A DNA stretch of 64,000 bases, taken from contig NZ_CP022541.1 of assembly GCF_002237555.1 (NCBI RefSeq), forward strand, positions 1 to 64,000, given 5' to 3'. Under the pieces are notes generated by a model. That model saw only the letters and a program-made list of their open reading frames with translations. It did not search any database and was not told the DNA's origin. How positions within the stretch are numbered: position 1 is the stretch's first letter; each line of letters begins with the position of its first letter. Shown one piece after another: positions 1 to 64,000 of this stretch. The translations under genes were made by a program, and so were the position numbers. The stretch is from Antarctobacter heliothermus (GTDB lineage: Bacteria > Pseudomonadota > Alphaproteobacteria > Rhodobacterales > Rhodobacteraceae).

Positions 1-45
1 AAGCGCCAGAAGAACGATGCGGCAGACGCCGAGGCCATCTGTAAC
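1..45 (+). pseudogene. IS110-family transposase, middle fragment (copy 1, 5' side of IS256 insertion)
   Basis: Reading frame 1 gives KRQKNDAADAEAIC, the DxxD segment of an IS110 transposase, identical to the same stretch in the second copy at 3.3-4.0 kb. The gene begins beyond the left edge of the window and is interrupted at about position 45 by an IS256-family element. The rest of the gene resumes at 1423. The sequence catctgtaa lies on both sides of the insertion (36-44 and 1422-1430), as expected for a target duplication. Confidence 0.8.
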
Positions 46-1421
46 GAGATATGCGCGAAAGTTGGTGATGCCCTGAGGGGCGACATATCATGGCGGTGTC
101 GAAGCGCCGTCAATTCTCAACCGAGAAAGGGATATGCCACATGCAAGAGAATACCATCACCCAGCTATCTGATCCATCCGGGATTTCGCCGGACCCGCTG
201 ACCGACCTCATCCGGGACGGCGCGCGCAAGCTGATCGAGCAGGCGATTGAGGCGGAACTGTCCACGCTGCTTGGCGCCTTTGCCGATCACAAGCTTGAGG
301 ATGGTCGCGCAAGACTGGTTCGTCATGGGCACCTGCCCGAGCGTGAGATTTTGACCGGTGTCGGGCCTGTTGCCGTGACGGTGCCGCGTGTGCGGGACCG
401 CAAGCCGGGCACGGACAAGATCGCGTTCACGCCCAGCATCCTGCCGCGGTATCTGCGCAAGGCAAAGTCGGTCGAAGAGCTGCTGCCCTGGCTTTACCTG
501 AAGGGCGTGTCCACCGGCGATTTCAGTGAGGCGCTTGCCGCCCTGCTGGGGCCACACGCCAAGGGCCTCTCGGCCACTACGATCACGCGGCTGAAAGCGG
601 ACTGGTGGTCCGAGTACGAGGCCTGGGAAAAGCGTGACCTCGGCACCCGGCGGTTTCTCTACATCTGGGCCGACGGCGTCTATTTCAAGCCGCGAAGGGC
701 CGAGGAAAAACAATGCGTTTTGGTGATCGTGGGTGCGGATGAATACGGCCGCAAGGAGCTGCTGGCCATGACCGACGGCTTCCGCGAAAGCACTCAGAGT
801 TGGCGCGAGGTTCTGCTCGATCTCAAACGCCGCGGACTGAAGCAGGATCCCAAGCTCGCCATAGGCGACGGCGCCCTGGGGTTCTGGGCGGCACTGCGCG
901 AGGTCTTCCCCTCGACACAGGAGCAGCGGTGCTGGCTCCACAAAACCATGAACGTGCTCAACGCGCTGCCGAAATCGGTGCAAGCCAAGGCCAAGGCGCA
1001 CCTGCACGACATCTGGCAGGCCGAAACCCGAGCCGCGGCGTCGGCCGCCTTCGACTTCTTCGTCGATGCCTACGGCGTGAAATGGGACAAGGCAGTCGCC
1101 AAGTTGGTCAAGGATCGGGATGCACTACTGACCTTCTACGACTACCCGGCCGAACACTGGAAACACATCCGGACGTCAAATCCGATCGAGAGCACGTTCG
1201 CCACCGTCAGACACAGGACGAAACGCACCAAGGGCTGCCTCAGCCGCAAGACTGGGCTCGCCATGGCTTTCCGGCTGATGATGTCTGCTCAGACGAAATG
1301 GCGAAAACTCGACGGGCGGAATCGCCTCCCGGAGGTCATCAGCGGGGTTGAGTTCCGCGACGGCGTCCGCCAACTTCAAAACGCCGCCTGATCACGCGTC
1401 ACCAACTTCTGCGCATATCTC
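46..1421 (+). mobile_element. IS256-family insertion sequence, copy 1
   Basis: A 1376-bp element bounded by terminal inverted repeats that start GAGATATGCGC and continue as AAGTTGGTGA with a few mismatches. It carries a single transposase gene. The direct repeat catctgtaa flanks it with one extra base on the left, so the exact left boundary could be 45 or 46. A copy of the same length lies inverted at 15181-16556, and the two encode identical proteins. This copy sits inside an IS110 transposase gene, so it arrived after that element. Confidence 0.9.
141..1391 (+). CDS. IS256-family transposase
   Basis: Transposase of 416 residues, the usual IS256-family (mutator-type, PF00872) length. It catalyses cut-and-paste or copy-out transposition with a DDE active site. 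Visible landmarks are WADGVYFKPR (first D region), the AIGDGALGFW segment with the second D followed by CWLHKTMNVL, and NPIESTFATVRHRTKRTKG carrying the E near the C-terminus. An open frame extends upstream to position 90, but the ATG at 141 is preceded by AGAAAGGG at good spacing and gives the family's normal N-terminus (MQENTITQ). The protein is identical to the product at 15211-16461 and looks intact and functional. Confidence 0.92.
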   Translation: MQENTITQLSDPSGISPDPLTDLIRDGARKLIEQAIEAELSTLLGAFADHKLEDGRARLVRHGHLPEREILTGVGPVAVTVPRVRDRKPGTDKIAFTPSILPRYLRKAKSVEELLPWLYLKGVSTGDFSEALAALLGPHAKGLSATTITRLKADWWSEYEAWEKRDLGTRRFLYIWADGVYFKPRRAEEKQCVLVIVGADEYGRKELLAMTDGFRESTQSWREVLLDLKRRGLKQDPKLAIGDGALGFWAALREVFPSTQEQRCWLHKTMNVLNALPKSVQAKAKAHLHDIWQAETRAAASAAFDFFVDAYGVKWDKAVAKLVKDRDALLTFYDYPAEHWKHIRTSNPIESTFATVRHRTKRTKGCLSRKTGLAMAFRLMMSAQTKWRKLDGRNRLPEVISGVEFRDGVRQLQNAA

Positions 1422-1422
1422 C

Positions 1423-2163
1423 ATCTGTAAAGCGGCGGTGCGCCCGACGATGCGTTTTGTGCCGGTGAAGAGTGAAGAGACCCAGGGCGCGGCGATGGTC
1501 TTTCGTGTCCGGGAGTTGCTGATCCGGCAGCGCACACAGGCGATCAATGCGCTGCGTGGTCATCTGACCGAGTTCGGCCAGATTGTGCCGCAGGGGGCGG
1601 CCAATACATCGAAACTGATCGCCGTCGTCGAGGACCCGGACAGCGGCATACCCGCCGATGCCATCGCCACTTTGAAGGTGCTGGTCATGGCACTTGCCAA
1701 CCTCGATGCGGAGATTGGGAAACTGAATGCAGAGATCGCCCGCCGGGCTAAAGAGAATGACGTGGCCCGACGGCTGATGACGGTGCCGGGCATTGGTCCG
1801 TTGATCGCCACGGCCATTGCGGTGCTGGCCCCGCCGCCCGAGACCTTCCGCAAGGCCCGCGATTTTGCAGCCTGGCTGGGCCTCGTGCCCCGGCAGCACT
1901 CGACCGGCGGCAAGCAGCGGCTCGGAGCCACGACGAAGATGGGCGAGCGGTCCCTGCGACGCCTGCTGATCATCGGCGCCAACAGCGCCATTATCAAACG
2001 GCATACCCACGCTTCGGCCAAGCCCGGCACTTGGCTGGGCGGCATGCTGTCGCGCAAGCCGCCGATGCTGGTGCGCGTGGCACTGGCGAACAAAATGGCG
2101 CGCATCGTTTGGGCCCTGATGGCCAAGGGTGGTGTCTATCAGTCTCCGGTCGCGGCGGCATAA
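1423..2163 (+). pseudogene. IS110-family (IS1111-type) transposase, C-terminal part of copy 1
   Basis: Continuation of the IS110 transposase broken at position 45, in the frame IC-K-AAVRPTMRF. It keeps the C-terminal transposase_20 domain with PGIGPLIATAIAVL and the serine region RQHSTGGKQRLG, where family members carry the catalytic serine. Without its N-terminal RuvC-like DEDD domain in the same frame it cannot make active enzyme. An open frame continues upstream into the IS256 element, but that is a chance read-through. Removing the 1376-bp IS256 would restore the gene, so this is a recent knock-out rather than a decayed relic. Confidence 0.85.
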
Positions 2164-2424
2164 GCCGACCGTCGATCGCGAGGACGTCGGAGCGGAAGAG
2201 GGCAAGGAGCAGTTTGGCGCAACAGTCGTGAGACGGGATCGGGAGAACCAGTGCGCAACAGAGTGCCATCGAGCACGCGGCTTTGATCTGGACCCGACCT
2301 TCGAACACCATACGGGCCCGCGGCATGCTCGACGCCGCATCTTGAGGCCGGACACATGTCAGCACCCGGTGACGCGCTGAAGCCTGCTCTAAAATTACCT
2401 CTTGCGCATGGGGCGGTTACACAT
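2164..2424 (+). ncRNA. Candidate bridge RNA (seekRNA) in the right end of an IS1111-type element
   Basis: About 260 bp of non-coding DNA lies between the IS110 transposase stop and a subterminal repeat GGGGCGGTTAC (about 2410-2420). The complementary repeat GTAACCGCCCC lies at the left end of copy 2 (near 4083-4096). A short left end and long right end is the layout of the IS1111 subgroup, whose target-choosing structured RNA is encoded in the right non-coding end. That function is established for the family; its presence here is inferred from position and length, and I have not folded it. Copy 2 has lost this segment. Confidence 0.45.
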
Positions 2425-2479
2425 GTTGCGCAAAGACCGTAACGCCCGGACTTCCCCTTTCCCCGAACGCACTTATCCC

Positions 2480-3289
2480 GGCTTTGTCAGGTTGTTCAGT
2501 CATGACGAGACCCAGAGCCGCGCTCCGCTTAGGCAGCCATTGCAGCCGCATAGTTGTTCCACAGGCTGAACGCTTCAGCCCGAGATTGGCGGTAGGGTGC
2601 TGCGGAAAGGCGGTGGCGCTTTGGACGGAAGAGAGTCGCGGCCTGATCGTGGACGGATAGAAAACGCTGCGCCTGGCGGGGGGATTTGAAGCGACCCATG
2701 ATCTTTTCTCTTCGTCGTGTGTGTCGATGCGACGCCTCTGATCGGTTGTTCAAACCCTTGTGCGAGCGATGATCGACACTTGGGTAAAGGTCACGGATGG
2801 CCACGGCATAGCTGCGCAGTTTGTCCGTCACCAGGACGCGTAGCACACCCCATCGCTTCATCAACTTCATCAGGAAACGCTTGGCGGCATATGCATTTCT
2901 GCGGCCTTGCAGCAGTATCTCCAGCACGTCTCCGTTTGCGTCGACCGCTCGCCAAAGCCAATATTTTCGCCCTTGAATTGAAATCACGACTTCGTCCAAG
3001 TGCCATTTGTCGGGAGGAACCGGGCGATCGCGACGGATCTTGGCCGCTATCTGCGTTCCGAACCGCCGGCACCACACCCGGATGCTTTCATACGAGACGA
3101 TTACGCCCCGTTCGGCCAACAGATCCTCGACATCGCGCAGGCTCAGGGCAAAGCGATGGTACGCCCAGACGGCATAGGAGATGATGGACCGTGGGAAACG
3201 GAAGCCCTTCAGGCGAGGCTGTGAAACTTTGCTGATCATGAGAGATGGCTATGCGTGCAGCCAGAGCGGGTCAATAACATGACCAAGCC
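2480..3289 (-). mobile_element. IS6-family insertion sequence (810 bp), intact
   Basis: The element is bounded by inverted repeats GGCTTTGTCAGGTTGTT (left) and GGCTTGGTCATGTTATT (right, reverse complement), 14 of 17 matching. One transposase gene fills it. The right end abuts a truncated IS110 transposase, so this IS6 element, or a deletion it caused, removed the 3' part of that gene. It has the same 810-bp length as the relative at 6291-7100 but clearly different sequence. I see no 8-bp target duplication. Confidence 0.8.
2529..3239 (-). CDS. IS6-family transposase
   Basis: Transposase of 236 residues, the full size for IS6/IS26-like enzymes (DDE_Tnp_IS240 domain). The N-terminal half carries the helix-turn-helix region (DVEDLLAERGVIVSYESIR). 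The catalytic DDE triad is visible as KWHLDEVV (first D), VLVTDKLRSY (second D) and the E of the segment after KGLNNRSEASHR. Family members make cointegrates by replicative transposition. The frame is open and undamaged. It is closest in style to the 36.6-37.0 kb and 6.3-7.1 kb elements rather than to the three identical 828-bp copies. Confidence 0.88.
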   Translation of the reverse strand: MISKVSQPRLKGFRFPRSIISYAVWAYHRFALSLRDVEDLLAERGVIVSYESIRVWCRRFGTQIAAKIRRDRPVPPDKWHLDEVVISIQGRKYWLWRAVDANGDVLEILLQGRRNAYAAKRFLMKLMKRWGVLRVLVTDKLRSYAVAIRDLYPSVDHRSHKGLNNRSEASHRHTRRREKIMGRFKSPRQAQRFLSVHDQAATLFRPKRHRLSAAPYRQSRAEAFSLWNNYAAAMAA

Positions 3290-4102
3290 ATGCCGCAAAG
3301 TCTCGGGCCTTACGGAAAGTCTCGGGCGGCGGGGCCAACACCGCGATGGCCGTGGCGATAAGTGGACCAATGCCCGGGATAGTCATCAGCCGTCGGGCCA
3401 CGTCATTCTCTTTTGCCCGGCGGGCGATCTCGGCATCCAACTTCCCAATCTCTGCCTCGAGGTGGGCGAGTGCCAGAACCAGCACCTTCAAAGTGGCGAT
3501 GGCATCGGTGGGTATGCTGCTGTCCGGGTTCTCAACGATGGCGATGAGTTTTGACGCGTTGGCCGCCCCCTGCGGCACGATCTGCCCGAATTCAGTCAGG
3601 TGGCCACGTAGGGCATTGATCGCCTGTGTCCGCTGCCGGATCAGCAATTCCCGTACGCGGAAGATCATCGCCGCGCCTTGGGCCTCTTCGCTCTTCACCG
3701 GCACAAAACGCATGGTTGGGCGAACTGCCGCTTCACAAATAGCCTCGGCATCTGCCGCATCGTTTTTCTGGCGCTTGACGAAGGGCTTGACGTAAGCAGG
3801 TGGGATCAGCCGAATGTCATGCCCCAATTTGCCGATCTCGCGCCCCCAAAAGTGGGCGCTGCCGCATGCTTCCATCGCGACAATGCAAGGCGGCAGCTGG
3901 CTGAAGAACTCCAACACCTGCATTCTCCTCAGCTTCTTGCGCAGAACTGCACGACCCGACGCATCAGCGCCATGCACCTGAAACACATTCTTTGCCAGAT
4001 CGACTCCGACCGTGATAATCTCCGACATGACCGCTCCCCTTTGTGGATCCTCACAGACCCACCTTGGCACACAGATGCCGTCGGGGGGCGGTTACATCAT
4101 CA
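3290..4102 (-). pseudogene. IS110-family transposase copy 2, 3'-truncated, with its left end
   Basis: The gene starts at 4028 (MSEIITVGVDLAKNVFQ), with AAAGGGGAG upstream as ribosome-binding site. It keeps the N-terminal RuvC-like domain: D in GVDLAKNVF, E in CIVAMEACGSAHFWG and DxxD in NDAADAEAI. The C-terminal domain stops after RDFAAWLG, where the IS6 element begins, so the catalytic serine region and the right end are missing. The remaining left end (4029-4102) includes GGGGGGCGGTTAC, matching the subterminal repeat of copy 1. Identity with copy 1 is high but not complete. A 73-bp stretch of this end (4030-4102) recurs exactly at 36484-36556. Confidence 0.88.
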
Positions 4103-4228
4103 AAGCCAACACAGCCTAACGCCCCCTTGCAGCAGCATCGGCATTTGTTCGACAACTGGAATCAATCATATAATCAAGGCTATCAGCTTATCGCGAAAAC
4201 AAACTTTCGCGGAACCTTCCAACGATGC

Positions 4229-5989
4229 TTACCTATTCATGCGATCCTGCGCCAACTGGACAATCGCGCGCTCAAGCGAGAGGAATTCTGGATTGTCGCA
4301 CCCGTAGTCGCCAAGAAAGCGACTAATGGCTTTTCTGGAAAAGCTTGACCGCCCTCGTATCAGTGACGTTGGCCCGGAAAGAAACGGATCAACAAGTGGG
4401 ATTGTAGCACGACGCGTCCGAAACTCACTTTTTTCTGCGCCGCGAAGTGTAGCCACGCCACGCGAAGTTTCCGAAATCGTTTTAGTGACAGTGAATTTTC
4501 CAAACGATCCAGCATCATCGCAGTCCTCACTGTAAGGAGCTTCGGGGTGAAGAGCGTGTGAAAGCACCTCGAGGTAGTCCCGGATCAATCTCTCAGCCCT
4601 GCCATCCGATAAACGCTCTCCGCCGCAGCAAAGAACATTGACGATATCCGGAGCATGTGTCTCGAAAAAGAGAGCTCGAACCCTCTCTCTATCGCGCCGT
4701 GTCGCTTCCGGATCATCCGGCCTCTTGTATCCAGCATCAGAAAAGCCGATCTGCATTGCCACCCCGCGAGCTGCGGCAAAGGAATTTGGCGGTGGCCCTT
4801 GCCCGGCAAGATCGAAAAAACGGACTTGGCATTTCGGCGTCCAGCGAGAGCCGTGGAAGCACTCCGGCTTTGAACCGTCCTTCACACGGGTTGTTCCAAG
4901 GTGGAAAACTGCCCGAAACAGCGGTGCGTTGAACCCCGTCCAATACCGATCGATAATGGCGACATATGCATCTGGACAAGATGCCAATACCGCTGCCCTT
5001 ACTCCAAGATCTATACCTTCGAGATTTGGCTCGATCGTCCATGCCGCCTTATATCTATCCTCGTGTTCGGGAACAATGGAGCCAGCCTTGTTGTAAAGAT
5101 GGCTTGTTGCGACGGCTAGGTTAACGAAGGGCGGATTGCAGAATGTCGCGGAGTCCGGATTCGGGCGTATGCGGCGTGTTTTAACCAAGGAAACGCATCG
5201 CTCTTCTTCCGGGTGGCATCGTCCGACCGTGCCAGGCACGGGAAATGCCACATCTTCATAGTCGGGGAACATGTGGACGACCGGACCCAGCGATTCGAAG
5301 CCTGACACGGAAGGCTGCGGGACCTGCATCAAGGCAGCGGAAACGATAGCATTGTCCAATGCAACCTGCTGAATGACCGTCTCGGGAAAAGACTCGACCA
5401 TCTTCTTCATGTCCCGCTCTGTTGGAGGCCATGTGCCAAGACCCGACGGAAGTTCATCTTGAACTGCCATCTTCGGCCGCTCTGATTTCTCCTTGTCAAC
5501 TGCACCCCGAGTTGCAGGCTCCGCGTCTGCAACTATGGCGCCAATCTGTGGCTTCCTAGTTTCCGCCAAGTCCGTCTGATTGCTGCCCAGTGTCAAGTTG
5601 ACAGGTCCGATGACAGTCGCCCGCGCTCCTTCGCGCTTGGACCATTCGAAAACCCAGCCGGTTTCTTTTATACTTTTCAGAATGATGAACCCGCCGGTCC
5701 CACAAGAATCTGTTCCTGTAACAAGTCTTTCGTCGAACTCCAGCCGGGACTCCGTCATACGGGCTGTCTCAAGAGTTCCGCCGCAGTTCAGATCCGGATA
5801 CGCGATGCGTATGATGGAGTCATCGCTCCAGATCCTTACCGAATATTCGCCATAACCACTCTGCATGACGGTGCCGGAAGCCTTGATCTGTAGAGTGGAA
5901 GCATCACGGGTTTGTGCCCATGCGGAGGACGCAAGAAATACTGATATCAAGGTAACCGTCATGAAAGTAAGAAATGAAATTTTATTCAT
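4229..5989 (-). CDS. Exported hypothetical protein, 586 aa
   Basis: I do not recognise the family. The start at 5989 was chosen because it gives a clear Sec signal peptide (MNKISFLTFMTVTLIS, cleavage after SSAWA) and has GGAGGT upstream; an open frame continues 34 codons further but lacks both. After the signal, residues 30-150 look like a compact beta-rich domain with paired cysteines (DLNCGGTLE, TDSCGTGGF). A polar linker follows, then a larger domain with more cysteine pairs (GRCHPEEERCVSL, LCCGGERL). The many cysteines fit a periplasmic or surface protein with disulfides. It stands alone between IS elements, and palindromes at 6173-6210 lie upstream. Confidence 0.7.
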   Translation of the reverse strand: MNKISFLTFMTVTLISVFLASSAWAQTRDASTLQIKASGTVMQSGYGEYSVRIWSDDSIIRIAYPDLNCGGTLETARMTESRLEFDERLVTGTDSCGTGGFIILKSIKETGWVFEWSKREGARATVIGPVNLTLGSNQTDLAETRKPQIGAIVADAEPATRGAVDKEKSERPKMAVQDELPSGLGTWPPTERDMKKMVESFPETVIQQVALDNAIVSAALMQVPQPSVSGFESLGPVVHMFPDYEDVAFPVPGTVGRCHPEEERCVSLVKTRRIRPNPDSATFCNPPFVNLAVATSHLYNKAGSIVPEHEDRYKAAWTIEPNLEGIDLGVRAAVLASCPDAYVAIIDRYWTGFNAPLFRAVFHLGTTRVKDGSKPECFHGSRWTPKCQVRFFDLAGQGPPPNSFAAARGVAMQIGFSDAGYKRPDDPEATRRDRERVRALFFETHAPDIVNVLCCGGERLSDGRAERLIRDYLEVLSHALHPEAPYSEDCDDAGSFGKFTVTKTISETSRGVATLRGAEKSEFRTRRATIPLVDPFLSGPTSLIRGRSSFSRKAISRFLGDYGCDNPEFLSLERAIVQLAQDRMNR

Positions 5990-6172
5990 CGGGAGTGACC
6001 TCCAACAAGACGTTAAATTCCTAATTATGTTCGGTTCCTTGGAGAAAACAAGGTCCCCACACTGTTTGTTCGGCCGCCACTGATTTCGCAATTGCAGCGA
6101 ACGGCGACTTCGACGGGCCGCACCGCAGCATTTGAGATCTCGAGTGGACGGCCGCTCTGGGCCGATAGTGTC

Positions 6173-6210
6173 TATGAATACTGGTTCATATTGGCGCCTA
6201 GCGCCAATAT
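6173..6210. promoter_or_regulatory. Two adjacent palindromes upstream of the exported-protein gene
   Basis: TATGAA-N6-TTCATA (6173-6190) runs into ATATTGGCGC-CTA-GCGCCAATAT (6188-6210), whose 10-bp arms match perfectly. The pair sits about 190 bp upstream of the start at 5989. No U-run follows on either strand, so it is more likely a protein-binding site than a terminator. Which protein binds is unknown. Confidence 0.4.
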
Positions 6211-6290
6211 AATTGCCGGAGGCTACCGTGGATAGATGCTTCAGACGGAGTCAGATGCAACGCTTACGAAGCATGCCGCCCAGGGGGAAG

Positions 6291-7100
6291 GGCATTGCCA
6301 ACTTGCTGAAGCCCCTGGGGGCGTCTAGCGTTTTGGCATGATGATACCAGCTGAGATGCCACGCCTGAAAGGCTATCGTTTTCCTCGTGAAGTCGTGGCC
6401 TTCGCGGTGTGGGCCTATCATCGATTCGCGCTCAGCACTGCGGACGTCGAGGATCTTCTTGCCGAACGCGGTGTAACCGTCAGCCGGGAAACCGTGCGCA
6501 AATGGGTGAACCGGTTTGGTCGGCATTTCGCCGATTGCATCAAACGTGACCGCCCCGCTGCTGCCGAGAAGTGGCATCTGGACGAAGTCGTCGTTCCGAT
6601 CAACGGCGTGAAGCAGTGGTTGTGGCGAGCGGTGGACGCGAATGGGGATGTGCTGGAAATCCTTGTGCAACCACGCCGAAATGCCAAAGCCGCCAAGCGC
6701 TTCCTTGCCCGGCTGATCGCCTGCTATGGCAAGCCTCGTGTCGTCGTGACTGACAAATTGCGCAGTTACATCAAACCGATCCGGGCCCTTGCGCCTGAAG
6801 CCGACCACCGGGCACATAAAGGGCTCAACAACCGCATAGAAGGGTCACACCGACCAATCCGGAAGCGAGAGAAGGTCATGGGTCGGTTCAAATCGATCCG
6901 GCAGGCGCAAAGGTTCCTCGCGGCCCACGATCAAATCAATACAATTTTCAGACCTTGTCGCTTTCGCTTCTCCACCGCCTCATACCGCCATGCAAGATCC
7001 GATGCCTTCGGCCTGTCGCACAACTATGCGCTCGAAATGACCGCCTGACACAAACACCCCTAGCGGCCGTCTCATGCTGCTGCCGTCAAGTTGGCAATCC
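6291..7100 (+). mobile_element. IS6-family insertion sequence (810 bp), second type
   Basis: Inverted repeats GGCATTGCCAACTTG (left) and GGGATTGCCAACTTG-type (right, reverse complement of CAAGTTGGCAATCC) enclose one intact transposase gene. The remnant at 8816-9341 ends in a similar repeat (GGCATAGCCAACTTA), so the two belong to one lineage. No obvious 8-bp duplication of the target is present. Confidence 0.8.
6338..7048 (+). CDS. IS6-family transposase
   Basis: Full-length 236-residue IS6-family transposase. It has the N-terminal helix-turn-helix region (DVEDLLAERGVTVSRETVR), then the DDE core: KWHLDEVVVPING, VVVTDKLRSY, and the C-terminal E region near GLNNRIEGSHRP. The frame ends in NYALEMTA. 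ATGs at 6338 and 6341 are both possible and neither has a strong ribosome-binding site. The product is very similar to the remnant at 8.8-9.3 kb and more distantly to the 2.5-3.2 kb enzyme. It appears functional. Confidence 0.88.
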   Translation: MMIPAEMPRLKGYRFPREVVAFAVWAYHRFALSTADVEDLLAERGVTVSRETVRKWVNRFGRHFADCIKRDRPAAAEKWHLDEVVVPINGVKQWLWRAVDANGDVLEILVQPRRNAKAAKRFLARLIACYGKPRVVVTDKLRSYIKPIRALAPEADHRAHKGLNNRIEGSHRPIRKREKVMGRFKSIRQAQRFLAAHDQINTIFRPCRFRFSTASYRHARSDAFGLSHNYALEMTA

Positions 7101-7517
7101 CGTTGCACGTATTCTGCGGGCCTATGGGAGCCTTGAACCCGGGGACGGCCGAAATATCCTTAGCAAAATGCCCACAGGTGCCGGGGCGAACCGCGGATAC
7201 AAAGTGTCATTGTCGGGCCTTCAGGAATAACCGTCGGGAAATGGTTCGAGATACAGTCAAGCGCGGTTTCTGCGCTTTTCTGCTTTTTGAAGGGCCGCCC
7301 GGACGGCGCCTTCGAGCGCTGTCTGACGTCGGCGCCTATGGGTCCAAATAGGGCTCTTTGCCAAGCGAGTGTTTTTGCTCATCGCAGCCCAAAGTGATCC
7401 TTGATCCAGCCGCCGGCGTTCGCACCGCCGCCGTTCAGGAAAGCTCCCTGACAACGATCACACCGGTATATGCCACGAGACGGCGGAGCATTCGGGCGTC
7501 CCGCCGCCGGGCAGGGA
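7101..7517. other. Intergenic stretch without a recognisable gene
   Basis: About 420 bp between an IS6 right end and an IS3 left end. Short open frames exist on both strands, but none has a ribosome-binding site or a sequence I recognise. It is probably scrambled DNA between insertions. Confidence 0.5.
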
Positions 7518-7580
7518 GAGGTGGTCGCGGGATTTCGGACCAGGTGCTAAGCTGTAGCGCCTGAGGAAGAACGCACAGAA

Positions 7581-7927
7581 ATGACCAAACGGAAACGCTA
7601 TTCGGCAGAGTTCAAGGCGAAGGAGGCTCTGGAAGCCATCCGGGAGGAGCTGACGACAGCCGAACTTGCCAAGAAGTATGGCATCCACCCCACGATGATC
7701 AGCGGCTGGAAGAGGACTGTGATCGAGAACATGGCCGCAGCCTTCAATGGCCAGGCGACCGCGGAGCCGACGATATCGGCGGCAGAGGTCGAAAAGCTAC
7801 ACGTCCCACTGTCCGACAGCACATGCCTGCATGTGCGACAGGAAAGATCGGGCAGTTGGTCGTGGAACGGGATTTTTTGTCGGAAGCCTCCAGTTTCGTC
7901 CTCGGCGCTGGAGGCAAAAAGCGGTGA
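7581..7927 (+). pseudogene. IS3-family orfA, frameshifted by a palindromic insertion
   Basis: The N-terminus is a typical IS3 orfA helix-turn-helix (MTKRKRYSAEFKAKEALEA, then ELAKKYGIHPTMISGWK). After AAEVEKLH the frame is disturbed. About 38 extra bases containing GCACATG-CCTG-CATGTGC, with GACAG on both sides, separate it from the expected KIGQLVVERDFLSEAS continuation, which is readable in another frame up to a stop at 7925-7927. 38 is not a multiple of three, so the normal leucine-zipper end is lost. The product made instead runs out of frame to 7943. Confidence 0.75.
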
Positions 7928-8754
7928 AGAAAGACCATCCTGATCTCAGCGTCCGGCGGCAATGCAGCCTGCTGACACTGGCACGCTCAAGCCTCTACTA
8001 CCAGCCGCGCGGTGAAAGCGCCGAGAACCTGAAGTTTATGGAAATTATCGATCGGCAGTTCTTGGAGACGCCGTGGTATGGGTCCCGGCAAATGGCCCGG
8101 CACTTGGCTCGCGCGGGACATAAATGCGGGCGGCATCGTGTGCGGCGGCTGATGAAGCTCATGCGGTTGGTGCCGATCTACCAGGAACCGAAGACCAGCA
8201 AGAAGCACCCGGAGCACAAGATATATCCATATCTTCTGAAGGACTTGCCAATCACCCGGCCCAACCAGGTCTGGTGTGCTGACATCAGCTACATTCCCAT
8301 GCGCCGTGGTTTTCTTTATCTCGTGGCCGTCATGGACTGGCATAGCCGGAAGGTGCTGAGCTGGCGGCTCTCGAACAGCATGGACGCGAGGTTTTGCGTT
8401 GAGGCTTTGAAAGAAGCGCTGGCCGGATACGGTGTCCCCGAGATATTCAACACCGATCAAGGTTCGCAATTCACCAGCACCGATTTCACCGAGGTGTTGC
8501 GCGATGCGAAGGTCAAAATCTCGATGGATGGTCGGGGGCGCTGGATCGACAACCGGATGATCGAACGGCTATGGCGATCCCTCAAATACGAATGCGTCTA
8601 CTTGAACGCCTTCGAAACCGGTTCCGAAGCCCGCAACGGGATCGGTGACTGGATCACCTATTACAACGAAAGACGCCCGCACTCATCACATGGGCTCCTG
8701 ACGCCGGACGAGGCCTATGGTAGACGATCTCCGGACCTGAAGGCCGCCGCCTGA
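7924..8754 (+). CDS. IS3-family transposase orfB
   Basis: Catalytic subunit of 276 residues, read from the GTG at 7924 that overlaps the original orfA stop (GTGA). An rve-type integrase core is present with the DDE triad: D in WCADISYIP, D in FNTDQGSQF and E in MIERLWRSLK. The HTH_21 region near YGSRQMARHLARAGH lies in front. In IS3 elements orfB is normally expressed as an orfAB fusion through a programmed frameshift. Because orfA is broken upstream, a functional fusion is unlikely. An open frame extends further upstream, but that part overlaps orfA and is not orfB-like. Confidence 0.82.
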   Translation: MKKDHPDLSVRRQCSLLTLARSSLYYQPRGESAENLKFMEIIDRQFLETPWYGSRQMARHLARAGHKCGRHRVRRLMKLMRLVPIYQEPKTSKKHPEHKIYPYLLKDLPITRPNQVWCADISYIPMRRGFLYLVAVMDWHSRKVLSWRLSNSMDARFCVEALKEALAGYGVPEIFNTDQGSQFTSTDFTEVLRDAKVKISMDGRGRWIDNRMIERLWRSLKYECVYLNAFETGSEARNGIGDWITYYNERRPHSSHGLLTPDEAYGRRSPDLKAAA

Positions 8755-8815
8755 AATGAAACCAATGCTATAGCTTAGCAAGGCGGCAAACTGGTCGAAA
8801 ATCCGGGACCACCTC

Positions 8816-9341
8816 TACCTGGACGAAGTCGTCGTTCCGATCAACGGCATGAGGCAGTGGCTGTGGCGAGCGGTGGATGCGAACGGGGACGTGCTGGATA
8901 TCCTTGTGCAGCCGCGCCGAAATGCCAAAACCGCCAAGCGTTTTCTTGCTCAGTTGATTGCCCGGTTTGGCAAGCCTCGTGTCGTCGTGACTGACAAATT
9001 GCGCAGTTACATCAAACCGATCCGGGCTCTTGCGCCTGAAGCTGATCATCGGGCACACAAAGGGCTCAACAATCGCATCGAGGGCTCGCATCGGCCGATC
9101 CGCAAACGGGAGAAGGTCATGGGCCGGTTCAAATCGATCCGACAGACGCAAAGGCTCCTCGCGGCCCACGATCAAATCAACACGATGTTCAGACCCTGCC
9201 GCGACCGCCTCTCAACCGCCTCATACCGCCACGCAAGGTCCGATGCCTTCACCTGTGGGGCCGGTATGCGTTTGAAATGACCGCCTGAGAAAATCACTCC
9301 TGAGGCCCGGAACAGGTCGGTGACGTTAAGTTGGCTATGCC
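8816..9341 (+). pseudogene. IS6-family transposase remnant (N-terminus missing, C-terminus frameshifted)
   Basis: The frame starts abruptly at LDEVVVPINGMRQWLWRAV, the first-D region of the IS6 core, so the whole N-terminal half is absent. The rest keeps VVVTDKLRSYIKPIR and the E region near GLNNRIEGSHRP. Close to the end a one-base change shifts the frame (TCGAGMRLK instead of the NYALEMTA-type ending seen at 7.0 kb). The right terminal repeat ends at 9341. It is a close relative of the intact element at 6291-7100. Confidence 0.82.
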
Positions 9342-9347
9342 GTTGGC

Positions 9348-9734
9348 TCAGATCGCCGTCAGGCCTGCCGACAGCCACTTGGCAAAGTCCGCCTCGTCAA
9401 CGGATCCCGTCGCAAGCGCCTCCATCATTCTGACACCTTCTGTTGTCTCGGGACGGAAGGCGTAGCCATTCAGGCGAAGGAATGTCAGCGCCGTCACAAA
9501 AGCCGTGCGCTTGTTGCCATCCACAAAGGCATGAGCCTTGGCAATGCCAAAGGCATATGCCGCAGCCATCTCTGCAACCCCGGCATCAGAAAAGACCGCA
9601 AGGTTCATCGCACGCGCGCACCCCATCTCAAGCAGCGCCCGGTCACGCATACCCGAAGCCCCGCCATGGCGGGCGATCTGTCGATCATGGATGGCAAGGA
9701 CAGCAGCCAGCGGAACCCAGACCGGCTTACTCAA
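9348..9734 (-). CDS. doc: Fic/Doc-family toxin (death-on-curing)
   Basis: A Doc-type toxin of 128 residues, usual family length. The Fic/Doc active-site motif is visible as HAFVDGNKRTA at residues 67-77. Doc enzymes phosphorylate elongation factor Tu and stop translation; this function is from the family, not shown here. The gene overlaps the upstream antitoxin by 4 bp (ATGA, 9731-9734), so the two are translationally coupled. It ends only a few bases from the IS6 remnant but is intact. In the context of a plasmid it probably acts in post-segregational stabilisation. Confidence 0.9.
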   Translation of the reverse strand: MSKPVWVPLAAVLAIHDRQIARHGGASGMRDRALLEMGCARAMNLAVFSDAGVAEMAAAYAFGIAKAHAFVDGNKRTAFVTALTFLRLNGYAFRPETTEGVRMMEALATGSVDEADFAKWLSAGLTAI

Positions 9735-9955
9735 GCAAGGGCCTGAAGCAGGTCGCGGTTTTCATCCATAACGATCTCGGCAGTGGCCAGCGCGGCGGCC
9801 ACTTCGGGATTATGCGGAGTGATTTTCAGACTGCCATCGTCCCCGCGCACGATGAAAAGGGTATCGCCTTCCTTTGCATCGAGAATGGTAAGCATCTCGG
9901 TTGTCAGCGTCATGACGGCAGAGTTGCCGACCTTGCGGATCTTGGATTCAATCAT
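9731..9955 (-). CDS. AbrB/MazE-type antitoxin partner of Doc
   Basis: A 74-residue SpoVT/AbrB-fold protein (MIESKIRKVGNSAVMTLT, then a swapped-hairpin segment with DAKEGDTLFIV). The C-terminal part (EIVMDENRDLLQALA) probably wraps around the toxin. An open frame runs to 10009, but the ATG at 9955 has AAGGAGGT just upstream and gives the conserved N-terminus. Classical Doc partners are Phd-fold, so this is an AbrB-Doc hybrid pair. It is expected to neutralise Doc and to repress its own promoter. Confidence 0.87.
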   Translation of the reverse strand: MIESKIRKVGNSAVMTLTTEMLTILDAKEGDTLFIVRGDDGSLKITPHNPEVAAALATAEIVMDENRDLLQALA

Positions 9956-9956
9956 T

Positions 9957-9990
9957 GCGGACCTCCTTGGATATATGAACGTATATACCG
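9957..9990 (-). promoter_or_regulatory. Ribosome-binding site and AT-rich operator/promoter of the Doc module
   Basis: On the minus strand AAGGAGGT precedes the antitoxin ATG. Just upstream is an imperfect palindrome (TATATGAACGTATATA on the plus strand, 9973-9988) that could hold the -10 element and the autoregulatory site of the AbrB-type antitoxin. This is inferred from position only. Confidence 0.45.
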
Positions 9991-10042
9991 ACCGCCCGGT
10001 TTCAAGCAAGCTTTGCGGACAGGATCACGGGGCGGGCCGCTG

Positions 10043-10151
10043 GGCTTTGTTGATGCCATGGATGCTCCTTCCTACTGTGATGGCTTCAACACTCATCACA
10101 ATGGCACATTGCGATCCCGTCGGGAGGAGCATCCACGCCATCAATAAAGCC
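10043..10151. mobile_element. 109-bp MITE-like element with 30-bp terminal inverted repeats
   Basis: The left end reads GGCTTTGTTGATGCCATGGA and continues to 30 bases. The right end, reverse-complemented, matches 26 of those 30. About 49 bases separate the arms and contain no gene. Long inverted repeats around a short non-coding core fit a miniature inverted-repeat element mobilised in trans. No duplicated target site is clear. I do not know the parent IS; it is not among those visible here. Confidence 0.6.
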
Positions 10152-10202
10152 GGTCCGCATAGCCGTTCTTAATGGCTACACCGCGCTTGGCATACTTGCC
10201 AC

Positions 10203-11030
10203 GGGTCCGTTGCATTATGCAGGTGGTCGGTGCGATCTTGCTTGCGAGGAGGAGCCGCCATGCCGTGTCGTGACCCGTTCAAAGGCCATCGATTTCCGAA
10301 AGATGTGATCCTGCTCGCCGTTCGGTGGTATTGTCGGTATCCGCTGTCCTATCGCAACGTTCGCGATCTTCTTGCCGAGCGTGGGATCACGATCGACGCG
10401 GCCACGATATACCGTTGGGTGCAGAAGTTTTCTCCCGAAATCCGCAGACGCGCTTACGGTCGACACCGCAGCTGGCGCGGCCTGCAGTGGCATGTTGACG
10501 AAACCTACGTCCGCGTGAATGGCCGATGGTGCTATCTTTGGCGTGCTGTCGACCAATGTGGCCAACTGATCGATTTCCGTCTGACGGCGCGGCGAACGGC
10601 CAGTGCAGCAAGGGCATTCATGCGCCAGGCATCGGACTCCGTCCGCTGCTATCATCCTCTGACCATCGTGACCGACAAGGCTCATAGCTACGCGAAGGTT
10701 ATCGGCGAGTGGAATGCCCGCTCGAGTCCGGAAGACGCAATTCGCCATGTCACCAGGAAGTATCTCAACAATCGGATTGAAGGCGATCATGCGGTGCTCA
10801 AGCATCGACTGGCGCCGATGCGCGGACTTCAAAGCCTGAGTTCTGCGAAAGCCACCCTGAAAGGGGTCGAGACGTTCCGCGCCATCCGCAACGGTCATTT
10901 CGCAGGATGTGAGCAGGGCGTCGCCAACGAGATAGCCTTCGTCAGGAATCTGTTCGATGATAAGAAAAAGGTCGCCTGAACAAGGCGTGACACGCTTTCA
11001 CCGTCCTGAACCCAGCAACGCAACGGACCC
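10203..11030 (+). mobile_element. IS6-family insertion sequence, 828 bp, copy A
   Basis: Ends GGGTCCGTTGC are perfectly inverted (10203-10213 and 11020-11030) around one transposase gene. Copies of the same length, encoding identical proteins, lie at 14122-14949 (same orientation) and 42585-43412 (inverted). There is no matching 8-bp duplication across this copy. Its right flank (TTTGAGAGGG) resembles the equivalent flank of the inverted copy (GTTGAGAGGG). Confidence 0.92.
10260..10979 (+). CDS. IS6-family transposase (copy A)
   Basis: A 239-residue IS6/IS26-like DDE transposase. The start at 10260 (MPCRDPFKGHRFPKD) has GAGGAGGAG upstream; an in-frame GTG at 10230 gives only an unconserved extension. 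The core shows QWHVDETYVRVNG (first D), IVTDKAHSYAK (second D) and YLNNRIEGDHAVLKHRL (E region). The product is identical to the other two 828-bp copies, implying recent spread or conversion. It belongs to a different IS6 subgroup from the 810-bp elements. Confidence 0.92.
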   Translation: MPCRDPFKGHRFPKDVILLAVRWYCRYPLSYRNVRDLLAERGITIDAATIYRWVQKFSPEIRRRAYGRHRSWRGLQWHVDETYVRVNGRWCYLWRAVDQCGQLIDFRLTARRTASAARAFMRQASDSVRCYHPLTIVTDKAHSYAKVIGEWNARSSPEDAIRHVTRKYLNNRIEGDHAVLKHRLAPMRGLQSLSSAKATLKGVETFRAIRNGHFAGCEQGVANEIAFVRNLFDDKKKVA

Positions 11031-11065
11031 TTTGAGAGGGTAGGTGTGAGGCCTTGCCACAGAGG

Positions 11066-11992
11066 TCACACGGCGAGTGGTAGCTGTGTTTCTCTATCTA
11101 CGACCGAACCTGCTAAAGCATCTACACCTAAGTCTAAGTCCTTTATGGGTGTCGAGGTGTCCGTTTCAAAGTTAACAAGTAATGCTTCGTAAACAGCATT
11201 TCGGTTACTTTCTTTTGCGCCGACATGATAGAAGTGCTTTTTCGTTTGGATCGAAAAATCTCCCCAAAGCGAGAAAACGTAGTCATTCACGCGATACTTA
11301 TTTTGGAGCCAAGTTGACATAATGAATGGTGAACCACTCTTCGTAACCAGTGTGTGTAAGTCGCGTTCTTCTTCTTCTGACCAAGAGTCAAAATAATCGA
11401 CATGGCGACCTAGGTAGGGGGGGTCGCAATACACTAGGTCACTTGGTTCTACTTCGTACAGAGTGTCTCTAAACTCCTGATGTCTGAACTCAAAGTCACC
11501 CTGATTAATGACATGTGATACGGCAGAAATCTGGTTGCATATCTTGGTCACAAGAGCTTGCGCAAATCTGTTTGGCTTGCGGCAAAAAGGAACATTAAAA
11601 CCACCCTTCTTATTGAACCTCATCATTCCGTTGAAGCAAGAACGGCTCAAAAACATGAAGTCTAGTGGATTGCCATCTGTGTTAAATCGCTCTCTTACAG
11701 TGTAGTAGTGAGCCCCTTCTGTATCTAACAGCTTGTTACCTTCTTCGATTAAGAATTTGCGGGCAATATCTGCTGTGATCTCGCCATCTTGCAGGCTTTT
11801 GTAGAACCTTATGAGGTGGGGATTGCTATCGCACAGTAGAGCTCGTTTGGGTTGGATGTTGAAGGCAACAACGCCCGTTCCCATGAACGGTTCAACCCAT
11901 CTGTCGTAGTCTTGGTGGGTGCTTGTTTGGTGTATCCACTCTGCAAGCTTTGTTTTGATGCCTTGAGATTTGATTGGCGGAACTATGGTCAT
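11066..11992 (-). CDS. Adenine-N6 DNA methyltransferase, M.EcoRV/Dam type
   Basis: A 308-residue D12-class (Dam-like, alpha) methyltransferase. Motif I is EPFMGTGVVAF at residues 34-44 and the catalytic DPPY is at 190-193 (CDPPYLGRHVDYF). From memory of M.EcoRV the similarity is very strong along the length (PPIKSQGIKTKL, SCFNGMMRFNKKGGFNVPF, FYHVGA), so it should methylate the first adenine-containing half of GATATC. It starts 5 bp after the stop of the nuclease gene and lies in one transcription direction with repA. Base composition is visibly more AT-rich than in repA, suggesting import of the pair. Its 3' end is 35 bp from an IS6 end. Confidence 0.93.
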   Translation of the reverse strand: MTIVPPIKSQGIKTKLAEWIHQTSTHQDYDRWVEPFMGTGVVAFNIQPKRALLCDSNPHLIRFYKSLQDGEITADIARKFLIEEGNKLLDTEGAHYYTVRERFNTDGNPLDFMFLSRSCFNGMMRFNKKGGFNVPFCRKPNRFAQALVTKICNQISAVSHVINQGDFEFRHQEFRDTLYEVEPSDLVYCDPPYLGRHVDYFDSWSEEEERDLHTLVTKSGSPFIMSTWLQNKYRVNDYVFSLWGDFSIQTKKHFYHVGAKESNRNAVYEALLVNFETDTSTPIKDLDLGVDALAGSVVDRETQLPLAV

Positions 11993-11997
11993 GTCTA

Positions 11998-12843
11998 TTA
12001 CTTCGCTTTCCGCCGAGGCTTCGGCCTGTTGATAAGATTCGCATCCATTCCCTTAAATTCTAGGTACTCAGAGAGCTTGGTTAGATTTTTGAATTTCTTA
12101 GGGTTTTTGGGGTCTGGAACTTGCAGAACGCCTTGGTTTATCCAGTATTCGTCAAAGACGTCTTCGCCCAAGTTCGCAAATGCTCCGTTGCCTGCAAGAA
12201 CGTCTGGAATATAGCTGATACTACCGATATTGGCCGTGTTTCCGCTTCCACTACGGTCGCTTGCAATTTTCCATTTTTCCTCAACAAAAAACAGTAAATC
12301 TGTGATCACCGAAGTGATTGAAGTAAGCTCTGAAAGGTCGCGAACCTCTGTTTCATCAATGTCGTCAGATAGTGCGCGAGTATAAAGAATTCCTAATGAT
12401 ATGTGAGCATTGTAGTCTTTGTACGGGAACTGGATATTCTTCGTACTTGCGCGATCTCGAAAATATGCACCGTGCGAACCGAGCGTGAAACCGTTGCAAA
12501 AGTCTTTGTATTCGGAGAGGCGATAGGTGGTTTTGATATCGACCGCGAACTTTACCGACGGGTCTGACTTTTTGACGAATGATATATCAGGGTACCAGTT
12601 CTGATGTTCAGCCAAAACAAGATCGTACCCTGCCGCATCTGCAAACTCTAAAAACTTTGGAAATAATTGAATTTCCAGTATTTTTGAGATGATTTTTGTA
12701 TCGGCAGATATTGTGTAAATATTCTGGTCAACGTCGATGAAGCCCTTGATTGACCAGTCGCCACCGTTTGTTGAAACATATTCGGTTAGGGTTGTCCCAA
12801 GCTCCCGAAGTTGGGCCATAAACTCTGTAGTGGCTTCATCCAT
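11998..12843 (-). CDS. EcoRV-like type II restriction endonuclease
   Basis: A 281-residue homologue of EcoRV (245 residues). The PD-(D/E)XK site is intact: P85-D86 and D102-I-K104, with the same 16-residue spacing as D74 and D90 in EcoRV. The minor-groove loop QNWYPD matches EcoRV QNHYPD. The major-groove recognition loop GSGNTANIGS (199-208) matches EcoRV GSGNTTNIGS, which contacts GATATC, so the same blunt-cutting specificity is predicted. The extra length is at the N- and C-termini. It lies 11 bp downstream of repA and 5 bp upstream of the methyltransferase, all on one strand. No controller (C) gene is visible. Confidence 0.93.
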   Translation of the reverse strand: MDEATTEFMAQLRELGTTLTEYVSTNGGDWSIKGFIDVDQNIYTISADTKIISKILEIQLFPKFLEFADAAGYDLVLAEHQNWYPDISFVKKSDPSVKFAVDIKTTYRLSEYKDFCNGFTLGSHGAYFRDRASTKNIQFPYKDYNAHISLGILYTRALSDDIDETEVRDLSELTSITSVITDLLFFVEEKWKIASDRSGSGNTANIGSISYIPDVLAGNGAFANLGEDVFDEYWINQGVLQVPDPKNPKKFKNLTKLSEYLEFKGMDANLINRPKPRRKAK

Positions 12844-12854
12844 ATTTCTGCTCG

Positions 12855-13862
12855 TTATCTAAGGTTTTTTTGTTTATTGCAGTATGCCAAGAATGCAGCG
12901 CCTGCATTCTTTGGCGGATTCCTCTTGGTGGCTTCGCTCTTGGCGAACACCAGCCAATCAGAGCGTAGGGCATAGTAATCCCGACCCTTCTCCCTAGCAA
13001 TGGTCCTGGCCTTCTCCTCAGCCCACTCCGGCAGTTGGATTTCGGGCGATAGGTTGCTCTGTGGTGAGCGCGGACGGAAGATCACCAGGTCATCTGGGGT
13101 CAGCTCCATGCGATAGAACGGCGTGTGATCATCCTCGATGATCTGGCGGATGTTCAGCCGGAACTTCTTCAAGGGGGCGTTGCTGCCGGTCTTTTCCTGA
13201 AGCTTGGCGAGGCCGATGTGCCATTTCGGCTGGCCTCCGCAGTGCTTGCGGCCGATTTCATACAGGCGGCGTTCAAGCGGGCGACGCAGGCGAAAATAGT
13301 CGTTCGAGATCGTTATGACATCGTTGGCTTCAATCGCCCGCATGAACCAGTCAGACAGGACGACCTCGCAATAATCGAGCCGCCATAGCCCTTCTTCCTG
13401 CATGACAAATCCGGCTTCGTCCACGAGGCTGAAAATCCGGACTTCACGCTTGCCGCCTGTGCGGATCGTCGTGGTGAACTGTGTCCCCTGTAGCCGTTTG
13501 AAGGCTTGCTCCAGCCGCTTGTAGTGGTTGCCCCCAATCGGGCGGTTTGTGGAGATGGACAGCTCGCGGGCGCTGAACCGGACGCGTTTCCCGATCTTCT
13601 CGCCCCGGTTCTTCATGTGCATCAACTGGCTGATGCAGAAGATCAGAATATCCTTGTCCTTGATGGTGGGAAGGCCAAGGCCGGAGGGGACGATTTCCAG
13701 CCTGTTTTCGCCGTTCTGGTAAACCAGATGCCGCATGTCCGGCTTGGTCGCCAGGGAGAACAGGGGGTGCTCCATCGAGGCGGTGTCGTCCTTAGGGACA
13801 ACATCCGCGATATCGAGGATGAAGAAGTCTTTCTGGGGGTGTCTATCTGGGAGCAAAGGCAT
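12855..13862 (-). CDS. repA: Plasmid replication initiator protein (RPA family)
   Basis: A 335-residue initiator of the RPA superfamily (PF10134), common on alphaproteobacterial plasmids. Characteristic segments are HPLFSLATKPDMRH near the N-terminus, DILIFCISQLMH, the winged-helix region with RFSARELSIS and YKRLEQAFKRLQGTQF, and SNDYFRLRRPLERRLYEIGRKHCG. It should bind the iterons at 13882-14052 just upstream to open the origin. A GTG two codons earlier (13868) is an alternative start; neither start has a clear ribosome-binding site. The restriction gene follows after 11 bp. Confidence 0.92.
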   Translation of the reverse strand: MPLLPDRHPQKDFFILDIADVVPKDDTASMEHPLFSLATKPDMRHLVYQNGENRLEIVPSGLGLPTIKDKDILIFCISQLMHMKNRGEKIGKRVRFSARELSISTNRPIGGNHYKRLEQAFKRLQGTQFTTTIRTGGKREVRIFSLVDEAGFVMQEEGLWRLDYCEVVLSDWFMRAIEANDVITISNDYFRLRRPLERRLYEIGRKHCGGQPKWHIGLAKLQEKTGSNAPLKKFRLNIRQIIEDDHTPFYRMELTPDDLVIFRPRSPQSNLSPEIQLPEWAEEKARTIAREKGRDYYALRSDWLVFAKSEATKRNPPKNAGAAFLAYCNKQKNLR

Positions 13863-13881
13863 GCTCACAGGCTACAGTAAA

Positions 13882-14052
13882 TTTGACCCATCAGGAACCC
13901 GGAATTTGACCTATCAGGAACCGCGCGTGGGTCGTTAGATCGAGAACCAAAGTTTGACCCATCAGGAACCCTCGAGAGGCGATTTTCCGTTTGACCCTTT
14001 CGGAACCGGAATTTGACCCTTTCGGAACCCACGTTTGACCCTTTCGGAACCC
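13882..14052 (+). repeat. Iteron array, candidate plasmid replication origin
   Basis: Six direct repeats of 18-19 bp begin at about 13882, 13905, 13953, 13990, 14012 and 14034. The first three read TTTGACCCATCAGGAACC (the second has CTAT for CCAT). The last three read TTTGACCCTTTCGGAACC, spaced 22 bp apart, two helical turns. A 30-bp gap separates repeats 2 and 3. The array lies directly upstream of the divergent-facing repA start, and an AT-richer stretch follows at 14060-14110. This is the layout of an iteron-controlled origin; the next IS6 copy begins 70 bp away. Confidence 0.88.
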
Positions 14053-14121
14053 TGTGGATGGTTTCCTTTTATGGTATCAGTAAGTTAGTGGCGAATTTTG
14101 GCCCTGTAACATACTCCGTAG

Positions 14122-14949
14122 GGGTCCGTTGCATTATGCAGGTGGTCGGTGCGATCTTGCTTGCGAGGAGGAGCCGCCATGCCGTGTCGTGACCCGTTCA
14201 AAGGCCATCGATTTCCGAAAGATGTGATCCTGCTCGCCGTTCGGTGGTATTGTCGGTATCCGCTGTCCTATCGCAACGTTCGCGATCTTCTTGCCGAGCG
14301 TGGGATCACGATCGACGCGGCCACGATATACCGTTGGGTGCAGAAGTTTTCTCCCGAAATCCGCAGACGCGCTTACGGTCGACACCGCAGCTGGCGCGGC
14401 CTGCAGTGGCATGTTGACGAAACCTACGTCCGCGTGAATGGCCGATGGTGCTATCTTTGGCGTGCTGTCGACCAATGTGGCCAACTGATCGATTTCCGTC
14501 TGACGGCGCGGCGAACGGCCAGTGCAGCAAGGGCATTCATGCGCCAGGCATCGGACTCCGTCCGCTGCTATCATCCTCTGACCATCGTGACCGACAAGGC
14601 TCATAGCTACGCGAAGGTTATCGGCGAGTGGAATGCCCGCTCGAGTCCGGAAGACGCAATTCGCCATGTCACCAGGAAGTATCTCAACAATCGGATTGAA
14701 GGCGATCATGCGGTGCTCAAGCATCGACTGGCGCCGATGCGCGGACTTCAAAGCCTGAGTTCTGCGAAAGCCACCCTGAAAGGGGTCGAGACGTTCCGCG
14801 CCATCCGCAACGGTCATTTCGCAGGATGTGAGCAGGGCGTCGCCAACGAGATAGCCTTCGTCAGGAATCTGTTCGATGATAAGAAAAAGGTCGCCTGAAC
14901 AAGGCGTGACACGCTTTCACCGTCCTGAACCCAGCAACGCAACGGACCC
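14122..14949 (+). mobile_element. IS6-family insertion sequence, 828 bp, copy B
   Basis: Same length, ends and protein as copy A and in the same orientation, 3.1 kb away. Copies A and B together bracket the repA/restriction-modification/iteron block, giving a compound-transposon-like unit. The right end cuts the first codons of the azoreductase gene. Flanking octamers (ctccgtag and cttcgcat) do not match. Confidence 0.92.
14179..14898 (+). CDS. IS6-family transposase (copy B)
   Basis: 239 residues, identical to the copy at 10260-10979, with the same ATG, ribosome-binding site and DDE landmarks (QWHVDETY, IVTDKAHSY, NNRIEGDHAV). Intact. Recombination between this gene and copy A would loop out the replication block as a circle, and recombination with the inverted copy C would flip the catabolic block. 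Confidence 0.92.
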   Translation: MPCRDPFKGHRFPKDVILLAVRWYCRYPLSYRNVRDLLAERGITIDAATIYRWVQKFSPEIRRRAYGRHRSWRGLQWHVDETYVRVNGRWCYLWRAVDQCGQLIDFRLTARRTASAARAFMRQASDSVRCYHPLTIVTDKAHSYAKVIGEWNARSSPEDAIRHVTRKYLNNRIEGDHAVLKHRLAPMRGLQSLSSAKATLKGVETFRAIRNGHFAGCEQGVANEIAFVRNLFDDKKKVA

Positions 14950-15180
14950 CTTCGCATAGATGCCAGCGCACAGCTAGAAGACCGCTCGCTGACGCGCATG
15001 CTGACGACGCTGTTCACGACCGAATTTCTGGCGGCCAACCCGGACGCCAAGGTAATCACCCGCGACATCGGGCATGACCCCGTTCCGGCGATTGATCACC
15101 GGATTATCCACGCGGCTTTCACCCCGCTTGAAGCCCGCGAAAACTGGATGGCAGAACGGCTGGCCCTGTCCGACAGGCTG
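14950..15180 (+). pseudogene. azoR: FMN-dependent NADH-azoreductase, 5' part (truncated)
   Basis: Reads LRIDASAQLEDRSLTRM then FLAANPDAKVITRDIG, the N-terminal flavodoxin-like half of an AzoR-type FMN-dependent NADH-azoreductase/quinone reductase. The first few residues, including the start codon, were removed by the IS6 copy ending at 14949. The frame stops at ALSDRL where the IS256 element enters at 15181. The last 8 bp (acaggctg) are the left copy of the target duplication. Confidence 0.85.
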
Positions 15181-16556
15181 GAGATATGCGCAGAAGTTGG
15201 TGACGCGTGATCAGGCGGCGTTTTGAAGTTGGCGGACGCCGTCGCGGAACTCAACCCCGCTGATGACCTCCGGGAGGCGATTCCGCCCGTCGAGTTTTCG
15301 CCATTTCGTCTGAGCAGACATCATCAGCCGGAAAGCCATGGCGAGCCCAGTCTTGCGGCTGAGGCAGCCCTTGGTGCGTTTCGTCCTGTGTCTGACGGTG
15401 GCGAACGTGCTCTCGATCGGATTTGACGTCCGGATGTGTTTCCAGTGTTCGGCCGGGTAGTCGTAGAAGGTCAGTAGTGCATCCCGATCCTTGACCAACT
15501 TGGCGACTGCCTTGTCCCATTTCACGCCGTAGGCATCGACGAAGAAGTCGAAGGCGGCCGACGCCGCGGCTCGGGTTTCGGCCTGCCAGATGTCGTGCAG
15601 GTGCGCCTTGGCCTTGGCTTGCACCGATTTCGGCAGCGCGTTGAGCACGTTCATGGTTTTGTGGAGCCAGCACCGCTGCTCCTGTGTCGAGGGGAAGACC
15701 TCGCGCAGTGCCGCCCAGAACCCCAGGGCGCCGTCGCCTATGGCGAGCTTGGGATCCTGCTTCAGTCCGCGGCGTTTGAGATCGAGCAGAACCTCGCGCC
15801 AACTCTGAGTGCTTTCGCGGAAGCCGTCGGTCATGGCCAGCAGCTCCTTGCGGCCGTATTCATCCGCACCCACGATCACCAAAACGCATTGTTTTTCCTC
15901 GGCCCTTCGCGGCTTGAAATAGACGCCGTCGGCCCAGATGTAGAGAAACCGCCGGGTGCCGAGGTCACGCTTTTCCCAGGCCTCGTACTCGGACCACCAG
16001 TCCGCTTTCAGCCGCGTGATCGTAGTGGCCGAGAGGCCCTTGGCGTGTGGCCCCAGCAGGGCGGCAAGCGCCTCACTGAAATCGCCGGTGGACACGCCCT
16101 TCAGGTAAAGCCAGGGCAGCAGCTCTTCGACCGACTTTGCCTTGCGCAGATACCGCGGCAGGATGCTGGGCGTGAACGCGATCTTGTCCGTGCCCGGCTT
16201 GCGGTCCCGCACACGCGGCACCGTCACGGCAACAGGCCCGACACCGGTCAAAATCTCACGCTCGGGCAGGTGCCCATGACGAACCAGTCTTGCGCGACCA
16301 TCCTCAAGCTTGTGATCGGCAAAGGCGCCAAGCAGCGTGGACAGTTCCGCCTCAATCGCCTGCTCGATCAGCTTGCGCGCGCCGTCCCGGATGAGGTCGG
16401 TCAGCGGGTCCGGCGAAATCCCGGATGGATCAGATAGCTGGGTGATGGTATTCTCTTGCATGTGGCATATCCCTTTCTCGGTTGAGAATTGACGGCGCTT
16501 CGACACCGCCATGATATGTCGCCCCTCAGGGCATCACCAACTTTCGCGCATATCTC
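15181..16556 (-). mobile_element. IS256-family insertion sequence, copy 2
   Basis: 1376 bp, same ends and protein as copy 1 but inverted. Ends are GAGATATGCGC on both sides, and the 8-bp target duplication acaggctg is perfect (15173-15180 and 16557-16564). The clean duplication shows simple transposition into the azoreductase gene and defines the true ends of the element. Confidence 0.95.
15211..16461 (-). CDS. IS256-family transposase (copy 2)
   Basis: 416 residues, identical in sequence to the product at 141-1391 and using the same start (MQENTITQ). The DDE landmarks are complete. A longer open frame to 16512 reaches toward the terminal repeat and is not the preferred start. Confidence 0.92.
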   Translation of the reverse strand: MQENTITQLSDPSGISPDPLTDLIRDGARKLIEQAIEAELSTLLGAFADHKLEDGRARLVRHGHLPEREILTGVGPVAVTVPRVRDRKPGTDKIAFTPSILPRYLRKAKSVEELLPWLYLKGVSTGDFSEALAALLGPHAKGLSATTITRLKADWWSEYEAWEKRDLGTRRFLYIWADGVYFKPRRAEEKQCVLVIVGADEYGRKELLAMTDGFRESTQSWREVLLDLKRRGLKQDPKLAIGDGALGFWAALREVFPSTQEQRCWLHKTMNVLNALPKSVQAKAKAHLHDIWQAETRAAASAAFDFFVDAYGVKWDKAVAKLVKDRDALLTFYDYPAEHWKHIRTSNPIESTFATVRHRTKRTKGCLSRKTGLAMAFRLMMSAQTKWRKLDGRNRLPEVISGVEFRDGVRQLQNAA

Positions 16557-16987
16557 ACAGGCTGATCGACGAAGTCGAGGCCGCAGATATCATCGTGCTG
16601 GGCGCACCGATGTACAATTACGGGATGCCCGCTGCCTTGAAGGGCTGGATTGACCACATCGCACGGATAGGGCGCACGTTTTCCTTCGATCTTTCACGCG
16701 GGGATTTCCCCATCGAGCCGATACTACAAGGGAAAAAACTGATTGTTCTGTCATCCCGTGGAGAGTTCGGGTTCGAAAAGGGTGGCCCACGGGAATATCT
16801 GAACACATTCGACCCGGCGATCGCGGCCTGCGCCCATTACTTTGGCGTTTCTGCCGCCGATATCAAGACCGTCGCCATTGAATATCAAGAGTTCAAAGAC
16901 ATGCGGCATGATCAATCCGTCATCGCGGCCAAAAAGAAAACCCGAGATCTCGCCCACAAACTCCTGCCGTACCATTTGGCGGGGTGA
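16557..16987 (+). pseudogene. azoR: FMN-dependent NADH-azoreductase, 3' part
   Basis: After the target duplication the frame resumes as LIDEVEAADIIVLGAPMYNYGM, then GWIDHIARIGRTFSF and VLSSRGEF, the FMN- and substrate-side half of AzoR. It ends at 16987. Joined across the IS256 the protein would be about 200 residues, the normal length, less the missing first residues. An open frame that starts inside the IS is not a real start. The gene is dead unless both IS copies leave, and the IS6 truncation is probably irreversible. Confidence 0.85.
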
Positions 16988-17224
16988 AAGTTGCATATTA
17001 TTTCTCAATTTTCATGTTCCTAAATTCCCCTACCTCAGACATCGACAAACGCCAAATGCAATAGGTGGCTCTGTGGTCACGCTTGTCAGATAGCCCTTGT
17101 TTCTATGCGATGAATGCGACCAGAGAGAACTCTCTGAGCATCGCGTGCGCGTGCCAAATAAGGAGAGTTGCAACTCGATGCTAAAACCCTTGGGCAATTT
17201 GTAGAATAGTTGTATTTTGCGCAT

Positions 17225-17405
17225 ATGAAGTCGCATACGCCTGTTCTTTATGATGATTTAGACGATCTCATCAATGCCGTTGAGAAAGTTCCTAAGCCAG
17301 AATGATGGCAAGCTTTCACAAAGAGCACGCCGTGACCCATTTGCAGCCCTGAGCGATGACGAGGTCGATCAGATCGAACGGCTCTTTGCCGAGAGCTGGA
17401 GGTGA
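17225..17405 (+). pseudogene. Possible relic of a Fic-type protein C-terminus
   Basis: Two short frames, DLDDLINAVEKV and then NDGKLSQRARRDPFAAL followed by SDDEVDQIERLFAESW, look like one protein tail broken by a frameshift. The second piece reminds me of C-termini of Fic-family proteins, but I cannot confirm it. There is no start context or upstream domain. The rest of 16988-17532 shows nothing I recognise. Confidence 0.25.
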
Positions 17406-17532
17406 CTAGCCTGCCTTTGCAAACCTTGCTTGTCGGCGCGCACAGAATCCGAGGCATGTCCCGGCTGGCTGCGCCACGTCTTGGTCGCCGGGTATCGACG
17501 GGGGATGTTGGATGGCGCTTTATCGCGCGGCC

Positions 17533-19101
17533 TTATCCCTTGCCCATGCGAAAGCGGCGCAGGGCGGGCAGGATCGCGCCCATGTCGCAGTCGCGGCCTT
17601 CGCCGAAGGCGTAATAGGTGTCGCGGAACAGCGCCGAGAGGCGTTGATACGCCGGGGCATGGCTATCGCGCGGGGTGAAGACGCGCAGCGGTGGGGACAT
17701 GCGGTCTTGGGCCTCGGCGATTGTCTTGAATGCGCCCGCGATCATGGCGGCAAAGATGCAGGCACCCACCCCTACGGGCGAGCGTTCCGGCACATGCACC
17801 GGGCGGCCCAGCACATCGGCATAGATTTGGTTGAGCACGCCGTTCTTTTGCGGGATGCCGCCCGCGTTGATGACACGGTCAAAGCGGGCACCGCCGGACT
17901 GCATGCGCTCGATGATCAGGCCGACATGCATGGCCATGCCCTCGATGGCGGAGTGCATCTCGTCCGCCGCCGTGTGGTGCAGATCCCAGCCCAGTGTCAG
18001 CCCGCCCAGATCGGGGCGGACCAGTACGGTGCGGTCGCCGTTGTCCCATGGCACGCGCAACAGGCCGGTGGCACCGGGGCCATAGTCCATCAGCCCATCG
18101 CACAGCGTCGCCACGTCCGATCCTGCGCGCCGCGCAATTGCGTCGAATACGTCGCCGGTGGCGGATTGGCCTGCCTCGATCCCCATATAGCCGGGCACGA
18201 CGCTGTCGGGGACCATGCCGCAGATGCCGGGGACGGGGCGCGCCTTGGGATCGGCGATGGCAATGATGCAGGTCGAGGTGCCCACCACGTTGACCACATC
18301 GCCCGGCGCGCAATGGGTGCCGATGGCGTCCCAATGCGCGTCGAACGCGCCGAAGGGCAGGGGGATGCCCGCGCGCAGCCCGGTGCGTTCGGCCCATTCC
18401 GGCGCCAGCGTGCCCGCCTGTTGCAGAGAGTGCCCCCAACGCCCAGTGATGCGGGTGTTGATGCCTGCTAGCGCCGGGTCGACGCGCGACAGGAAGTCCT
18501 GCGGCGGCAACCCGCCCCAGCCCGCGCCCCACATCCATTTGTGCCCCATGGCACAAACAGATCGTGGCATCTGCGCCGGGTCCGTTATGCCGCACAGGGT
18601 GGCGGCGATCATGTCGCAATTCTCTGCCGCCGTGGCCAGTGGCGCATCCGGATCGTGGCGTAGAAAGTGCAGCAGCTTGGCGTAGCCCCATTCGGTGGAA
18701 TAGGTGCCGCCGCACCAGTCCAACGCCTCGACGCCGTCGGCGCGGGCTTGGGTGGTGATCTCGGCGGCCTCGGCATGGGCGGTATGATCGCACCACAGGT
18801 AGTAGTCCGCCAGCGGCTGCAACTGCGCGTCCAACGGAATGACAGAGGATCCGGTCGTGTCGGCGGCGAAGGCGGCGATGGCGTGGCCGTCAATGCCGGC
18901 CTTGGCCACGGCCTCGCGGATCGCGGCGCAGAGCGCGTCCATCTGGTCACGATGGCTTTGCCGTGCGACATGCGGATCGGCGTCGGAGCGGTGCAGAGCG
19001 TAGGGGGCCACGGCAGAGGCCAGCACCGCGCCGGTGTCCGTGTCCATCAGGGTGACGCGGGTGGAAAGCGTGCCGAAATCGGCACCTGCGACGATGCTCA
19101 T
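17533..19101 (-). CDS. araB: FGGY carbohydrate kinase, ribulokinase (AraB) type
   Basis: A 522-residue FGGY-family kinase that phosphorylates a pentulose such as L-ribulose with ATP. The N-terminus MSIVAGADFGTLSTRVTLMD is the phosphate-binding loop. AADTTGSSVIPLD, the catalytic-base region SAFDAHWDAIG-type (here GAFDAHWDAIG) and the C-terminal AGGIPQKN match AraB-type enzymes. Length is typical. It is the last gene of a minus-strand operon with the epimerase 3 bp upstream, an Rbs-type importer and a DeoR regulator. No araA-type isomerase is present, so the imported sugar may already be a ketopentose, or the isomerase lies elsewhere. Confidence 0.85.
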   Translation of the reverse strand: MSIVAGADFGTLSTRVTLMDTDTGAVLASAVAPYALHRSDADPHVARQSHRDQMDALCAAIREAVAKAGIDGHAIAAFAADTTGSSVIPLDAQLQPLADYYLWCDHTAHAEAAEITTQARADGVEALDWCGGTYSTEWGYAKLLHFLRHDPDAPLATAAENCDMIAATLCGITDPAQMPRSVCAMGHKWMWGAGWGGLPPQDFLSRVDPALAGINTRITGRWGHSLQQAGTLAPEWAERTGLRAGIPLPFGAFDAHWDAIGTHCAPGDVVNVVGTSTCIIAIADPKARPVPGICGMVPDSVVPGYMGIEAGQSATGDVFDAIARRAGSDVATLCDGLMDYGPGATGLLRVPWDNGDRTVLVRPDLGGLTLGWDLHHTAADEMHSAIEGMAMHVGLIIERMQSGGARFDRVINAGGIPQKNGVLNQIYADVLGRPVHVPERSPVGVGACIFAAMIAGAFKTIAEAQDRMSPPLRVFTPRDSHAPAYQRLSALFRDTYYAFGEGRDCDMGAILPALRRFRMGKG

Positions 19102-19104
19102 GAC

Positions 19105-19794
19105 CTATTGTCCGTATGTGGCGTTGGCGCCGTGCTTGCGCAGAAAGTGACGGTCCAGCAGCGCGTCAGAGATCGCGGGCGGTTGCCGGTCCAGCACCGC
19201 GCCGTGCCACGCCATCTTTGCGACCTCTTCGAGGATCATGGCGTTCATCACCGCCTCGGCCGGGTCGCGGCCCCAGACAAAGGGACCATGCCCCGCCACC
19301 AGTACCGCCGGAATGGCCAGCGGATCGCGGTCGCCCACCGTTTCGGCGATGACCGAACCGGTGGCGGCGACATAGCGGGTTGTGATCTCTTCCGCTGTCA
19401 GGTCGCGGGTGACGGGGATGGTGCCGCGAAAGTAATCCGCATGGGTGGTGCCCAGCGGCGGGATCGGGCGGCGGGCCTGCGCCATGATGGTGGCATAGGT
19501 GGAATGGGTGTGCACGATGCCGCCGATCTGCGGAAACGCGCGGTAAAGCGCGACATGGGTGTCCAGATCTGATGAGGGGCGAAAGCGGTTGTCCAGCGCC
19601 GCGCCGTCGAGATCGGTCAGCACCATGTACTGGGGGGTCATCTCTGGGTAGGGCACCCCGGAGGGCTTGATGACGATGCGCCCGGTTTCACGGTCGATGC
19701 CGCTGGCATTGCCAAAGGTCGCCTTGACCAGACCATGACGCACTGTGTCAAGATTGGCCTCCAGAACGGCAGATTTGAGGGCGTCGAGCGGCAT
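19105..19794 (-). CDS. araD: L-ribulose-5-phosphate 4-epimerase (AraD) type class II aldolase
   Basis: 229 residues of the class II aldolase/AraD family, converting L-ribulose 5-phosphate to D-xylulose 5-phosphate. Zinc ligands appear as the HTHSTYA pair (VHTHSTYAT) and a later H in VLVAGHGPFVWG. The N-terminal FGNASGIDRE and KPSGVPYPEM bind phosphate as in AraD. It sits between the binding protein and the kinase; a strong hairpin separates it from the binding-protein gene and probably lowers its expression relative to that gene. Confidence 0.88.
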   Translation of the reverse strand: MPLDALKSAVLEANLDTVRHGLVKATFGNASGIDRETGRIVIKPSGVPYPEMTPQYMVLTDLDGAALDNRFRPSSDLDTHVALYRAFPQIGGIVHTHSTYATIMAQARRPIPPLGTTHADYFRGTIPVTRDLTAEEITTRYVAATGSVIAETVGDRDPLAIPAVLVAGHGPFVWGRDPAEAVMNAMILEEVAKMAWHGAVLDRQPPAISDALLDRHFLRKHGANATYGQ

Positions 19795-19848
19795 GGTCGG
19801 TCCTTTGGTCGTCAGCAGGGGGCACGCGGTACAACGCGCGCAGGGGGT

Positions 19849-19871
19849 GCGCGCCCCGACTAGGGGCGCGC
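19849..19871 (-). terminator. Stem-loop between binding-protein and epimerase genes
   Basis: GCGCGCCCC-GACTA-GGGGCGCGC forms a perfect 9-bp GC-only stem in the 87-bp gap. No run of U follows, so it is more likely an mRNA-stabilising or partial-attenuation hairpin that protects the highly expressed binding-protein message than a full terminator. Confidence 0.5.
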
Positions 19872-19881
19872 GGTGTCAAGC

Positions 19882-20826
19882 TCAGCGAGCGGCGGTCCAT
19901 CCCTGATAGTCGCCAAGATTGTCGCTGGTGATCAGCTTGGGCTCCAGCAGGACGGTGTCTTCTTCGGGTGTCTCACCCATGAAGACGTCATAGCCCATCT
20001 GCAGCGCCTGACCGGCCATGATATAGGGGTCCTGGCTGGCGGAGGCCTTGATCAGCGAGTCGCCTTTGGCCAGTTCGTCCTCGATCACCGGGGCGCCGTC
20101 GACGCCGGTGATGATGAACTCGGACCGGCCCAACTGGCGGGCTGCCAGCGCGGCACCCACGGCGGTGGGATCGTTGATGGCAAAGACGCCGTCGATCTTG
20201 TCAAAGCGGGTCAGCAGGCCCTGCATCACGTTCAGACCGCCATCGCGCGACGCCTTGCCGTTCTGGTCGTCGGACAGCACGTTGATGCCCTCATTGGCCT
20301 CGAACACCTCTTGGCAGCCCGCGACGCGGTCGATGATCGAAGAGCTTTGCGGGCCATTGATGATGATCACGTCGCCGGTGCCGTCCAGCGCGTCGACGAT
20401 GTGCTGGCACGCTTTGCGGCCTGCATCCACGTTGTCGGTCATCACGGTCACGTCTGCGCCGGGGGCCGACACGTCAAAGGCGGCGACCACGATGCCGGCA
20501 CTCTGCGCCCGCTTGACGGCGGGGGCGATGGCGGCCGCGTCGACCGCGTTCAGCATGATGATGTCAACGCCAGAGGCGATGAAGTTGTCGATCTGGCTGA
20601 CTTGTTTGTTGAGGTCGTAATCGGCAGAGACCGATGTGACCTGCACGTCGGGGTTGATCTCTTTCGCGCGGTCCTCAATGCCTTTGATGGTTGCGACGAA
20701 GAACGGGTTGCCCAGCAGCCCGACCGAAATGCCGATGCTTTCCAGTTGCTTGTCCTGCGCAAGTGCGCCGGTGGCCAGCAGCGCGGTTGCGGCTGCGGAT
20801 GTAACGAGGGTCTTAAGAATACGCAT
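19882..20826 (-). CDS. Periplasmic sugar-binding protein, RbsB type
   Basis: 314 residues of the Peripla_BP_4/RbsB class. The signal peptide is MRILKTLVTSAAATALLATG with cleavage after GALA. The mature part begins with GISVGLLGNPFFVATIKG and has the repeated Rossmann-like lobes (IDNFIASGVDIIMLNAVD, GDVIIINGP, VFAINDPTAVGAALA, ITGVDG). It captures the sugar for the permease and ATPase encoded upstream in the same operon. Similarity of the whole set is to ribose-type carriers, while the enzymes downstream point to a pentulose or arabinose-like substrate. Confidence 0.87.
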   Translation of the reverse strand: MRILKTLVTSAAATALLATGALAQDKQLESIGISVGLLGNPFFVATIKGIEDRAKEINPDVQVTSVSADYDLNKQVSQIDNFIASGVDIIMLNAVDAAAIAPAVKRAQSAGIVVAAFDVSAPGADVTVMTDNVDAGRKACQHIVDALDGTGDVIIINGPQSSSIIDRVAGCQEVFEANEGINVLSDDQNGKASRDGGLNVMQGLLTRFDKIDGVFAINDPTAVGAALAARQLGRSEFIITGVDGAPVIEDELAKGDSLIKASASQDPYIMAGQALQMGYDVFMGETPEEDTVLLEPKLITSDNLGDYQGWTAAR

Positions 20827-20877
20827 GTTATCCTCCCATGGTGTTGATGCGTTGTAATGTCGTGGATTCGCAGTGGT

Positions 20878-21864
20878 TTAGGTGCGGGCGCCGCCCTTTA
20901 GTCGGTAGCGGTCCAGCGCCACGGCGACGATGATGACCAGCCCTTTGATGATGAATTGCCAGATGTCGGAAACGCCGGTCAGGATCAGGCCGTTTGACAG
21001 CACGGCGATGATCAGCGCGCCGATCAGCGTGCCCCAGATGCTGCCCACACCGCCGACAAACGAGGTGCCGCCAAGGATCACCGCCGCGATGGCGTCAAGC
21101 TCATAGGCTTGGCCCAGTTGCAGCCCGTTGGCAGCGTAAAGGCGCGCGGCAGACATCACGCCACCCAGTCCGGCCAACAGCCCCGACATGCCGTAGACGA
21201 ACAGCAGCACGAGGCTGACCTTGATGCCCGCCAGTCGCGCGGCCTCGTGGTTGCCGCCTGTCGCGTAGATCCATGTGCCCAGCACGGTGCGGCGCAGGAT
21301 GACCCAAGAGATCACGACCGTCAGCAGCGCCACGATGGCCAGCCAAGGCACGCCCAAAAGCGTACCGTTGCCGATAAAGTCAAACGGCAGGTCGGCGTTG
21401 AAAACGGTTGTGTCGCCGCCCATCAAGCGGGCCACGCCGCGCACCGCCGTCAGCGCCCCAAGTGTGACAATAAAGGGTGGCAGGCCAAGAAAGGCCACCA
21501 GCCCGCCGTTGATCAGGCCAAAGACCAGCCCCATGGCCAGCCCGGCAGGGATGCCCATCATGCCCCATCCGGGGATCAGTGACATCGACACCGCCGCCAT
21601 GGCAGAGGCCGCAAGGATCGAACCGACGGACAAATCGATGCCCCCGGTCAGGATGACAAAGGTCATCCCGGCGGCCAGCACGACATTGATAGAGGCCTGC
21701 TGCGTGACGATAGAAATGTTGTTCACCGACAGGAACTTGCCCGTCATCAGCTGAAAGCCGATCGCCAGCAGGATCAGCACCGGCAGCATTCCCAGCGCTC
21801 TGATCGTGGCCTTTAGCCGTTCCGTATTGGCCGGGCCGCTGCCCGTCTGTGCCGTATCGCTCAT
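20878..21864 (-). CDS. Sugar ABC transporter permease, RbsC type
   Basis: A 328-residue BPD_transp_2 (RbsC-like) integral membrane protein with about 8-10 hydrophobic segments; it forms a homodimer channel. Typical markers are TGGIDLSVGSILAASAM, the FVTLGALTAVRGVARLM-like segment (FIVTLGALT) and the ILGGTSFVGGVGSIWGT motif. The start at 21864 (MSDTAQ) has GGGAGGAAAA before it; an in-frame GTG five codons earlier overlaps that ribosome-binding site and is rejected. It lies 25 bp after the ATPase gene. Confidence 0.88.
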   Translation of the reverse strand: MSDTAQTGSGPANTERLKATIRALGMLPVLILLAIGFQLMTGKFLSVNNISIVTQQASINVVLAAGMTFVILTGGIDLSVGSILAASAMAAVSMSLIPGWGMMGIPAGLAMGLVFGLINGGLVAFLGLPPFIVTLGALTAVRGVARLMGGDTTVFNADLPFDFIGNGTLLGVPWLAIVALLTVVISWVILRRTVLGTWIYATGGNHEAARLAGIKVSLVLLFVYGMSGLLAGLGGVMSAARLYAANGLQLGQAYELDAIAAVILGGTSFVGGVGSIWGTLIGALIIAVLSNGLILTGVSDIWQFIIKGLVIIVAVALDRYRLKGGART

Positions 21865-21889
21865 GTGTTTTCCTCCCACGCGGGCCTTG

Positions 21890-23401
21890 TCAGGCCGCGG
21901 CCCCTGTCGACAGGGTCATGATCTCTTCTTGTTCAACCGGCTTGCCGGGGGCGGCGCGCACCTCTCCGGCGATCTCTCCGTCGCGCATGACCAAAACCCT
22001 GTCGGCGACCCCGATGATTTCGGGCAATTCGGACGAGATCATCACCACGGCCATCCCCTCGCGCGCGAGGCGGTCGATCAGGCGATAGATTTCGGATTTC
22101 GCGCCGACATCGACGCCGCGTGTTGGCTCATCCAGAATGACGACCTTGGGTTGTGCCTCCAGCAGGCGGGCCAGCAGCACTTTTTGCTGGTTGCCGCCCG
22201 ACAGCGCGCCCACGTTCAGCCGGGCCGAAGGCGTCTTGACCCCCAACTCGCGGATTGCATTGGCGGCGCGGTCCGCCTGTGCGCGAAAGTTCAGAAAACC
22301 GCCGCGATGCGCGTCGCGTTCATGCACGCAGGTCGAGATGTTCTGCGCGATGGTCATGTCCAGAAACAGACCCAGCGCCTTGCGATCCTCGGTCAGGTAG
22401 ACGATGCCGTGGCGCAACGCCTCGCGCGGGCTGCGCGGAGTGACTTTAGTGCCGTTTAGCGTGACGGTGCCAGCGGTGGCCGGGTCCGCGCCGTAGATCA
22501 GACGCGCCAGTTCGGTGCGCCCGGACCCGACGAGGCCGGACAAGCCCAGCACCTCACCCTCATGGACCTCAAAGGTGCAATCCTTGACCAGGCGGCCGTC
22601 AGACATGCCCTCGACCCGCATCACCACATGGCGGGCGTCATCATGGGCGACGTGGTCCTTGGTGTAAAAGGTCGACAGGTCGCGCCCGACCATCATGGAC
22701 ACCAGCGTGCGGGCGTTCAGTTGTTCCTTGTCCAGCGTGCCGACATAGGCACCGTCGCGCAGCACCGAACAGCGGTCCGCCAGACGATAGATTTCGTCCA
22801 TACGGTGGCTGATATAGATCACCGCGATCCCCTGTGCGGTCAGCCCCTCGATGACCTGAAACAGGCGTTCCGTCTCGCGGCTGGACAGAGAGGTCGTAGG
22901 CTCGTCCATCACGATGATGCGTGCATCAGAGGCCATGGCGCGGGCGATCTCGACCAGTTGCCGTTCGCCCAGTGACAGGCTGCCGACGCGGGTCGCGGGG
23001 GTAAAGTCGATGCCCAGCCGGTCCAGCACCGGCTGCGTGCGCGCGGCCATGCTGGCGCGGCTGATAAAGCCAGAGCGCGACGGTTCGCGCCCCAGAAAGA
23101 CATTCTCGGCCACGCTCAGGTTGGGCGATAGCGACAGTTCCTGATAGATCACGGCGATGCCACGCCCGCGCGCCTGTTTCGGGTCGCCGGTGGGAATAGG
23201 TTGGCCGTCCACCAGAACCTCGCCGCCGGGATCGGCGACATAGGCACCCGACAACACCTTCATCAGCGTCGATTTCCCAGCGCCGTTTTCGCCCATAAGG
23301 GCGTGGACCTCGCCCGGAAAGGCGGTCAGCGAAACGCCCGACAGCGCCTTGACCGGGCCAAAGGTCTTTGAAATCTCGCGCATTTCCAGCAGCGGTGTCA
23401 T
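21890..23401 (-). CDS. Sugar ABC transporter ATPase, RbsA type (tandem domains)
   Basis: 503 residues with two ABC domains, as in RbsA/XylG. Domain 1 has Walker [10 protein letters not shown], signature [14 protein letters not shown] and Walker [12 protein letters not shown]. Domain 2 has a degenerate Walker A ([11 protein letters not shown]), signature [15 protein letters not shown] and [18 protein letters not shown]. Only the first site is expected to be fully active in this class. It starts inside the stop of the regulator gene (4-bp ATGA overlap at 23398-23401), so the two are coupled. Confidence 0.9.
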
Positions 23402-24180
23402 GCAGCGCCCGCTTTGGTCTGAGCCACGGTAAAGGTCACCCCTTGGTCGTTCAGCATCGCGGCGTCGCGGTCGCTGAGCCCGTCATCGGTGATCAGGCGC
23501 GTCACGCGGGAAAACGGCAGCGCCAGCTTGGGTGGGCGTTCGCGGAACTTGCGGCTGTCGACCAACACCACGATCTCATTCGACAGGTCGCACATGTCAT
23601 TGATAAAGCGCACCAACAGCGGGTGGCTTTCCAGCAGGCCGTCCGTCCCAACCCCAAGCGCGCCAACAAAAAATTGCGACGCGTAGAATTCGTAACTGCC
23701 GCGCGCGGGGTCGTACAGAATGCCCGGCTCTCGGTGCAGGTCGCCGCCGCCCACTGTCAGCTGGCAGGTGCCGTGTTCAGACAGATACCCGGCCAGCGGC
23801 ATCGAATTGGTGAAGACACGCACGTTGCGATTGGCGATGTGCTGGCCAAAACGGAAACAGGTCGAGCCGCCATGCACGATGATCAGGCTGCCATCGCGCA
23901 CCAGCTTGCCCGCCTCATGGGCGATAGCGGTTTTTGCCTCAACCGCGATGTCCCGATTTTCGATGAAGGGCAGTGAGACGGCGCGCGGGCGTGTTGCGCC
24001 GTCCAGCGCGGCAATGCCGCCATGAACCTTTTGGGCAAGACCGGCCTCGTCGAGCTTGTCGATATCGCGCCGGATGGTGGCGGCAGAGACCTTGAACATA
24101 AGCTGCAATTCCTTCGCCGAAGCAAAGGCGCGTTCGGTCAAAAGCTGTGCAATCGTCTCGTGACGCTGAGATTCGCTCAT
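23398..24180 (-). CDS. DeoR/GlpR-family transcriptional regulator
   Basis: 260 residues. The N-terminal DeoR helix-turn-helix is visible ([19 protein letters not shown], then [17 protein letters not shown]). The C-terminal DeoRC sugar-phosphate sensor follows ([34 protein letters not shown]). Members usually repress sugar operons and are released by a phosphorylated intermediate; here that could be the ribulose phosphate made by the kinase. It is the first gene of the operon and probably autoregulated through the short palindrome at 24249-24262. Confidence 0.88.
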
Positions 24181-24248
24181 GTGTTGGCCTCCCTGCTCAA
24201 CAGGTACGACGAGAATCGCTCATACGGCAACGGAAAAATGCCATACAT

Positions 24249-24262
24249 GACGAAAAATCGTC
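24249..24262 (-). promoter_or_regulatory. Candidate operator of the DeoR-type regulator
   Basis: GACGA-AAAA-TCGTC is a perfect 5-bp inverted repeat about 70 bp upstream of the first gene of the sugar operon. A similar half-site (CGACGAGAATCG) lies near 24208. Binding is inferred only from symmetry and position. Confidence 0.35.
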
Positions 24263-24381
24263 GCGCTGCGGCGCGGCATCGCTAAGGTTTGTTGGAATTC
24301 GCGCCCCCCCACCGATGAATGAGCGATATGCGTCATGGGGACAGGATGTGTTGGTGCGAGGCCTGTGAAAATGCCTCGGAA

Positions 24382-25084
24382 GGCTCTGTTGCGCTGGCTC
24401 AGTCGAAATGTGAGGCATAGAGCATTTTCAGAAGGGGAGCCAAATGTCGCGTCGAGATCCGTTCAAACAACACCGTTTCCCGAAAGATGTTTTCTTGTTG
24501 GCGGTGCGCCGGTATTGTCGTTAGCCGCCCTCCTACCGCGATATGCGTGATCTTTTGGCTGGACGTGGGATCACGGTTGATGCTGCGACGATCTACCGTT
24601 GGGTCCAGAAGTTTGGGCCGGAACTGCGCAAACGCGCCTACGGTCAGCATCGGTCCTGGCGCGGTTTGCAATGGCACGTCTGCGAGACCTATGTGCGAGT
24701 GAAAGGCCGGTGGTGCTACCATCCGGTCACAATTGTGACGGACAAGGCCCACAGCTATGCGAAGGCGATCGAAGAGATGAATTTCGGGAACGGGCCTGAT
24801 GATCGGATCCGCCATATCGATCGGAAGCACCTAAACAACCGCATCGAAGCGGATCACGCGGCGCTGAAAAAGCTTCTCAGACCAAACGAAGCGTCCGAAA
24901 AAGGACCGCCGCGAAGAACACACTGAAAGGCATCAAAACCCACCGCGCAATCAAGAAAGGCCGCTTTGCAAACAACGAACCGGGCGTCCTGAACGAGATA
25001 GCTTTCGCCGCAAGCCTGTTCAAGATCGGCGAGCTTCAAACCGATTGGTGCAACCGCCCTTCCTGAAACCAGCTTGAGAGAACC
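24382..25084 (+). pseudogene. Degraded IS6-family element
   Basis: A relative of the 828-bp IS6 copies. It begins MSRRDPFKQHRFPKDVF at 24444, then meets an in-frame stop after VRRYCR. It lacks about 38 codons in the middle (from the LWRAVDQCG region to RCYHP) and is frameshifted after KKLLRPNE. The tail continues in another frame (GRFANNEPGVLNEIAF). Weak terminal repeats GGCTCTGTTGCGCTGG and GGTTCTCTCAAGCTGG mark the ends. It is clearly older than the three identical copies. It separates the sugar operon from the tartrate genes. Confidence 0.82.
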
Positions 25085-25092
25085 GAAAAGCT

Positions 25093-26256
25093 CTACTCTG
25101 CCAGTTCCTTCATGACTGAAGCCAGATCCGACTTTCCCTCGAATCCGATCCCCGGAAGATCTGGCATGGTAATATGGCCATCTTCGACATGCACGCCGTC
25201 GGGGAACCCACCATAAGGTTGGAAAAGGTCTGGGTAGCTCTCATTTCCTCCGAGGTCCAATCCGGCTGCGATATTCAACGACATTTGGTGCCCACCGTGG
25301 GGGATACAACGACGGGACGACCAGCCTGCGGCCTTTATGACATCAAGTGTTCGCAAGTATTCCACAAGGCCATAAGACAGGGCGCAATCAAACTGCAGAT
25401 AGTCGCGATCCGGACGCATCCCGCCATACCGCAAAAGATTGCGCGCGTCCTGATGCGAGAACAGGTTTTCGCCGGTGGCCATGGGCGCGTCGTAGAATTC
25501 GGCCATGGCCGCCTGCAAAGCGTAATCCAGAGGGTCTCCGATTTCTTCATACCAGAACAGCGGATACTCGCGAAGCATCTTGGCATAGCCAATGCCGGTT
25601 TCGAGATCAAAACGACCGTTAGCATCCACTGCAAGTTGCGCTTCGTTGCCGATTTCATCGAGTACGGCTTCAATGCGGGCGCGATCCTCGTCGATTGTGA
25701 CGCCGCCGATTTTCATCTTCACGACATTATATCCACGGTCCAGGTAGCTGCGCATTTCGGCACGCAGAGAACTGTGGTCCTTGCCGGGAAAGTAATATCC
25801 ACCCGCAGCGTAAACGAAGACGCGCGGATTGGCTTCACGTCCGTGAATATCGGCAAGATGCCGGAACAAAGGTTTGCCTTCGATTTTGGCAACAGCGTCC
25901 CAGATTGCCATGTCAATAGTGCCCACTGCAACAGAGCGTTCGCCGTGACCTCCGGGTTTTTCGTTGCTCATCATTGCATCCCAGATGCGATGAGGATCGA
26001 AGTTTGTTTCGGTTTCGTTCAGAAGGCTTCCGGGATCAGCATTGATTATCCGGTCGCGAAAACGCTCGCGGATCAAACCGCCCTGTCCGTACCGCCCGTT
26101 CGAGTTGAAACCATAGCCAACGACAGGGCGGCCGTCGCGTATGACGTCGGTGACGACAGCAACGAGGCTGGTCGTCATCTTGCTGAAATCAATATATGAA
26201 TTTCGGATGGACGAAGCGATGGGTTTGGTGACTTCACGAATGTCGACAATGCGCAT
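25093..26256 (-). CDS. tarD: D(-)-tartrate dehydratase (enolase superfamily)
   Basis: 387 residues of the mandelate-racemase branch of the enolase superfamily. It matches, from memory, the characterised Bradyrhizobium D-tartrate dehydratase along its length (FNSNGRYGQGGLIRERF, NEKPGGHGERSVAVGTID). That enzyme converts D-tartrate to oxaloacetate with Mg2+. Seen here are the KMKIGG lysine motif, metal ligands D in AVDANGRF, E in WYEEIGDP and E in ATGENLFS, and the histidine of RCIPHGGHQ. The start at 26256 (MRIVDIREV) gives the family N-terminus; the 18-codon upstream extension is not conserved. It is divergent from a LysR gene. Confidence 0.9.
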   Translation of the reverse strand: MRIVDIREVTKPIASSIRNSYIDFSKMTTSLVAVVTDVIRDGRPVVGYGFNSNGRYGQGGLIRERFRDRIINADPGSLLNETETNFDPHRIWDAMMSNEKPGGHGERSVAVGTIDMAIWDAVAKIEGKPLFRHLADIHGREANPRVFVYAAGGYYFPGKDHSSLRAEMRSYLDRGYNVVKMKIGGVTIDEDRARIEAVLDEIGNEAQLAVDANGRFDLETGIGYAKMLREYPLFWYEEIGDPLDYALQAAMAEFYDAPMATGENLFSHQDARNLLRYGGMRPDRDYLQFDCALSYGLVEYLRTLDVIKAAGWSSRRCIPHGGHQMSLNIAAGLDLGGNESYPDLFQPYGGFPDGVHVEDGHITMPDLPGIGFEGKSDLASVMKELAE

Positions 26257-26438
26257 TTGAGTGCTTTCTGGTGATGGTGACCCCTGGAAATCTACAGAAC
26301 CGCCGCGCATTCGACCAATGCCGATACGTTTCAGGGCTATGCTGTTACGGCATCATGAAGCCGGCGATATCTGGGAAAACAGTTGCAAGATGGATGTGGG
26401 CGTGGGCATCTTGGTGCTGAACCAGCATGGAAAGCGAT

Positions 26439-27365
26439 ATGGATACTAACTATTTGGCCGACTTACGGGCCTTGTCCGAGACGCTCAACTTTTCCAGAGC
26501 TGCCGAGTTGCGAAATATCACCCAGCCTGCCTTTGGTCGCCGCATACAGTCATTGGAGGCATGGTGCGGAGTACCGTTGGTGAATCGCCGGCAGATGCCA
26601 ATGTCGCTCACACCAGCAGGGCAGATCATGTTGGACGCCGCAGGAGACGTGATTGGCAGGCTAGAACGTGCGCGCCGGGAGATTGAGCAGAATCAGGCGG
26701 CCACAGCCTCGTTGGTCATTGCGGCAACGCACGCCTTGTCTTTCAACTTTTTCCCGTCCTGGATAAATTCCCTAGGGGTCGAGGCGGCGACGCACCCCTT
26801 GCGGCTCCTGTCTGACAATATGAAGCACTGCGAAAAACTGATGCTTTCGGGCGATGCCCAATTTCTGTTGTGTCACGCGCACGCGGCCAGTCCTACCCCC
26901 ATGCGGTCACCCGAATTTCAAAGATGTATCCTTGCCCGCGATCGGTTGATCCCGGTCTGTGGGCGGGACAGCAATAATCAACCGTTGTACGAATTGCCCG
27001 GAACAGCAGAGCGACCCACGCCGCATATTGCGTTCGAAGAAGGCTCCGGTATGGCCCGCATCCTGACATCGGTGCTGTTCAACCGTAGGACGGATTTGCA
27101 TTTGTCCTCGGTCGTCAGTTCGCACCACGCAATGACTCTCAAATCACTGGCGATGGAAGGAAAGGGTTTGGCCTGGATTCCGGAAAGCCTTGCCCGGAGC
27201 GAACTGAGAGAGCCCGGGCGCCTGGTGATCGCCGGTGACGCGTCTTGGCATGTCGAGGTGGATGTTGCACTGTTCAGGCCATGTACACAGCTTGGTGCAT
27301 TGGCCGAGACCTTTTGGCAGCTTGTGCAGGACACCGCCGCGACAGGGATGTCATGGCATCTGTAG
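26439..27365 (+). CDS. LysR-family transcriptional regulator
   Basis: About 308 residues. The N-terminal winged helix reads LSETLNFSRAAELRNITQPA followed by FGRRIQSLEAWCG, the style of the HypT/YjiE subgroup. A LysR substrate-binding domain follows. The ATG at 26439 has GGAAAG upstream and is preferred over that at 26427. The gene is divergent from the tartrate dehydratase with a 182-bp gap, so it probably controls that gene and itself. Its 3' end overlaps the convergent second LysR gene by 15 bp. Confidence 0.87.
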   Translation: MDTNYLADLRALSETLNFSRAAELRNITQPAFGRRIQSLEAWCGVPLVNRRQMPMSLTPAGQIMLDAAGDVIGRLERARREIEQNQAATASLVIAATHALSFNFFPSWINSLGVEAATHPLRLLSDNMKHCEKLMLSGDAQFLLCHAHAASPTPMRSPEFQRCILARDRLIPVCGRDSNNQPLYELPGTAERPTPHIAFEEGSGMARILTSVLFNRRTDLHLSSVVSSHHAMTLKSLAMEGKGLAWIPESLARSELREPGRLVIAGDASWHVEVDVALFRPCTQLGALAETFWQLVQDTAATGMSWHL

Positions 27366-28250
27366 TTCCTCGGTGCGCTCTTTGAGACCTTCCTTCAGGA
27401 TGTCGATGAATACGCGTACCTTTGCCGATAGGTTCAGGCGTTCGGGATACACTGCGAAGACATCGGCGCGCATTCCGTACCGCGGGAGAACGACCTTGAG
27501 GCGCCCGGCTTTTACGTGTCGGGCAATATCCCACTCTGAACGCTGCATAATACCATGCCCGTTCAGAATCCAACCGACGGCGACCTGGCCGTCATTGGTT
27601 GACAATCGGCCAGTCACGCGGAAATCGCCGTCTTTCCCAAAGCGCCAGACATCATAGCTTGAGTGTTCTTGTCTCAAGACCACGCAGTTGTGCTGCGCAA
27701 GGTCGGAAATTCGCTTTAGGGGCGGGTGTTTTTCCAAATAGCTAGGTGCCGCAACCAAAATTCGGCGATTGCGCAAAAGGAGCGCCATTACATGACTTGT
27801 TGCTGTTGGTTCGCCAAATCGGATCTGAAGATCAAATCCTTCTTCCACGATATTTGCGGGTGCATCGGTCAAGACCAGCTGTGTCTGCACACCGGGATAG
27901 CGGGTCGCAAATGTGGAGAGGGCGGGTGCGATGTGCTCACGCCCGAATTGAAACGTTGCATTAATGCGCAACAGCCCTTGCGGCGCTCCACGCGCGGCCG
28001 AGATAGATTCCTCTGCCGTTACAATCTGGTCGACGATATCCATGGAAGCCTTGAGATACGCTTCTCCCTCCGACGTCAGGCCGACCCGTCGGGTAGTGCG
28101 ATTCAACAATCTGACGCCAAGCCGGTCCTCAATACGCGTGATCCGTCGGCTGACTGCTGAGGCCGTCAATCCGAGCTCCAGCGCAGCTTCGGACAGGGTG
28201 CTGCGTTGTGCGACGGTAATAAAGAATTTCATGTCGCTTTCACTGGACAT
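27351..28250 (-). CDS. LysR-family transcriptional regulator
   Basis: 299 residues, usual LysR size. The helix-turn-helix lies at about residues 8-60 (FFITVAQRSTLSEAALELGL, then ASAVSRRITRIEDRLGVRLL). The effector domain follows with the usual LRINATFQFGREHIAP opening. It is divergent from the tartrate-dehydrogenase genes and is their likely activator, responding to tartrate or a related acid (inference). Its operator is probably the palindromic pair at 28268-28294. Confidence 0.88.
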   Translation of the reverse strand: MSSESDMKFFITVAQRSTLSEAALELGLTASAVSRRITRIEDRLGVRLLNRTTRRVGLTSEGEAYLKASMDIVDQIVTAEESISAARGAPQGLLRINATFQFGREHIAPALSTFATRYPGVQTQLVLTDAPANIVEEGFDLQIRFGEPTATSHVMALLLRNRRILVAAPSYLEKHPPLKRISDLAQHNCVVLRQEHSSYDVWRFGKDGDFRVTGRLSTNDGQVAVGWILNGHGIMQRSEWDIARHVKAGRLKVVLPRYGMRADVFAVYPERLNLSAKVRVFIDILKEGLKERTEELQMP

Positions 28251-28267
28251 GGATGGCCCTCACTTGT

Positions 28268-28294
28268 TCATGAAATTCAATAATGAAGTTCATT
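28268..28294. promoter_or_regulatory. Candidate LysR operator
   Basis: TTCATGAA is followed after eight bases by ATGAAGTTCAT, two small palindromes sharing the half-site TTCAT. They lie just upstream of the LysR start on the minus strand and about 270 bp upstream of the divergent dehydrogenase gene, where LysR proteins normally bind. The rest of 28295-28566 shows no gene. Confidence 0.4.
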
Positions 28295-28566
28295 CTTAGA
28301 AATTCCAAGCCAAAACTTCATAGGCTACAGTTTCCGAGGAGGGGACGGGAGAGCTTAGGGAGTTCATCGATATTCTTCGGCTTCAGGTCGGCCAGAGTGA
28401 CGGGAGGTTACGTGATGCACTCCTGCCTGCGCGCTTGGCCGTCAGGGGGCCGGGTACACTAAAGGCGTGCTTCGCCTACGGTTTTCGACTTGGTCGCGAT
28501 GGTCTCCGGCCTGCGTCAAGAATTCTTTGCGAGCTCAAATTTTATCTTTAAGAAAAGAAGACTTAC

Positions 28567-29637
28567 ATGAATGCGAACCATGCCAAGATAGCTGTTATTC
28601 CCGGTGATGGAATCGGCAAAGAGGTCATGCCCGAAGGTATCCGGGTTTTGGAAGCTGCCGCTGCGCGCTTTGATCTCAGCCTTCAGTTTGATGCATTCGA
28701 GTTCTCGTCCTGCGACTACTATGCCAAACACGGACAAATGATGCCGGACGATTGGAAGGCCCAAATCGGCAGTCACGACGCCCTGTTCTTCGGCGCCGTC
28801 GGCATGCCCGACAAGGTACCAGATCATATTTCACTTTGGGGATCCCTGCTGAAGTTTCGGCGTGAATTTGACCAATACGTTAGCCTTCGCCCGGCCCGCC
28901 TGATGGCTGGTGTGACATCCCCGCTGGCAGGGCGCAAACCCGGCGATATCGATATGATGATCGTGCGTGAAAACACCGAAGGCGAATACTCCTCGATCGG
29001 CGGCAAGATGTTCGCGGATACCGACCGCGAAATCGTCATGCAAGAGACCGTCATGAGCCGCACCGGGGTTGATCGCATTCTGCGCTTTGCCTTCGACCTG
29101 GCCGAGAAGCGCAGCGGACGGTTGACCTCGGCGACAAAGTCCAACGGCATTTCGATCACCATGCCCTATTGGGATGAGCGGGTCGTCGAAATCGCCAAGG
29201 AGTACAGTGGGGTCAGCGTCGACAAATACCATATCGACATCCTGACGGCCTTGTTCGTTCTGCACCCCGACAAGTTCGACGTGGTCGTGGCGTCCAATCT
29301 GTTCGGCGACATTCTGTCGGACCTTGGGCCCGCCTGCACGGGCACCATCGGTATCGCTCCATCAGGCAACATTAATCCTGAACGGCTGTTTCCGTCATTG
29401 TTCGAGCCCGTTCACGGGTCGGCACCCGATATCGCAGGGCAGGGGATTGCAAACCCTGTCGGGCAAATCTGGGCCGGCGCCATGATGCTGGATCATCTGG
29501 GGCACGCAGAGGCCGCAAAGGCAATCGTTGACGCGATTGAGCGCGTCATGGCCGAGCCGGCTTTGCGCACCCTTGATCTGGGGGGAACTGCGGACACGCA
29601 GACATGCGGTGCGGCCATCGCGGACGCATTGGGTTGA
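28567..29637 (+). CDS. ttuC: Tartrate dehydrogenase-like (isopropylmalate/isocitrate dehydrogenase family), first copy
   Basis: 356 residues of the beta-decarboxylating dehydrogenase family. The N-terminus IAVIPGDGIGKEVMPEG and the C-terminal NLFGDILSDLGP and EPVHGSAPDIAGQGIANP are diagnostic. VRENTEGEYSSIGG, with the loop length seen in tartrate/D-malate dehydrogenases, favours TtuC/DmlA over LeuB. Such enzymes oxidise (+)-tartrate or D-malate and decarboxylate meso-tartrate with NAD+ and Mn2+. The next gene encodes a paralogue 13 bp downstream. The exact substrate cannot be read from sequence. Confidence 0.85.
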   Translation: MNANHAKIAVIPGDGIGKEVMPEGIRVLEAAAARFDLSLQFDAFEFSSCDYYAKHGQMMPDDWKAQIGSHDALFFGAVGMPDKVPDHISLWGSLLKFRREFDQYVSLRPARLMAGVTSPLAGRKPGDIDMMIVRENTEGEYSSIGGKMFADTDREIVMQETVMSRTGVDRILRFAFDLAEKRSGRLTSATKSNGISITMPYWDERVVEIAKEYSGVSVDKYHIDILTALFVLHPDKFDVVVASNLFGDILSDLGPACTGTIGIAPSGNINPERLFPSLFEPVHGSAPDIAGQGIANPVGQIWAGAMMLDHLGHAEAAKAIVDAIERVMAEPALRTLDLGGTADTQTCGAAIADALG

Positions 29638-29650
29638 TGGGGAAACAGCG

Positions 29651-30724
29651 ATGAAAACCTACAAGATTGCAGCAATCCCTGCAGATGGAATCGGCCCCGA
29701 AGTCATTGCCGCAGGACTGCAGGCCTTGGAAGCGCTTGCTCGTCGTGACGGTGGTTTCCGTTTGGATGTGACAAAGTTCGACTGGGGTTCTGCACGTTAC
29801 AAGAAAACCGGGGCATTGATGCCCGAAGACGGTACTGAGCAACTCAAGGCCTTCGATGCGATCTTTTTTGGGGCGGTCGGCGCTCCTGATGTGCCGGACC
29901 ACGTCACACTCTGGGGTTTGCGTTTGCCAATCTGTCAGGGCTTTGACCAATACGCCAATGTCCGTCCGACCAAGATTCTGCCGGGAATCAGCTCTCCGCT
30001 CGCCGGCGTGAAGACTGGCGATCTCGACTGGGTTATCGTGCGCGAAAACTCGGAGGGTGAATATTCGGGTCACGGTGGACGCGCCCACAAGGGGCTGCCC
30101 GAAGAAGTTGGCACCGAAGTTTCCATTTTCACGCGCGTCGGAGTGACACGCATCATGCGCTACGCTTTCGCTTTGGCGCAGGCACGTCCGCGCAAGTTTC
30201 TTACCGTTGTGACAAAGTCGAACGCCCAGCGTTTCGGCATGGTCATGTGGGATGAAATCGCGGCCGAAGTTGCAACGGAATTTCCAGATGTCAAATGGGA
30301 CAAGATGCTGGTCGATGCGATGACCGTTCGAATGGTCCGGGCCCCCCGAAGCCTTGACACGATCGTGGCCACCAACCTGCACGCAGACATCCTGTCGGAC
30401 CTAGCGGGCGCGCTGGCCGGCAGCCTTGGGGTGGCTCCGACCGGCAACATCGACCCGGAACGGCGCTTTCCCTCCATGTTCGAACCGATCCATGGTTCTG
30501 CCTTTGACATCACTGGCAAAGGCATTGCCAACCCGGTTGCGACGTTCTGGACGGCGGCACAGATGCTGGAACATCTGGGAGAAAAGGATGCGGCAGACCG
30601 GTTGATGCGATCGGTGGAGAACGTCTGCGCCAGTGGCATCATGACACCGGATGTCAACGGTACAGCCACAACACAGCAAGTCACGGATGCCGTCTGCGAA
30701 GCAATCCGCAGCGAGAATATTTGA
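29651..30724 (+). CDS. ttuC: Tartrate dehydrogenase-like, second copy
   Basis: 357 residues, same family as the preceding gene but clearly diverged. It starts at 29651 (MKTYKIAAIPADGIGPEVIA); a longer open frame overlaps the previous gene and is not real. Motifs are VRENSEGEYSGHGG, TNLHADILSDLAGALAGSLG and EPIHGSAFDITGKGIANP. The NLHADILSD in place of NLFGDILSD is a family variation also seen in TtuC-like enzymes. Having two paralogues in tandem suggests different stereoisomers of tartrate or malate, or a heteromeric enzyme. The TRAP transporter follows after 246 bp. Confidence 0.85.
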   Translation: MKTYKIAAIPADGIGPEVIAAGLQALEALARRDGGFRLDVTKFDWGSARYKKTGALMPEDGTEQLKAFDAIFFGAVGAPDVPDHVTLWGLRLPICQGFDQYANVRPTKILPGISSPLAGVKTGDLDWVIVRENSEGEYSGHGGRAHKGLPEEVGTEVSIFTRVGVTRIMRYAFALAQARPRKFLTVVTKSNAQRFGMVMWDEIAAEVATEFPDVKWDKMLVDAMTVRMVRAPRSLDTIVATNLHADILSDLAGALAGSLGVAPTGNIDPERRFPSMFEPIHGSAFDITGKGIANPVATFWTAAQMLEHLGEKDAADRLMRSVENVCASGIMTPDVNGTATTQQVTDAVCEAIRSENI

Positions 30725-30912
30725 AGCCGGCAATGAGAAACAGATGCGCGGAGCGACCACACGATCCAAAGCAGGCACCAACATGGCCCCAAATGGGCGC
30801 GATGACTTTGCAAGGCCACAATACCAAGGTGCAAAACGAATCCAGGACGACCTGGCGGGAATGCCAAGCCTACGCTGATACAACGCTGGAGTTGGAATTC
30901 ACGATTTAACAC

Positions 30913-30943
30913 GAATGACCGGTTCCCGAAGAAACCGGCATTC
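30913..30943 (+). promoter_or_regulatory. Leader stem-loop ahead of the TRAP transporter gene
   Basis: GAATGACCGGTT and AACCGGCATTC pair with one mismatch around an 8-base loop, 28 bp before the permease start. There is no U-run, so it is not a normal intrinsic terminator. It may set relative expression of the dehydrogenase and transporter genes. The remainder of 30725-30970 shows nothing else. Confidence 0.35.
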
Positions 30944-30970
30944 GCTTCTAGGGAGAGAGAAGTCTCGGTC

Positions 30971-33094
30971 ATGAAAAAGCCAGATACAAGTCCGGATGGC
31001 ACATTGTCACAAGCGGATGTCGACATGATGGAATTTGAATCCCCCATGCGACAGTTGCCACCGTTTACTACGAACCTTTTGTTCTTTGCTGCTGCGGCAT
31101 ATGCCATATTCCATATTATTGTCTTGAACTTCCTTCACATGGACGCATGGGTATTCCGGACGCTCCACGTCAATCTCGGAGCGGCCATCGGGTTTCTGAT
31201 CTATGCGGGTTGGAAAGGACAGCGCAGGGATCGCATCAATCCCATGGACTTCGCCCTCGCCTTGGCCATTTTGTCCGCGGCTGCCTACATTATGTCTGAG
31301 CATGAGACATTGGTGATGCGTACGGGCGTCATTACGACACCGCTCGATTTCCTGTTTGGCGCCATCGGCACTGTGCTGACTATTGAATTTGCACGCAGGA
31401 CATCCGGAATGATCCTGCCGATCATGGCCTTGATCTTCGTGGCCTATGTTTTTGTCGGGCCGTGGATGCCGGGGATTCTTCATCATCAAGGGTTCGATAC
31501 CGGGGATTTCTTTTCATTCGTCTACAGTCAGGAAGGTGTTTTTGGCATCACGACTGCGGCGTCTTCACGATATATTCTTTTGTTCGTCGCTTTTGCCGTT
31601 TTTCTGCAGGCAAGTGGTGCGGGAGCCTATTTCATGGATCTCGCGTTCGGCGCCTTCGGCTGGGCGCGCGGTGGGCCAGGCAAAGTGTCCGTTGTATCTG
31701 GCATTCTTTTTGGAACGGTTAGCGGAAGTTCTGTTGCGAATGTTGTCGCTTCCGGTACCTTCACCATCCCGATGATGCGCCGGGTCGGTTACAATCGTGA
31801 AACCGCAGGGGCCATTGAGGCGACATCTTCGACCGGTGGCCAGTTGACCCCACCGATTATGGGCGCTGGCGCGTTCATCATGGCTGAAATCACTGGCATT
31901 CCCTACACCGAGATCATCGCTGCCGCGATTTTGCCCTGCCTGCTGTTCTATATTGCGGTTTACGCGCATGTCGACATTGACGCGATCAAGAACAACATCC
32001 GCGGTTTGCCACGTTCGGAATTGCCAAAATTGCGCAAGCTTTCCCGTGATATTTTTCTACTGTTGCCGCTTTTTTCCCTGCTGTATCTGCTGATTTCCGG
32101 TTATTCGATCATAGCTTCAGGAACATGGGGCATGGTTTGCGCGGTTGTCGTTATGCTGCGCAGTCATCTCAAGGTAAACTCCCTTGTTCTTTCCATACCT
32201 CTGGCCGCTTTTGTTTTACTGCCCCTTCTCGGGTTCAAGGTGAACACAACCGGCATTATAGGCGTAACCCTCGGGCTGTTTTCGGTCGCGATCGCTGGTT
32301 ATGCCGCCTCCGGCGTGAGGGGAGTTTCGACAGGTCTGAAAGAAACTGCAAAAACCTGTTACCAGGCGCTTGGTCAGGCGACACACGCAAGTTTGCAGAT
32401 TGTCGCCGTCTGTGCCTGCGCGGGGATTATCGTTGGAGTGCTCGGTCTCACGGGACTGGGTGGCCGCTTCTCCAGTCTTATTCTTGCCATTGCTGGGGAC
32501 AGCCATTTCGTAGCTTTGCTGTTTGCAATGATGATCTCGATCATTCTCGGTATGGGAATGCCCACCACCGCAGCCTATGCCATTGCCGCGTCGGTTGTTG
32601 CTCCAGGACTTCAACAGTTGGGTGTTCCAGCCCTGTCAGCGCATATGTTTGTTTTCTATTACGCGGTTATCTCGGCCATTACGCCACCGGTGGCCATTGC
32701 CGCCTTTGCGGCCTCTGCGTTGTCCGGCGGCCAACCCTGGGCCACCTCATTGAAAGCGGTGCGTTTTGGGGTAGCCGCATTCATCGTCCCGTTTCTGTTC
32801 TACTACTACCCCCAAATTCTGCTTGAGGGTGAGACCGTGGATATCATCAGGGTCTTCGCAACATCCGCATTGGGTATTCTGGTTCTCGCCTTTGCCAGCG
32901 AAGGCTGGCTTTTCGGAAAGATCGGGACAGCCTTGCGGGCCGTGTTGGTGGTCATCGCATTTGTCATGATTTTCGGCGGTCACGTCACCGACATCATTGG
33001 GTTCGGTCTTGCTGGTCTGCTGATCATCTGGCGATTTGTCAACAGACAGGCACCGCAGGAACGCGCTCAAAAAAACGGAGGTCTTATAGGCTGA
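30971..33094 (+). CDS. TRAP transporter fused permease (DctQM-type, 4TM/12TM)
   Basis: 707 residues, the length of fused small-plus-large TRAP permeases that work with TAXI binding proteins. The N-terminal third has about four hydrophobic segments. The rest is a DctM-like domain with FGTVSGSSVANVVASGTFTI, STGGQLTPPIMGAGAFIMAE and MGMPTTAAYAIAASVVAPGL, all strongly conserved in this class. It uses a sodium gradient to import a carboxylate. GGGAGAGAG precedes the ATG. The binding protein follows after 46 bp. Context suggests tartrate or a tartrate-containing compound as cargo. Confidence 0.9.
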   Translation: MKKPDTSPDGTLSQADVDMMEFESPMRQLPPFTTNLLFFAAAAYAIFHIIVLNFLHMDAWVFRTLHVNLGAAIGFLIYAGWKGQRRDRINPMDFALALAILSAAAYIMSEHETLVMRTGVITTPLDFLFGAIGTVLTIEFARRTSGMILPIMALIFVAYVFVGPWMPGILHHQGFDTGDFFSFVYSQEGVFGITTAASSRYILLFVAFAVFLQASGAGAYFMDLAFGAFGWARGGPGKVSVVSGILFGTVSGSSVANVVASGTFTIPMMRRVGYNRETAGAIEATSSTGGQLTPPIMGAGAFIMAEITGIPYTEIIAAAILPCLLFYIAVYAHVDIDAIKNNIRGLPRSELPKLRKLSRDIFLLLPLFSLLYLLISGYSIIASGTWGMVCAVVVMLRSHLKVNSLVLSIPLAAFVLLPLLGFKVNTTGIIGVTLGLFSVAIAGYAASGVRGVSTGLKETAKTCYQALGQATHASLQIVAVCACAGIIVGVLGLTGLGGRFSSLILAIAGDSHFVALLFAMMISIILGMGMPTTAAYAIAASVVAPGLQQLGVPALSAHMFVFYYAVISAITPPVAIAAFAASALSGGQPWATSLKAVRFGVAAFIVPFLFYYYPQILLEGETVDIIRVFATSALGILVLAFASEGWLFGKIGTALRAVLVVIAFVMIFGGHVTDIIGFGLAGLLIIWRFVNRQAPQERAQKNGGLIG

Positions 33095-33140
33095 ACATCA
33101 ATTAACGTGTCTGACTAAAATGAAAACTTGGAGGAGAAAC

Positions 33141-34109
33141 ATGAAAAGATTTATTTATGCGCTGTCGGCGGCCGCCACGATAGCCGTCGCAGGATCCGCT
33201 GCGTCGGCTCAGGATAATTGGCCAAAGTCCTTGACCGTTGCTACTGCTTCGCCGGGCGGTGTTTACGCTGTCTACGGTCAAGGACTGGCTACCATAATCA
33301 GTGACGTTGTGCGCGTCCCTACTTCGACGCAACAGACGCAAGGGCCCGCACAAAACGTGGTTGTTGTAGGCACGGGTAAAGCCCTACTTGGCATGACAAC
33401 AATGGGCCCCGCTTGGCAGGGTTGGAACGGCGAGCTTGAACTTGCGCCGGGAACCAAGTTCACTGCGATGCGTGCGCTTTTCCCGATGTATCGGACACCA
33501 TTTCAGATGATTACTCTGGCGGATTCCGGCATCGATGGGCTTGCAGATCTAGAAGGGCGGACGGTTGGCATGGGGCCGCGTGGCGGTACCGGCGGCACAT
33601 TCTGGCCCGTTTGGCTTGAGCAGATGGGCGTCAGCGTAAATGCTCAATTCGGGCCGGCTAGCGATCAGGGCGGCCAACTTGGTGATGCGCGGCTTGATGC
33701 CATCATTCATGCAGGCGGCATTCCCCATCCAATGATGTCCGAAGTCGAAGCAACTCACGATGCCAACATTTTTGGGATGACGGCGAAAGAAGTCGATATG
33801 ATCGCCGCGGCCAACCCCTATGTTGAGCCGTTCGATATTCCGCAAGCGACGTACAAATCGCTAGACGGTGACGTGCCGACGGTTGCCATGTGGAACATTG
33901 CGCTTGCCCATCAGGATGTGCCGGAGGATCTGGCCTACGAGATAGTCAAAGCGGTGTTTGAAAACCACGATCGACTGCTTCAGACACATTCGTCTGCCAA
34001 AGAAACTCTGCTTTCGAACGTCTCACAGAACCAGACAATACCGTATCACCCTGGTGCAATAAGGTATTTCGAAGAGCAAGGCATCGAAGTGCCGCAAATC
34101 GCAGATTGA
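33141..34109 (+). CDS. TAXI-family TRAP solute-binding protein
   Basis: 322 residues. The signal peptide is MKRFIYALSAAATIAVAGSA with cleavage after ASA. The mature protein has the TAXI (TRAP-associated extracytoplasmic immunogenic) pattern: ATASPGGVYAVYGQGLA, then STQQTQGPAQNVVVVGTGKA and GMGPRGGTGGTFWPVWLEQM. The ATG at 33141 has GGAGGAGAAAC in front and is preferred over one seven codons upstream. It delivers substrate to the fused permease. Confidence 0.9.
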   Translation: MKRFIYALSAAATIAVAGSAASAQDNWPKSLTVATASPGGVYAVYGQGLATIISDVVRVPTSTQQTQGPAQNVVVVGTGKALLGMTTMGPAWQGWNGELELAPGTKFTAMRALFPMYRTPFQMITLADSGIDGLADLEGRTVGMGPRGGTGGTFWPVWLEQMGVSVNAQFGPASDQGGQLGDARLDAIIHAGGIPHPMMSEVEATHDANIFGMTAKEVDMIAAANPYVEPFDIPQATYKSLDGDVPTVAMWNIALAHQDVPEDLAYEIVKAVFENHDRLLQTHSSAKETLLSNVSQNQTIPYHPGAIRYFEEQGIEVPQIAD

Positions 34110-34124
34110 TAGCGACCGACATCG

Positions 34125-34149
34125 CCTGCTGCCATGACATGGCGGCAGG
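34125..34149 (+). terminator. Hairpin after the TAXI binding-protein gene
   Basis: CCTGCTGCCATG and CATGGCGGCAGG pair in 11 of 12 positions around a single base, 15 bp after the stop. No U-run follows directly. It probably stabilises the binding-protein message or partly ends transcription before the hydrolase genes. Confidence 0.5.
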
Positions 34150-34230
34150 CACGAAGCTAGACCGCTATCGCAGGCTGATTTTTTTCAAGTGGCCTTTTTT
34201 GAGATCATCGGCAATGTCGGAGGTGAAATG

Positions 34231-35649
34231 ATGACTCGCAAGGCGCAGGGAGTTATTCGCAATGCTACGGTGTTAGACCCGGTTAACGGCGTCAATAGGA
34301 TTGCTGATCTGCTATTCGATAACGGTCGAATCGTCGAGTTAGACCCGTCTGAGGCTATCGTAGCCACGCACGAGGTCGATGCGACCGGCCTTTTGGTTGT
34401 CCCGGGCATTATTGACATTCACGTTCACGCTTCGCCCTGGCTTGGTGGTCGTCACGCCCACAAGATGCTGGCGACGGCCGGCGTTACCACTGCATTGGAA
34501 ATGGCTGGTCCAATCGATGGGATGATCGACATAGCGGCAAATTACGGTGCCGGGTTGAACATGGCGTGCATCAACTACGTTCGGCCAGAACACACGGTAG
34601 ATAGTACTGACCCTGATGCCAGTGAATTGAGTGATTTGCTCAACGCCAGCCTCGACAGCGGTGCAATCGGCCTGAAACTGCTGGGGGGGCACTATCCGCT
34701 GACACCGGACGCTACTGCCGCGACGATCCGCGTCGCTGCCGAAGTCGGTGCCTATGTCGCTTTTCATGCCGGAACGCTTGAATCCGGCTCACATATCGAA
34801 GGCATGATTGAAGCCTGTGACCTTGCCGCAGGGAACCCCCTGCATCTTCCTCATATCAACAGCTACACGCGCGGGGCAAAGCGTGATGCGATGGAGGAAG
34901 GGGAACTGGCCCTGTCGACCCTCTTGGAGCACCCGAACATATGGTCGGAATCCTATCTTTCGCCCATAAACGCGGCGAGTGCGAAATGCAGCAATGGTGC
35001 GCCGGGTAGCCTGACAACAAAGGTCTGTCTGGAAAGGGGGGGCTATACACCAGATGAAGCCGGACTCGAAAAAGCCATAAGCGATGGCTGGGCGCTGTTG
35101 AATGTAGAAAGCGACGCTAGGGTCGAACTGGCAGTAGGCCCTGATGCGGTCAGGGCCTGGCGAGATGCCGGCACCAACCTTGGCGTGAGCTTTGCCGTCA
35201 ATCCGAGCGAACCCCGGTTGCGATTGGCCACCGCGCGCAACGTCGACCGCGGCTTTGTCGTCGATGCCTTGGCGACGGATGGCGGGGGTATACCACGCAA
35301 CGTGATCATCGACATGGGGTTGTCCTTGGTTCGCCTTGACGCGATTAGCATCGAGGACTTTGTCGTCAAATCCAGCGTCACACCTGCCCGCATTCTGGGA
35401 TTGACTAGCAAAGGGCACCTTGGGCCGGGCGCTGACGCCGATATCACGATCATAGATGTGGAGCGCCAACGCCCGGTGGCCAGCTTTGTCGGCGGTGAGC
35501 CGGTGCTCTGCAACGGCAGGGTCGTCGGAACGGGGACCCGCCTGATCACAACGCCGCAAGGCCGCAAAGCCGCCGTGGCACATGGCATTGCCGGCCCCAT
35601 TGTCGAACTCGGCACAATGCTACCAGACAGAAAGATTGAAGCAACATGA
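34231..35649 (+). CDS. Amidohydrolase-superfamily enzyme
   Basis: 472 residues of the metal-dependent amidohydrolase superfamily (dihydroorotase/D-aminoacylase-like branch). The first metal site is IIDIHVHASPW, later histidines are in VAFHAGTLESGSHIEG and LHLPHINSYTRGAKR, and the late aspartate is in ALATDGGGIPRN. GGAGG lies 7 bp before the ATG at 34231, preferred over 34228. The stop overlaps the start of the next hydrolase (ATGA). The true substrate is not known. Placement behind a carboxylate transporter suggests hydrolysis of an amide or cyclic imide taken up by it. Confidence 0.8.
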   Translation: MTRKAQGVIRNATVLDPVNGVNRIADLLFDNGRIVELDPSEAIVATHEVDATGLLVVPGIIDIHVHASPWLGGRHAHKMLATAGVTTALEMAGPIDGMIDIAANYGAGLNMACINYVRPEHTVDSTDPDASELSDLLNASLDSGAIGLKLLGGHYPLTPDATAATIRVAAEVGAYVAFHAGTLESGSHIEGMIEACDLAAGNPLHLPHINSYTRGAKRDAMEEGELALSTLLEHPNIWSESYLSPINAASAKCSNGAPGSLTTKVCLERGGYTPDEAGLEKAISDGWALLNVESDARVELAVGPDAVRAWRDAGTNLGVSFAVNPSEPRLRLATARNVDRGFVVDALATDGGGIPRNVIIDMGLSLVRLDAISIEDFVVKSSVTPARILGLTSKGHLGPGADADITIIDVERQRPVASFVGGEPVLCNGRVVGTGTRLITTPQGRKAAVAHGIAGPIVELGTMLPDRKIEAT

Positions 35650-36458
35650 CGTCAAGCTATACCGCAATTCTCGAACGGCCCGATGACAGCGCCTTGACCT
35701 ATGATGTGGAAGGCAGTGGTCCCCCATTGGTGTTGATTTCCGGCCTTGGCGGGACATCCGCATTCTGGAAGCCGTTTGCCGCACTGCTGTCAGATCGGTT
35801 CACCGTCCTCAGTTACGATCATGCCGGGATCGCAAGAAGTACGCGCGGAAACGCCCCCGCGAACATCGACCGGTTTTCCGAAGACGTAAAGGCGCTTGCC
35901 GAAACGGCCTTTCCGGGTCAGCCGGTAACAGCTCTTGGTCATTCCATGGGCGGTATCATCGCCCAGAACCTCGCGGCAAAGGAACCGAACCTTGTTTCAA
36001 GGGTGATCCTGAGCGGCACCTGGTTGCAGGCGGATGATTTCATGCGGGCCCAATTCGCTTTGCGGCGGGCCCTCATCGAACAGGCGCCGGGACTATATAG
36101 CGGGTTCCAACGGCTGATTTCGCGGTCGCCGGATTTGGAACCGACAGACGCCGGGGTCTGGGACGGATTGATTCAGGATGTCCCCGGCATGACTGAGGCC
36201 GAAGTGGCAAATTTCAACGACCGCGCTGAGGTTATTTTGCAATTCTGCGGAAAGGCTCTGGCGCCTGGCTTGACAATGCCCTGCCTGGTTCTGGGCGCAC
36301 GCGACGATCATGTTGTACCGTTCCGGAACCAAAGCGCGGTCCACGCAGCCATACCGGGCAGTGCACTGAAGGCAATGGATTACGGTGGGCATTTCTACCC
36401 AAATTCGCAGGCAGAAGAGACCGCGCGGTACGTTCAGGAATGGTTGGACGGTAATTAG
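35646..36458 (+). CDS. Alpha/beta hydrolase
   Basis: 270 residues. The nucleophile elbow is GHSMGG at about residues 98-103. An oxyanion-hole region is LVLISGLGGTSAFWKP, the acid is in LVLGARDDHVVPF, and the catalytic histidine is in MDYGGHFYPN. It resembles 3-oxoadipate enol-lactonase or methyl-ester esterases. It overlaps the amidohydrolase by 4 bp, so both are likely made together and act on one compound, for example first an ester or lactone, then an amide. That order is inference. A mini-element follows 9 bp after the stop. Confidence 0.83.
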   Translation: MTSSYTAILERPDDSALTYDVEGSGPPLVLISGLGGTSAFWKPFAALLSDRFTVLSYDHAGIARSTRGNAPANIDRFSEDVKALAETAFPGQPVTALGHSMGGIIAQNLAAKEPNLVSRVILSGTWLQADDFMRAQFALRRALIEQAPGLYSGFQRLISRSPDLEPTDAGVWDGLIQDVPGMTEAEVANFNDRAEVILQFCGKALAPGLTMPCLVLGARDDHVVPFRNQSAVHAAIPGSALKAMDYGGHFYPNSQAEETARYVQEWLDGN

Positions 36459-36467
36459 GGGACTGAT

Positions 36468-36562
36468 GGGCTTTGATGATGTAACCGCTCCCCTTTGTGG
36501 ATCCTCACAGACCCACCTTGGCACACAGATGCCGTCGGGGGGCGGTTACATCATCAGAGCCC
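36468..36562. mobile_element. 95-bp palindromic mini-element related to the IS110 left end
   Basis: The outer arms GGGCTTTGATGATGTAACCG and GGGCTCTGATGATGTAACCG continue to 26 bases each, with 24 matching. Positions 36484-36556 are identical to 4030-4102, the left end of IS110 copy 2, but the ATG of the transposase is replaced by a second inverted copy of the repeat. It looks like a non-autonomous derivative, or a scar, of an IS1111-type element. It abuts and truncates an IS6 remnant on the right. Confidence 0.6.
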
Positions 36563-36996
36563 CTCGGTTGAACAAGGATATCCAGAACCTTTCCGTCCGC
36601 GTCGACGGCCCGCCAAAGCCAGTGTTTCACACCGCGGATTGAAATAACGACTTCATCGAGGTCCCATTTATCTCGCGGTACCGGTCGGTCGCGCCTGATG
36701 CAGGTCGCGAAATGTCGACCGAAGCGATTGACCCAGAGCCGGATTGCTTCCCTGCTTACGATAACACCCCGTTCCGCAAGCAAGTCTTCGACATCCGCGG
36801 CGCTGACTTTGAAACGGTGATAGGCCCAGACAGCGTATGCGATGATCTACGCGGGAAGCCAAAGCCTTTCAAACGGGGCATGCAAGTCACTTTGTTCTTC
36901 GGCGACCGCTATCGCACCAGTGGTGCTGAATCAACTTGGCGATACCGTCCAGCGTCAGCTTTGAATCTGCAATTTGCCAAACTTTGCGACAGAACC
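36563..36996 (-). pseudogene. IS6-family transposase remnant (5' half)
   Basis: On the minus strand the start MPRLKGFGFPR lies near 36882. A one-base deletion near 36848 shifts the frame, after which IIAYAVWAYHRFKVSAADVE, then KWDLDEVVISIRGVKHWLWR can be read. The gene stops after VLDILVQPRG at the mini-element, so the second D and the E are missing. The terminal repeat GGTTCTGTCGCAAAGTTTGG ends at 36996. The closest relative in the window is the 2.5-3.2 kb enzyme. Confidence 0.8.
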
Positions 36997-37032
36997 GAAA
37001 GTTGCTTGACTAAATCATTTCCTAGTTCATGC

Positions 37033-37052
37033 TTGTATGGACAACCCTACAA
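37033..37052 (+). promoter_or_regulatory. Candidate GntR-type operator at the front of the ABC/BtpA operon
   Basis: TTGTA-N10-TACAA is symmetric and overlaps the first possible ATG of the permease gene. TTGACT at about 37006 could be a -35 element. If this is the operator of the GntR protein encoded downstream, translation would start at a later ATG (37052 or 37100). The evidence is symmetry and position only. Confidence 0.3.
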
Positions 37053-37933
37053 TGAAAGGCCAAGGTCAGGTGCGAAGCAACGATGCTGTCGATCATACTA
37101 TGTCAGACGCCTTTCCTAGTCCTGACACGCCCGTGCAGCGCCGGAGCCATCCGGGTATGTGGATCGCTGGAGTATTTGCCATCCTGATCTTGGCATTGTT
37201 GGTTAGGGCTTTTGCTGTCGGCCAAATCCGCTGGCCCATCGTCGGAGAATTCCTTACCGCGCCCGTCATCATCAAAGGATTTGGTTGGACCTTACTAATT
37301 ACCTTTACGTCATTGGCTTTGGGAATCGTCCTAGGTTTTTCGTTTGGTATCATGCGGGTATCCAGCAGCCCCGTGTTGCGCTTTACGTCCTGGCTCTATG
37401 TCTGGATCTTTCGCGGGACGCCTGTTTTGCTCCAGTTGTTGATCTGGTTCAACATCGCATTGATCTTTCCCCGCTTCTACATACCGGGCTTGATCGATGA
37501 GCGTATGGTGGACGTGGTAACCCCGTTTGTTGCGGCCGTACTAGGCCTTGGGGTCAACGAAGGATCCTATCTGACAGAAGTTGTGCGCGGAGGTATAAAG
37601 TCCGTTGATCGAGGTCAGGTGGAAGCCGCACATACCCTTGGCATGACGCCTGCCAAGACGATGCGTCGAATCATTCTGCCCCAAACAATGCAACTCATTC
37701 TGCCGGTGCTGGGCAACAGTGCCGTAGGAATGCTGAAATTTTCCTCTCTCGCGACGACCATTGCGATGACGGAAATGTTGAACGCCGCCCAACGCATCTA
37801 CTTTATCAACGGGGCAGTAATTGAGCTGCTTTTTGTGTGCGCAATCTGGTATTTGGCCGGCACAACCGCCCTGTCCATAGGGCAATATTATCTAGAACGT
37901 CACTTTGGCCGCAGTACGGAGGTCAAGCGATGA
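37037..37933 (+). CDS. Polar-amino-acid-type ABC transporter permease
   Basis: Up to 298 residues of the HisM/GlnP (BPD_transp_1) family. There are about five hydrophobic segments. The family region is [17 protein letters not shown], followed by [20 protein letters not shown] and [21 protein letters not shown], the EAA loop that docks the ATPase. Starts at 37037, 37052 and 37100 are all possible; none has a strong ribosome-binding site, and the first 35 residues are non-conserved. Only one permease gene is present, so it probably acts as a homodimer. It overlaps the ATPase gene by 4 bp. Confidence 0.85.
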
Positions 37934-38694
37934 CAGCAATTGTTCGAGCGGTCGGAATCCGAAAGGAGTTTGGAGGTCAAGAGGTTCTGAAAGGCATAGA
38001 CCTTGAAGTGCAACTTGGCGAAGTGCTGTGCATCCTCGGCCCATCGGGAAGCGGAAAATCCACACTTCTACGTTGTATAAATCATCTGGAAACGCCGGAC
38101 AAAGGCTATGTCTGGATAAAAGGTCAGATCATTGGATTTGAATTGAAGAACAATATGTTGTGTGAGCTGCCCGTCAAGGCTGTTCGCGCACAACAAAGCC
38201 GACTAGGAATGGTTTTCCAGCATTTCAACTTATTCGCACATCGCACTGTCTTGGGCAATATCATTGAAGGTCCAATGCAGGTGCGGGGCGTTCCCCGGGC
38301 AGCAGCCACACAAAAGGCGCATGAACTTCTGGAATTGGTAGGCTTGTCAGAAAAGGCCGAAGCTTGGCCTGGAGAGCTTTCCGGAGGCCAGAAACAGCGT
38401 GTCGCGATCGCTCGTGCATTGGCCATGGAGCCAAGTGTGATGTTGTTCGACGAACCTACCAGTGCGCTCGACCCTGAACTTGTTGGCGAAGTGCTGGCAG
38501 TGATGAAACATCTGGCGTCCACGGGCACCACCATGATTGTTGTGACCCACGAGATCGGATTCGCCCGTGAAGTTGCCGACCGTGTGATTGTCATGATCGA
38601 CGGTGAAATCCGCGAGACAGGCCCCGCAGATACAGTTTTGACAAACCCCAAAGACCTTCGCGTCAGGACGTTCCTAAGCCGTGTCCTGACTTGA
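37930..38694 (+). CDS. Polar-amino-acid-type ABC transporter ATPase
   Basis: 254 residues, GlnQ/HisP type. Walker A is [10 protein letters not shown]-loop [11 protein letters not shown], signature [15 protein letters not shown] and Walker [15 protein letters not shown]. The start at 37930 overlaps the permease stop (ATGA); the upstream open extension lies inside the permease gene. It powers uptake of the unknown small substrate captured by the next gene's product. Confidence 0.92.
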
Positions 38695-38727
38695 GTATCC
38701 AAATAGTCAACAGAGAGGACCAAGAAG

Positions 38728-39591
38728 ATGAAATCGATCCAAACCAAACTTAAAGGCCCCGTCCTGACTGGCATTTTCATGCTGACACTGGCCGGCGTGG
38801 CTCTGGCCGATGTAGACCCAGCGGCGCAGGCATTGCTGCCTGAGGTGAACAAGGCCTCTGGGGAACTAAACATCGTGATTTCACTTGCCTACCCGCCGAT
38901 GGAATACACCGAAGCAGGATCGGACGAATTGAAAGGTTTTGACATCGATCTTGCACGCGAAATTGCCGACCGGCTTGGGCTAGAACCGAAATTTCAGAAT
39001 GTCGAATTTCCACAGTTGATCCCTCAAGTGGTAACCGGTCGATCGGACATGATTCTGACTGCGTTCTCGGACAAGCCAGAAAGGCAGGTTCAGCTGGATT
39101 TCATTGACTACTTCAATACCGGCAACGTTTTTTATTCGACAAGCGACCACAAAGACGAAATCAAGGATGAGAAAGATCTTTGCGGCAAAACAATCGCTGT
39201 TGCGACGGGCACAAGTTGGGTCACTTGGGCTGAAGACGTAGGCAAATCCGTTTGTGCGGCCGACAACCTTTATAACGTAATCCAAATTGCCACTCAGGCG
39301 GAACACATCATGCAGATCAAGCAGGGGCGGGCGCAAGCTTCTGTGATTGGCGTTGAAGGTTTGGCCGATCTCGAAATTAACCATCCTGGTGCCTATTATC
39401 AAATTGGTGAGGCGGGCAATCCGAATCCCTATGGTATCGCCTTCGAGAAATCGAACACAGCTTTGCGTGACTCTGTTTTGTCCGCGTTGAACGCTATGAA
39501 AGACGATGGCACCTATATGGAAATCGCAAGCCGCTATCATCTTGAAATTGGTGCAGTTGATGCGTTCGTGATTAACGGCGCCGCTAAGTAA
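38728..39591 (+). CDS. Periplasmic solute-binding protein, family 3
   Basis: 287 residues. The signal peptide is MKSIQTKLKGPVLTGIFMLT with cleavage after GVALA. The SBP_bac_3 fold shows ISLAYPPMEYTEAGSDELKG, FDIDLAREIADRLGL and DMILTAFSDKPERQ. Two cysteines (DLCGKT, KSVCAADN) may form a disulfide. GAGAGGA lies in front of the ATG. Family members bind amino acids, opines or similar amino compounds; the ligand here is unknown but would define the pathway. Confidence 0.88.
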   Translation: MKSIQTKLKGPVLTGIFMLTLAGVALADVDPAAQALLPEVNKASGELNIVISLAYPPMEYTEAGSDELKGFDIDLAREIADRLGLEPKFQNVEFPQLIPQVVTGRSDMILTAFSDKPERQVQLDFIDYFNTGNVFYSTSDHKDEIKDEKDLCGKTIAVATGTSWVTWAEDVGKSVCAADNLYNVIQIATQAEHIMQIKQGRAQASVIGVEGLADLEINHPGAYYQIGEAGNPNPYGIAFEKSNTALRDSVLSALNAMKDDGTYMEIASRYHLEIGAVDAFVINGAAK

Positions 39592-39603
39592 AAGGACCTG
39601 CGC

Positions 39604-40374
39604 ATGACGGGATCGGGCAAGCCTAGCATTGAGGCCGGGGAAGATCCGCTGGCCGGGATGAAGCTCGATCCCTATTCAGGTGAACAGCTCTATCGGCAGC
39701 TTTACGGATGGCTCAAAGGGGGAATTCTTTCGGGCGCATGGCGCGAAGGAGACCTGATCCCTTCTGAAAACCAGCTTAGTGATCGCTTTTCCATCGCACG
39801 AACAACGGTACGAAACGCAATGTTGATGTTGGTAAATGAGGGCCTAGTCTGCCAGGTGCGCGGAAAGGGCACAATGGTCACGCATCGCCCCGTTAGCCAT
39901 AGTATCTGGAATTTCGGCAGCTTTACCGATCTGGCTCGTGCCAAGGGCAAACGCCCCGTAACGCACGTGGTTGAGCATCGGATTGAAGATAACATTCTAA
40001 CCTTGGTTCGGGCGCGGGGGCTGCAATCGCCGAGTAAGGTTGAGTGGTTAAACCTCGACACATCCTGGCTGTCGCTAGAACTCTATCCCGGCATAGAGCT
40101 GAATGATTTTGCAGAGAAATCCTTGTACGGCGTACTTCGCGAGGAATACAGTCGTTTTCCGATCCGCTCCGAAATCAAGCTTTCGGTCGTCCCGCCCTCC
40201 GAGCACCTCATAAAGTTCTTTGGGACCAATCCTGCAGTGCCTGCATATATTTGCGCCACGGGAGAAGTGCTGGACCGTAGCGATGCGCTCGTAGAGCGCA
40301 CATCCATAATTTATTCGCCAAGAGTGGATATGAAATTCGCGACTAGTTGGGGCAACCTTTCGACCAACGTATAA
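39604..40374 (+). CDS. GntR-family regulator (HutC/UTRA type)
   Basis: 256 residues. The N-terminal winged helix reads YRQLYGWLKGGILSGAWREG, then LIPSENQLSDRFSIARTTVR, typical of GntR. A UTRA-like effector domain follows (about 100-250). It lies 12 bp after the binding-protein gene and 17 bp before the BtpA gene, so it is inside the operon it probably regulates. HutC-type regulators usually respond to the transported compound or an intermediate. Confidence 0.88.
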   Translation: MTGSGKPSIEAGEDPLAGMKLDPYSGEQLYRQLYGWLKGGILSGAWREGDLIPSENQLSDRFSIARTTVRNAMLMLVNEGLVCQVRGKGTMVTHRPVSHSIWNFGSFTDLARAKGKRPVTHVVEHRIEDNILTLVRARGLQSPSKVEWLNLDTSWLSLELYPGIELNDFAEKSLYGVLREEYSRFPIRSEIKLSVVPPSEHLIKFFGTNPAVPAYICATGEVLDRSDALVERTSIIYSPRVDMKFATSWGNLSTNV

Positions 40375-40391
40375 CAGAAAGAACACAGAAG

Positions 40392-41135
40392 ATGACTTTG
40401 CCCCGCAACGTTTTCCCGATTAGAAAACCTATTTTCGGCATGCTCCACCTTGGTGGCGACACGCCCGAAGACCGGGTTCGGCAAGCATTGGAGGAAGCGA
40501 AAATCATGGCCGGCGAAGGAATCGATGGGTTGGTCGTTGAAAACTATTTCGGTGATGCCGACGATGTTGAACGGGTTCTCGAAAAGCTTGTGCCTATGGA
40601 CTTGGGTGCACGCGTCGGGATCAACGTCTTGCGCGATAATTCGCGCGCGTTCTCTTTGGCCCAAAAATACCCTGTCGCATTCATTCAGATCGATTCAGTT
40701 TGCGGGCATCTGAAACCAGAGGAAGATGCCATGTTTGCCTCCGCCTTGGAACAGCAAAGGGCCATTGTTGACGCACTGCTTTTTGGCGGCGTTCGATTCA
40801 AATATCAACCGGTTCTTTCGGGTCGTGACGAGGCCACCGACCTCCGATTGGGTATCGCTAGATGCGATGCAATTGTCGTGACCTCTGACGCAACAGGACA
40901 AGAAACTGACCGGGAAAAAATCGGACGATTTCGCGCTGCTGCCGGCGATGCCTGCTCCGTACTGGTTGGTGCTGGCATGACTGAACGCAATGCGGCGGAC
41001 CAACTCGCACTGGCGGACGGAGCCATCGTCGGGAGTTGGCTAAAGGAAGGACACGTGGACAAAGGGCGTTTGGCGCCGGCCCATGTCAGACGCTTCATGG
41101 CTGCGGTCAGAACGGCGCGAGAGAGCGCCCAATGA
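40392..41135 (+). CDS. BtpA/SgcQ-family protein
   Basis: 247 residues of the BtpA family (PF03437), a TIM-barrel group without a settled reaction. Typical segments are PIFGMLHLGGDTPEDRV near the N-terminus, EGIDGLVVENYFGDAD, GINVLRDNSRAFSLAQ and the phosphate-binding-like VLVGAGMTERNAADQLALAD. The start at 40392 gives the conserved N-terminus. The family name comes from a photosystem I assembly role in cyanobacteria, but in sugar operons (SgcQ) members probably act on phosphorylated sugars. It overlaps the next gene by 4 bp. Confidence 0.85.
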   Translation: MTLPRNVFPIRKPIFGMLHLGGDTPEDRVRQALEEAKIMAGEGIDGLVVENYFGDADDVERVLEKLVPMDLGARVGINVLRDNSRAFSLAQKYPVAFIQIDSVCGHLKPEEDAMFASALEQQRAIVDALLFGGVRFKYQPVLSGRDEATDLRLGIARCDAIVVTSDATGQETDREKIGRFRAAAGDACSVLVGAGMTERNAADQLALADGAIVGSWLKEGHVDKGRLAPAHVRRFMAAVRTARESAQ

Positions 41136-41614
41136 CCGTGATCGCGCAAAACCTTACCCCTGAATCGTTTGCTTCATTCGGTCGGGTCTTCAATCTGGAA
41201 GACACTTCAGGCGATGGGGTCAACAACATGCAAGGGGAGGGGTGGACCGATAGCTTTACATCCAAACCGCTTATTGACGGGCTTGGACATCTTGGCATAA
41301 CACAAGGACCTGCTGCGCCTTGGTCTTGTGAAAAAATGGAACGGCACCACGGCACGGAGGAGGCTCTTTTTTGCGCCGGCGCACCAATCGTTCTTGCCGT
41401 TGCTCCACCCTGCCAGAATGTCGCGGCAGCCGCGAAAAACGTGTCCGCTTACATCATCAACCCAGGGCAAATTGTCGTGATGAAAAAAGGTGTTTGGCAT
41501 GACGCGTGCCGGGGGCTGGACGGACCGACACCATATTATTGGATGGCAGTTTGCGGTCTGGGGCCAGACCCATGGGTGCCTCTTGAAGGTGGTCCGGTAC
41601 TTGTAAAAACATGA
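41132..41614 (+). CDS. Ureidoglycolate lyase-like (AllA-type) cupin
   Basis: 160 residues of the ureidoglycolate lyase/hydrolase family (PF04115), a cupin fold. VIAQNLTPESFASFGRVFNL opens it as in AllA. MERHHGTEEALFCAG and NPGQIVVMKKGVWHDAC carry the metal- or substrate-site histidines and glutamate. AllA releases urea from ureidoglycolate to give glyoxylate. No other allantoin genes are nearby, so the reaction may be a related one on a different amino- or ureido-sugar acid. Start and stop overlap both neighbours by 4 bp. Confidence 0.8.
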   Translation: MTVIAQNLTPESFASFGRVFNLEDTSGDGVNNMQGEGWTDSFTSKPLIDGLGHLGITQGPAAPWSCEKMERHHGTEEALFCAGAPIVLAVAPPCQNVAAAAKNVSAYIINPGQIVVMKKGVWHDACRGLDGPTPYYWMAVCGLGPDPWVPLEGGPVLVKT

Positions 41615-42543
41615 GTACCTTTTTTATCGGAGATGTGGCGCTAGACGAATATTTCAACGCTGAAAGCTGGCCCGGTATTGCAGACAAAGGGTTTGTTGAT
41701 GAGCTCCCGTCCAAATTTGGGGGCTCCATTGCCAATGCCGCTGTGGTTCATGCCGCATTGGGCGGAGTGCCTGAATTCATATCACTTTTGAACGAAAGCA
41801 GCCTGTCGGAAAAACTCATTAGGGATCTGAACGAAAACGGCGTTAGCACCCGTCATATGATCCGCAATGCGGAAGTTCCGGAATCACGTAACCTCATCTT
41901 TCTGGTGAATAACGAGCATGTGGTTCTGACCGTCGAAATCGGGCAGCAGCCCATGTGGCTGCGTCCTGAGACTATGCTGGCACTGCGGCAGCCCGGGTAT
42001 CTGTACACAACACTCTTTCGCGCACGCCGTCTCCACTTTCAAACTGGTAACGAAGTGTTATCAAAGGCGCTTTTGCTTGGCGATCTGAGAGAGCACGGAA
42101 GGCAGTCGATTTTTGATCTGGATGTTGGTGGGGCAACAGAAGAAGATCTGCCATTTCTACAAAGTGCCAATGTCGTAATATTTAATCAGGTAGGGTTTCG
42201 CGCAACCTTTGGTCATGACGATTTGGCCGCTGTGGATGGTTGGCGGCGCGAAAACGGCATTAAGCGAGTGATCCGCACAGCTGCTGCCGAGGGGGCGCAG
42301 GCTTTGGACGATGGGACGCTCGTCATTGCGCCGGGGTTCGAAGTCGAGGTTACAGATGTAACAGGGGCCGGCGACACCTTTGGGGGAGCGTTAACCTGGG
42401 GGCTTGAATCGGATGTTCCGTTTGCAAACGCTCTAAACTTCGCTGTCGCGGCTGCGTCTCGTTCAGTCACCCAGTTCGGTCCACGGGGCGGGAAGGCTCA
42501 TGCAAGCGATGTTCGGGCATTTCAGACTCACAACAGGCGTTGA
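41611..42543 (+). CDS. PfkB-family carbohydrate kinase
   Basis: 310 residues of the ribokinase/PfkB family. Signature 2 is DVTGAGDTFGGALTWG with the catalytic aspartate, near residues 249-264. The N-terminal KFGGSIANAAVVHAALGG is signature 1. It phosphorylates a sugar, sugar acid or nucleoside using ATP. It is translationally coupled to the AllA-like gene and is the last gene before IS6 copy C. With BtpA downstream of phosphorylation, a kinase-then-TIM-barrel pathway is plausible. The substrate is unknown. Confidence 0.87.
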   Translation: MSTFFIGDVALDEYFNAESWPGIADKGFVDELPSKFGGSIANAAVVHAALGGVPEFISLLNESSLSEKLIRDLNENGVSTRHMIRNAEVPESRNLIFLVNNEHVVLTVEIGQQPMWLRPETMLALRQPGYLYTTLFRARRLHFQTGNEVLSKALLLGDLREHGRQSIFDLDVGGATEEDLPFLQSANVVIFNQVGFRATFGHDDLAAVDGWRRENGIKRVIRTAAAEGAQALDDGTLVIAPGFEVEVTDVTGAGDTFGGALTWGLESDVPFANALNFAVAAASRSVTQFGPRGGKAHASDVRAFQTHNRR

Positions 42544-42584
42544 GGCTGAACATTGGCGGACGGCGCATACGACGCCCTCTCAAC

Positions 42585-43412
42585 GGGTCCGTTGCGTTGC
42601 TGGGTTCAGGACGGTGAAAGCGTGTCACGCCTTGTTCAGGCGACCTTTTTCTTATCATCGAACAGATTCCTGACGAAGGCTATCTCGTTGGCGACGCCCT
42701 GCTCACATCCTGCGAAATGACCGTTGCGGATGGCGCGGAACGTCTCGACCCCTTTCAGGGTGGCTTTCGCAGAACTCAGGCTTTGAAGTCCGCGCATCGG
42801 CGCCAGTCGATGCTTGAGCACCGCATGATCGCCTTCAATCCGATTGTTGAGATACTTCCTGGTGACATGGCGAATTGCGTCTTCCGGACTCGAGCGGGCA
42901 TTCCACTCGCCGATAACCTTCGCGTAGCTATGAGCCTTGTCGGTCACGATGGTCAGAGGATGATAGCAGCGGACGGAGTCCGATGCCTGGCGCATGAATG
43001 CCCTTGCTGCACTGGCCGTTCGCCGCGCCGTCAGACGGAAATCGATCAGTTGGCCACATTGGTCGACAGCACGCCAAAGATAGCACCATCGGCCATTCAC
43101 GCGGACGTAGGTTTCGTCAACATGCCACTGCAGGCCGCGCCAGCTGCGGTGTCGACCGTAAGCGCGTCTGCGGATTTCGGGAGAAAACTTCTGCACCCAA
43201 CGGTATATCGTGGCCGCGTCGATCGTGATCCCACGCTCGGCAAGAAGATCGCGAACGTTGCGATAGGACAGCGGATACCGACAATACCACCGAACGGCGA
43301 GCAGGATCACATCTTTCGGAAATCGATGGCCTTTGAACGGGTCACGACACGGCATGGCGGCTCCTCCTCGCAAGCAAGATCGCACCGACCACCTGCATAA
43401 TGCAACGGACCC
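42585..43412 (-). mobile_element. IS6-family insertion sequence, 828 bp, copy C (inverted)
   Basis: Same length, ends and encoded protein as copies A and B but on the minus strand. It lies 41 bp after the PfkB stop and 17 bp before the end of the RTX gene. In its own orientation the right flank is GTTGAGAGGG, against TTTGAGAGGG for copy A, a near match suggesting an inversion-type event between them. The two outer flanks do not match each other. Confidence 0.92.
42636..43355 (-). CDS. IS6-family transposase (copy C)
   Basis: 239 residues, identical to the products at 10260-10979 and 14179-14898, with the same preferred ATG (MPCRDPFKGH) after GAGGAGGAG. An open frame reaches further upstream to 43424 past the terminal repeat, which is not a natural start. 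DDE landmarks are complete. Confidence 0.92.
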   Translation of the reverse strand: MPCRDPFKGHRFPKDVILLAVRWYCRYPLSYRNVRDLLAERGITIDAATIYRWVQKFSPEIRRRAYGRHRSWRGLQWHVDETYVRVNGRWCYLWRAVDQCGQLIDFRLTARRTASAARAFMRQASDSVRCYHPLTIVTDKAHSYAKVIGEWNARSSPEDAIRHVTRKYLNNRIEGDHAVLKHRLAPMRGLQSLSSAKATLKGVETFRAIRNGHFAGCEQGVANEIAFVRNLFDDKKKVA

Positions 43413-43429
43413 CTTGCAGGTCACTTCGG

Positions 43430-46400
43430 TTACAGGCCGAAGTCGTTTACGGTCAGCCCTGTTACGTCGGCGACGCGGATTTCTGCGTCCGCTGTTCCGT
43501 CGCCGTTCACGTCAAGCTGAACAATCGTCGATCCGTTGGACGTTTCGAACAGCCGCAACTCGGCATTTCCGGAAGGCGAGAAGGCCTTGGTTCCCCGGAA
43601 TTCGAATGTCCCGGGCACCATGTCGGTCAGATCGATTTGGTCCACACCCTTTTCAAAGTCGAGTATCTGGTCCCGCGTCGCCCCGATGCCAGCGTCGCCA
43701 ACCGAGGCAAACACGAAGGTGTCCGCGTCGCTGCCGCCGGTCAGGAAGTCCATCCCCGTGCCGCCTGACAGCTGGTCGTTTCCACCCTCTCCGCGTAGAA
43801 CGTCATTGCCGCTGCCTCCAACGATCTGGTCCGCTCCCGTGCCGCCATCAATCGTGTCGTCACCCTCGTTCCCGATCAGGGTGTCATTCCCGCCCTGACC
43901 CACAAGCACGTCGTTGCCGCCGCGGCCTGTAAGGGCATTCGCAGCACCGTTGCCATAAAGTTTATCGTTGCCCAGACCCGAGGTCACATTCTGGATCCCG
44001 ACGAACCGATCCATACCGTGACCGGTATTCTGCAGTGCCATGGTTGTGAGGTTCACGATTGTATCGGTGGCGCCCTGAAAGATCACCGTGTCGATACCTT
44101 CGCCGCCGATGAAGACATCGTCTCCCGCATCACCGCGAAACTGGTCGTTGCCTTCGCCGCCACTCAAGGTGTCATTTCCGGCCCCGCCAAACAGGGTGTC
44201 GTCCCCGGCGGAGCCTTCGAGACGATTTGCAGCACTGTCGCCGAGGAGCTGGTCGCCTGGGATGGCGGGTTCGACGGGGTCGGGGGCGTCGACGGATGTT
44301 GTGTCGAAGCCGTAGTCGAAGTCGGCGTTTTCGATCGTGGGGGTGGGATATGCGTCGAGGGCGAAGGGTGCGAGGTCGCTGTCGTCGAAGCCCTCGAGCT
44401 TGAGCTCGATGATGACCGGGTGCTGGGTGCCGCTCAGCCGTTCGGTGACCCAGAACACGACCGGGGTGACCCAGGCGCCGTCGGGTTTTTGCCAGGTGCC
44501 GTGCACGGTGAGGAATTCGTCCAGCGAGAAGTTCCGGTGCCAGGTGGTGTCATAGTTCACCAGTTTCAGGCTGGCGCCCTCATAGGAGGAGGCCTGATTG
44601 CTGATGCTGCCGATGATGTTCTCGTAGAAGACCCGCGTGCCCAGCCCGTCGGTGACGGTTCCGGTGACGTGCACCTGGTTGTCGCCGGGCGCGAGGGTCA
44701 CATCGGCGTCCGCACCGAGGGTGAAGGTCAGGCCGGCATCTGGGTCGGCGTCCTCTTTGGACAGGACGGTCGGGAGCGGGTTCTGATAGTTGATGCCAAA
44801 CTGCGCAAAGTAGTTGGTCCAGTAGGACGTATCCCCCTTGTCGCTGTCGTAGGCGATGTCGAACATCTGGCCGATGTTTGTGGTCTCGACATCGTAGAGG
44901 ACGGCCTCGTGGCTGATGCCATGCGCTTTCCACACCAGCCCAAAGTCGGACACCCGGATGTCGTTCATGACGGCCGAAGAGTTCTTGCCCCACATGGTGA
45001 AGGCGATGCCACTGCCGCTCCAGTCGGAATCGATGAATTCATAGTTGAACCCATAGTTCATCAGGTTGATGCCGTCCTTGCCGCCCCAGATGTCAAAGTC
45101 CCGGATCACGCTGAGCGTGTCGCTGTGATTGGCGAACTGGCGGTGGTAGACGCGGAATGCCTCGGTCGAGGTCATGACGGTGTTGCCGGTGAAGTCAGCG
45201 ATCACGCCTTCCTCGTGGTCGATGGCGACGTCGAACGGATCGGCGTCGAACTTCATCTGCTCACGCTCGAACATCTTGCGGTGGATGCCGTCGTTCGGCG
45301 CCTTGTCGGGATCGTCTTCGGCAAAGCCCTCGTGGCCGGAAAAGTCCCAGCCCAGCTTGGAGTTTGCCGCGATATTGTCCTGCTGGACGATGATCCGCGA
45401 CTGGTTCGAATAGGCCGCGCCCTGGTCGCCGTTGCCGTTCTTGTCCTCGGCGTCGTAGCCGGTCACGCTGCTGACAAGGTTGCGCATCCAGGCACCGGTC
45501 TCGTTGCCCCATTCGGACACGATGCCGGCGCCGGTGACGTCATAGACGATGTTGTCGTTCACCATCGCGCGGCTTTCGTGCTGGACGATGCCCCAGCCCG
45601 GGCTGCCGATGACGGCATTGCCGATGAGCATGTTGGTGGGCGCATCGACGCCGGTGCCGATCTGGTGCAGGTGCAGCGGATAGCGCCCTTCCGGGTTGGT
45701 GGCGCTGGTCTCGAGCGATTTGTCGGTGCGTCCCAGATCCTCGAAGGCGGCGTAGCGCACGCTATTGACGGATCCGTCTTCGGGGTTGGGCGTGCTGTTG
45801 TGCAGCATCACATGGCCGCGCGTGCCCTCGGGGTTCTCTGAACTGAAGGTGACGTTCCGCGACAGGTTGCCGACGTAGATGTCGGCCTCCATGCTGGTCG
45901 GCCCTTCGTGGGCGTAATCCAGCGGTTTGTCGAAATAGATCCTGTCGCCCTCGACCTTGACGATGGTCCGCGTCTCATCTTGGGTCATCAGGACGCCGTT
46001 GTTGTCCTCGCCCAGGTATTTTGTCCCGACGACAAGGATCGTATCCCCGGCGGTCCAGTTGGTCAGATCGCCTTCGACGGCCATGGAGGTGGCGCCTGCG
46101 GGCACGTCTTGTTTGATGACCAGATGGCTTTCTTTTGCTGCGCCCTGAATGTCGACTTCGCCAAAGGCGACAAGACCGTGTCCCAGCATGTCGGGGTCGT
46201 CGGAGGTGTTGATGGGCGTGTCGCGGAAGACGATGTTGATCTCGACATTGGCGGGGATCGGATCGGCCATGGACCCGGCGTCGAAATGGGATCCCATCGT
46301 TGTGACAATGGTCTCGACCCGCATCTCTGTGCTGTGTGCCCGGGTGAAGGTCAGGTCGCCATCGAGGCGGATCGTTCCCAGAGCCGGGGAGGATTTGACA

Positions 46401-46579
46401 TCGTAAACTATTGAAATACCGTCAGGGATGTGTACCATGGCATCTCTGCCGGGCACGATTCCATCCGCCCATGTACCAGGGTTGCTCCACGCTCCATTTT
46501 TGACAGCGACGTGAGTAGCATCACTTGGATCGAGCAAAGCATTTGCTTGCTGCATGTGGACCATGTGGGAAGTGTTCAT
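43430..46579 (-). CDS. Secreted G8-domain / parallel beta-helix / RTX protein
   Basis: 1049 residues. The N-terminal part (about 20-150) is a G8 domain (VKNGAWSNPGTWADGIVPG, then HIPDGISIVYD). Residues about 200-560 read as a right-handed beta-helix with HNST, GRYPLHLHQIG and many N-rich turns. From about 778, two blocks of RTX nonapeptides (GGAGNDTLSGGEGND, GGNDVLVGQGGNDTL) bind calcium, and an M10-type C-terminal tail (FVFASVGDAGIGATRDQILD) fits a type I secretion signal; there is no Sec signal. G8 plus beta-helix is the layout of vertebrate CEMIP/TMEM2 hyaluronan-degrading proteins, so a polysaccharide-binding or -cleaving role is plausible. The start at 46579 has AGAGG upstream; a TTG ten codons earlier is less likely. 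Confidence 0.88.
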   Translation of the reverse strand: MNTSHMVHMQQANALLDPSDATHVAVKNGAWSNPGTWADGIVPGRDAMVHIPDGISIVYDVKSSPALGTIRLDGDLTFTRAHSTEMRVETIVTTMGSHFDAGSMADPIPANVEINIVFRDTPINTSDDPDMLGHGLVAFGEVDIQGAAKESHLVIKQDVPAGATSMAVEGDLTNWTAGDTILVVGTKYLGEDNNGVLMTQDETRTIVKVEGDRIYFDKPLDYAHEGPTSMEADIYVGNLSRNVTFSSENPEGTRGHVMLHNSTPNPEDGSVNSVRYAAFEDLGRTDKSLETSATNPEGRYPLHLHQIGTGVDAPTNMLIGNAVIGSPGWGIVQHESRAMVNDNIVYDVTGAGIVSEWGNETGAWMRNLVSSVTGYDAEDKNGNGDQGAAYSNQSRIIVQQDNIAANSKLGWDFSGHEGFAEDDPDKAPNDGIHRKMFEREQMKFDADPFDVAIDHEEGVIADFTGNTVMTSTEAFRVYHRQFANHSDTLSVIRDFDIWGGKDGINLMNYGFNYEFIDSDWSGSGIAFTMWGKNSSAVMNDIRVSDFGLVWKAHGISHEAVLYDVETTNIGQMFDIAYDSDKGDTSYWTNYFAQFGINYQNPLPTVLSKEDADPDAGLTFTLGADADVTLAPGDNQVHVTGTVTDGLGTRVFYENIIGSISNQASSYEGASLKLVNYDTTWHRNFSLDEFLTVHGTWQKPDGAWVTPVVFWVTERLSGTQHPVIIELKLEGFDDSDLAPFALDAYPTPTIENADFDYGFDTTSVDAPDPVEPAIPGDQLLGDSAANRLEGSAGDDTLFGGAGNDTLSGGEGNDQFRGDAGDDVFIGGEGIDTVIFQGATDTIVNLTTMALQNTGHGMDRFVGIQNVTSGLGNDKLYGNGAANALTGRGGNDVLVGQGGNDTLIGNEGDDTIDGGTGADQIVGGSGNDVLRGEGGNDQLSGGTGMDFLTGGSDADTFVFASVGDAGIGATRDQILDFEKGVDQIDLTDMVPGTFEFRGTKAFSPSGNAELRLFETSNGSTIVQLDVNGDGTADAEIRVADVTGLTVNDFGL

Positions 46580-46683
46580 AGGAGAAGCCTCTTTAGCGGG
46601 GGGCGACAACCTCTGGCACGCAACGTGTCAAAGGGCGGCGGGCCGGTCAGGGCTCGCCGCATCAGAATTCAAGTGAGATGTGG

Positions 46684-46708
46684 CTGCGGACATCAGAAAT
46701 GTCCGCAG
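46684..46708 (-). promoter_or_regulatory. Hairpin in the leader of the RTX gene
   Basis: CTGCGGACAT-CAGAA-ATGTCCGCAG is a perfect 10-bp inverted repeat with a 5-base loop, about 105 bp upstream of the RTX start. It could be an mRNA leader structure or a binding site. No U-run follows. Confidence 0.45.
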
Positions 46709-46884
46709 GCAAGCCAACTTTGAAATGCTTTCTAGCTACGCGGCGTGAGTGTGCCGTGTGGTTGGTTCTTCAGTTGGCTTGATGATGCTGCCGTGATGCC
46801 TTGCCTGTCTCGTCTTGCCCTTATGCCTGCCATTTTACGGATATTGCTGAAGTCTGTACTGCTGCACACGCTTACGAACTCAAG

Positions 46885-46929
46885 CTTGGGTTTTTTAACC
46901 CAAGTTTAGCCTTAATACCCCAAGTTTAG
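46885..46929. promoter_or_regulatory. Palindrome and direct repeats upstream of the RTX gene
   Basis: CTTGGGTTTTTTAACCCAAG (46885-46904) is a perfect palindrome with 8-bp arms. CCCAAGTTTAG occurs at 46899-46909 and again at 46919-46929, exactly 20 bp apart, about two helical turns. This phased arrangement in an AT-rich stretch suggests cooperative binding of a regulator. The rest of 46610-47212 has only small open frames without support. Confidence 0.5.
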
Positions 46930-47212
46930 TGGTTAACGGGAAAAGTGGGCGAAAATATGCTCACAATATGAGAGTTTTGTGCGAAAATCTGGCCTTAGCC
47001 GGCACCTTCCGAGGGGTAAGGAGCCGGCAGGAGCAGGGATTTGCGCCCAATTTTGGGCTGCAACGAAGGGCTCCGGTTGCAGTGACGAACGGGTGTTGTG
47101 AGGGAATCTGGACAGGCCGATTCCGTTGTGTCGTCATTTCAGTCTACGGAATTTTTAGGTGCGCCCGGGCCCGGGTTTACTTGTCTCGCTGGTCTGAAGT
47201 CTGCCCGCAGCT

Positions 47213-48361
47213 TCATGCGACGCTAGGCGCTCCCAGAAGGTCGAGGTAGAGGGCCTCCAACTCGGGCCCTCTTTTGGAGGCATCGAACCTGTCCTGGGCA
47301 GTCTGGAACGCGTTGTCGGACAGGGTTTCCAGCAAGCCGCGGTCGTGGACCAGGGCCTCAAGCCGAGACAGGATGGACATGCCCACGTCCTCGGCGGTGG
47401 TTCTGAGAATGCGCTGATACTCGGGGCTGTCGTGATCATGGGCCCAAAGCTGATCCCAGATTCCCATGTCGGTCACAGGAAGGTCGATCAGGTATCCATT
47501 GTACCCGTCCTCTATCACTTCGGGCAGAGCGCAGCAGGCGGTTCCGATCACCGGTACGCCCATCGCGAAGGACTCGATCACGGAGTAGCCATAGGTGTCG
47601 GACAGGGTTGGTAGAAGGCTGACATCTGCCGAAGAGAGCAATTCAAGCAGGGCCGCATTCGGTATCTTGCCGTGATGATGCACGTTTGGCAGGTCGAGTG
47701 CCGCGAGAAGGTCGGCAGCGAAGTCCAGGTTGGTGGGGTCCGTCCAGACACCGTTCCTTGCCCCCATGGTCATGTTGGACACGATGTGAAATTCGATCGG
47801 CCAGCCACGTTGCTGTGCCACCTTGGCGGCGTGCAGAACGGAAAGCCCGCCCTTGCGAATGAAATGCCCGCCCACAAAGACGCAGCGCAGTGTTTTGGCC
47901 TGCCGCCGATCTGCTCTGGGGCGGGATTTTGGCACCGGGATGTTCGGATGAATCGGATTGGTCAGCTTTGCCAAGAGTGCCTCATACAGGGGGCTGCCTT
48001 GGTGCTGGTTCAGAAACATCTTGCGGGCGAAACCCGAGATCGGGACGATTGCGCGACACCGGCGAGAGGCGAGGCGTCTTGAAAAATAACGAAACGCAGC
48101 GCTGTCTTCGTAATTGAACAGCCGCGGCAGATGGCTCTCGAAGGTAATGACGAAAGGCCGGGGGCCAAGCGGAATTCGGTTGAACGTCGCAATCAGATCC
48201 GCGTCCAAAGCCGGCGTGAGCAGAGCGACCTCGAACGGTTTCCAGATCTTGTGCAGGGGCAGCCATTTCCGGGTTTCCATACGGACATGGCGCGGGTTTC
48301 TGGGGGTGTTGAATTGCGACGGATATCCGAAGGGACGCAGTACTTTGGGAGGTCGCATCAT
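47213..48361 (-). CDS. Glycosyltransferase family 4
   Basis: About 382 residues. The start is set at 48361 or 48358 (MMRPPKVLRPFGYPSQFNTP), because that gives a normal GT4 length and the upstream open frame (to 48862) is low-complexity and not GT-like. The N-terminal acceptor domain is followed by the nucleotide-sugar half with CVFVGGHFIRKGG and the conserved E-x7-E region TYGYSVIESFAMGVPVIG. It transfers a sugar from a nucleotide donor during polysaccharide assembly at the inner membrane. Donor and linkage cannot be told. Confidence 0.8.
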   Translation of the reverse strand: MMRPPKVLRPFGYPSQFNTPRNPRHVRMETRKWLPLHKIWKPFEVALLTPALDADLIATFNRIPLGPRPFVITFESHLPRLFNYEDSAAFRYFSRRLASRRCRAIVPISGFARKMFLNQHQGSPLYEALLAKLTNPIHPNIPVPKSRPRADRRQAKTLRCVFVGGHFIRKGGLSVLHAAKVAQQRGWPIEFHIVSNMTMGARNGVWTDPTNLDFAADLLAALDLPNVHHHGKIPNAALLELLSSADVSLLPTLSDTYGYSVIESFAMGVPVIGTACCALPEVIEDGYNGYLIDLPVTDMGIWDQLWAHDHDSPEYQRILRTTAEDVGMSILSRLEALVHDRGLLETLSDNAFQTAQDRFDASKRGPELEALYLDLLGAPSVA

Positions 48362-48752
48362 GTGTGTATGGTCTCCCAAGAATTGATGTAAAAGCGCCTC
48401 CTCCAGAAAACTCAAAGCCTGAATGAGAGGCCGCAAAGGGTAATTTAATAATTTTAATTTCAGCCACGCGGGGAAGGGTTTCAAGGAAAATATGCCTTTG
48501 GAGGACGAAGCGTATCGCCCTTTTGCCTGCCCGGCGGGCTGACCGAGAGGCGGAACAACCGCACCATTGCCAGAAAAAGCGCAACAAGAGGCCCGGCATT
48601 CTGCCGGATGCGGCGCCACCCTTGCCGCATAATGCTTGATCCGCCCGCGATGACCGGCAAAATGATTTGCGGACGATTGATTTGCGCTTCTGTCAACTCG
48701 ATGAAATCCATGCAGCTGTCGCTGTGATCGCATTAACAGCGGGAAATGATGA
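48362..48752. promoter_or_regulatory. Divergent intergenic region between GT4 and sulfotransferase genes
   Basis: About 390 bp. It contains an AT-rich stretch near 48438-48460 (TAATTTAATAATTTTAATTT) in otherwise GC-rich DNA, a likely promoter zone for one or both genes. An open frame continuing from the GT4 gene crosses it but lacks family similarity. No other gene is seen. Confidence 0.4.
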
Positions 48753-49667
48753 ATGCAGAGTGTGACAAACCCGACGGTTGTTTTTATCGCCGGAGAGGGG
48801 CGTTCGGGGTCGACGGTCCTCGACCGATGTATCGGGACCGCCGAAGGGGTCGCCTCTTTCAACGAGATGCACGAGATCGTTCACCAATACCGGCGCAACA
48901 GGAAGCGCTGCAGTTGCGGGGACCTGCCTCAGGACTGTGCTTTCTGGCGCGAGGTTTTTGCCGATGAGGGTCTCTCGACGAACCTGGGCGAACTGGAGAG
49001 CGGGTTTGAACGCTACGACGGATCGCGTAACGCGATCCGTCTGCTGCTGGGGTTCTATGGCCCGGAAGATCGGCGTCGCCTTCGGCGGTACGGTGACCTG
49101 ACCGCCGGTCTGTATCGCCGGATCGCTGAGGTGGCCGGTGTCTCGGTCATCGTCGACTCGTCGAAGAACCCCTCGCGGGCGCTGATCCTCAAGCGCTATG
49201 CGGGTCTTGAGGTCTGGTGCCTGCATCTGGTCCGCAACCCGGTCGCGGTGGCCGAGTCTTGGGCGCGCGCCAAGAGCGGCATGGACGACAACCTGCCGAC
49301 CTACGAGCGCGCCGCGACCTATACCCGCTGGGCGCTCAAGAACCTCGCCTGCGAAGCGCTCCGGTTTGCGGTGCCCTACAAACGCATGCGCTTTGAGGCT
49401 TTCACTGCCGCGCCACGCAAGGGGCTGAGCGAAATCAAGGCATGGGTGCCGGCGCTGCGGGGCAGGGGGGACGGGTTCGAAAGCGAACAAGAGGTCCGCT
49501 TTGAACCGTTCCACAGTCTGCAGGGCAACCCCGATCGGTTCGAGAGCGGCCTTGTCGAAATCCGCCGCAGCAGGTCCCGCCCGCTTGCCGACAGCGGGTT
49601 GTCATGGTTCCAGCGCGGTTTGGCCTCTAGATACGGGTATGGTCGATCAGATGACCTGTCGGGGTGA
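48753..49667 (+). CDS. Sulfotransferase-family protein
   Basis: 304 residues. The 5'-phosphosulfate-binding loop is GEGRSGSTVLDR at about residues 14-25, and the 3'-phosphate region is LHLVRNPVAVAESWARAKSG. The fold is that of PAPS-dependent carbohydrate sulfotransferases, which place sulfate on sugar hydroxyls. CSCGDLPQDCAFW is a cysteine cluster often seen in bacterial members. It converges with the flippase gene 5 bp beyond its stop. A second, different sulfotransferase lies at 53311-54210. Confidence 0.85.
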   Translation: MQSVTNPTVVFIAGEGRSGSTVLDRCIGTAEGVASFNEMHEIVHQYRRNRKRCSCGDLPQDCAFWREVFADEGLSTNLGELESGFERYDGSRNAIRLLLGFYGPEDRRRLRRYGDLTAGLYRRIAEVAGVSVIVDSSKNPSRALILKRYAGLEVWCLHLVRNPVAVAESWARAKSGMDDNLPTYERAATYTRWALKNLACEALRFAVPYKRMRFEAFTAAPRKGLSEIKAWVPALRGRGDGFESEQEVRFEPFHSLQGNPDRFESGLVEIRRSRSRPLADSGLSWFQRGLASRYGYGRSDDLSG

Positions 49668-49672
49668 GCAGC

Positions 49673-51085
49673 TTATCCGTTGAGCGAAGAGGTGGCCCTG
49701 CGGATCGAGGCGATCTGCGGCAGGATGGCGGCGGCCCATGTCAGGGGCAGCGCGGCGCAGGCCAGCCCAAGCATCTGCCACGCGGTAAACGTCAGACTGC
49801 AGGTGGCCAGCGCGCCCCAGGCCATGGCAGAGACCCCGGCGGAAACACCCATCGCCCGTAAGACGGCCAGTTGGGACACTGGGCAGACACGCTGCGCAAA
49901 GGCAAGATAACGCGGCAGGTAGCAGATCGAGAATCCCGAAATGACGAGCGCCACGGCTTCGAGCCCGAAAGGCACGGCCAAGGCCACGACCACGGTGCGT
50001 AGAATCGTGCGCTCGGTGATCATCCACAACCGCAGGCGTGTTCGGTCGAGCGCCTGAAGCATGACCCCTACGCATGAGGTTATAACTTCGAGCGCGACCC
50101 CGACCGCGGCGAGTGTGAAGATCGCGGCGGCAGGTGCCCAGGTTTCGGACAGAAGGAGTGGAAAAAGACTGCTGGCGCTTCCGGCCAGAATGGCGATTGG
50201 TGGAAATATTGCCACAGACAGCAGCAGGCAGCTCGCCGTATAAATGTCCGCGACCTTCTGGCCGTCGTGCTGGGCTTTTGCCATCCGCACATAGACGGCC
50301 TGTGCAACGGGGCCGCCGACGGCGGTCCTTGGCAGGTTCAGGAACCTCTGGGCCATCGAAAACAGGCCCAGCGACCCGGCGCCGAGGATCGCGCCGATGA
50401 ACAGCACCGGCACCTGCCTCTGGGCGCTGAAGATCAGCGAAACGCCGACATTGTCGCCAGCAAACCGGATGTGCGCGCCAAGCGGGGTAAAGTTGCGTGG
50501 GGGGCCGGGGCGGAAATGACTGTAGGCGATGGCACCGATCGTCTGAACCGCCGTAAGCACGATCTGCTGGGCAACCAAAGACCAGACTCCAGCCCCGGCG
50601 ACGGCAAGAGCAATGACAGTGACCAGACCAGCAAGGCCAGCTACGGCACGAATGACTGCCAGTCGCGGGAATTGCCCGTCCTTTTCCATTTGGGCCACGG
50701 CCACGGCTGAAAGCGAATTGAGAAAGGGCAGGACAGCAAGGGCCGACAACAGCCAAAGCAAAGGAGGGCGGTCAAACAGGTTTGCCCAGAGCGGCGCGAT
50801 GGCCATGGTGACAATCATCAGACCGAGCCCGACACAGGTCAGCAACCAGAAGACGCTGTTCCACTCTGCCGGATCGTAGTGCGTTTGCCGGATCAGCGAC
50901 CGCCCCATTCCGGCATCGCTCAGGAGCTGGGCAAAGATGATGACGGTCATCGCCTGTGCCATGTCGCCAAATTCTACCGGGTCAAGAAATCTGGCGACGA
51001 CGGGCAGGACGAGTACCTGCGAGAGGGCGATAAATATCCGAGACGCGCTCAGGGAACCTGCGTTGACGAGAAAGGTCTTGGCCAT
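49673..51085 (-). CDS. Wzx-like lipopolysaccharide/exopolysaccharide flippase
   Basis: About 470 residues with some 12-14 hydrophobic segments. The MATE-like polysaccharide-synthesis fold (PF13440/PF01943) shows RIFIALSQVLVLPVVARFLD near the N-terminus and ADIYTASCLLLSVAIFPPIA later. It should move undecaprenyl-linked repeat units across the inner membrane. An in-frame TTG six codons upstream is possible, but the ATG at 51085 (MAKTFLVN) is the better start. It shares a 263-bp divergent promoter region with the methyltransferase gene. Confidence 0.87.
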   Translation of the reverse strand: MAKTFLVNAGSLSASRIFIALSQVLVLPVVARFLDPVEFGDMAQAMTVIIFAQLLSDAGMGRSLIRQTHYDPAEWNSVFWLLTCVGLGLMIVTMAIAPLWANLFDRPPLLWLLSALAVLPFLNSLSAVAVAQMEKDGQFPRLAVIRAVAGLAGLVTVIALAVAGAGVWSLVAQQIVLTAVQTIGAIAYSHFRPGPPRNFTPLGAHIRFAGDNVGVSLIFSAQRQVPVLFIGAILGAGSLGLFSMAQRFLNLPRTAVGGPVAQAVYVRMAKAQHDGQKVADIYTASCLLLSVAIFPPIAILAGSASSLFPLLLSETWAPAAAIFTLAAVGVALEVITSCVGVMLQALDRTRLRLWMITERTILRTVVVALAVPFGLEAVALVISGFSICYLPRYLAFAQRVCPVSQLAVLRAMGVSAGVSAMAWGALATCSLTFTAWQMLGLACAALPLTWAAAILPQIASIRRATSSLNG

Positions 51086-51348
51086 CCGAATGCACCGCTG
51101 CAACGTGCGGCCCTGTATTTGTCACGCGCGGTTGCGCCACTGTGTCTTGCACCTGTGCCGCCGCCGCCCAGGTCTACTATCCGGACATCAATACGACACT
51201 TTGTTTACGCACGTCTTTCGTTTACCACAACTTATTGCGTGCCTTCATTTATGCTCCGTTGGAGAAGTTGCGATTATACGGCATTTTAGATGGTGCGGCG
51301 TTTGGCATCCTGATTTTTAGCCATTCTTAAGGGGGCAGGGATCACTTG

Positions 51349-52149
51349 ATGAAACGAAGAGTTCCGACAACCCACCGGCTTGACCGAAATGAGGACAGTC
51401 CACCCGAAGGGCCTGCGGACCCGATTGGGGAAACAGCAAAGGAAACCGCCGACGTGGCGGCGTCGACCGAGGCCTATTCGCGCCGCTTTTCCGGCCGGGT
51501 CGGAGCATGGATGCTGGGCGTGCAGTCGGCGACTCTACTGGCGATGTTGCTGGATCTCTCGGACGGCTCTGTGCTCGATGTCGGCGGAGGTCATGCGCAG
51601 GTGTCGCCGATGCTGGATGATATGGGCTATAGCACACACACAGTGGTCAGCAGTCCCGAAGCGACCGAGCGACTTATTCGGATGGGGAAATCCGGTCAGA
51701 AAATCCGCGTCGGCGATCTCATGGATTTGCCGTTCGCCGACCGCAGTTTCGGTGCGGTCGTATCGGTCCGCATGATGGCCCACGTTCAGGACTTGCCTGG
51801 CTATGTGGGGGAACTCTGCCGTGTCGCCGATCGGGCCGTCGTCGTCGATTACACGTGCCTGCAGGGTCTCGGACGGGCGGGCACCTGGTTGTTTTCGGCG
51901 AAGCGCGCGCTCGAAGGTGACACCAGACCGTATACCGTCAGTTATCGGTCAGAGGTTTCCGAATTGTTCGAGAAGAATGGCTTTATGATAGATCAACACG
52001 TCGGGCAGTTCGCGCTTCCGTTGGTCCTGCACCGCAAGCTGCGGGTGACGTATATATCAAGAGCGTTGGAATTCGTGTTGCGGCCGCTGGCGCGCCGGTT
52101 CGGCAATCCGGTTCTTCTGCGGGCAACCCGGCGGGACGAAACCTCATGA
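51349..52149 (+). CDS. Class I SAM-dependent methyltransferase
   Basis: 266 residues of the Methyltransf_11 type. Motif I is SVLDVGGGHAQVS at about 74-86, the acidic loop follows, and motif IV-like GDLMDLPFADRSFGAVVSVR is downstream. The N-terminal 40 residues are polar. The true start is the ATG at 51349; a TTG directly before it is the same frame. It overlaps the following glycosyltransferase by 4 bp, so the methyl group is probably added to a sugar or lipid carrier in the same pathway. Confidence 0.85.
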   Translation: MKRRVPTTHRLDRNEDSPPEGPADPIGETAKETADVAASTEAYSRRFSGRVGAWMLGVQSATLLAMLLDLSDGSVLDVGGGHAQVSPMLDDMGYSTHTVVSSPEATERLIRMGKSGQKIRVGDLMDLPFADRSFGAVVSVRMMAHVQDLPGYVGELCRVADRAVVVDYTCLQGLGRAGTWLFSAKRALEGDTRPYTVSYRSEVSELFEKNGFMIDQHVGQFALPLVLHRKLRVTYISRALEFVLRPLARRFGNPVLLRATRRDETS

Positions 52150-53303
52150 AGATCCTCGTTCTGGCCCCACAGCCGTTCTTTGTTCCGCGTGGCACGCCGA
52201 TTGCCGTGCGCGCGCTTCTTCAAGTGCTGACCTCGGAAGGGCACGAATGTGACGCCGTGGTCTTTGCCGAAGGCACCGACCCCGAAATCGAGGGATGCCG
52301 GATCTTTCGGGTGCCGGCCTTTCCGGGCACCCGGAACATGCCGCCTGGCTTTTCGCTTAAAAAGATCGTGGCGGACATCGGGCTGACGTGGATCGCTGCG
52401 GGCCGGATGCGCCGGGCGTCCTATGACCTCGTGATTGCGGTCGAGGAGGCGGCCTTTATCGCGATGATGCTGCGGCCAATCTTCAAGGTGCCCTACATCT
52501 ACGACATGGACAGTTCGATCCCCGAGCAGATGGACGACAAGTTCGGCCTGCCGGGCTGGCTGCGGCGCTGGCTTGCCGGGGTCGAGGGCCGCGCGGCGCG
52601 CAAGAGCATCGGTGCGCTGACCTGCTGTCGCGCGCTGCAATCGACGGTCGAGGGGTATGCGCCCGGTCTGCCGGTGCAGACGATCGAGGACGTGACGCTG
52701 ATCGAGGCGCCCGGCGCGCCGCCCGAGGATTGCAGGTTCGACGAACCGATCGTCATGTATATCGGCAATCTCGAAAGCTATCAGGGAGTGGATCTTTTGA
52801 TCCGCGGTTTTGCGCGGGCCATCGAAGGAGGGCGCCGCGCGCGGCTGGTCATCATCGGGGGGACAGAGGCGCATGTGGCGGCGCATGCCGCCCTCGCACA
52901 GGAACTGGGTATCGGCGACAGTGTCAGTCTGCTGGGGCCGCGCCCGGTTGAGCGGATCGCTGATTATCTTGGCGAAGCGACCATCGTCGCCTCTCCCCGC
53001 ACGCAGGGCCGCAACACGCCGATGAAGGTCTATTCCTATCTCGACAGCGGCAGCCCCCTGATCGCGACCCGGCTGTCGACCCATACGCAGGTGCTGGACG
53101 ACGAGATCACGATGCTTGTCGATCCCAACGCCGAGGACATGGCGCGCGGCCTTGTCGAATTGCTGGAGGATGCCAGCCTGCGTGATCGGCTGGCCACGGC
53201 GGCGCAGCAGCGGGTCTTGGAAGAGTTTAGCCCCGCCGCCTACCGTCGCAAGCTGACCGGTTTCTTCGACAGGCACATCCTGCCGCAGATTGGCCAAAGC
53301 TGA
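52146..53303 (+). CDS. Glycosyltransferase family 4
   Basis: 385 residues. MKILVLAPQPFFVPRGTPIA is the classic GT4 opening with the glycine loop. The acceptor domain is followed by PIVMYIGNLESYQGVDLLI and the donor-side RTQGRNTPMKVYSYLDSGSP, a variant of the E-x7-E element. Length is normal. It is translationally coupled to the methyltransferase. It ends 7 bp before the convergent sulfotransferase gene. Confidence 0.88.
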   Translation: MKILVLAPQPFFVPRGTPIAVRALLQVLTSEGHECDAVVFAEGTDPEIEGCRIFRVPAFPGTRNMPPGFSLKKIVADIGLTWIAAGRMRRASYDLVIAVEEAAFIAMMLRPIFKVPYIYDMDSSIPEQMDDKFGLPGWLRRWLAGVEGRAARKSIGALTCCRALQSTVEGYAPGLPVQTIEDVTLIEAPGAPPEDCRFDEPIVMYIGNLESYQGVDLLIRGFARAIEGGRRARLVIIGGTEAHVAAHAALAQELGIGDSVSLLGPRPVERIADYLGEATIVASPRTQGRNTPMKVYSYLDSGSPLIATRLSTHTQVLDDEITMLVDPNAEDMARGLVELLEDASLRDRLATAAQQRVLEEFSPAAYRRKLTGFFDRHILPQIGQS

Positions 53304-53310
53304 CAAAGCG

Positions 53311-54210
53311 TCAGGCGTATCCCAGCTCTGTCAGCCAACGGTGGAAATCCGCGGGCACCGAGGCCAGTTCGCTCTCGCTGACCGCGCTGCGCCATGTCCC
53401 GATCGAACTTGTAGAGATGGCGCCGGTGACGCTGGCGTGGTGGCTTAGTTGCTCGACGTCACCCAGAGAGCCCACATCGGCGGTCAGCATACGGGGGGCA
53501 AAGTCCAGCCCGGCCCAGTCGAAGACCTTTGCAAATGCGGTCTCGGGCGTGGCGACAAGATCCTCATAGCGGATCTGCATCACGTTTGGCGACCAGCGGG
53601 CCAACCGGGCGCAGGCGGCGTTGGCGTCGCACCAGCGGCGCGCCGCGCCTTCGAAATCCGCGATCAGCCCGGCCTTGCGATAGGACAGCGCCACGTCGCG
53701 CCCGTCCCGGATCAGCCAGAGATACCGGGCGCGGGGAAACATCTGGGCGATGGCCGGTAGGTGGTAGGTGTTCCAAGGGGTCTTGTCGCCCCAGCGCGTC
53801 GCGGTGGATCCGCTCTTGCGCGCGAGATAGAAAAAGAACGCCTCTATCAGAGGGCGCAGCTTGCGCGGCCGCAACTGCATGGCCTCGGCCGCGAACTCGT
53901 CGAGGTTCGGCAGCCCGAAGGTGGGCCAGTGCTTGTGCTTCTCGAAATGTGCGCAAAACAGCCAGACGCGTTCGCGCCAAGTCAGCAGGGCGGCGCGCGG
54001 CCACAATTCGATCAGGTCGCCCAGTACAAAGGTCTCGGGCGGGATGTAGATCTGGTCCGAGGCAACTAATATTCGCCGCACTAAGGTGTTGCCGCTCCGC
54101 CCGGAACCGATGACAAAGAGCGGTTCCCCTGCGCGCGCCGGTGAGAGCCGCAGGCGTGGCATCGCCAAGGCGTGACCGCGCCGGATGAGGCGTGAAGCGA
54201 TGGCAGACAC
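53311..54210 (-). CDS. Sulfotransferase-family protein
   Basis: 299 residues. The 5'-phosphosulfate loop is VIGSGRSGNTLVRRIL at about 32-47, and the 3'-phosphate region is LWLIRDGRDVALSYRKAGL. DKTPWNT and QIRYEDLVATPE are also typical of carbohydrate sulfotransferases using PAPS. It differs strongly from the one at 48753-49667, so two distinct positions or sugars may be sulfated. It starts 9 bp after the upstream glycosyltransferase gene in a minus-strand operon with GT, GT2 and GH16 genes. Confidence 0.88.
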   Translation of the reverse strand: MSAIASRLIRRGHALAMPRLRLSPARAGEPLFVIGSGRSGNTLVRRILVASDQIYIPPETFVLGDLIELWPRAALLTWRERVWLFCAHFEKHKHWPTFGLPNLDEFAAEAMQLRPRKLRPLIEAFFFYLARKSGSTATRWGDKTPWNTYHLPAIAQMFPRARYLWLIRDGRDVALSYRKAGLIADFEGAARRWCDANAACARLARWSPNVMQIRYEDLVATPETAFAKVFDWAGLDFAPRMLTADVGSLGDVEQLSHHASVTGAISTSSIGTWRSAVSESELASVPADFHRWLTELGYA

Positions 54211-54219
54211 GACCGTTCC

Positions 54220-55371
54220 CTAACCCGTTTTGCCGCTCAGCCGCCGCCGATAATGGCCGCCGAGCTTTTTTGCCAGAACCAGCGGCGACACTGCGGCCCC
54301 TTGCCGGCTTGTCTCTCCGTGATCGTCGGCGATCTGTTCCAGCCTTGCTCCCAAGGATTCACTTGCGTAGAGCGCCGCCATCCTGCGGCGCACGTCTGAG
54401 GCCTTGTCGCGGGCGGCCGCCGGATCCGATGCAAGTCTATCGACGGCGTTGCGGACCTCTGTGGGCGTACAATAGGCGGCAAGATCGCCGAACGTCTGCT
54501 GCAAACGGGGATCCAGCAGGAGTGGCCGTCCGCAAAGTCCCGCCTCGACCACCGTTCTGCCAAAGGCTTCGTTGAGGCGCGGATGGTAGTGGTAGACAAA
54601 GACATCGAGCGAATTAAGGAAGTCGGGAACCGCCTCGGCGCCGAATTCCAACGCCTCCCAGCCCTCAGGATGCGCGCCTTTCCCGGCCAGTGCGGCGGTC
54701 GGGCATCCCAAAACGCGGACTTTCAGGTCTGGCCCCACCGGTAGAGAGGCATCAATGTCTGGGCCCGTCGCCGGGAATTTCAGCGGGTCCGACCGACCGT
54801 GCCGCCCGATTGTCAGCGGCCCGCTGTCCGGGAAGGGCTGTCGTGTTATCGTCCAATCCGACACGTCAAAGACATTCGGCCAATCGACGGACGTCTGCCG
54901 TAGGAAAGGCGCAAAGGCGGCGATCTGCGCCCGGACCATGCCCGAGACCGGCGCAATCCATGCCGACAGACCCAGCGCGGCGCGCGCCCGGCGGATCGCA
55001 TCCAAGGGGTTATATTCCAGCGACCCGTCGGCCCGGAACGGCAGGTGATGGGCGACAATCACGGCCCGATCCGCCGAGAGGTTGGCGCGTTCCTCAATCC
55101 CGCGGGCAAAGACCAGGGGGTGGTGCAGAAACGCCAGCCGGCCGTGCGCAGCACATCCCGGCGAAAGCCGGGTGACACCGGGCAAATCCGCCAGCGCCAG
55201 CGCCTTGGGATTGGGGGGATCGCGGCTATCGTCCAGGTAGGCGGAGCGCACAAAAAGCAGTCCGACACGCAATCCCAGCCCCGACATCGCGGTCACATCG
55301 GTGACCAGCGCGGCGGTGCTGCCGCCTGCAAAACGCGCATCTGCAACGACGAGGCAATCGAAGATTTCCAC
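54220..55371 (-). CDS. Glycosyltransferase-like protein (GT4 fold)
   Basis: 383 residues. The C-terminal half has the GT4-type donor domain (TIGRHGRSDPLKFPAT, VRVLGCP, and HPRLNEAFGRTVVEAGLCGR, a variant E-x7-E region). The N-terminal half is less conserved (MEIFDCLVVADARFAGGSTA). It probably adds one sugar of the repeat unit. It sits 5 bp from the GT2 gene and 9 bp from the sulfotransferase gene, one transcription unit. Donor specificity is not readable. Confidence 0.75.
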   Translation of the reverse strand: MEIFDCLVVADARFAGGSTAALVTDVTAMSGLGLRVGLLFVRSAYLDDSRDPPNPKALALADLPGVTRLSPGCAAHGRLAFLHHPLVFARGIEERANLSADRAVIVAHHLPFRADGSLEYNPLDAIRRARAALGLSAWIAPVSGMVRAQIAAFAPFLRQTSVDWPNVFDVSDWTITRQPFPDSGPLTIGRHGRSDPLKFPATGPDIDASLPVGPDLKVRVLGCPTAALAGKGAHPEGWEALEFGAEAVPDFLNSLDVFVYHYHPRLNEAFGRTVVEAGLCGRPLLLDPRLQQTFGDLAAYCTPTEVRNAVDRLASDPAAARDKASDVRRRMAALYASESLGARLEQIADDHGETSRQGAAVSPLVLAKKLGGHYRRRLSGKTG

Positions 55372-55376
55372 CGCGC

Positions 55377-56354
55377 CTATCCCGCGCCCGTGCGGCGTCG
55401 GGCGCGGACCAGGGCCTCACGTATGAGGCGACCGAAGAGGTCTACCGTGACTTGGGGCGGTGCCCAAAAGCAGCGCAGGGCTGCGACCGGATCCGCGTCA
55501 CGCACCGCATCGATGAGCTTGCGCCAGGCCCATTTCTTGTATTGCTCCATCATGTGCGCCTCAAGCGCGCGTCGGGTGTCGGCGGAGAGGTCCTTGCGGG
55601 CCAGTAGGGCACGGTCCGCTGCGACCAGATGGGCGTGGGCCTCTGTCGGATGCCGACCCGACAGCGAGTTCGGCCGCACGGTCGCGACATACCCGGTTGG
55701 CCCGGTCAGCAGGAACACCGCTCCTTCAAGAAGCGCCTGCATATAGAACACGTAATCCTCTCCCAGGCGGACGTTGGGGTCATAGTTCAGCCCGTGCCGG
55801 TCCAGAAAGCTGCGGGACATGAGAGGTTTCACGAACCCCATCTCGCGGCGGCCGCCGTGGCCAGCGGATAGGTTGGACGCCACGAAATCGGCGGAGTTCA
55901 CGGGGATCGTCCCAGTCACGTCGCCAAGCATCGGGCGACGGGTGGCTTCCGGAGCGCCCACGTCGAGCTTCCACAGGTCGTCGGCCATGAAATCGGCCCC
56001 GTGTCGCGCGGCCAGATCCAGCAGGCGGGCAAGGCGGTCGGGTTCCATCCAGTCGTCGGAATCCAGAACCGCGATCCAAGGTGCTCGGCCCGCCGCGATG
56101 GCTCGGTTGCGCGCTGCAGAAGGGCCACCGTTCTCTGGCTGGCACAGGACGGTCAGGCGCGGATCGTCCTTGGCCCGGGCCTCTGCCAACGCCCGCGTAT
56201 TGTCGGTGGACCGGTCATCGACCACGATAACCTCGACGGGCACCGTCTGTGACATGGCTGAATCGATGGCCCTGATGATCGTCTCTTCGGCATTCCATGC
56301 GGCGATGACGACCGTAACCAGCGGATTATTCTGGCTGGGATCAATCATCGACAT
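55377..56354 (-). CDS. Glycosyltransferase family 2
   Basis: 325 residues. The GT-A fold begins VTVVIAAWNAEETIIRAIDS; the UDP-binding VIVVDDRSTDNT and the metal-binding DSDD (WIAVLDSDDWMEP) follow, with GEDYVFYMQALLEGA as the acceptor-side ED motif. ATGs at 56354 and 56348 both overlap the GH16 stop by a few bases, showing tight coupling. It is paralogous to the GT2 at 57209-58162 on the other strand, so the pair may add related sugars. Confidence 0.88.
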   Translation of the reverse strand: MSMIDPSQNNPLVTVVIAAWNAEETIIRAIDSAMSQTVPVEVIVVDDRSTDNTRALAEARAKDDPRLTVLCQPENGGPSAARNRAIAAGRAPWIAVLDSDDWMEPDRLARLLDLAARHGADFMADDLWKLDVGAPEATRRPMLGDVTGTIPVNSADFVASNLSAGHGGRREMGFVKPLMSRSFLDRHGLNYDPNVRLGEDYVFYMQALLEGAVFLLTGPTGYVATVRPNSLSGRHPTEAHAHLVAADRALLARKDLSADTRRALEAHMMEQYKKWAWRKLIDAVRDADPVAALRCFWAPPQVTVDLFGRLIREALVRARRRTGAG

Positions 56355-57174
56355 CCAGCGTGGCGATCTCTTGCTCTGAGCACATGGGCGCCGCCTCGTC
56401 CGGGGGGCGGTAGGAGATGCAGTGGTAGGTCACGACGGACCTGGTGTCGGGGGCGGCGGTGCCGGACCACTGTGCCTGACCGGTGCCGCCGGTCCATATA
56501 TTGATGTAGATGCGCCCCGGGATGTCCGGGATGGCATGATCCGGGGCCTCGATACGGTAGAACTCCCGGCCATCGACATACCAGACCAGCCGATCCGGGA
56601 GCCAGTCCAACGCATAAAGGTGCGGTCCCGCGGCCGCGTCGAACCCGAGGTCAAGCCACTTGCCGGGCAGGTTCTTGCCCTTGGCGAACCGGTTGATCCA
56701 GACTTTGGTCGTGTCGCGACCGAGGAACTCGAAATCGATCTCGTCGTGCGGATCCCCGAAAAAGGGCCCGGTGTAGAGGAAGAAGCTTGAAATCACGCCG
56801 TCCCCTGGGGCCGCTGTCATCTCGACCTCGTAATGGCCGTAATAGGTGCGTCGGGCGCGCTGGATCTCGGAGCCAAAAAAGTCATGCTGCGCCTCAGCTG
56901 GCGCGGGATGTAGCCAAAGTTCCAGCGGGGTACCCTTGGCCCTGCCATGCGTCACGGATTGGCGTTTCCAGATCGTCTTGTAGTGAGAGTCCTTGACGGC
57001 GAAATGGCTGATACGCCAGCCTTCGGGAAATGGCTTGCCATCGTCGAACCGCGACAGGAAGGCACCTTCCGGCTGTGCCTTTGCGTCGACGGCTGAAAGG
57101 CCGATTCCACAGACAGCAGCGAGAATAAGCGCGATACGCGGGCACTGGACTAGTTGACCGGCGAATATCTTCAT
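56341..57174 (-). CDS. Secreted glycoside hydrolase family 16
   Basis: 277 residues. A signal peptide (MKIFAGQLVQCPRIALILAA, cleavage near VDAKA) leads into a GH16 jelly-roll. The catalytic ExDxE motif is DPHDEIDFEFLG, near residues 142-153, with YYGHYEVEM and WYVDGREFYRIE as usual strands. Relatives such as ExoK trim succinoglycan, so this enzyme may set chain length of the local exopolysaccharide or recycle it. The ATG at 57174 has AAGG at good spacing, better than that at 57180. It is the first gene of the minus-strand operon. Confidence 0.9.
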   Translation of the reverse strand: MKIFAGQLVQCPRIALILAAVCGIGLSAVDAKAQPEGAFLSRFDDGKPFPEGWRISHFAVKDSHYKTIWKRQSVTHGRAKGTPLELWLHPAPAEAQHDFFGSEIQRARRTYYGHYEVEMTAAPGDGVISSFFLYTGPFFGDPHDEIDFEFLGRDTTKVWINRFAKGKNLPGKWLDLGFDAAAGPHLYALDWLPDRLVWYVDGREFYRIEAPDHAIPDIPGRIYINIWTGGTGQAQWSGTAAPDTRSVVTYHCISYRPPDEAAPMCSEQEIATLDVDD

Positions 57175-57208
57175 AAGCATAACCTTGGGTCAAGAATGAG
57201 GAAATGCT

Positions 57209-58162
57209 ATGACGAGTCGCCGGGTCAAGGCAACGATCATTGTCGCGGCTTGGCGCGCCGAAGACACGCTTTCCCGGAGCGTGCGCAGCGCGCTTGCGCA
57301 GGATATCGGTTCGCTTGAGGTGATCGTGGTCGACGACGCCTCGCCGGACGGCACCTCGCGTGCTACACGGGAATTGATGGCCGTGGACCCACGGGTGCGG
57401 CTGCTGACGCTGGACCGGAACGGGGGTCCATCGGCGGCGCGCAATGCCGCCATCGAGGCCGCGCGTGGTGAATGGCTCGCAGTGCTCGACAGCGACGACC
57501 AGATGCAGCCAGAGCGACTTTTGCGGATGATCACCTTTGCCGAAAGCGTCGGCGCGGACTGCGTGTATGACGATCTGCAACCGGTCGATCCGGAGGGCAG
57601 GCCGCTCGGGTCCAGCCATCTGGCTGCGCTGGCCATCAATAGCCCGCAAAAGTGGCCGATTGAGCGGTTTCTGACGGGCTGCCGCGCGCTGCCGGGGCAG
57701 GCCGCACTGGGGTATCTCAAGCCGGTTCTGCGGCGCAGTTTCGTGATGCAAAACGGGCTGCGCTACGACACCAACTTGCGGAATGGAGAGGATTTCCACC
57801 TGATCGCGGAACTGCTTGCCGTCGGAGGGGAGCTTTGGTTTCTGCCGACCCCCGGTTATCTCTATACGCACCGTGATGGATCCATTTCGCGCCGCCTGAA
57901 CCCCGATCACGCGCGCGCGCTGCTTCATGCGGATAAGGCTTTCTGCGCCCGCCATGTCGATACGCTGAGCGCCGAGGCCCGTCGTCTCATGCGCCAACGC
58001 GACCGCAACTTCGCCGATCTTGCTGCAGCCGAGATCGCGATCAGGGCGATCAAGAGCGGCAAGCTTCTTCGCGCCACAGGGACGCTTTTGCGGCGACCGT
58101 CTGCGGCGATCCGGATGTTCAGGCAGATCCGCGGCGGGCTCGCGCGGCGCAGAGCGGTATGA
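57209..58162 (+). CDS. Glycosyltransferase family 2
   Basis: 317 residues with the GT-A core: ATIIVAAWRAEDTLSRSVRS, VIVVDDASPDGTSR, then WLAVLDSDDQMQPERLL (DxD) and NGEDFHLIAELLAVGG. GAGGAAATGCT precedes the ATG. It is divergent from the GH16 gene with only 34 bp between starts, so promoters must overlap. Similarity to the GT2 at 55.4-56.4 kb is clear but moderate. Confidence 0.88.
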   Translation: MTSRRVKATIIVAAWRAEDTLSRSVRSALAQDIGSLEVIVVDDASPDGTSRATRELMAVDPRVRLLTLDRNGGPSAARNAAIEAARGEWLAVLDSDDQMQPERLLRMITFAESVGADCVYDDLQPVDPEGRPLGSSHLAALAINSPQKWPIERFLTGCRALPGQAALGYLKPVLRRSFVMQNGLRYDTNLRNGEDFHLIAELLAVGGELWFLPTPGYLYTHRDGSISRRLNPDHARALLHADKAFCARHVDTLSAEARRLMRQRDRNFADLAAAEIAIRAIKSGKLLRATGTLLRRPSAAIRMFRQIRGGLARRRAV

Positions 58163-58635
58163 TTCGCATGCGGCGTGAACAGAGATGCCGGTTTCGCAAG
58201 CATTGTGCCATTTGACAGACGCCCCGGAACAGTCTTCTCTATATTATGGTGCACTCGGGTGGTTGGGCGCTAGATGTAGGCTGCGTCCTGAATTTTTCTT
58301 GATCGAAGCGTAAAGTTGCTAACACTTCGTTAAGATCTGGTGGCTTGGCCGCTGCAGCCGATTTCTTTTTAGGACATTTTGTAAAGGGCGCTGCTGCGCC
58401 CGGGGCAGACGGATTGTGGAGAAGGGGAATGATTGATAAAAGAGGCATCTGTGGCTCTCGGTATACGGAAAACGCATCAGGCCAAGGATCCGGAGCGTGA
58501 ACTGCCGTGCAACAATTTGGGCGAGCGGGTGTCTTGACGTCTGCACGCAATCGCTTTGCATCGGCGGGACCGGCTTACCAAGCACCCTGCCTATGATGCG
58601 CCCGGGTCAACCTGACCCGATCGAACGCTTGCCAA
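58163..58635. other. Intergenic region before the flippase-like gene
   Basis: About 470 bp with locally lower GC (CTATATTATGG near 58240, TTGCTAACACTTCGTTAAG near 58315), probably a promoter. It contains one short open frame with a ribosome-binding site (58429-58500). Nothing else is recognisable. Confidence 0.4.
58429..58500 (+). CDS. Possible 23-residue small open reading frame
   Basis: ATG at 58429 is preceded by GGAGAAGGGG at 7-bp spacing, a better ribosome-binding site than most genes here. The peptide starts MIDKRGICGSRYTENAS and ends at 58500. It could be a leader peptide or chance. There is no family to compare and no overlapping gene on either strand that explains the site. Confidence 0.25.
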   Translation: MIDKRGICGSRYTENASGQGSGA

Positions 58636-59700
58636 GTGTCTAGGCTCAGACCTCCATATTTCAACTCGGATGCTGGGCAAACGGACGCGGCACAGAACCT
58701 GGGCGAACCTCCGCCGATAGGCCGCAAGTCGCGGTTTCGGAAACGTCTGCTGACTGGTCTCAAGCTGTGCGTCGTCGTTGTCCTGATGATCTGGATCGTC
58801 CGCAACGCGGACACCTCATCGGTCTTTGCGGCGATGCGGGGGGCCAACCTTTGGCTGCTTGCGGCGGCGGTCGGCATGCAGGTCCTCGGTGCCGCGATCA
58901 TGGCCGCCCGGTGGCGACTGCTGCTGGAGGTGCGCGATGTCAGGCCCGGTTTCGGCTATCTCTTTACCGCGACGGTCAGCGCGTTTTTCTTTCGCCAGTT
59001 CCTGCCTTCGGTCGTCGGGGGGGACGCAATCCGCAGTGTCGCAGCTTGGCGGGCAGGGGCCGATCCCGGCTTTGCCGCGCTGTCTCTGGTTGCGGACCGG
59101 TTGTTCGGCCTGCTTGCGCTGATCCTGTTCCTTGTCGTGGCTTCTGTCTTTATGACACAGGTCGCCGGGGGATTGCCTGGACTATGGGCCGGAATGGGCC
59201 TTGCCATGGCGGTGGTCGGTGGCGGGCTGGTGTTCCTCATGGCACCCGGACGGATTCGGCTGCCGGCCCGTGCCCCGGCGAGGCTGCACCGGATCCTCGA
59301 CGCCATGCGCGTCTTCGCGGGCGCGCACCGGATCATTCCTTCCTGCCTCGGCCTGTCCATCCTGCTTCAGATCAACGTTGTCACCTTCTACTGGGTCATC
59401 GGTCAGGCGCTTGGCCTCGATGTGCCTTATGGAGCCTTTTACGTGATCGTTCCGATCGCGATCTTTATGATGATGGCCCCGTTTTCCATCAACGGCATCG
59501 GCATACGGGAGGTGGCCTTTATCTACCTGCTGGGGGTCTGGAACATTGAACGCGAGCTGGCGCTCGCCTTTGCCTGGCTGGAGTTCGGCACCATTCTCAC
59601 CGCCGGGCTGCTCGGCGGGGCGGTTTACCTGCTGCACCGGGCCCCACAGAGCACTGCTCTTCGGGGCGACCGTGGCGAAGGAGCGACCGATGTCACGTGA
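58636..59700 (+). CDS. Lysylphosphatidylglycerol-synthase-like membrane protein (flippase-like, YbhN/AglD type)
   Basis: 354 residues with about 8 hydrophobic segments of the LPG_synthase_TM family (PF03706). Markers are ARWRLLLEVRDVRPGFGYLF, FFFRQFLPSVVGGDAIRSVA and SINGIGIREVAFIYLLGVWN. In polysaccharide clusters such proteins are thought to help translocate lipid-linked sugars. There is no in-frame ATG near the front, so the GTG at 58636 is taken; a stop lies in frame 24 bp upstream. It begins a plus-strand run of four genes. Confidence 0.8.
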   Translation: MSRLRPPYFNSDAGQTDAAQNLGEPPPIGRKSRFRKRLLTGLKLCVVVVLMIWIVRNADTSSVFAAMRGANLWLLAAAVGMQVLGAAIMAARWRLLLEVRDVRPGFGYLFTATVSAFFFRQFLPSVVGGDAIRSVAAWRAGADPGFAALSLVADRLFGLLALILFLVVASVFMTQVAGGLPGLWAGMGLAMAVVGGGLVFLMAPGRIRLPARAPARLHRILDAMRVFAGAHRIIPSCLGLSILLQINVVTFYWVIGQALGLDVPYGAFYVIVPIAIFMMMAPFSINGIGIREVAFIYLLGVWNIERELALAFAWLEFGTILTAGLLGGAVYLLHRAPQSTALRGDRGEGATDVT

Positions 59701-59769
59701 CCACCGACTGCCGTGGCTCGGGCGGCTTTTGCAACACCTGTACGTACAATTTGACCAGAGGGTATCTCC

Positions 59770-60501
59770 ATGCGTGTGAAATCAGCGATTGAAGCCGTTC
59801 TACGGCGCTCGCCTCCGCTCTACCGGCTCGGCTCGCGGCTGTATCACAAGATGAACCCCGAGTTCCGAACGTTGAGCCCCGGAGCGCCCGGCGCGATCCA
59901 GAAGGCGTTCGAGTTCGGTCGCACCGACCCGGATGCGTCGGCCTTTTCCGGCGACTACCACGAATTCGGCCTGTTCCGTGGCGGGACGTTTCTGGCGGCA
60001 GGCCAAATTGTCGATGAAATGGGCCTGAAAGACGTGCGTCTTTATGGCTACGACTCTTTTGAAGGCCTGCCAGAGGCCACGGGCCTCGACGCCGGCGATC
60101 CACGTTTCTTCGAGGGGCAGTTTGCCTGCTCGCGCGAAGAGGTCGAGGCGAACCTGGCCGGGCACGGCATGGACATGTCGCGCGCCGTACTTGTCGAAGG
60201 CTTCTATGAAGACTCGCTCACCGAAGAGCTGCATGCGGCACATCCGTTTCGGCCCGCTTCGGTCGTGTTGCTTGACTGCGATTACTATTCCTCGACGATC
60301 TGCGCGATGGACTGGCTTGATCGCTACATCCGTGCCGGAACGGTTCTTCTGTTCGACGACTGGTTCAGCTACGGAAACGACCCCGACATGGGACAGCCCA
60401 AGGCTCTGGAAGACTGGCTGGCGGCGCGGCCGCAGTGGCGGGTCGAGCAATTGGATGATTTCGAGGAAAACGGGCGCGGATTTGTCGTCCGGAACGCCTG
60501 A
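59770..60501 (+). CDS. TylF/MycF-family O-methyltransferase
   Basis: 243 residues of the macrocin-O-methyltransferase family (PF05711). The SAM site begins YHEFGLFRGGTFLAAGQI at about 63-80, then VRLYGYDSFEGLPE. Metal ligands are in LLDCDYYSSTICAMDWL and LLFDDWFSYG. These enzymes methylate sugar hydroxyls, so the product is likely a methylated residue of the polysaccharide. AGAGGGTATC lies in front of the ATG. The acyltransferase follows after 21 bp. Confidence 0.87.
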   Translation: MRVKSAIEAVLRRSPPLYRLGSRLYHKMNPEFRTLSPGAPGAIQKAFEFGRTDPDASAFSGDYHEFGLFRGGTFLAAGQIVDEMGLKDVRLYGYDSFEGLPEATGLDAGDPRFFEGQFACSREEVEANLAGHGMDMSRAVLVEGFYEDSLTEELHAAHPFRPASVVLLDCDYYSSTICAMDWLDRYIRAGTVLLFDDWFSYGNDPDMGQPKALEDWLAARPQWRVEQLDDFEENGRGFVVRNA

Positions 60502-60522
60502 GGAGGGCAGGGGGACCCGATC

Positions 60523-61305
60523 ATGACCCAGAGGCCCGACACACTGCCCGAGACGATACAGCAAGAGCCGCCTGCCCATAAGGACCGGGTTGTCGATCTG
60601 CTGAGCTCCGAAGGCTCTGCCCTGTCGAAGTACCAGACTGTCTTTGTTGGGGTCCACGGGCTCTGGCCGACAGTGCGCTACGATCTGACCATGATGCTGG
60701 CGTCGGGCATGCGGGGGGCCTTGGGCTTTGCCTTGCGCAAGGCGCTTTTTCCGCGTCTGCTCGGGGTGGCGGGCGCGGGCGTGACCTTTGGCAGGTCGAT
60801 TTCCCTGCGATGTCCGGGCCGCATGTCGCTTGGCGATAATGTGACCATAGACGATCACTGTTCGCTTGATGCGCGTGGGGCCCTCTCCGCAAGCGATTTC
60901 ACCATCGGCGCGGCGACCCTGATCGCGCGGGACACGATCCTGCTTGTCAAGCAGGGCCATCTGCGGATCGGCGCGCGCTGTTCGATCGGCAGCCAGTGTT
61001 TTCTGGGCGCCGTGTCCGGTATCGAAATCGGCGACGACACGATCATCGCGGGGCAATGTTATTTCGGCGGCGGGCGCTATCATACGAAGCTTGGGGCTGG
61101 CACGATGCAGCAGCAGGGGCTGACGACACGGGGGGCCGTTGTCATCGGCAAGGACGTCTGGATCGGCGCGGGCGTCAAGGTGCTGGACGGGGTCCGCATC
61201 GGCGATGGCGCGATTATCGGGGCTGGCGCAGTGGTGACCGGCGATGTCGCACCCGCGGCCATCGTTGGGGGCGTTCCGGCAAAACAGATTGGTGAGCGAA
61301 CTTAG
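60523..61305 (+). CDS. Hexapeptide-repeat acyltransferase
   Basis: 260 residues. From about residue 85 the left-handed beta-helix repeats are clear (MSLGDNVTIDDHCSLDARGA, FTIGAATLIARDTILLV, LRIGARCSIGSQCFLGAV, VVIGKDVWIGAGVKVLDG, VRIGDGAIIGAGAVVTGDV). The end VGGVPAKQIGERT is typical of the WbbJ/serine-acetyltransferase-like group. It probably acetylates or otherwise acylates a sugar. GGAGGG lies upstream of the ATG. The first 80 residues form a helical extension. Confidence 0.88.
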   Translation: MTQRPDTLPETIQQEPPAHKDRVVDLLSSEGSALSKYQTVFVGVHGLWPTVRYDLTMMLASGMRGALGFALRKALFPRLLGVAGAGVTFGRSISLRCPGRMSLGDNVTIDDHCSLDARGALSASDFTIGAATLIARDTILLVKQGHLRIGARCSIGSQCFLGAVSGIEIGDDTIIAGQCYFGGGRYHTKLGAGTMQQQGLTTRGAVVIGKDVWIGAGVKVLDGVRIGDGAIIGAGAVVTGDVAPAAIVGGVPAKQIGERT

Positions 61306-61320
61306 GAAAAGGGGGGATAC

Positions 61321-62940
61321 ATGGTCCGATCTTTCCAGCGGCCCAGCGGGGATCGCACGCCATCCGGAGCTGCGGACCGACCGCGCGGGACAGTGTTTGC
61401 CGGGGGGGTGCTGGTGCTCGCGGCTGCGGTCGCCCTGCGGCTCGGCCTGTTGCACGCCCCCGGGGAGTTTGATGAATTCTACCACCTGCTTGCCGCGCGC
61501 GGCTGGGGTGAGACTGGCAGCCCCCGCATCCTGGACGGAGAGTACTGGCGCGGCGCGCTGTTCACGCGCTTGGTCGCCGCCCTGTTTGCGATCACCGGGT
61601 CGCAGGACCTGCCGATGGCGCGTCTGGTTGCGATTCCTGCCGGATCGCTGATCCCGGTGGTCCTGTTCCTGTGGATCTACCGGGTCGTTGGTCCGGGAAC
61701 GGCGGTTCTGGCCGCCGCTTTCGCCGTCCTCTGGCCGCAGGGAATCCTGGAATCCCAGCTTGCACGCTTTTACACGATCCAAGCCCTGACATTCTTCTCG
61801 GGCGCGGTGGCGTTCTATATGTTTCTCGTCGGCCCGGCTGGGACGCGGATTTTGTATGGGTTGGTCGCGGTGCTCTTCTGGTGTTTGGCGGTCCACTTTC
61901 AGGTGAGTTCGGTCATCGGCATCGCGGCGGCGCTGCTCGGCGGGCTGGTGGTGGTCGCCGTCCGCCAGAAATTCAGCCTGCGGGGCTGGTTTTTTCTGGG
62001 ATCCGTCATGGTGTCGCTGTCCCTGATTGCCGTTGTGGCCCTTAGCACGACGGGGGCGCTCGAACGGGCTTGGGCCTTTTATCGCTGGACACCGTTACAT
62101 GCAGCGGGGACGCGCGATTACTATGGCTTCTATTTCAACCAGCTTGAGACGTCCTACGGCGCGCTGTGGCTGGCAAGCGTCGTGCTTGTCCCGCTGGGGT
62201 TGCGGGTCAACGCTGGGCTCACCGTCTATTGCGGCACGATCTTCACAGCCTGCTTCCTGGTCCATTCCTTCGGTGGGATGAAGTCACTGCGCTACCTGTC
62301 CTACGCAACACCGTTTCTCTTCGTGCTGTGGGCGCTGGGGCTGCGCTCGGGGGTCGCGCTGGTGACACGGCGCCTTGATCCGAAACTTCGGGTCGGGTTT
62401 GTGCTTGTGGCGGGCGTGGCCGTCGTGGCGACAACGCAGTTCGTTCCCAGATCATTGCAACTGGCGGGGGGCGAAGGTCTGCCGCCCCGCGGCGACTGGA
62501 GCGCGGGGCGGGCGGTCGTCGGCGATTGGAGCAGCGTGCCGTTTGTCGCCACCACGCGCGAGTTGCAGCAGATTGCGTATATCGGCCCCTACGATGTTCT
62601 GTTCAGCCAAAGCCGGGTCACAGAGCTGAGGCCGCCAACAGATTTCGGAATTGACCCACGCACCGGGCGACCGGTTGTGGGCACCGGCGAAAACATCGCG
62701 GGTGTTCTGTACTGCGTGCCCGACGGGATTCTCGTGACGTCACCGGACTGGTGGTATGCTGGGGGCTGGGAAGACGGGCTGGAGCCGGTGCTGACCGCAA
62801 GAGACGCCATCGTGAACAAGCGTGAGGCGGACGAAATCGTTGTTATCCGCTGGCAACACAAGCGTCCGGTGCCCGATATCTGCGCCACCCTGTTTCAGGA
62901 GCTGCCCGCCGCCGCGCGTGCGTCTGACAAGGCATCCTAG
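61321..62940 (+). CDS. GT-C type membrane glycosyltransferase (PMT/ArnT-like)
   Basis: 539 residues with about 10-11 hydrophobic segments. The first outer loop carries the acidic pair GEFDEFYHLLAARGW (D51-E52), the catalytic site of GT39/GT83-like enzymes using polyprenyl-phosphate sugars. QGILESQLARFYTIQALTFF is the second conserved loop. The C-terminal 150 residues form a soluble periplasmic domain. It could add a side sugar after flipping. A polymerase role is an alternative. It is 15 bp downstream of the acyltransferase gene and convergent with the last gene. Confidence 0.8.
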   Translation: MVRSFQRPSGDRTPSGAADRPRGTVFAGGVLVLAAAVALRLGLLHAPGEFDEFYHLLAARGWGETGSPRILDGEYWRGALFTRLVAALFAITGSQDLPMARLVAIPAGSLIPVVLFLWIYRVVGPGTAVLAAAFAVLWPQGILESQLARFYTIQALTFFSGAVAFYMFLVGPAGTRILYGLVAVLFWCLAVHFQVSSVIGIAAALLGGLVVVAVRQKFSLRGWFFLGSVMVSLSLIAVVALSTTGALERAWAFYRWTPLHAAGTRDYYGFYFNQLETSYGALWLASVVLVPLGLRVNAGLTVYCGTIFTACFLVHSFGGMKSLRYLSYATPFLFVLWALGLRSGVALVTRRLDPKLRVGFVLVAGVAVVATTQFVPRSLQLAGGEGLPPRGDWSAGRAVVGDWSSVPFVATTRELQQIAYIGPYDVLFSQSRVTELRPPTDFGIDPRTGRPVVGTGENIAGVLYCVPDGILVTSPDWWYAGGWEDGLEPVLTARDAIVNKREADEIVVIRWQHKRPVPDICATLFQELPAAARASDKAS

Positions 62941-62958
62941 GCGCGGCCATCCGGTTGG

Positions 62959-64000
62959 TCACGGCAGGAGCGCGGCGGTGATTTCCTCGGGGGACTGACG
63001 AAAACTGTCCTCAGGCATCGAGAGTATGGCACGGCGCTGCGCGGCGACGACTTCGTGTGACAGGCCGGACAGCAGCGAGGTCAGCGCCTCTGCCGTCGGT
63101 TTCGCCACGGTCCAGCCCAACCCCTGGGCCACGCGTCGGCCCGTTTCGGTGCCGGACACGGCGATCGACGGACAACCGAAGTATCCGGCTTCATAGATCC
63201 GGTTGGGCAGCAGCCAGGTCGAGTTCGTACCCCATTGCCACAGGTCCTGTACCCAGACCGCATCGCAATCGCGATAGATCCGCTCTAGCCCGTCGGGGTA
63301 ATCGTAGGGACCATGATAGGTCACGTTCTCGCGGGCGGCGACGATCTGGTCAAAGTCGGGCAGCATGTGGTCATGGACGATCCCGTGCATTTGCAGGCTG
63401 ACCCCCGGGCCCAGTCGATCAGCCGTCTTTATGAGGATGGCGAGGCTTTGCGGGCAGCGCAATGTGCCGACCCAGCCCACGACAACCGGTTGTCCGGATT
63501 GCTTGGGAACCACGGTGTCCGGCGCGGGCCGGACAGGGCCTTCGTCACTGACCCAGATCTTGTTCTCCACCAGCTTTACTTCGCCGGACCAGCCCTGCAC
63601 TGGCGCGAAATATTCGCGGTCAAAAGCGGGAGAGGAAACGATGATCGCGTTTGTTTGTTTCAGTAGCCGCCGCTCGACCCCCCGTGCGATGCGTCCCTTG
63701 GCCCCGGCATGTGTCATCATGTCGTGGATATCGAGGGCCTCGTAGACCATCCGTGGACGCGGTCGGATCATGCTTTTGGCCACCGCAGCGACGATCAGCA
63801 TGTCAAGATTGCGCGCCACGATCGTCTTTGCGCCCTTCAGCCGTTCGCGGTTCCGCCACAGGATCGGTATGGCCGCAAGGATTCGCCATATTCGCTGGCC
63901 CATTGCTGCGTTGCGCGTCTCGCCCAGATCGACATTGGGCCAGAACGGCTCTGCGTTGTGGGTCATGTTCTCACGGCGCATCGTAAAGCCGCTGACGTCA
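62959..64000 (-). CDS. Glycosyltransferase family 4 (5' end beyond the window)
   Basis: At least 346 residues. VYEALDIHDMMTHAGAKGRI, then NAIIVSSPAFDREYF and VVGWVGTLRCPQSLAILIKT mark a GT4 enzyme. The donor-side region is STWLLPNRIYEAGYFGCPSI. An ATG at 63981 is available, but the frame stays open to the right edge (VSGFTMRRENMTH) and that sequence looks like the interior of a GT4 N-domain. The gene therefore starts outside the window. It indicates that the polysaccharide cluster continues to the right. Confidence 0.83.
   Translation of the reverse strand, partial: DVSGFTMRRENMTHNAEPFWPNVDLGETRNAAMGQRIWRILAAIPILWRNRERLKGAKTIVARNLDMLIVAAVAKSMIRPRPRMVYEALDIHDMMTHAGAKGRIARGVERRLLKQTNAIIVSSPAFDREYFAPVQGWSGEVKLVENKIWVSDEGPVRPAPDTVVPKQSGQPVVVGWVGTLRCPQSLAILIKTADRLGPGVSLQMHGIVHDHMLPDFDQIVAARENVTYHGPYDYPDGLERIYRDCDAVWVQDLWQWGTNSTWLLPNRIYEAGYFGCPSIAVSGTETGRRVAQGLGWTVAKPTAEALTSLLSGLSHEVVAAQRRAILSMPEDSFRQSPEEITAALLP

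Follow-up and report, generated by a model that had tools for sequence, protein, structure and literature searches.

A C-less EcoRV-type restriction-modification pair behind repA in a probable captured small-plasmid fragment of an Antarctobacter heliothermus plasmid

Background

The type II restriction endonuclease EcoRV is encoded on a small plasmid of E. coli, pLG13 (NC_005019), together with a C regulator and with its methyltransferase gene on the opposite strand, and the two genes are expressed from C-controlled divergent promoters, as stated in the passage on EcoRV of PMC11736437. For other type II restriction-modification (R-M) systems on small plasmids of Rhodobacterales a role as addiction module has been proposed, namely in pAES2 of P. 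aestuarii (in the relevant passage of PMC3832669) and in the RepY plasmid pDSM110277_f (in section 3.4.2 of PMC9025767). R-M plasmids have also been studied under loss of replication: in the experiment described in the cited part of PMC3031569, 28 products were recovered with a PaeR7I R-M plasmid whose replication was blocked, 24 of them had this plasmid linked to the chromosome of E. coli at an IS1 or IS5, and PaeR7I restriction favoured the successful integrants. Insertion sequences (IS) of the IS6 family fuse replicons, and direct copies of the IS remain at the joints, according to the cited part of PMC7986276.

Here we analyse the 64,000 nucleotides (the window) at the start of a contig (C2) of Antarctobacter heliothermus that is 372,263 bp long. 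In the window, the gene of an RPA-type replication initiator, repA, is followed by genes for an EcoRV-family nuclease (R) and a methyltransferase (M). The nuclease shares its family and its catalytic residues with that of pLG13, but the two genes of the window lie on one strand and have no C gene with them. We consider it fairly probable that the repA-R-M segment derives from a small plasmid, a piece of which was captured by the 372-kb plasmid and brought a C-less EcoRV-type system into it. The features on which this reading is built are collected in Table 1.

Table 1. Features of the repA-R-M segment and its borders, with positions in the window
Feature	Position	Strand	Evidence
IS6-family IS copy A, 828 bp; transposase ORF 10230-10979	10203..11030	+	identical to copy B and to 42585-43412; transpos_IS6 (NCBIfam), E 1.5e-69
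M: D12-class (Dam-family) adenine methyltransferase, M.EcoRV-like, 308 aa	11066..11992	-	PF02086, E 8.6e-44; TIGR00571; 59% to M.EcoRV
R: EcoRV-family type II restriction endonuclease, 281 aa	11998..12843	-	PF09233, E 5.3e-117; EcoRV chains in PDB, E 3.7e-36; catalytic residues kept
repA: RPA-type replication initiator, 335 aa	12855..13862	-	PF10134, E 5.5e-88; 95% (aa) to RepA of Sulfitobacter faviae NZ_CP139731
Origin region, six iteron-like repeats of two sub-types	13873..14053	.	repeat search; alignment with the origins of 12 relatives
Remaining 10 bp of the 28-bp origin-edge element	14112..14121	-	outer part replaced by IS copy B; intact in 12/12 relatives
IS6-family IS copy B; transposase ORF 14149-14898	14122..14949	+	identical to copy A over 828 bp

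Results and discussion

The nuclease and methyltransferase form an EcoRV-type pair

An earlier note, made from the letters of the window, placed repA, the nuclease and the methyltransferase on one strand, 11 and 5 bp apart. The coordinates agree: all three genes are on the minus strand with intact reading frames, separated by 11 bp (repA/R, 12844-12854) and 5 bp (R/M, 11993-11997). The Pfam profile PF09233 (Endonuc-EcoRV) is covered by R from position 1 to 244 of 244, and R is 37% identical to the EcoRV of pLG13 over 208 aligned columns. Residues E45, Q69, N70, D74, D90, I91, K92 and K119 of EcoRV align with identical residues of R (E57, Q81, N82, D86, D102, I103, K104 and K135), as do the loop residues G182, S183, G184, N185, T186 and N188 (G199, S200, G201, N202, T203 and N205), and alanine stands in place of T187 (A204) and S112 (A126). 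We take D74, D90, K92 and E45 to be the catalytic residues of EcoRV and the loop G182-N188 to be in contact with DNA. The catalytic pattern P-D...D-x-K and the glutamate are present in R (P85, D86, D102, K104 and E57) with the 16-residue spacing, from D86 to D102, that the note had recorded, and the recognition loop, GSGNTAN in R, is kept as claimed at six of seven positions, the exception being T187. The closeness of M to M.EcoRV of pLG13 was also rightly recognized, as the identity given in Table 1 extends over 275 aligned columns. With a nuclease profile matched over its whole length and with the catalytic and most loop residues retained, the assignment of the pair to the EcoRV type is well supported at the level of sequence, and these matches are enough to settle the fold.

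Cleavage of GATATC by R is likely, as predicted from these similarities. All four GATATC sites that had been pointed out are real, and the window has 20 in total against a shuffle mean of 9.6 (sd 3.2). The whole genome (5.33 Mb) has 1014, and five genomes of the same genus and of similar size have 723-1045, including one (G763) that was searched for R and lacks it. Since GATATC is not depleted, there is no sign of a long exposure to the enzyme; avoidance of the motif was considered as a mark of enzyme activity and rejected, depletion being seen neither in the window nor in the genome. We stress that GATATC stays a prediction for this pair, because section 3.4.2 of PMC9025767 describes a homologue (52%) of the EcoRI methylase in a strain without the expected GAATTC methylation.

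The pair belongs to a widespread branch without C

No C regulator gene lies between repA and R or between R and M. The earlier note had correctly seen this absence, and had suggested that read-through from repA may take the place of a regulator. When the species genomes of GTDB were scanned with an alignment of the nuclease, 163 loci were confirmed; we kept 80 of these, and every one of the 80 has R followed by M on the same strand. The gap between the two genes is negative, i.e. an overlap, in 66 loci and does not exceed 17 bp in 78, counts which are approximate in that the start codon nearest to the aligned start was taken; the loci with a large gap, L051 and L089, have an early stop in R. 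A relative of the RPA-type repA was found in none of the 80 loci (phmmer at E 1e-5 on ORFs of at least 60 aa, in flanks of up to 6 kb, some of them shortened by contig ends). An upstream ORF was found in 59 loci; 54 of these ORFs were scanned, with 25 of 71 families listed. The 29 short upstream ORFs that were scanned alone gave no helix-turn-helix match; four C-type proteins from E. coli, Latilactobacillus, Acinetobacter and Geobacillus, when added to the scan, gave four HTH_3 matches. The four plasmids that encode them all have the regulator gene ahead of R, and M is read from the other strand. Given that the order without C is general in the branch, and occurs there without an RPA-type repA, the idea that repA read-through was recruited to replace C is weakened.

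Visualizing the relatedness of the R sequences as a tree, which took in 79 of the 80 loci after one with a broken frame was dropped, we observed a split with 100/100 support between six rows with M on the opposite strand, EcoRV of pLG13 among them, and 82 others, the window being one of these. The split rests on long branches, however, of a kind that by the program's own warning can give false joins. Three of the opposite-strand rows (L105, L106 and L017) are convergent, and L017 is without an obvious C. By gene order and relatedness, the window pair is a member of a widespread C-less collinear branch of EcoRV-type systems. How start-up is controlled in this branch, with little R present as the DNA is being protected by M, is a testable matter.

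Among relatives of the host, R is found in 6 of 394 genomes of the family and in 3 of 385 genomes of the class, the genome under study being counted in both, and it is matched once in that genome. Two scans of viral contigs gave no relative of R. Among metagenome clusters, 39 R clusters (P0002-P0040, of at least 120) share 11 longest-contig values with 32 M clusters (P0242-P0273, of at least 120) and none with the 118 values from at least 120 repA clusters, which is only a hint that R clusters lie apart from repA clusters.

A RepA replicon with a cut origin edge

An RPA-domain initiator and upstream iterons identify the repA unit of the window as a RepA (RPA) replicon. The iterons abut the start of repA, an ATG at 13862 for which a GTG six bases earlier is a possible alternative. 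The best match is the 5,727-bp plasmid NZ_CP139731 of S. faviae, with 91.4% DNA identity over a stretch that begins at the IS edge and ends with the stop codon of repA; for repA, dN is 0.031 and dS 0.316. Twelve repA relatives were examined (L009, L011, L012 and L108-L116). All 12 have a 28-bp element 217-278 bp upstream of repA, without mismatch in ten and with two or three mismatches in the other two, and the iterons between the element and repA differ among the plasmids. This distal element, a side result of some interest for RepA plasmids as a conserved mark of the origin edge, was first noted in the present analysis and is not an established criterion of RepA replicons. Its truncation by IS copy B suggests, on sequence grounds, a weakened origin, and as a replicon the captured unit is probably impaired or inactive. 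The gene itself is intact, RepA may still be made from it, and a working second replicon at this site is possible.

Downstream of repA the gene content varies among the 12 relatives, with some neighbours shared (one protein is common to L112 and L114), and a co-directional annotated gene follows within 25 bp of repA in two, pTB4 and that of Thioclava FTW29, as far as their incomplete gene tables go. The GC content of R (43.9%) and M (44.7%) is lower than that of repA (56.6%). The lower GC content and the variable genes after repA suggest that R and M are an addition behind repA. The earlier note had called for a search of other RPA-type plasmids for the same gene order, and this search found no counterpart: R is in none of the 12 repA relatives, its tblastn matches being in 11 other plasmid records, no relative of repA was found in the 80 R loci, and no free small plasmid with the order repA-R-M turned up.

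Proposed capture by an IS6-family element

IS copies A and B have the same orientation and bracket 3,091 bp that contain M, R, repA and the iterons. A third identical copy is inverted at 42585-43412, and these three are the only full copies found in the genome, all of them on the carrier contig; a genome search also found partial relatives on this contig near 24.4-25.0 and 71.3-71.9 kb. Copies A and B constitute the directly repeated IS6-family pair that characterizes pseudo-compound transposons and cointegrates. Given that, in the cited part of PMC7986276, IS6-family fusion leaves direct copies at the joints, the arrangement in the window is the expected outcome of capture by fusion. No match of 8-bp target repeats was found at the inner or outer ends of copies A and B, and for this reason we only infer the IS6-mediated capture of the repA-R-M segment. 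Target-site duplications were accordingly dropped as a proof of cointegration. Such repeats can be erased by later IS6-mediated deletions; independent IS insertions are an alternative.

The same pair of IS copies could delimit a translocatable unit. Recombination between them would free a circle of 3,919 bp, consisting of one IS, the origin, repA, R and M, which could re-enter at other IS6 copies, would replicate by itself if the origin works, and would be retained through R-M. The identical direct copies, the unit length of 3,919 bp and the third copy on the contig are compatible with this, and models of such circles exist for IS26 (in the cited part of PMC7986276); against it stand the cut origin edge and the assembly, in which R is matched once and no second copy of the unit is seen. 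We regard this explanation as quite improbable. We give the least credence, as very improbable, to the extension in which such an IS6-bounded 3.9-kb mobile unit, with an initiator of its own and R-M driven from the autoregulated promoter of that initiator, so that RepA-iteron feedback and not C sets the dose of R-M, imposes itself on any plasmid to which IS6 fuses it.

A second replicon locus on the carrier plasmid

In the earlier note repA was taken as the plasmid's own replicon, coupling copy control to addiction, and the carrier was called an RPA-type plasmid. Neither the role nor the label is supported. At about 210-213.5 kb the carrier contig encodes a 237-aa protein with a DnaA N-terminal domain, adjoined by ParA and ParB in open frames, and the repA unit is bracketed by IS6-family copies and cut at its origin edge. 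The note had mentioned neither the flanking IS copies nor the second replicon. The DnaA-like protein matches 291 plasmid records, at least 247 of which are from Rhodobacterales by genus name, and all ten of the records listed are annotated as "DnaA N-terminal domain-containing protein". A second RPA gene on the carrier contig, at 115.2-115.9 kb, is split into two frames, and a RepC-family match is found on contig C4 only. Judged by its genes, the DnaA-like/ParAB locus probably drives the replication of the 372-kb plasmid. In closed Sulfitobacter genomes, the DnaA-like replicons in the Table 1 passage of PMC9025767 are present at 0.6-0.8 copies; in the same table, small RepA plasmids (4.6-6.3 kb) are at 9.5-12.5 copies, with 9.5 copies for pDSM109990_f, which belongs to the 12 repA relatives examined here. 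On a plasmid of 372 kb, full activity of a RepA origin would come at a high cost, in keeping with an origin that has been weakened or silenced. A coupling of the big plasmid's copy control to addiction is not supported; the nuclease is probably a stowaway, with no part in that control.

Transcription and proposed mode of action

The isolation of repA from the pair by a terminator or a separate promoter had been named as evidence that would speak against joint transcription. On the minus strand between repA and R our scan detected neither a terminator-like nor a promoter-like site, which leaves joint transcription standing; the scan operates at chance level (three promoter-like and three terminator-like sites against 2.7 and 4.1 expected), has little power, and found no promoter upstream of repA either. 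Read-through from repA into R-M is plausible from the layout.

The same data bear on two other explanations. In the first, repA-R-M is an operon of the plasmid's working replicon, in which RepA-iteron autoregulation sets the dose of R-M and couples copy control to addiction, with read-through in place of C. The 11-bp and 5-bp gaps, the lack in the scan of a separating terminator-like site or of a minus-strand promoter-like site upstream of R, and an intact repA whose start the iterons abut are what it would lead one to expect. We nevertheless think it improbable in view of the DnaA-like/ParA/ParB locus on the same contig, the IS-cut origin edge, the variable genes after repA among the relatives, and the rule in the branch that R-M is without both C and repA. 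In the second, the R-M pair serves simply for defence: it entered the small plasmid as a cassette behind repA, it has internal promoters of its own, and its adjacency to repA is without regulatory meaning. The R-M cassettes of the C-less branch adjoin unrelated genes in many phyla, and the scan places two weak promoter-like sites within R on the minus strand; yet, with a gap of 11 bp, a promoter ahead of R would have to sit within repA, and promoter-like matches in all do not exceed what is expected by chance. We hold this second explanation to be possible, if rather unlikely.

Returning to the capture of a small-plasmid fragment, which we prefer, we hypothesize that a small Rhodobacterales RepA plasmid that had the R-M pair joined the megaplasmid through IS6-mediated fusion and was then trimmed. 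R and then M would be translated from one message, which, as the gap between repA and R is only 11 bp, probably starts at the repA promoter. The pair would restrict unmodified DNA and act in defence, as a post-segregational killer, or as both, and cells that lose the R-M genes would be exposed to restriction, so that the unit and its carrier plasmid would be kept in the population. If this is true, the locus is a natural counterpart of the rescue of R-M plasmids by IS-mediated fusion in the laboratory, and it reveals a route by which addiction and defence genes of a small plasmid can enter a large low-copy plasmid.

Comparison with known systems

Among the open-licence PMC matches listed, titles and the beginnings of abstracts describe neither co-transcription of repA with R-M nor an R-M replicon bracketed by IS6. 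The pair resembles the C-less pairs of Rhodothermus marinus pRMAR01 (R 55% and M 52% identical to those of the window) and of a Hyphomonadaceae contig, L022 (R 75%), in both of which R precedes M as in the window and the two genes overlap by 4 bp; unlike in the window, no RPA-type repA was found beside either. The replication unit, in turn, has the repA, iterons and origin layout of small RepA plasmids of roseobacters and Paracoccus, such as S. faviae NZ_CP139731, R. denitrificans pTB4 and P. methylutens pMTH1, but the 12 small RepA plasmids examined keep the 28-bp element and have no relative of R, whereas in the window R is present and the element is cut. The R-M systems of pAES2 and pDSM110277_f, as presented in the passages cited above, have cytosine methyltransferases, belong to other families and are located on free plasmids, in contrast to the probably captured EcoRV type described here. 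The closest parallel to the proposed event is the PaeR7I fusion of PMC3031569, where, in the part cited, an R-M plasmid was joined to another replicon at IS copies, as we propose for the window; that fusion arose in a laboratory selection with IS1 and IS5, whereas the window presents a natural arrangement with an IS6-family element.

Origins and insertion elements of the repA contig

At the distal edge of the RepA-plasmid origins we observed a 28-bp element that is nearly invariant in all 12 loci compared; whereas the iterons vary among these 12 origins, the element hardly does. A second RPA-type initiator gene is broken into two overlapping frames and is possibly a dead captured replicon.

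Positions of the features discussed
Feature	Location	Strand	Remark
28-bp element	217-278 bp upstream of repA		L009, L011, L012, L108-L112, L116-L119
Second RPA-type initiator gene	G000:C2:115237-115931 (= L006 7094-8184)		same contig as window
IS256-family transposase ORF, 433 aa	window 90-1391	+	same protein as 15211-16512 ORF
IS256-family transposase ORF, 433 aa	window 15211-16512	-	same protein as 90-1391 ORF
Fic/Doc toxin-like gene (PF02661) and MazE-like antitoxin gene (PF04014)	window 9348-10009	-	Pfam
Methyltransferase gene fragment (query residues 225-290)	L022 5171-5368		upstream of R-M pair, Hyphomonadaceae contig
EcoRV-type nuclease gene interrupted by stops	L015 / G104:C1:1480-2054		adjoins M gene

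The contig's first 16.5 kb, an IS-rich island, is enclosed by the inverted pair of IS256-family transposase ORFs. The Fic/Doc toxin-like and MazE-like antitoxin genes, which overlap by 4 bp, lie 193 bp from IS copy A, one of the two identical IS6-family copies bracketing repA and the R-M genes; they are a second possible addiction module in the window.

Other EcoRV-type loci

There is no obvious C (regulator) gene at L017, one of three EcoRV-type systems (with L105 and L106) in which M and R are convergent, not divergent. The methyltransferase fragment at L022 is perhaps the remnant of a tandem copy. At L015, where the M match spans residues 4-274, M is perhaps a protective methylase remaining once R was lost.
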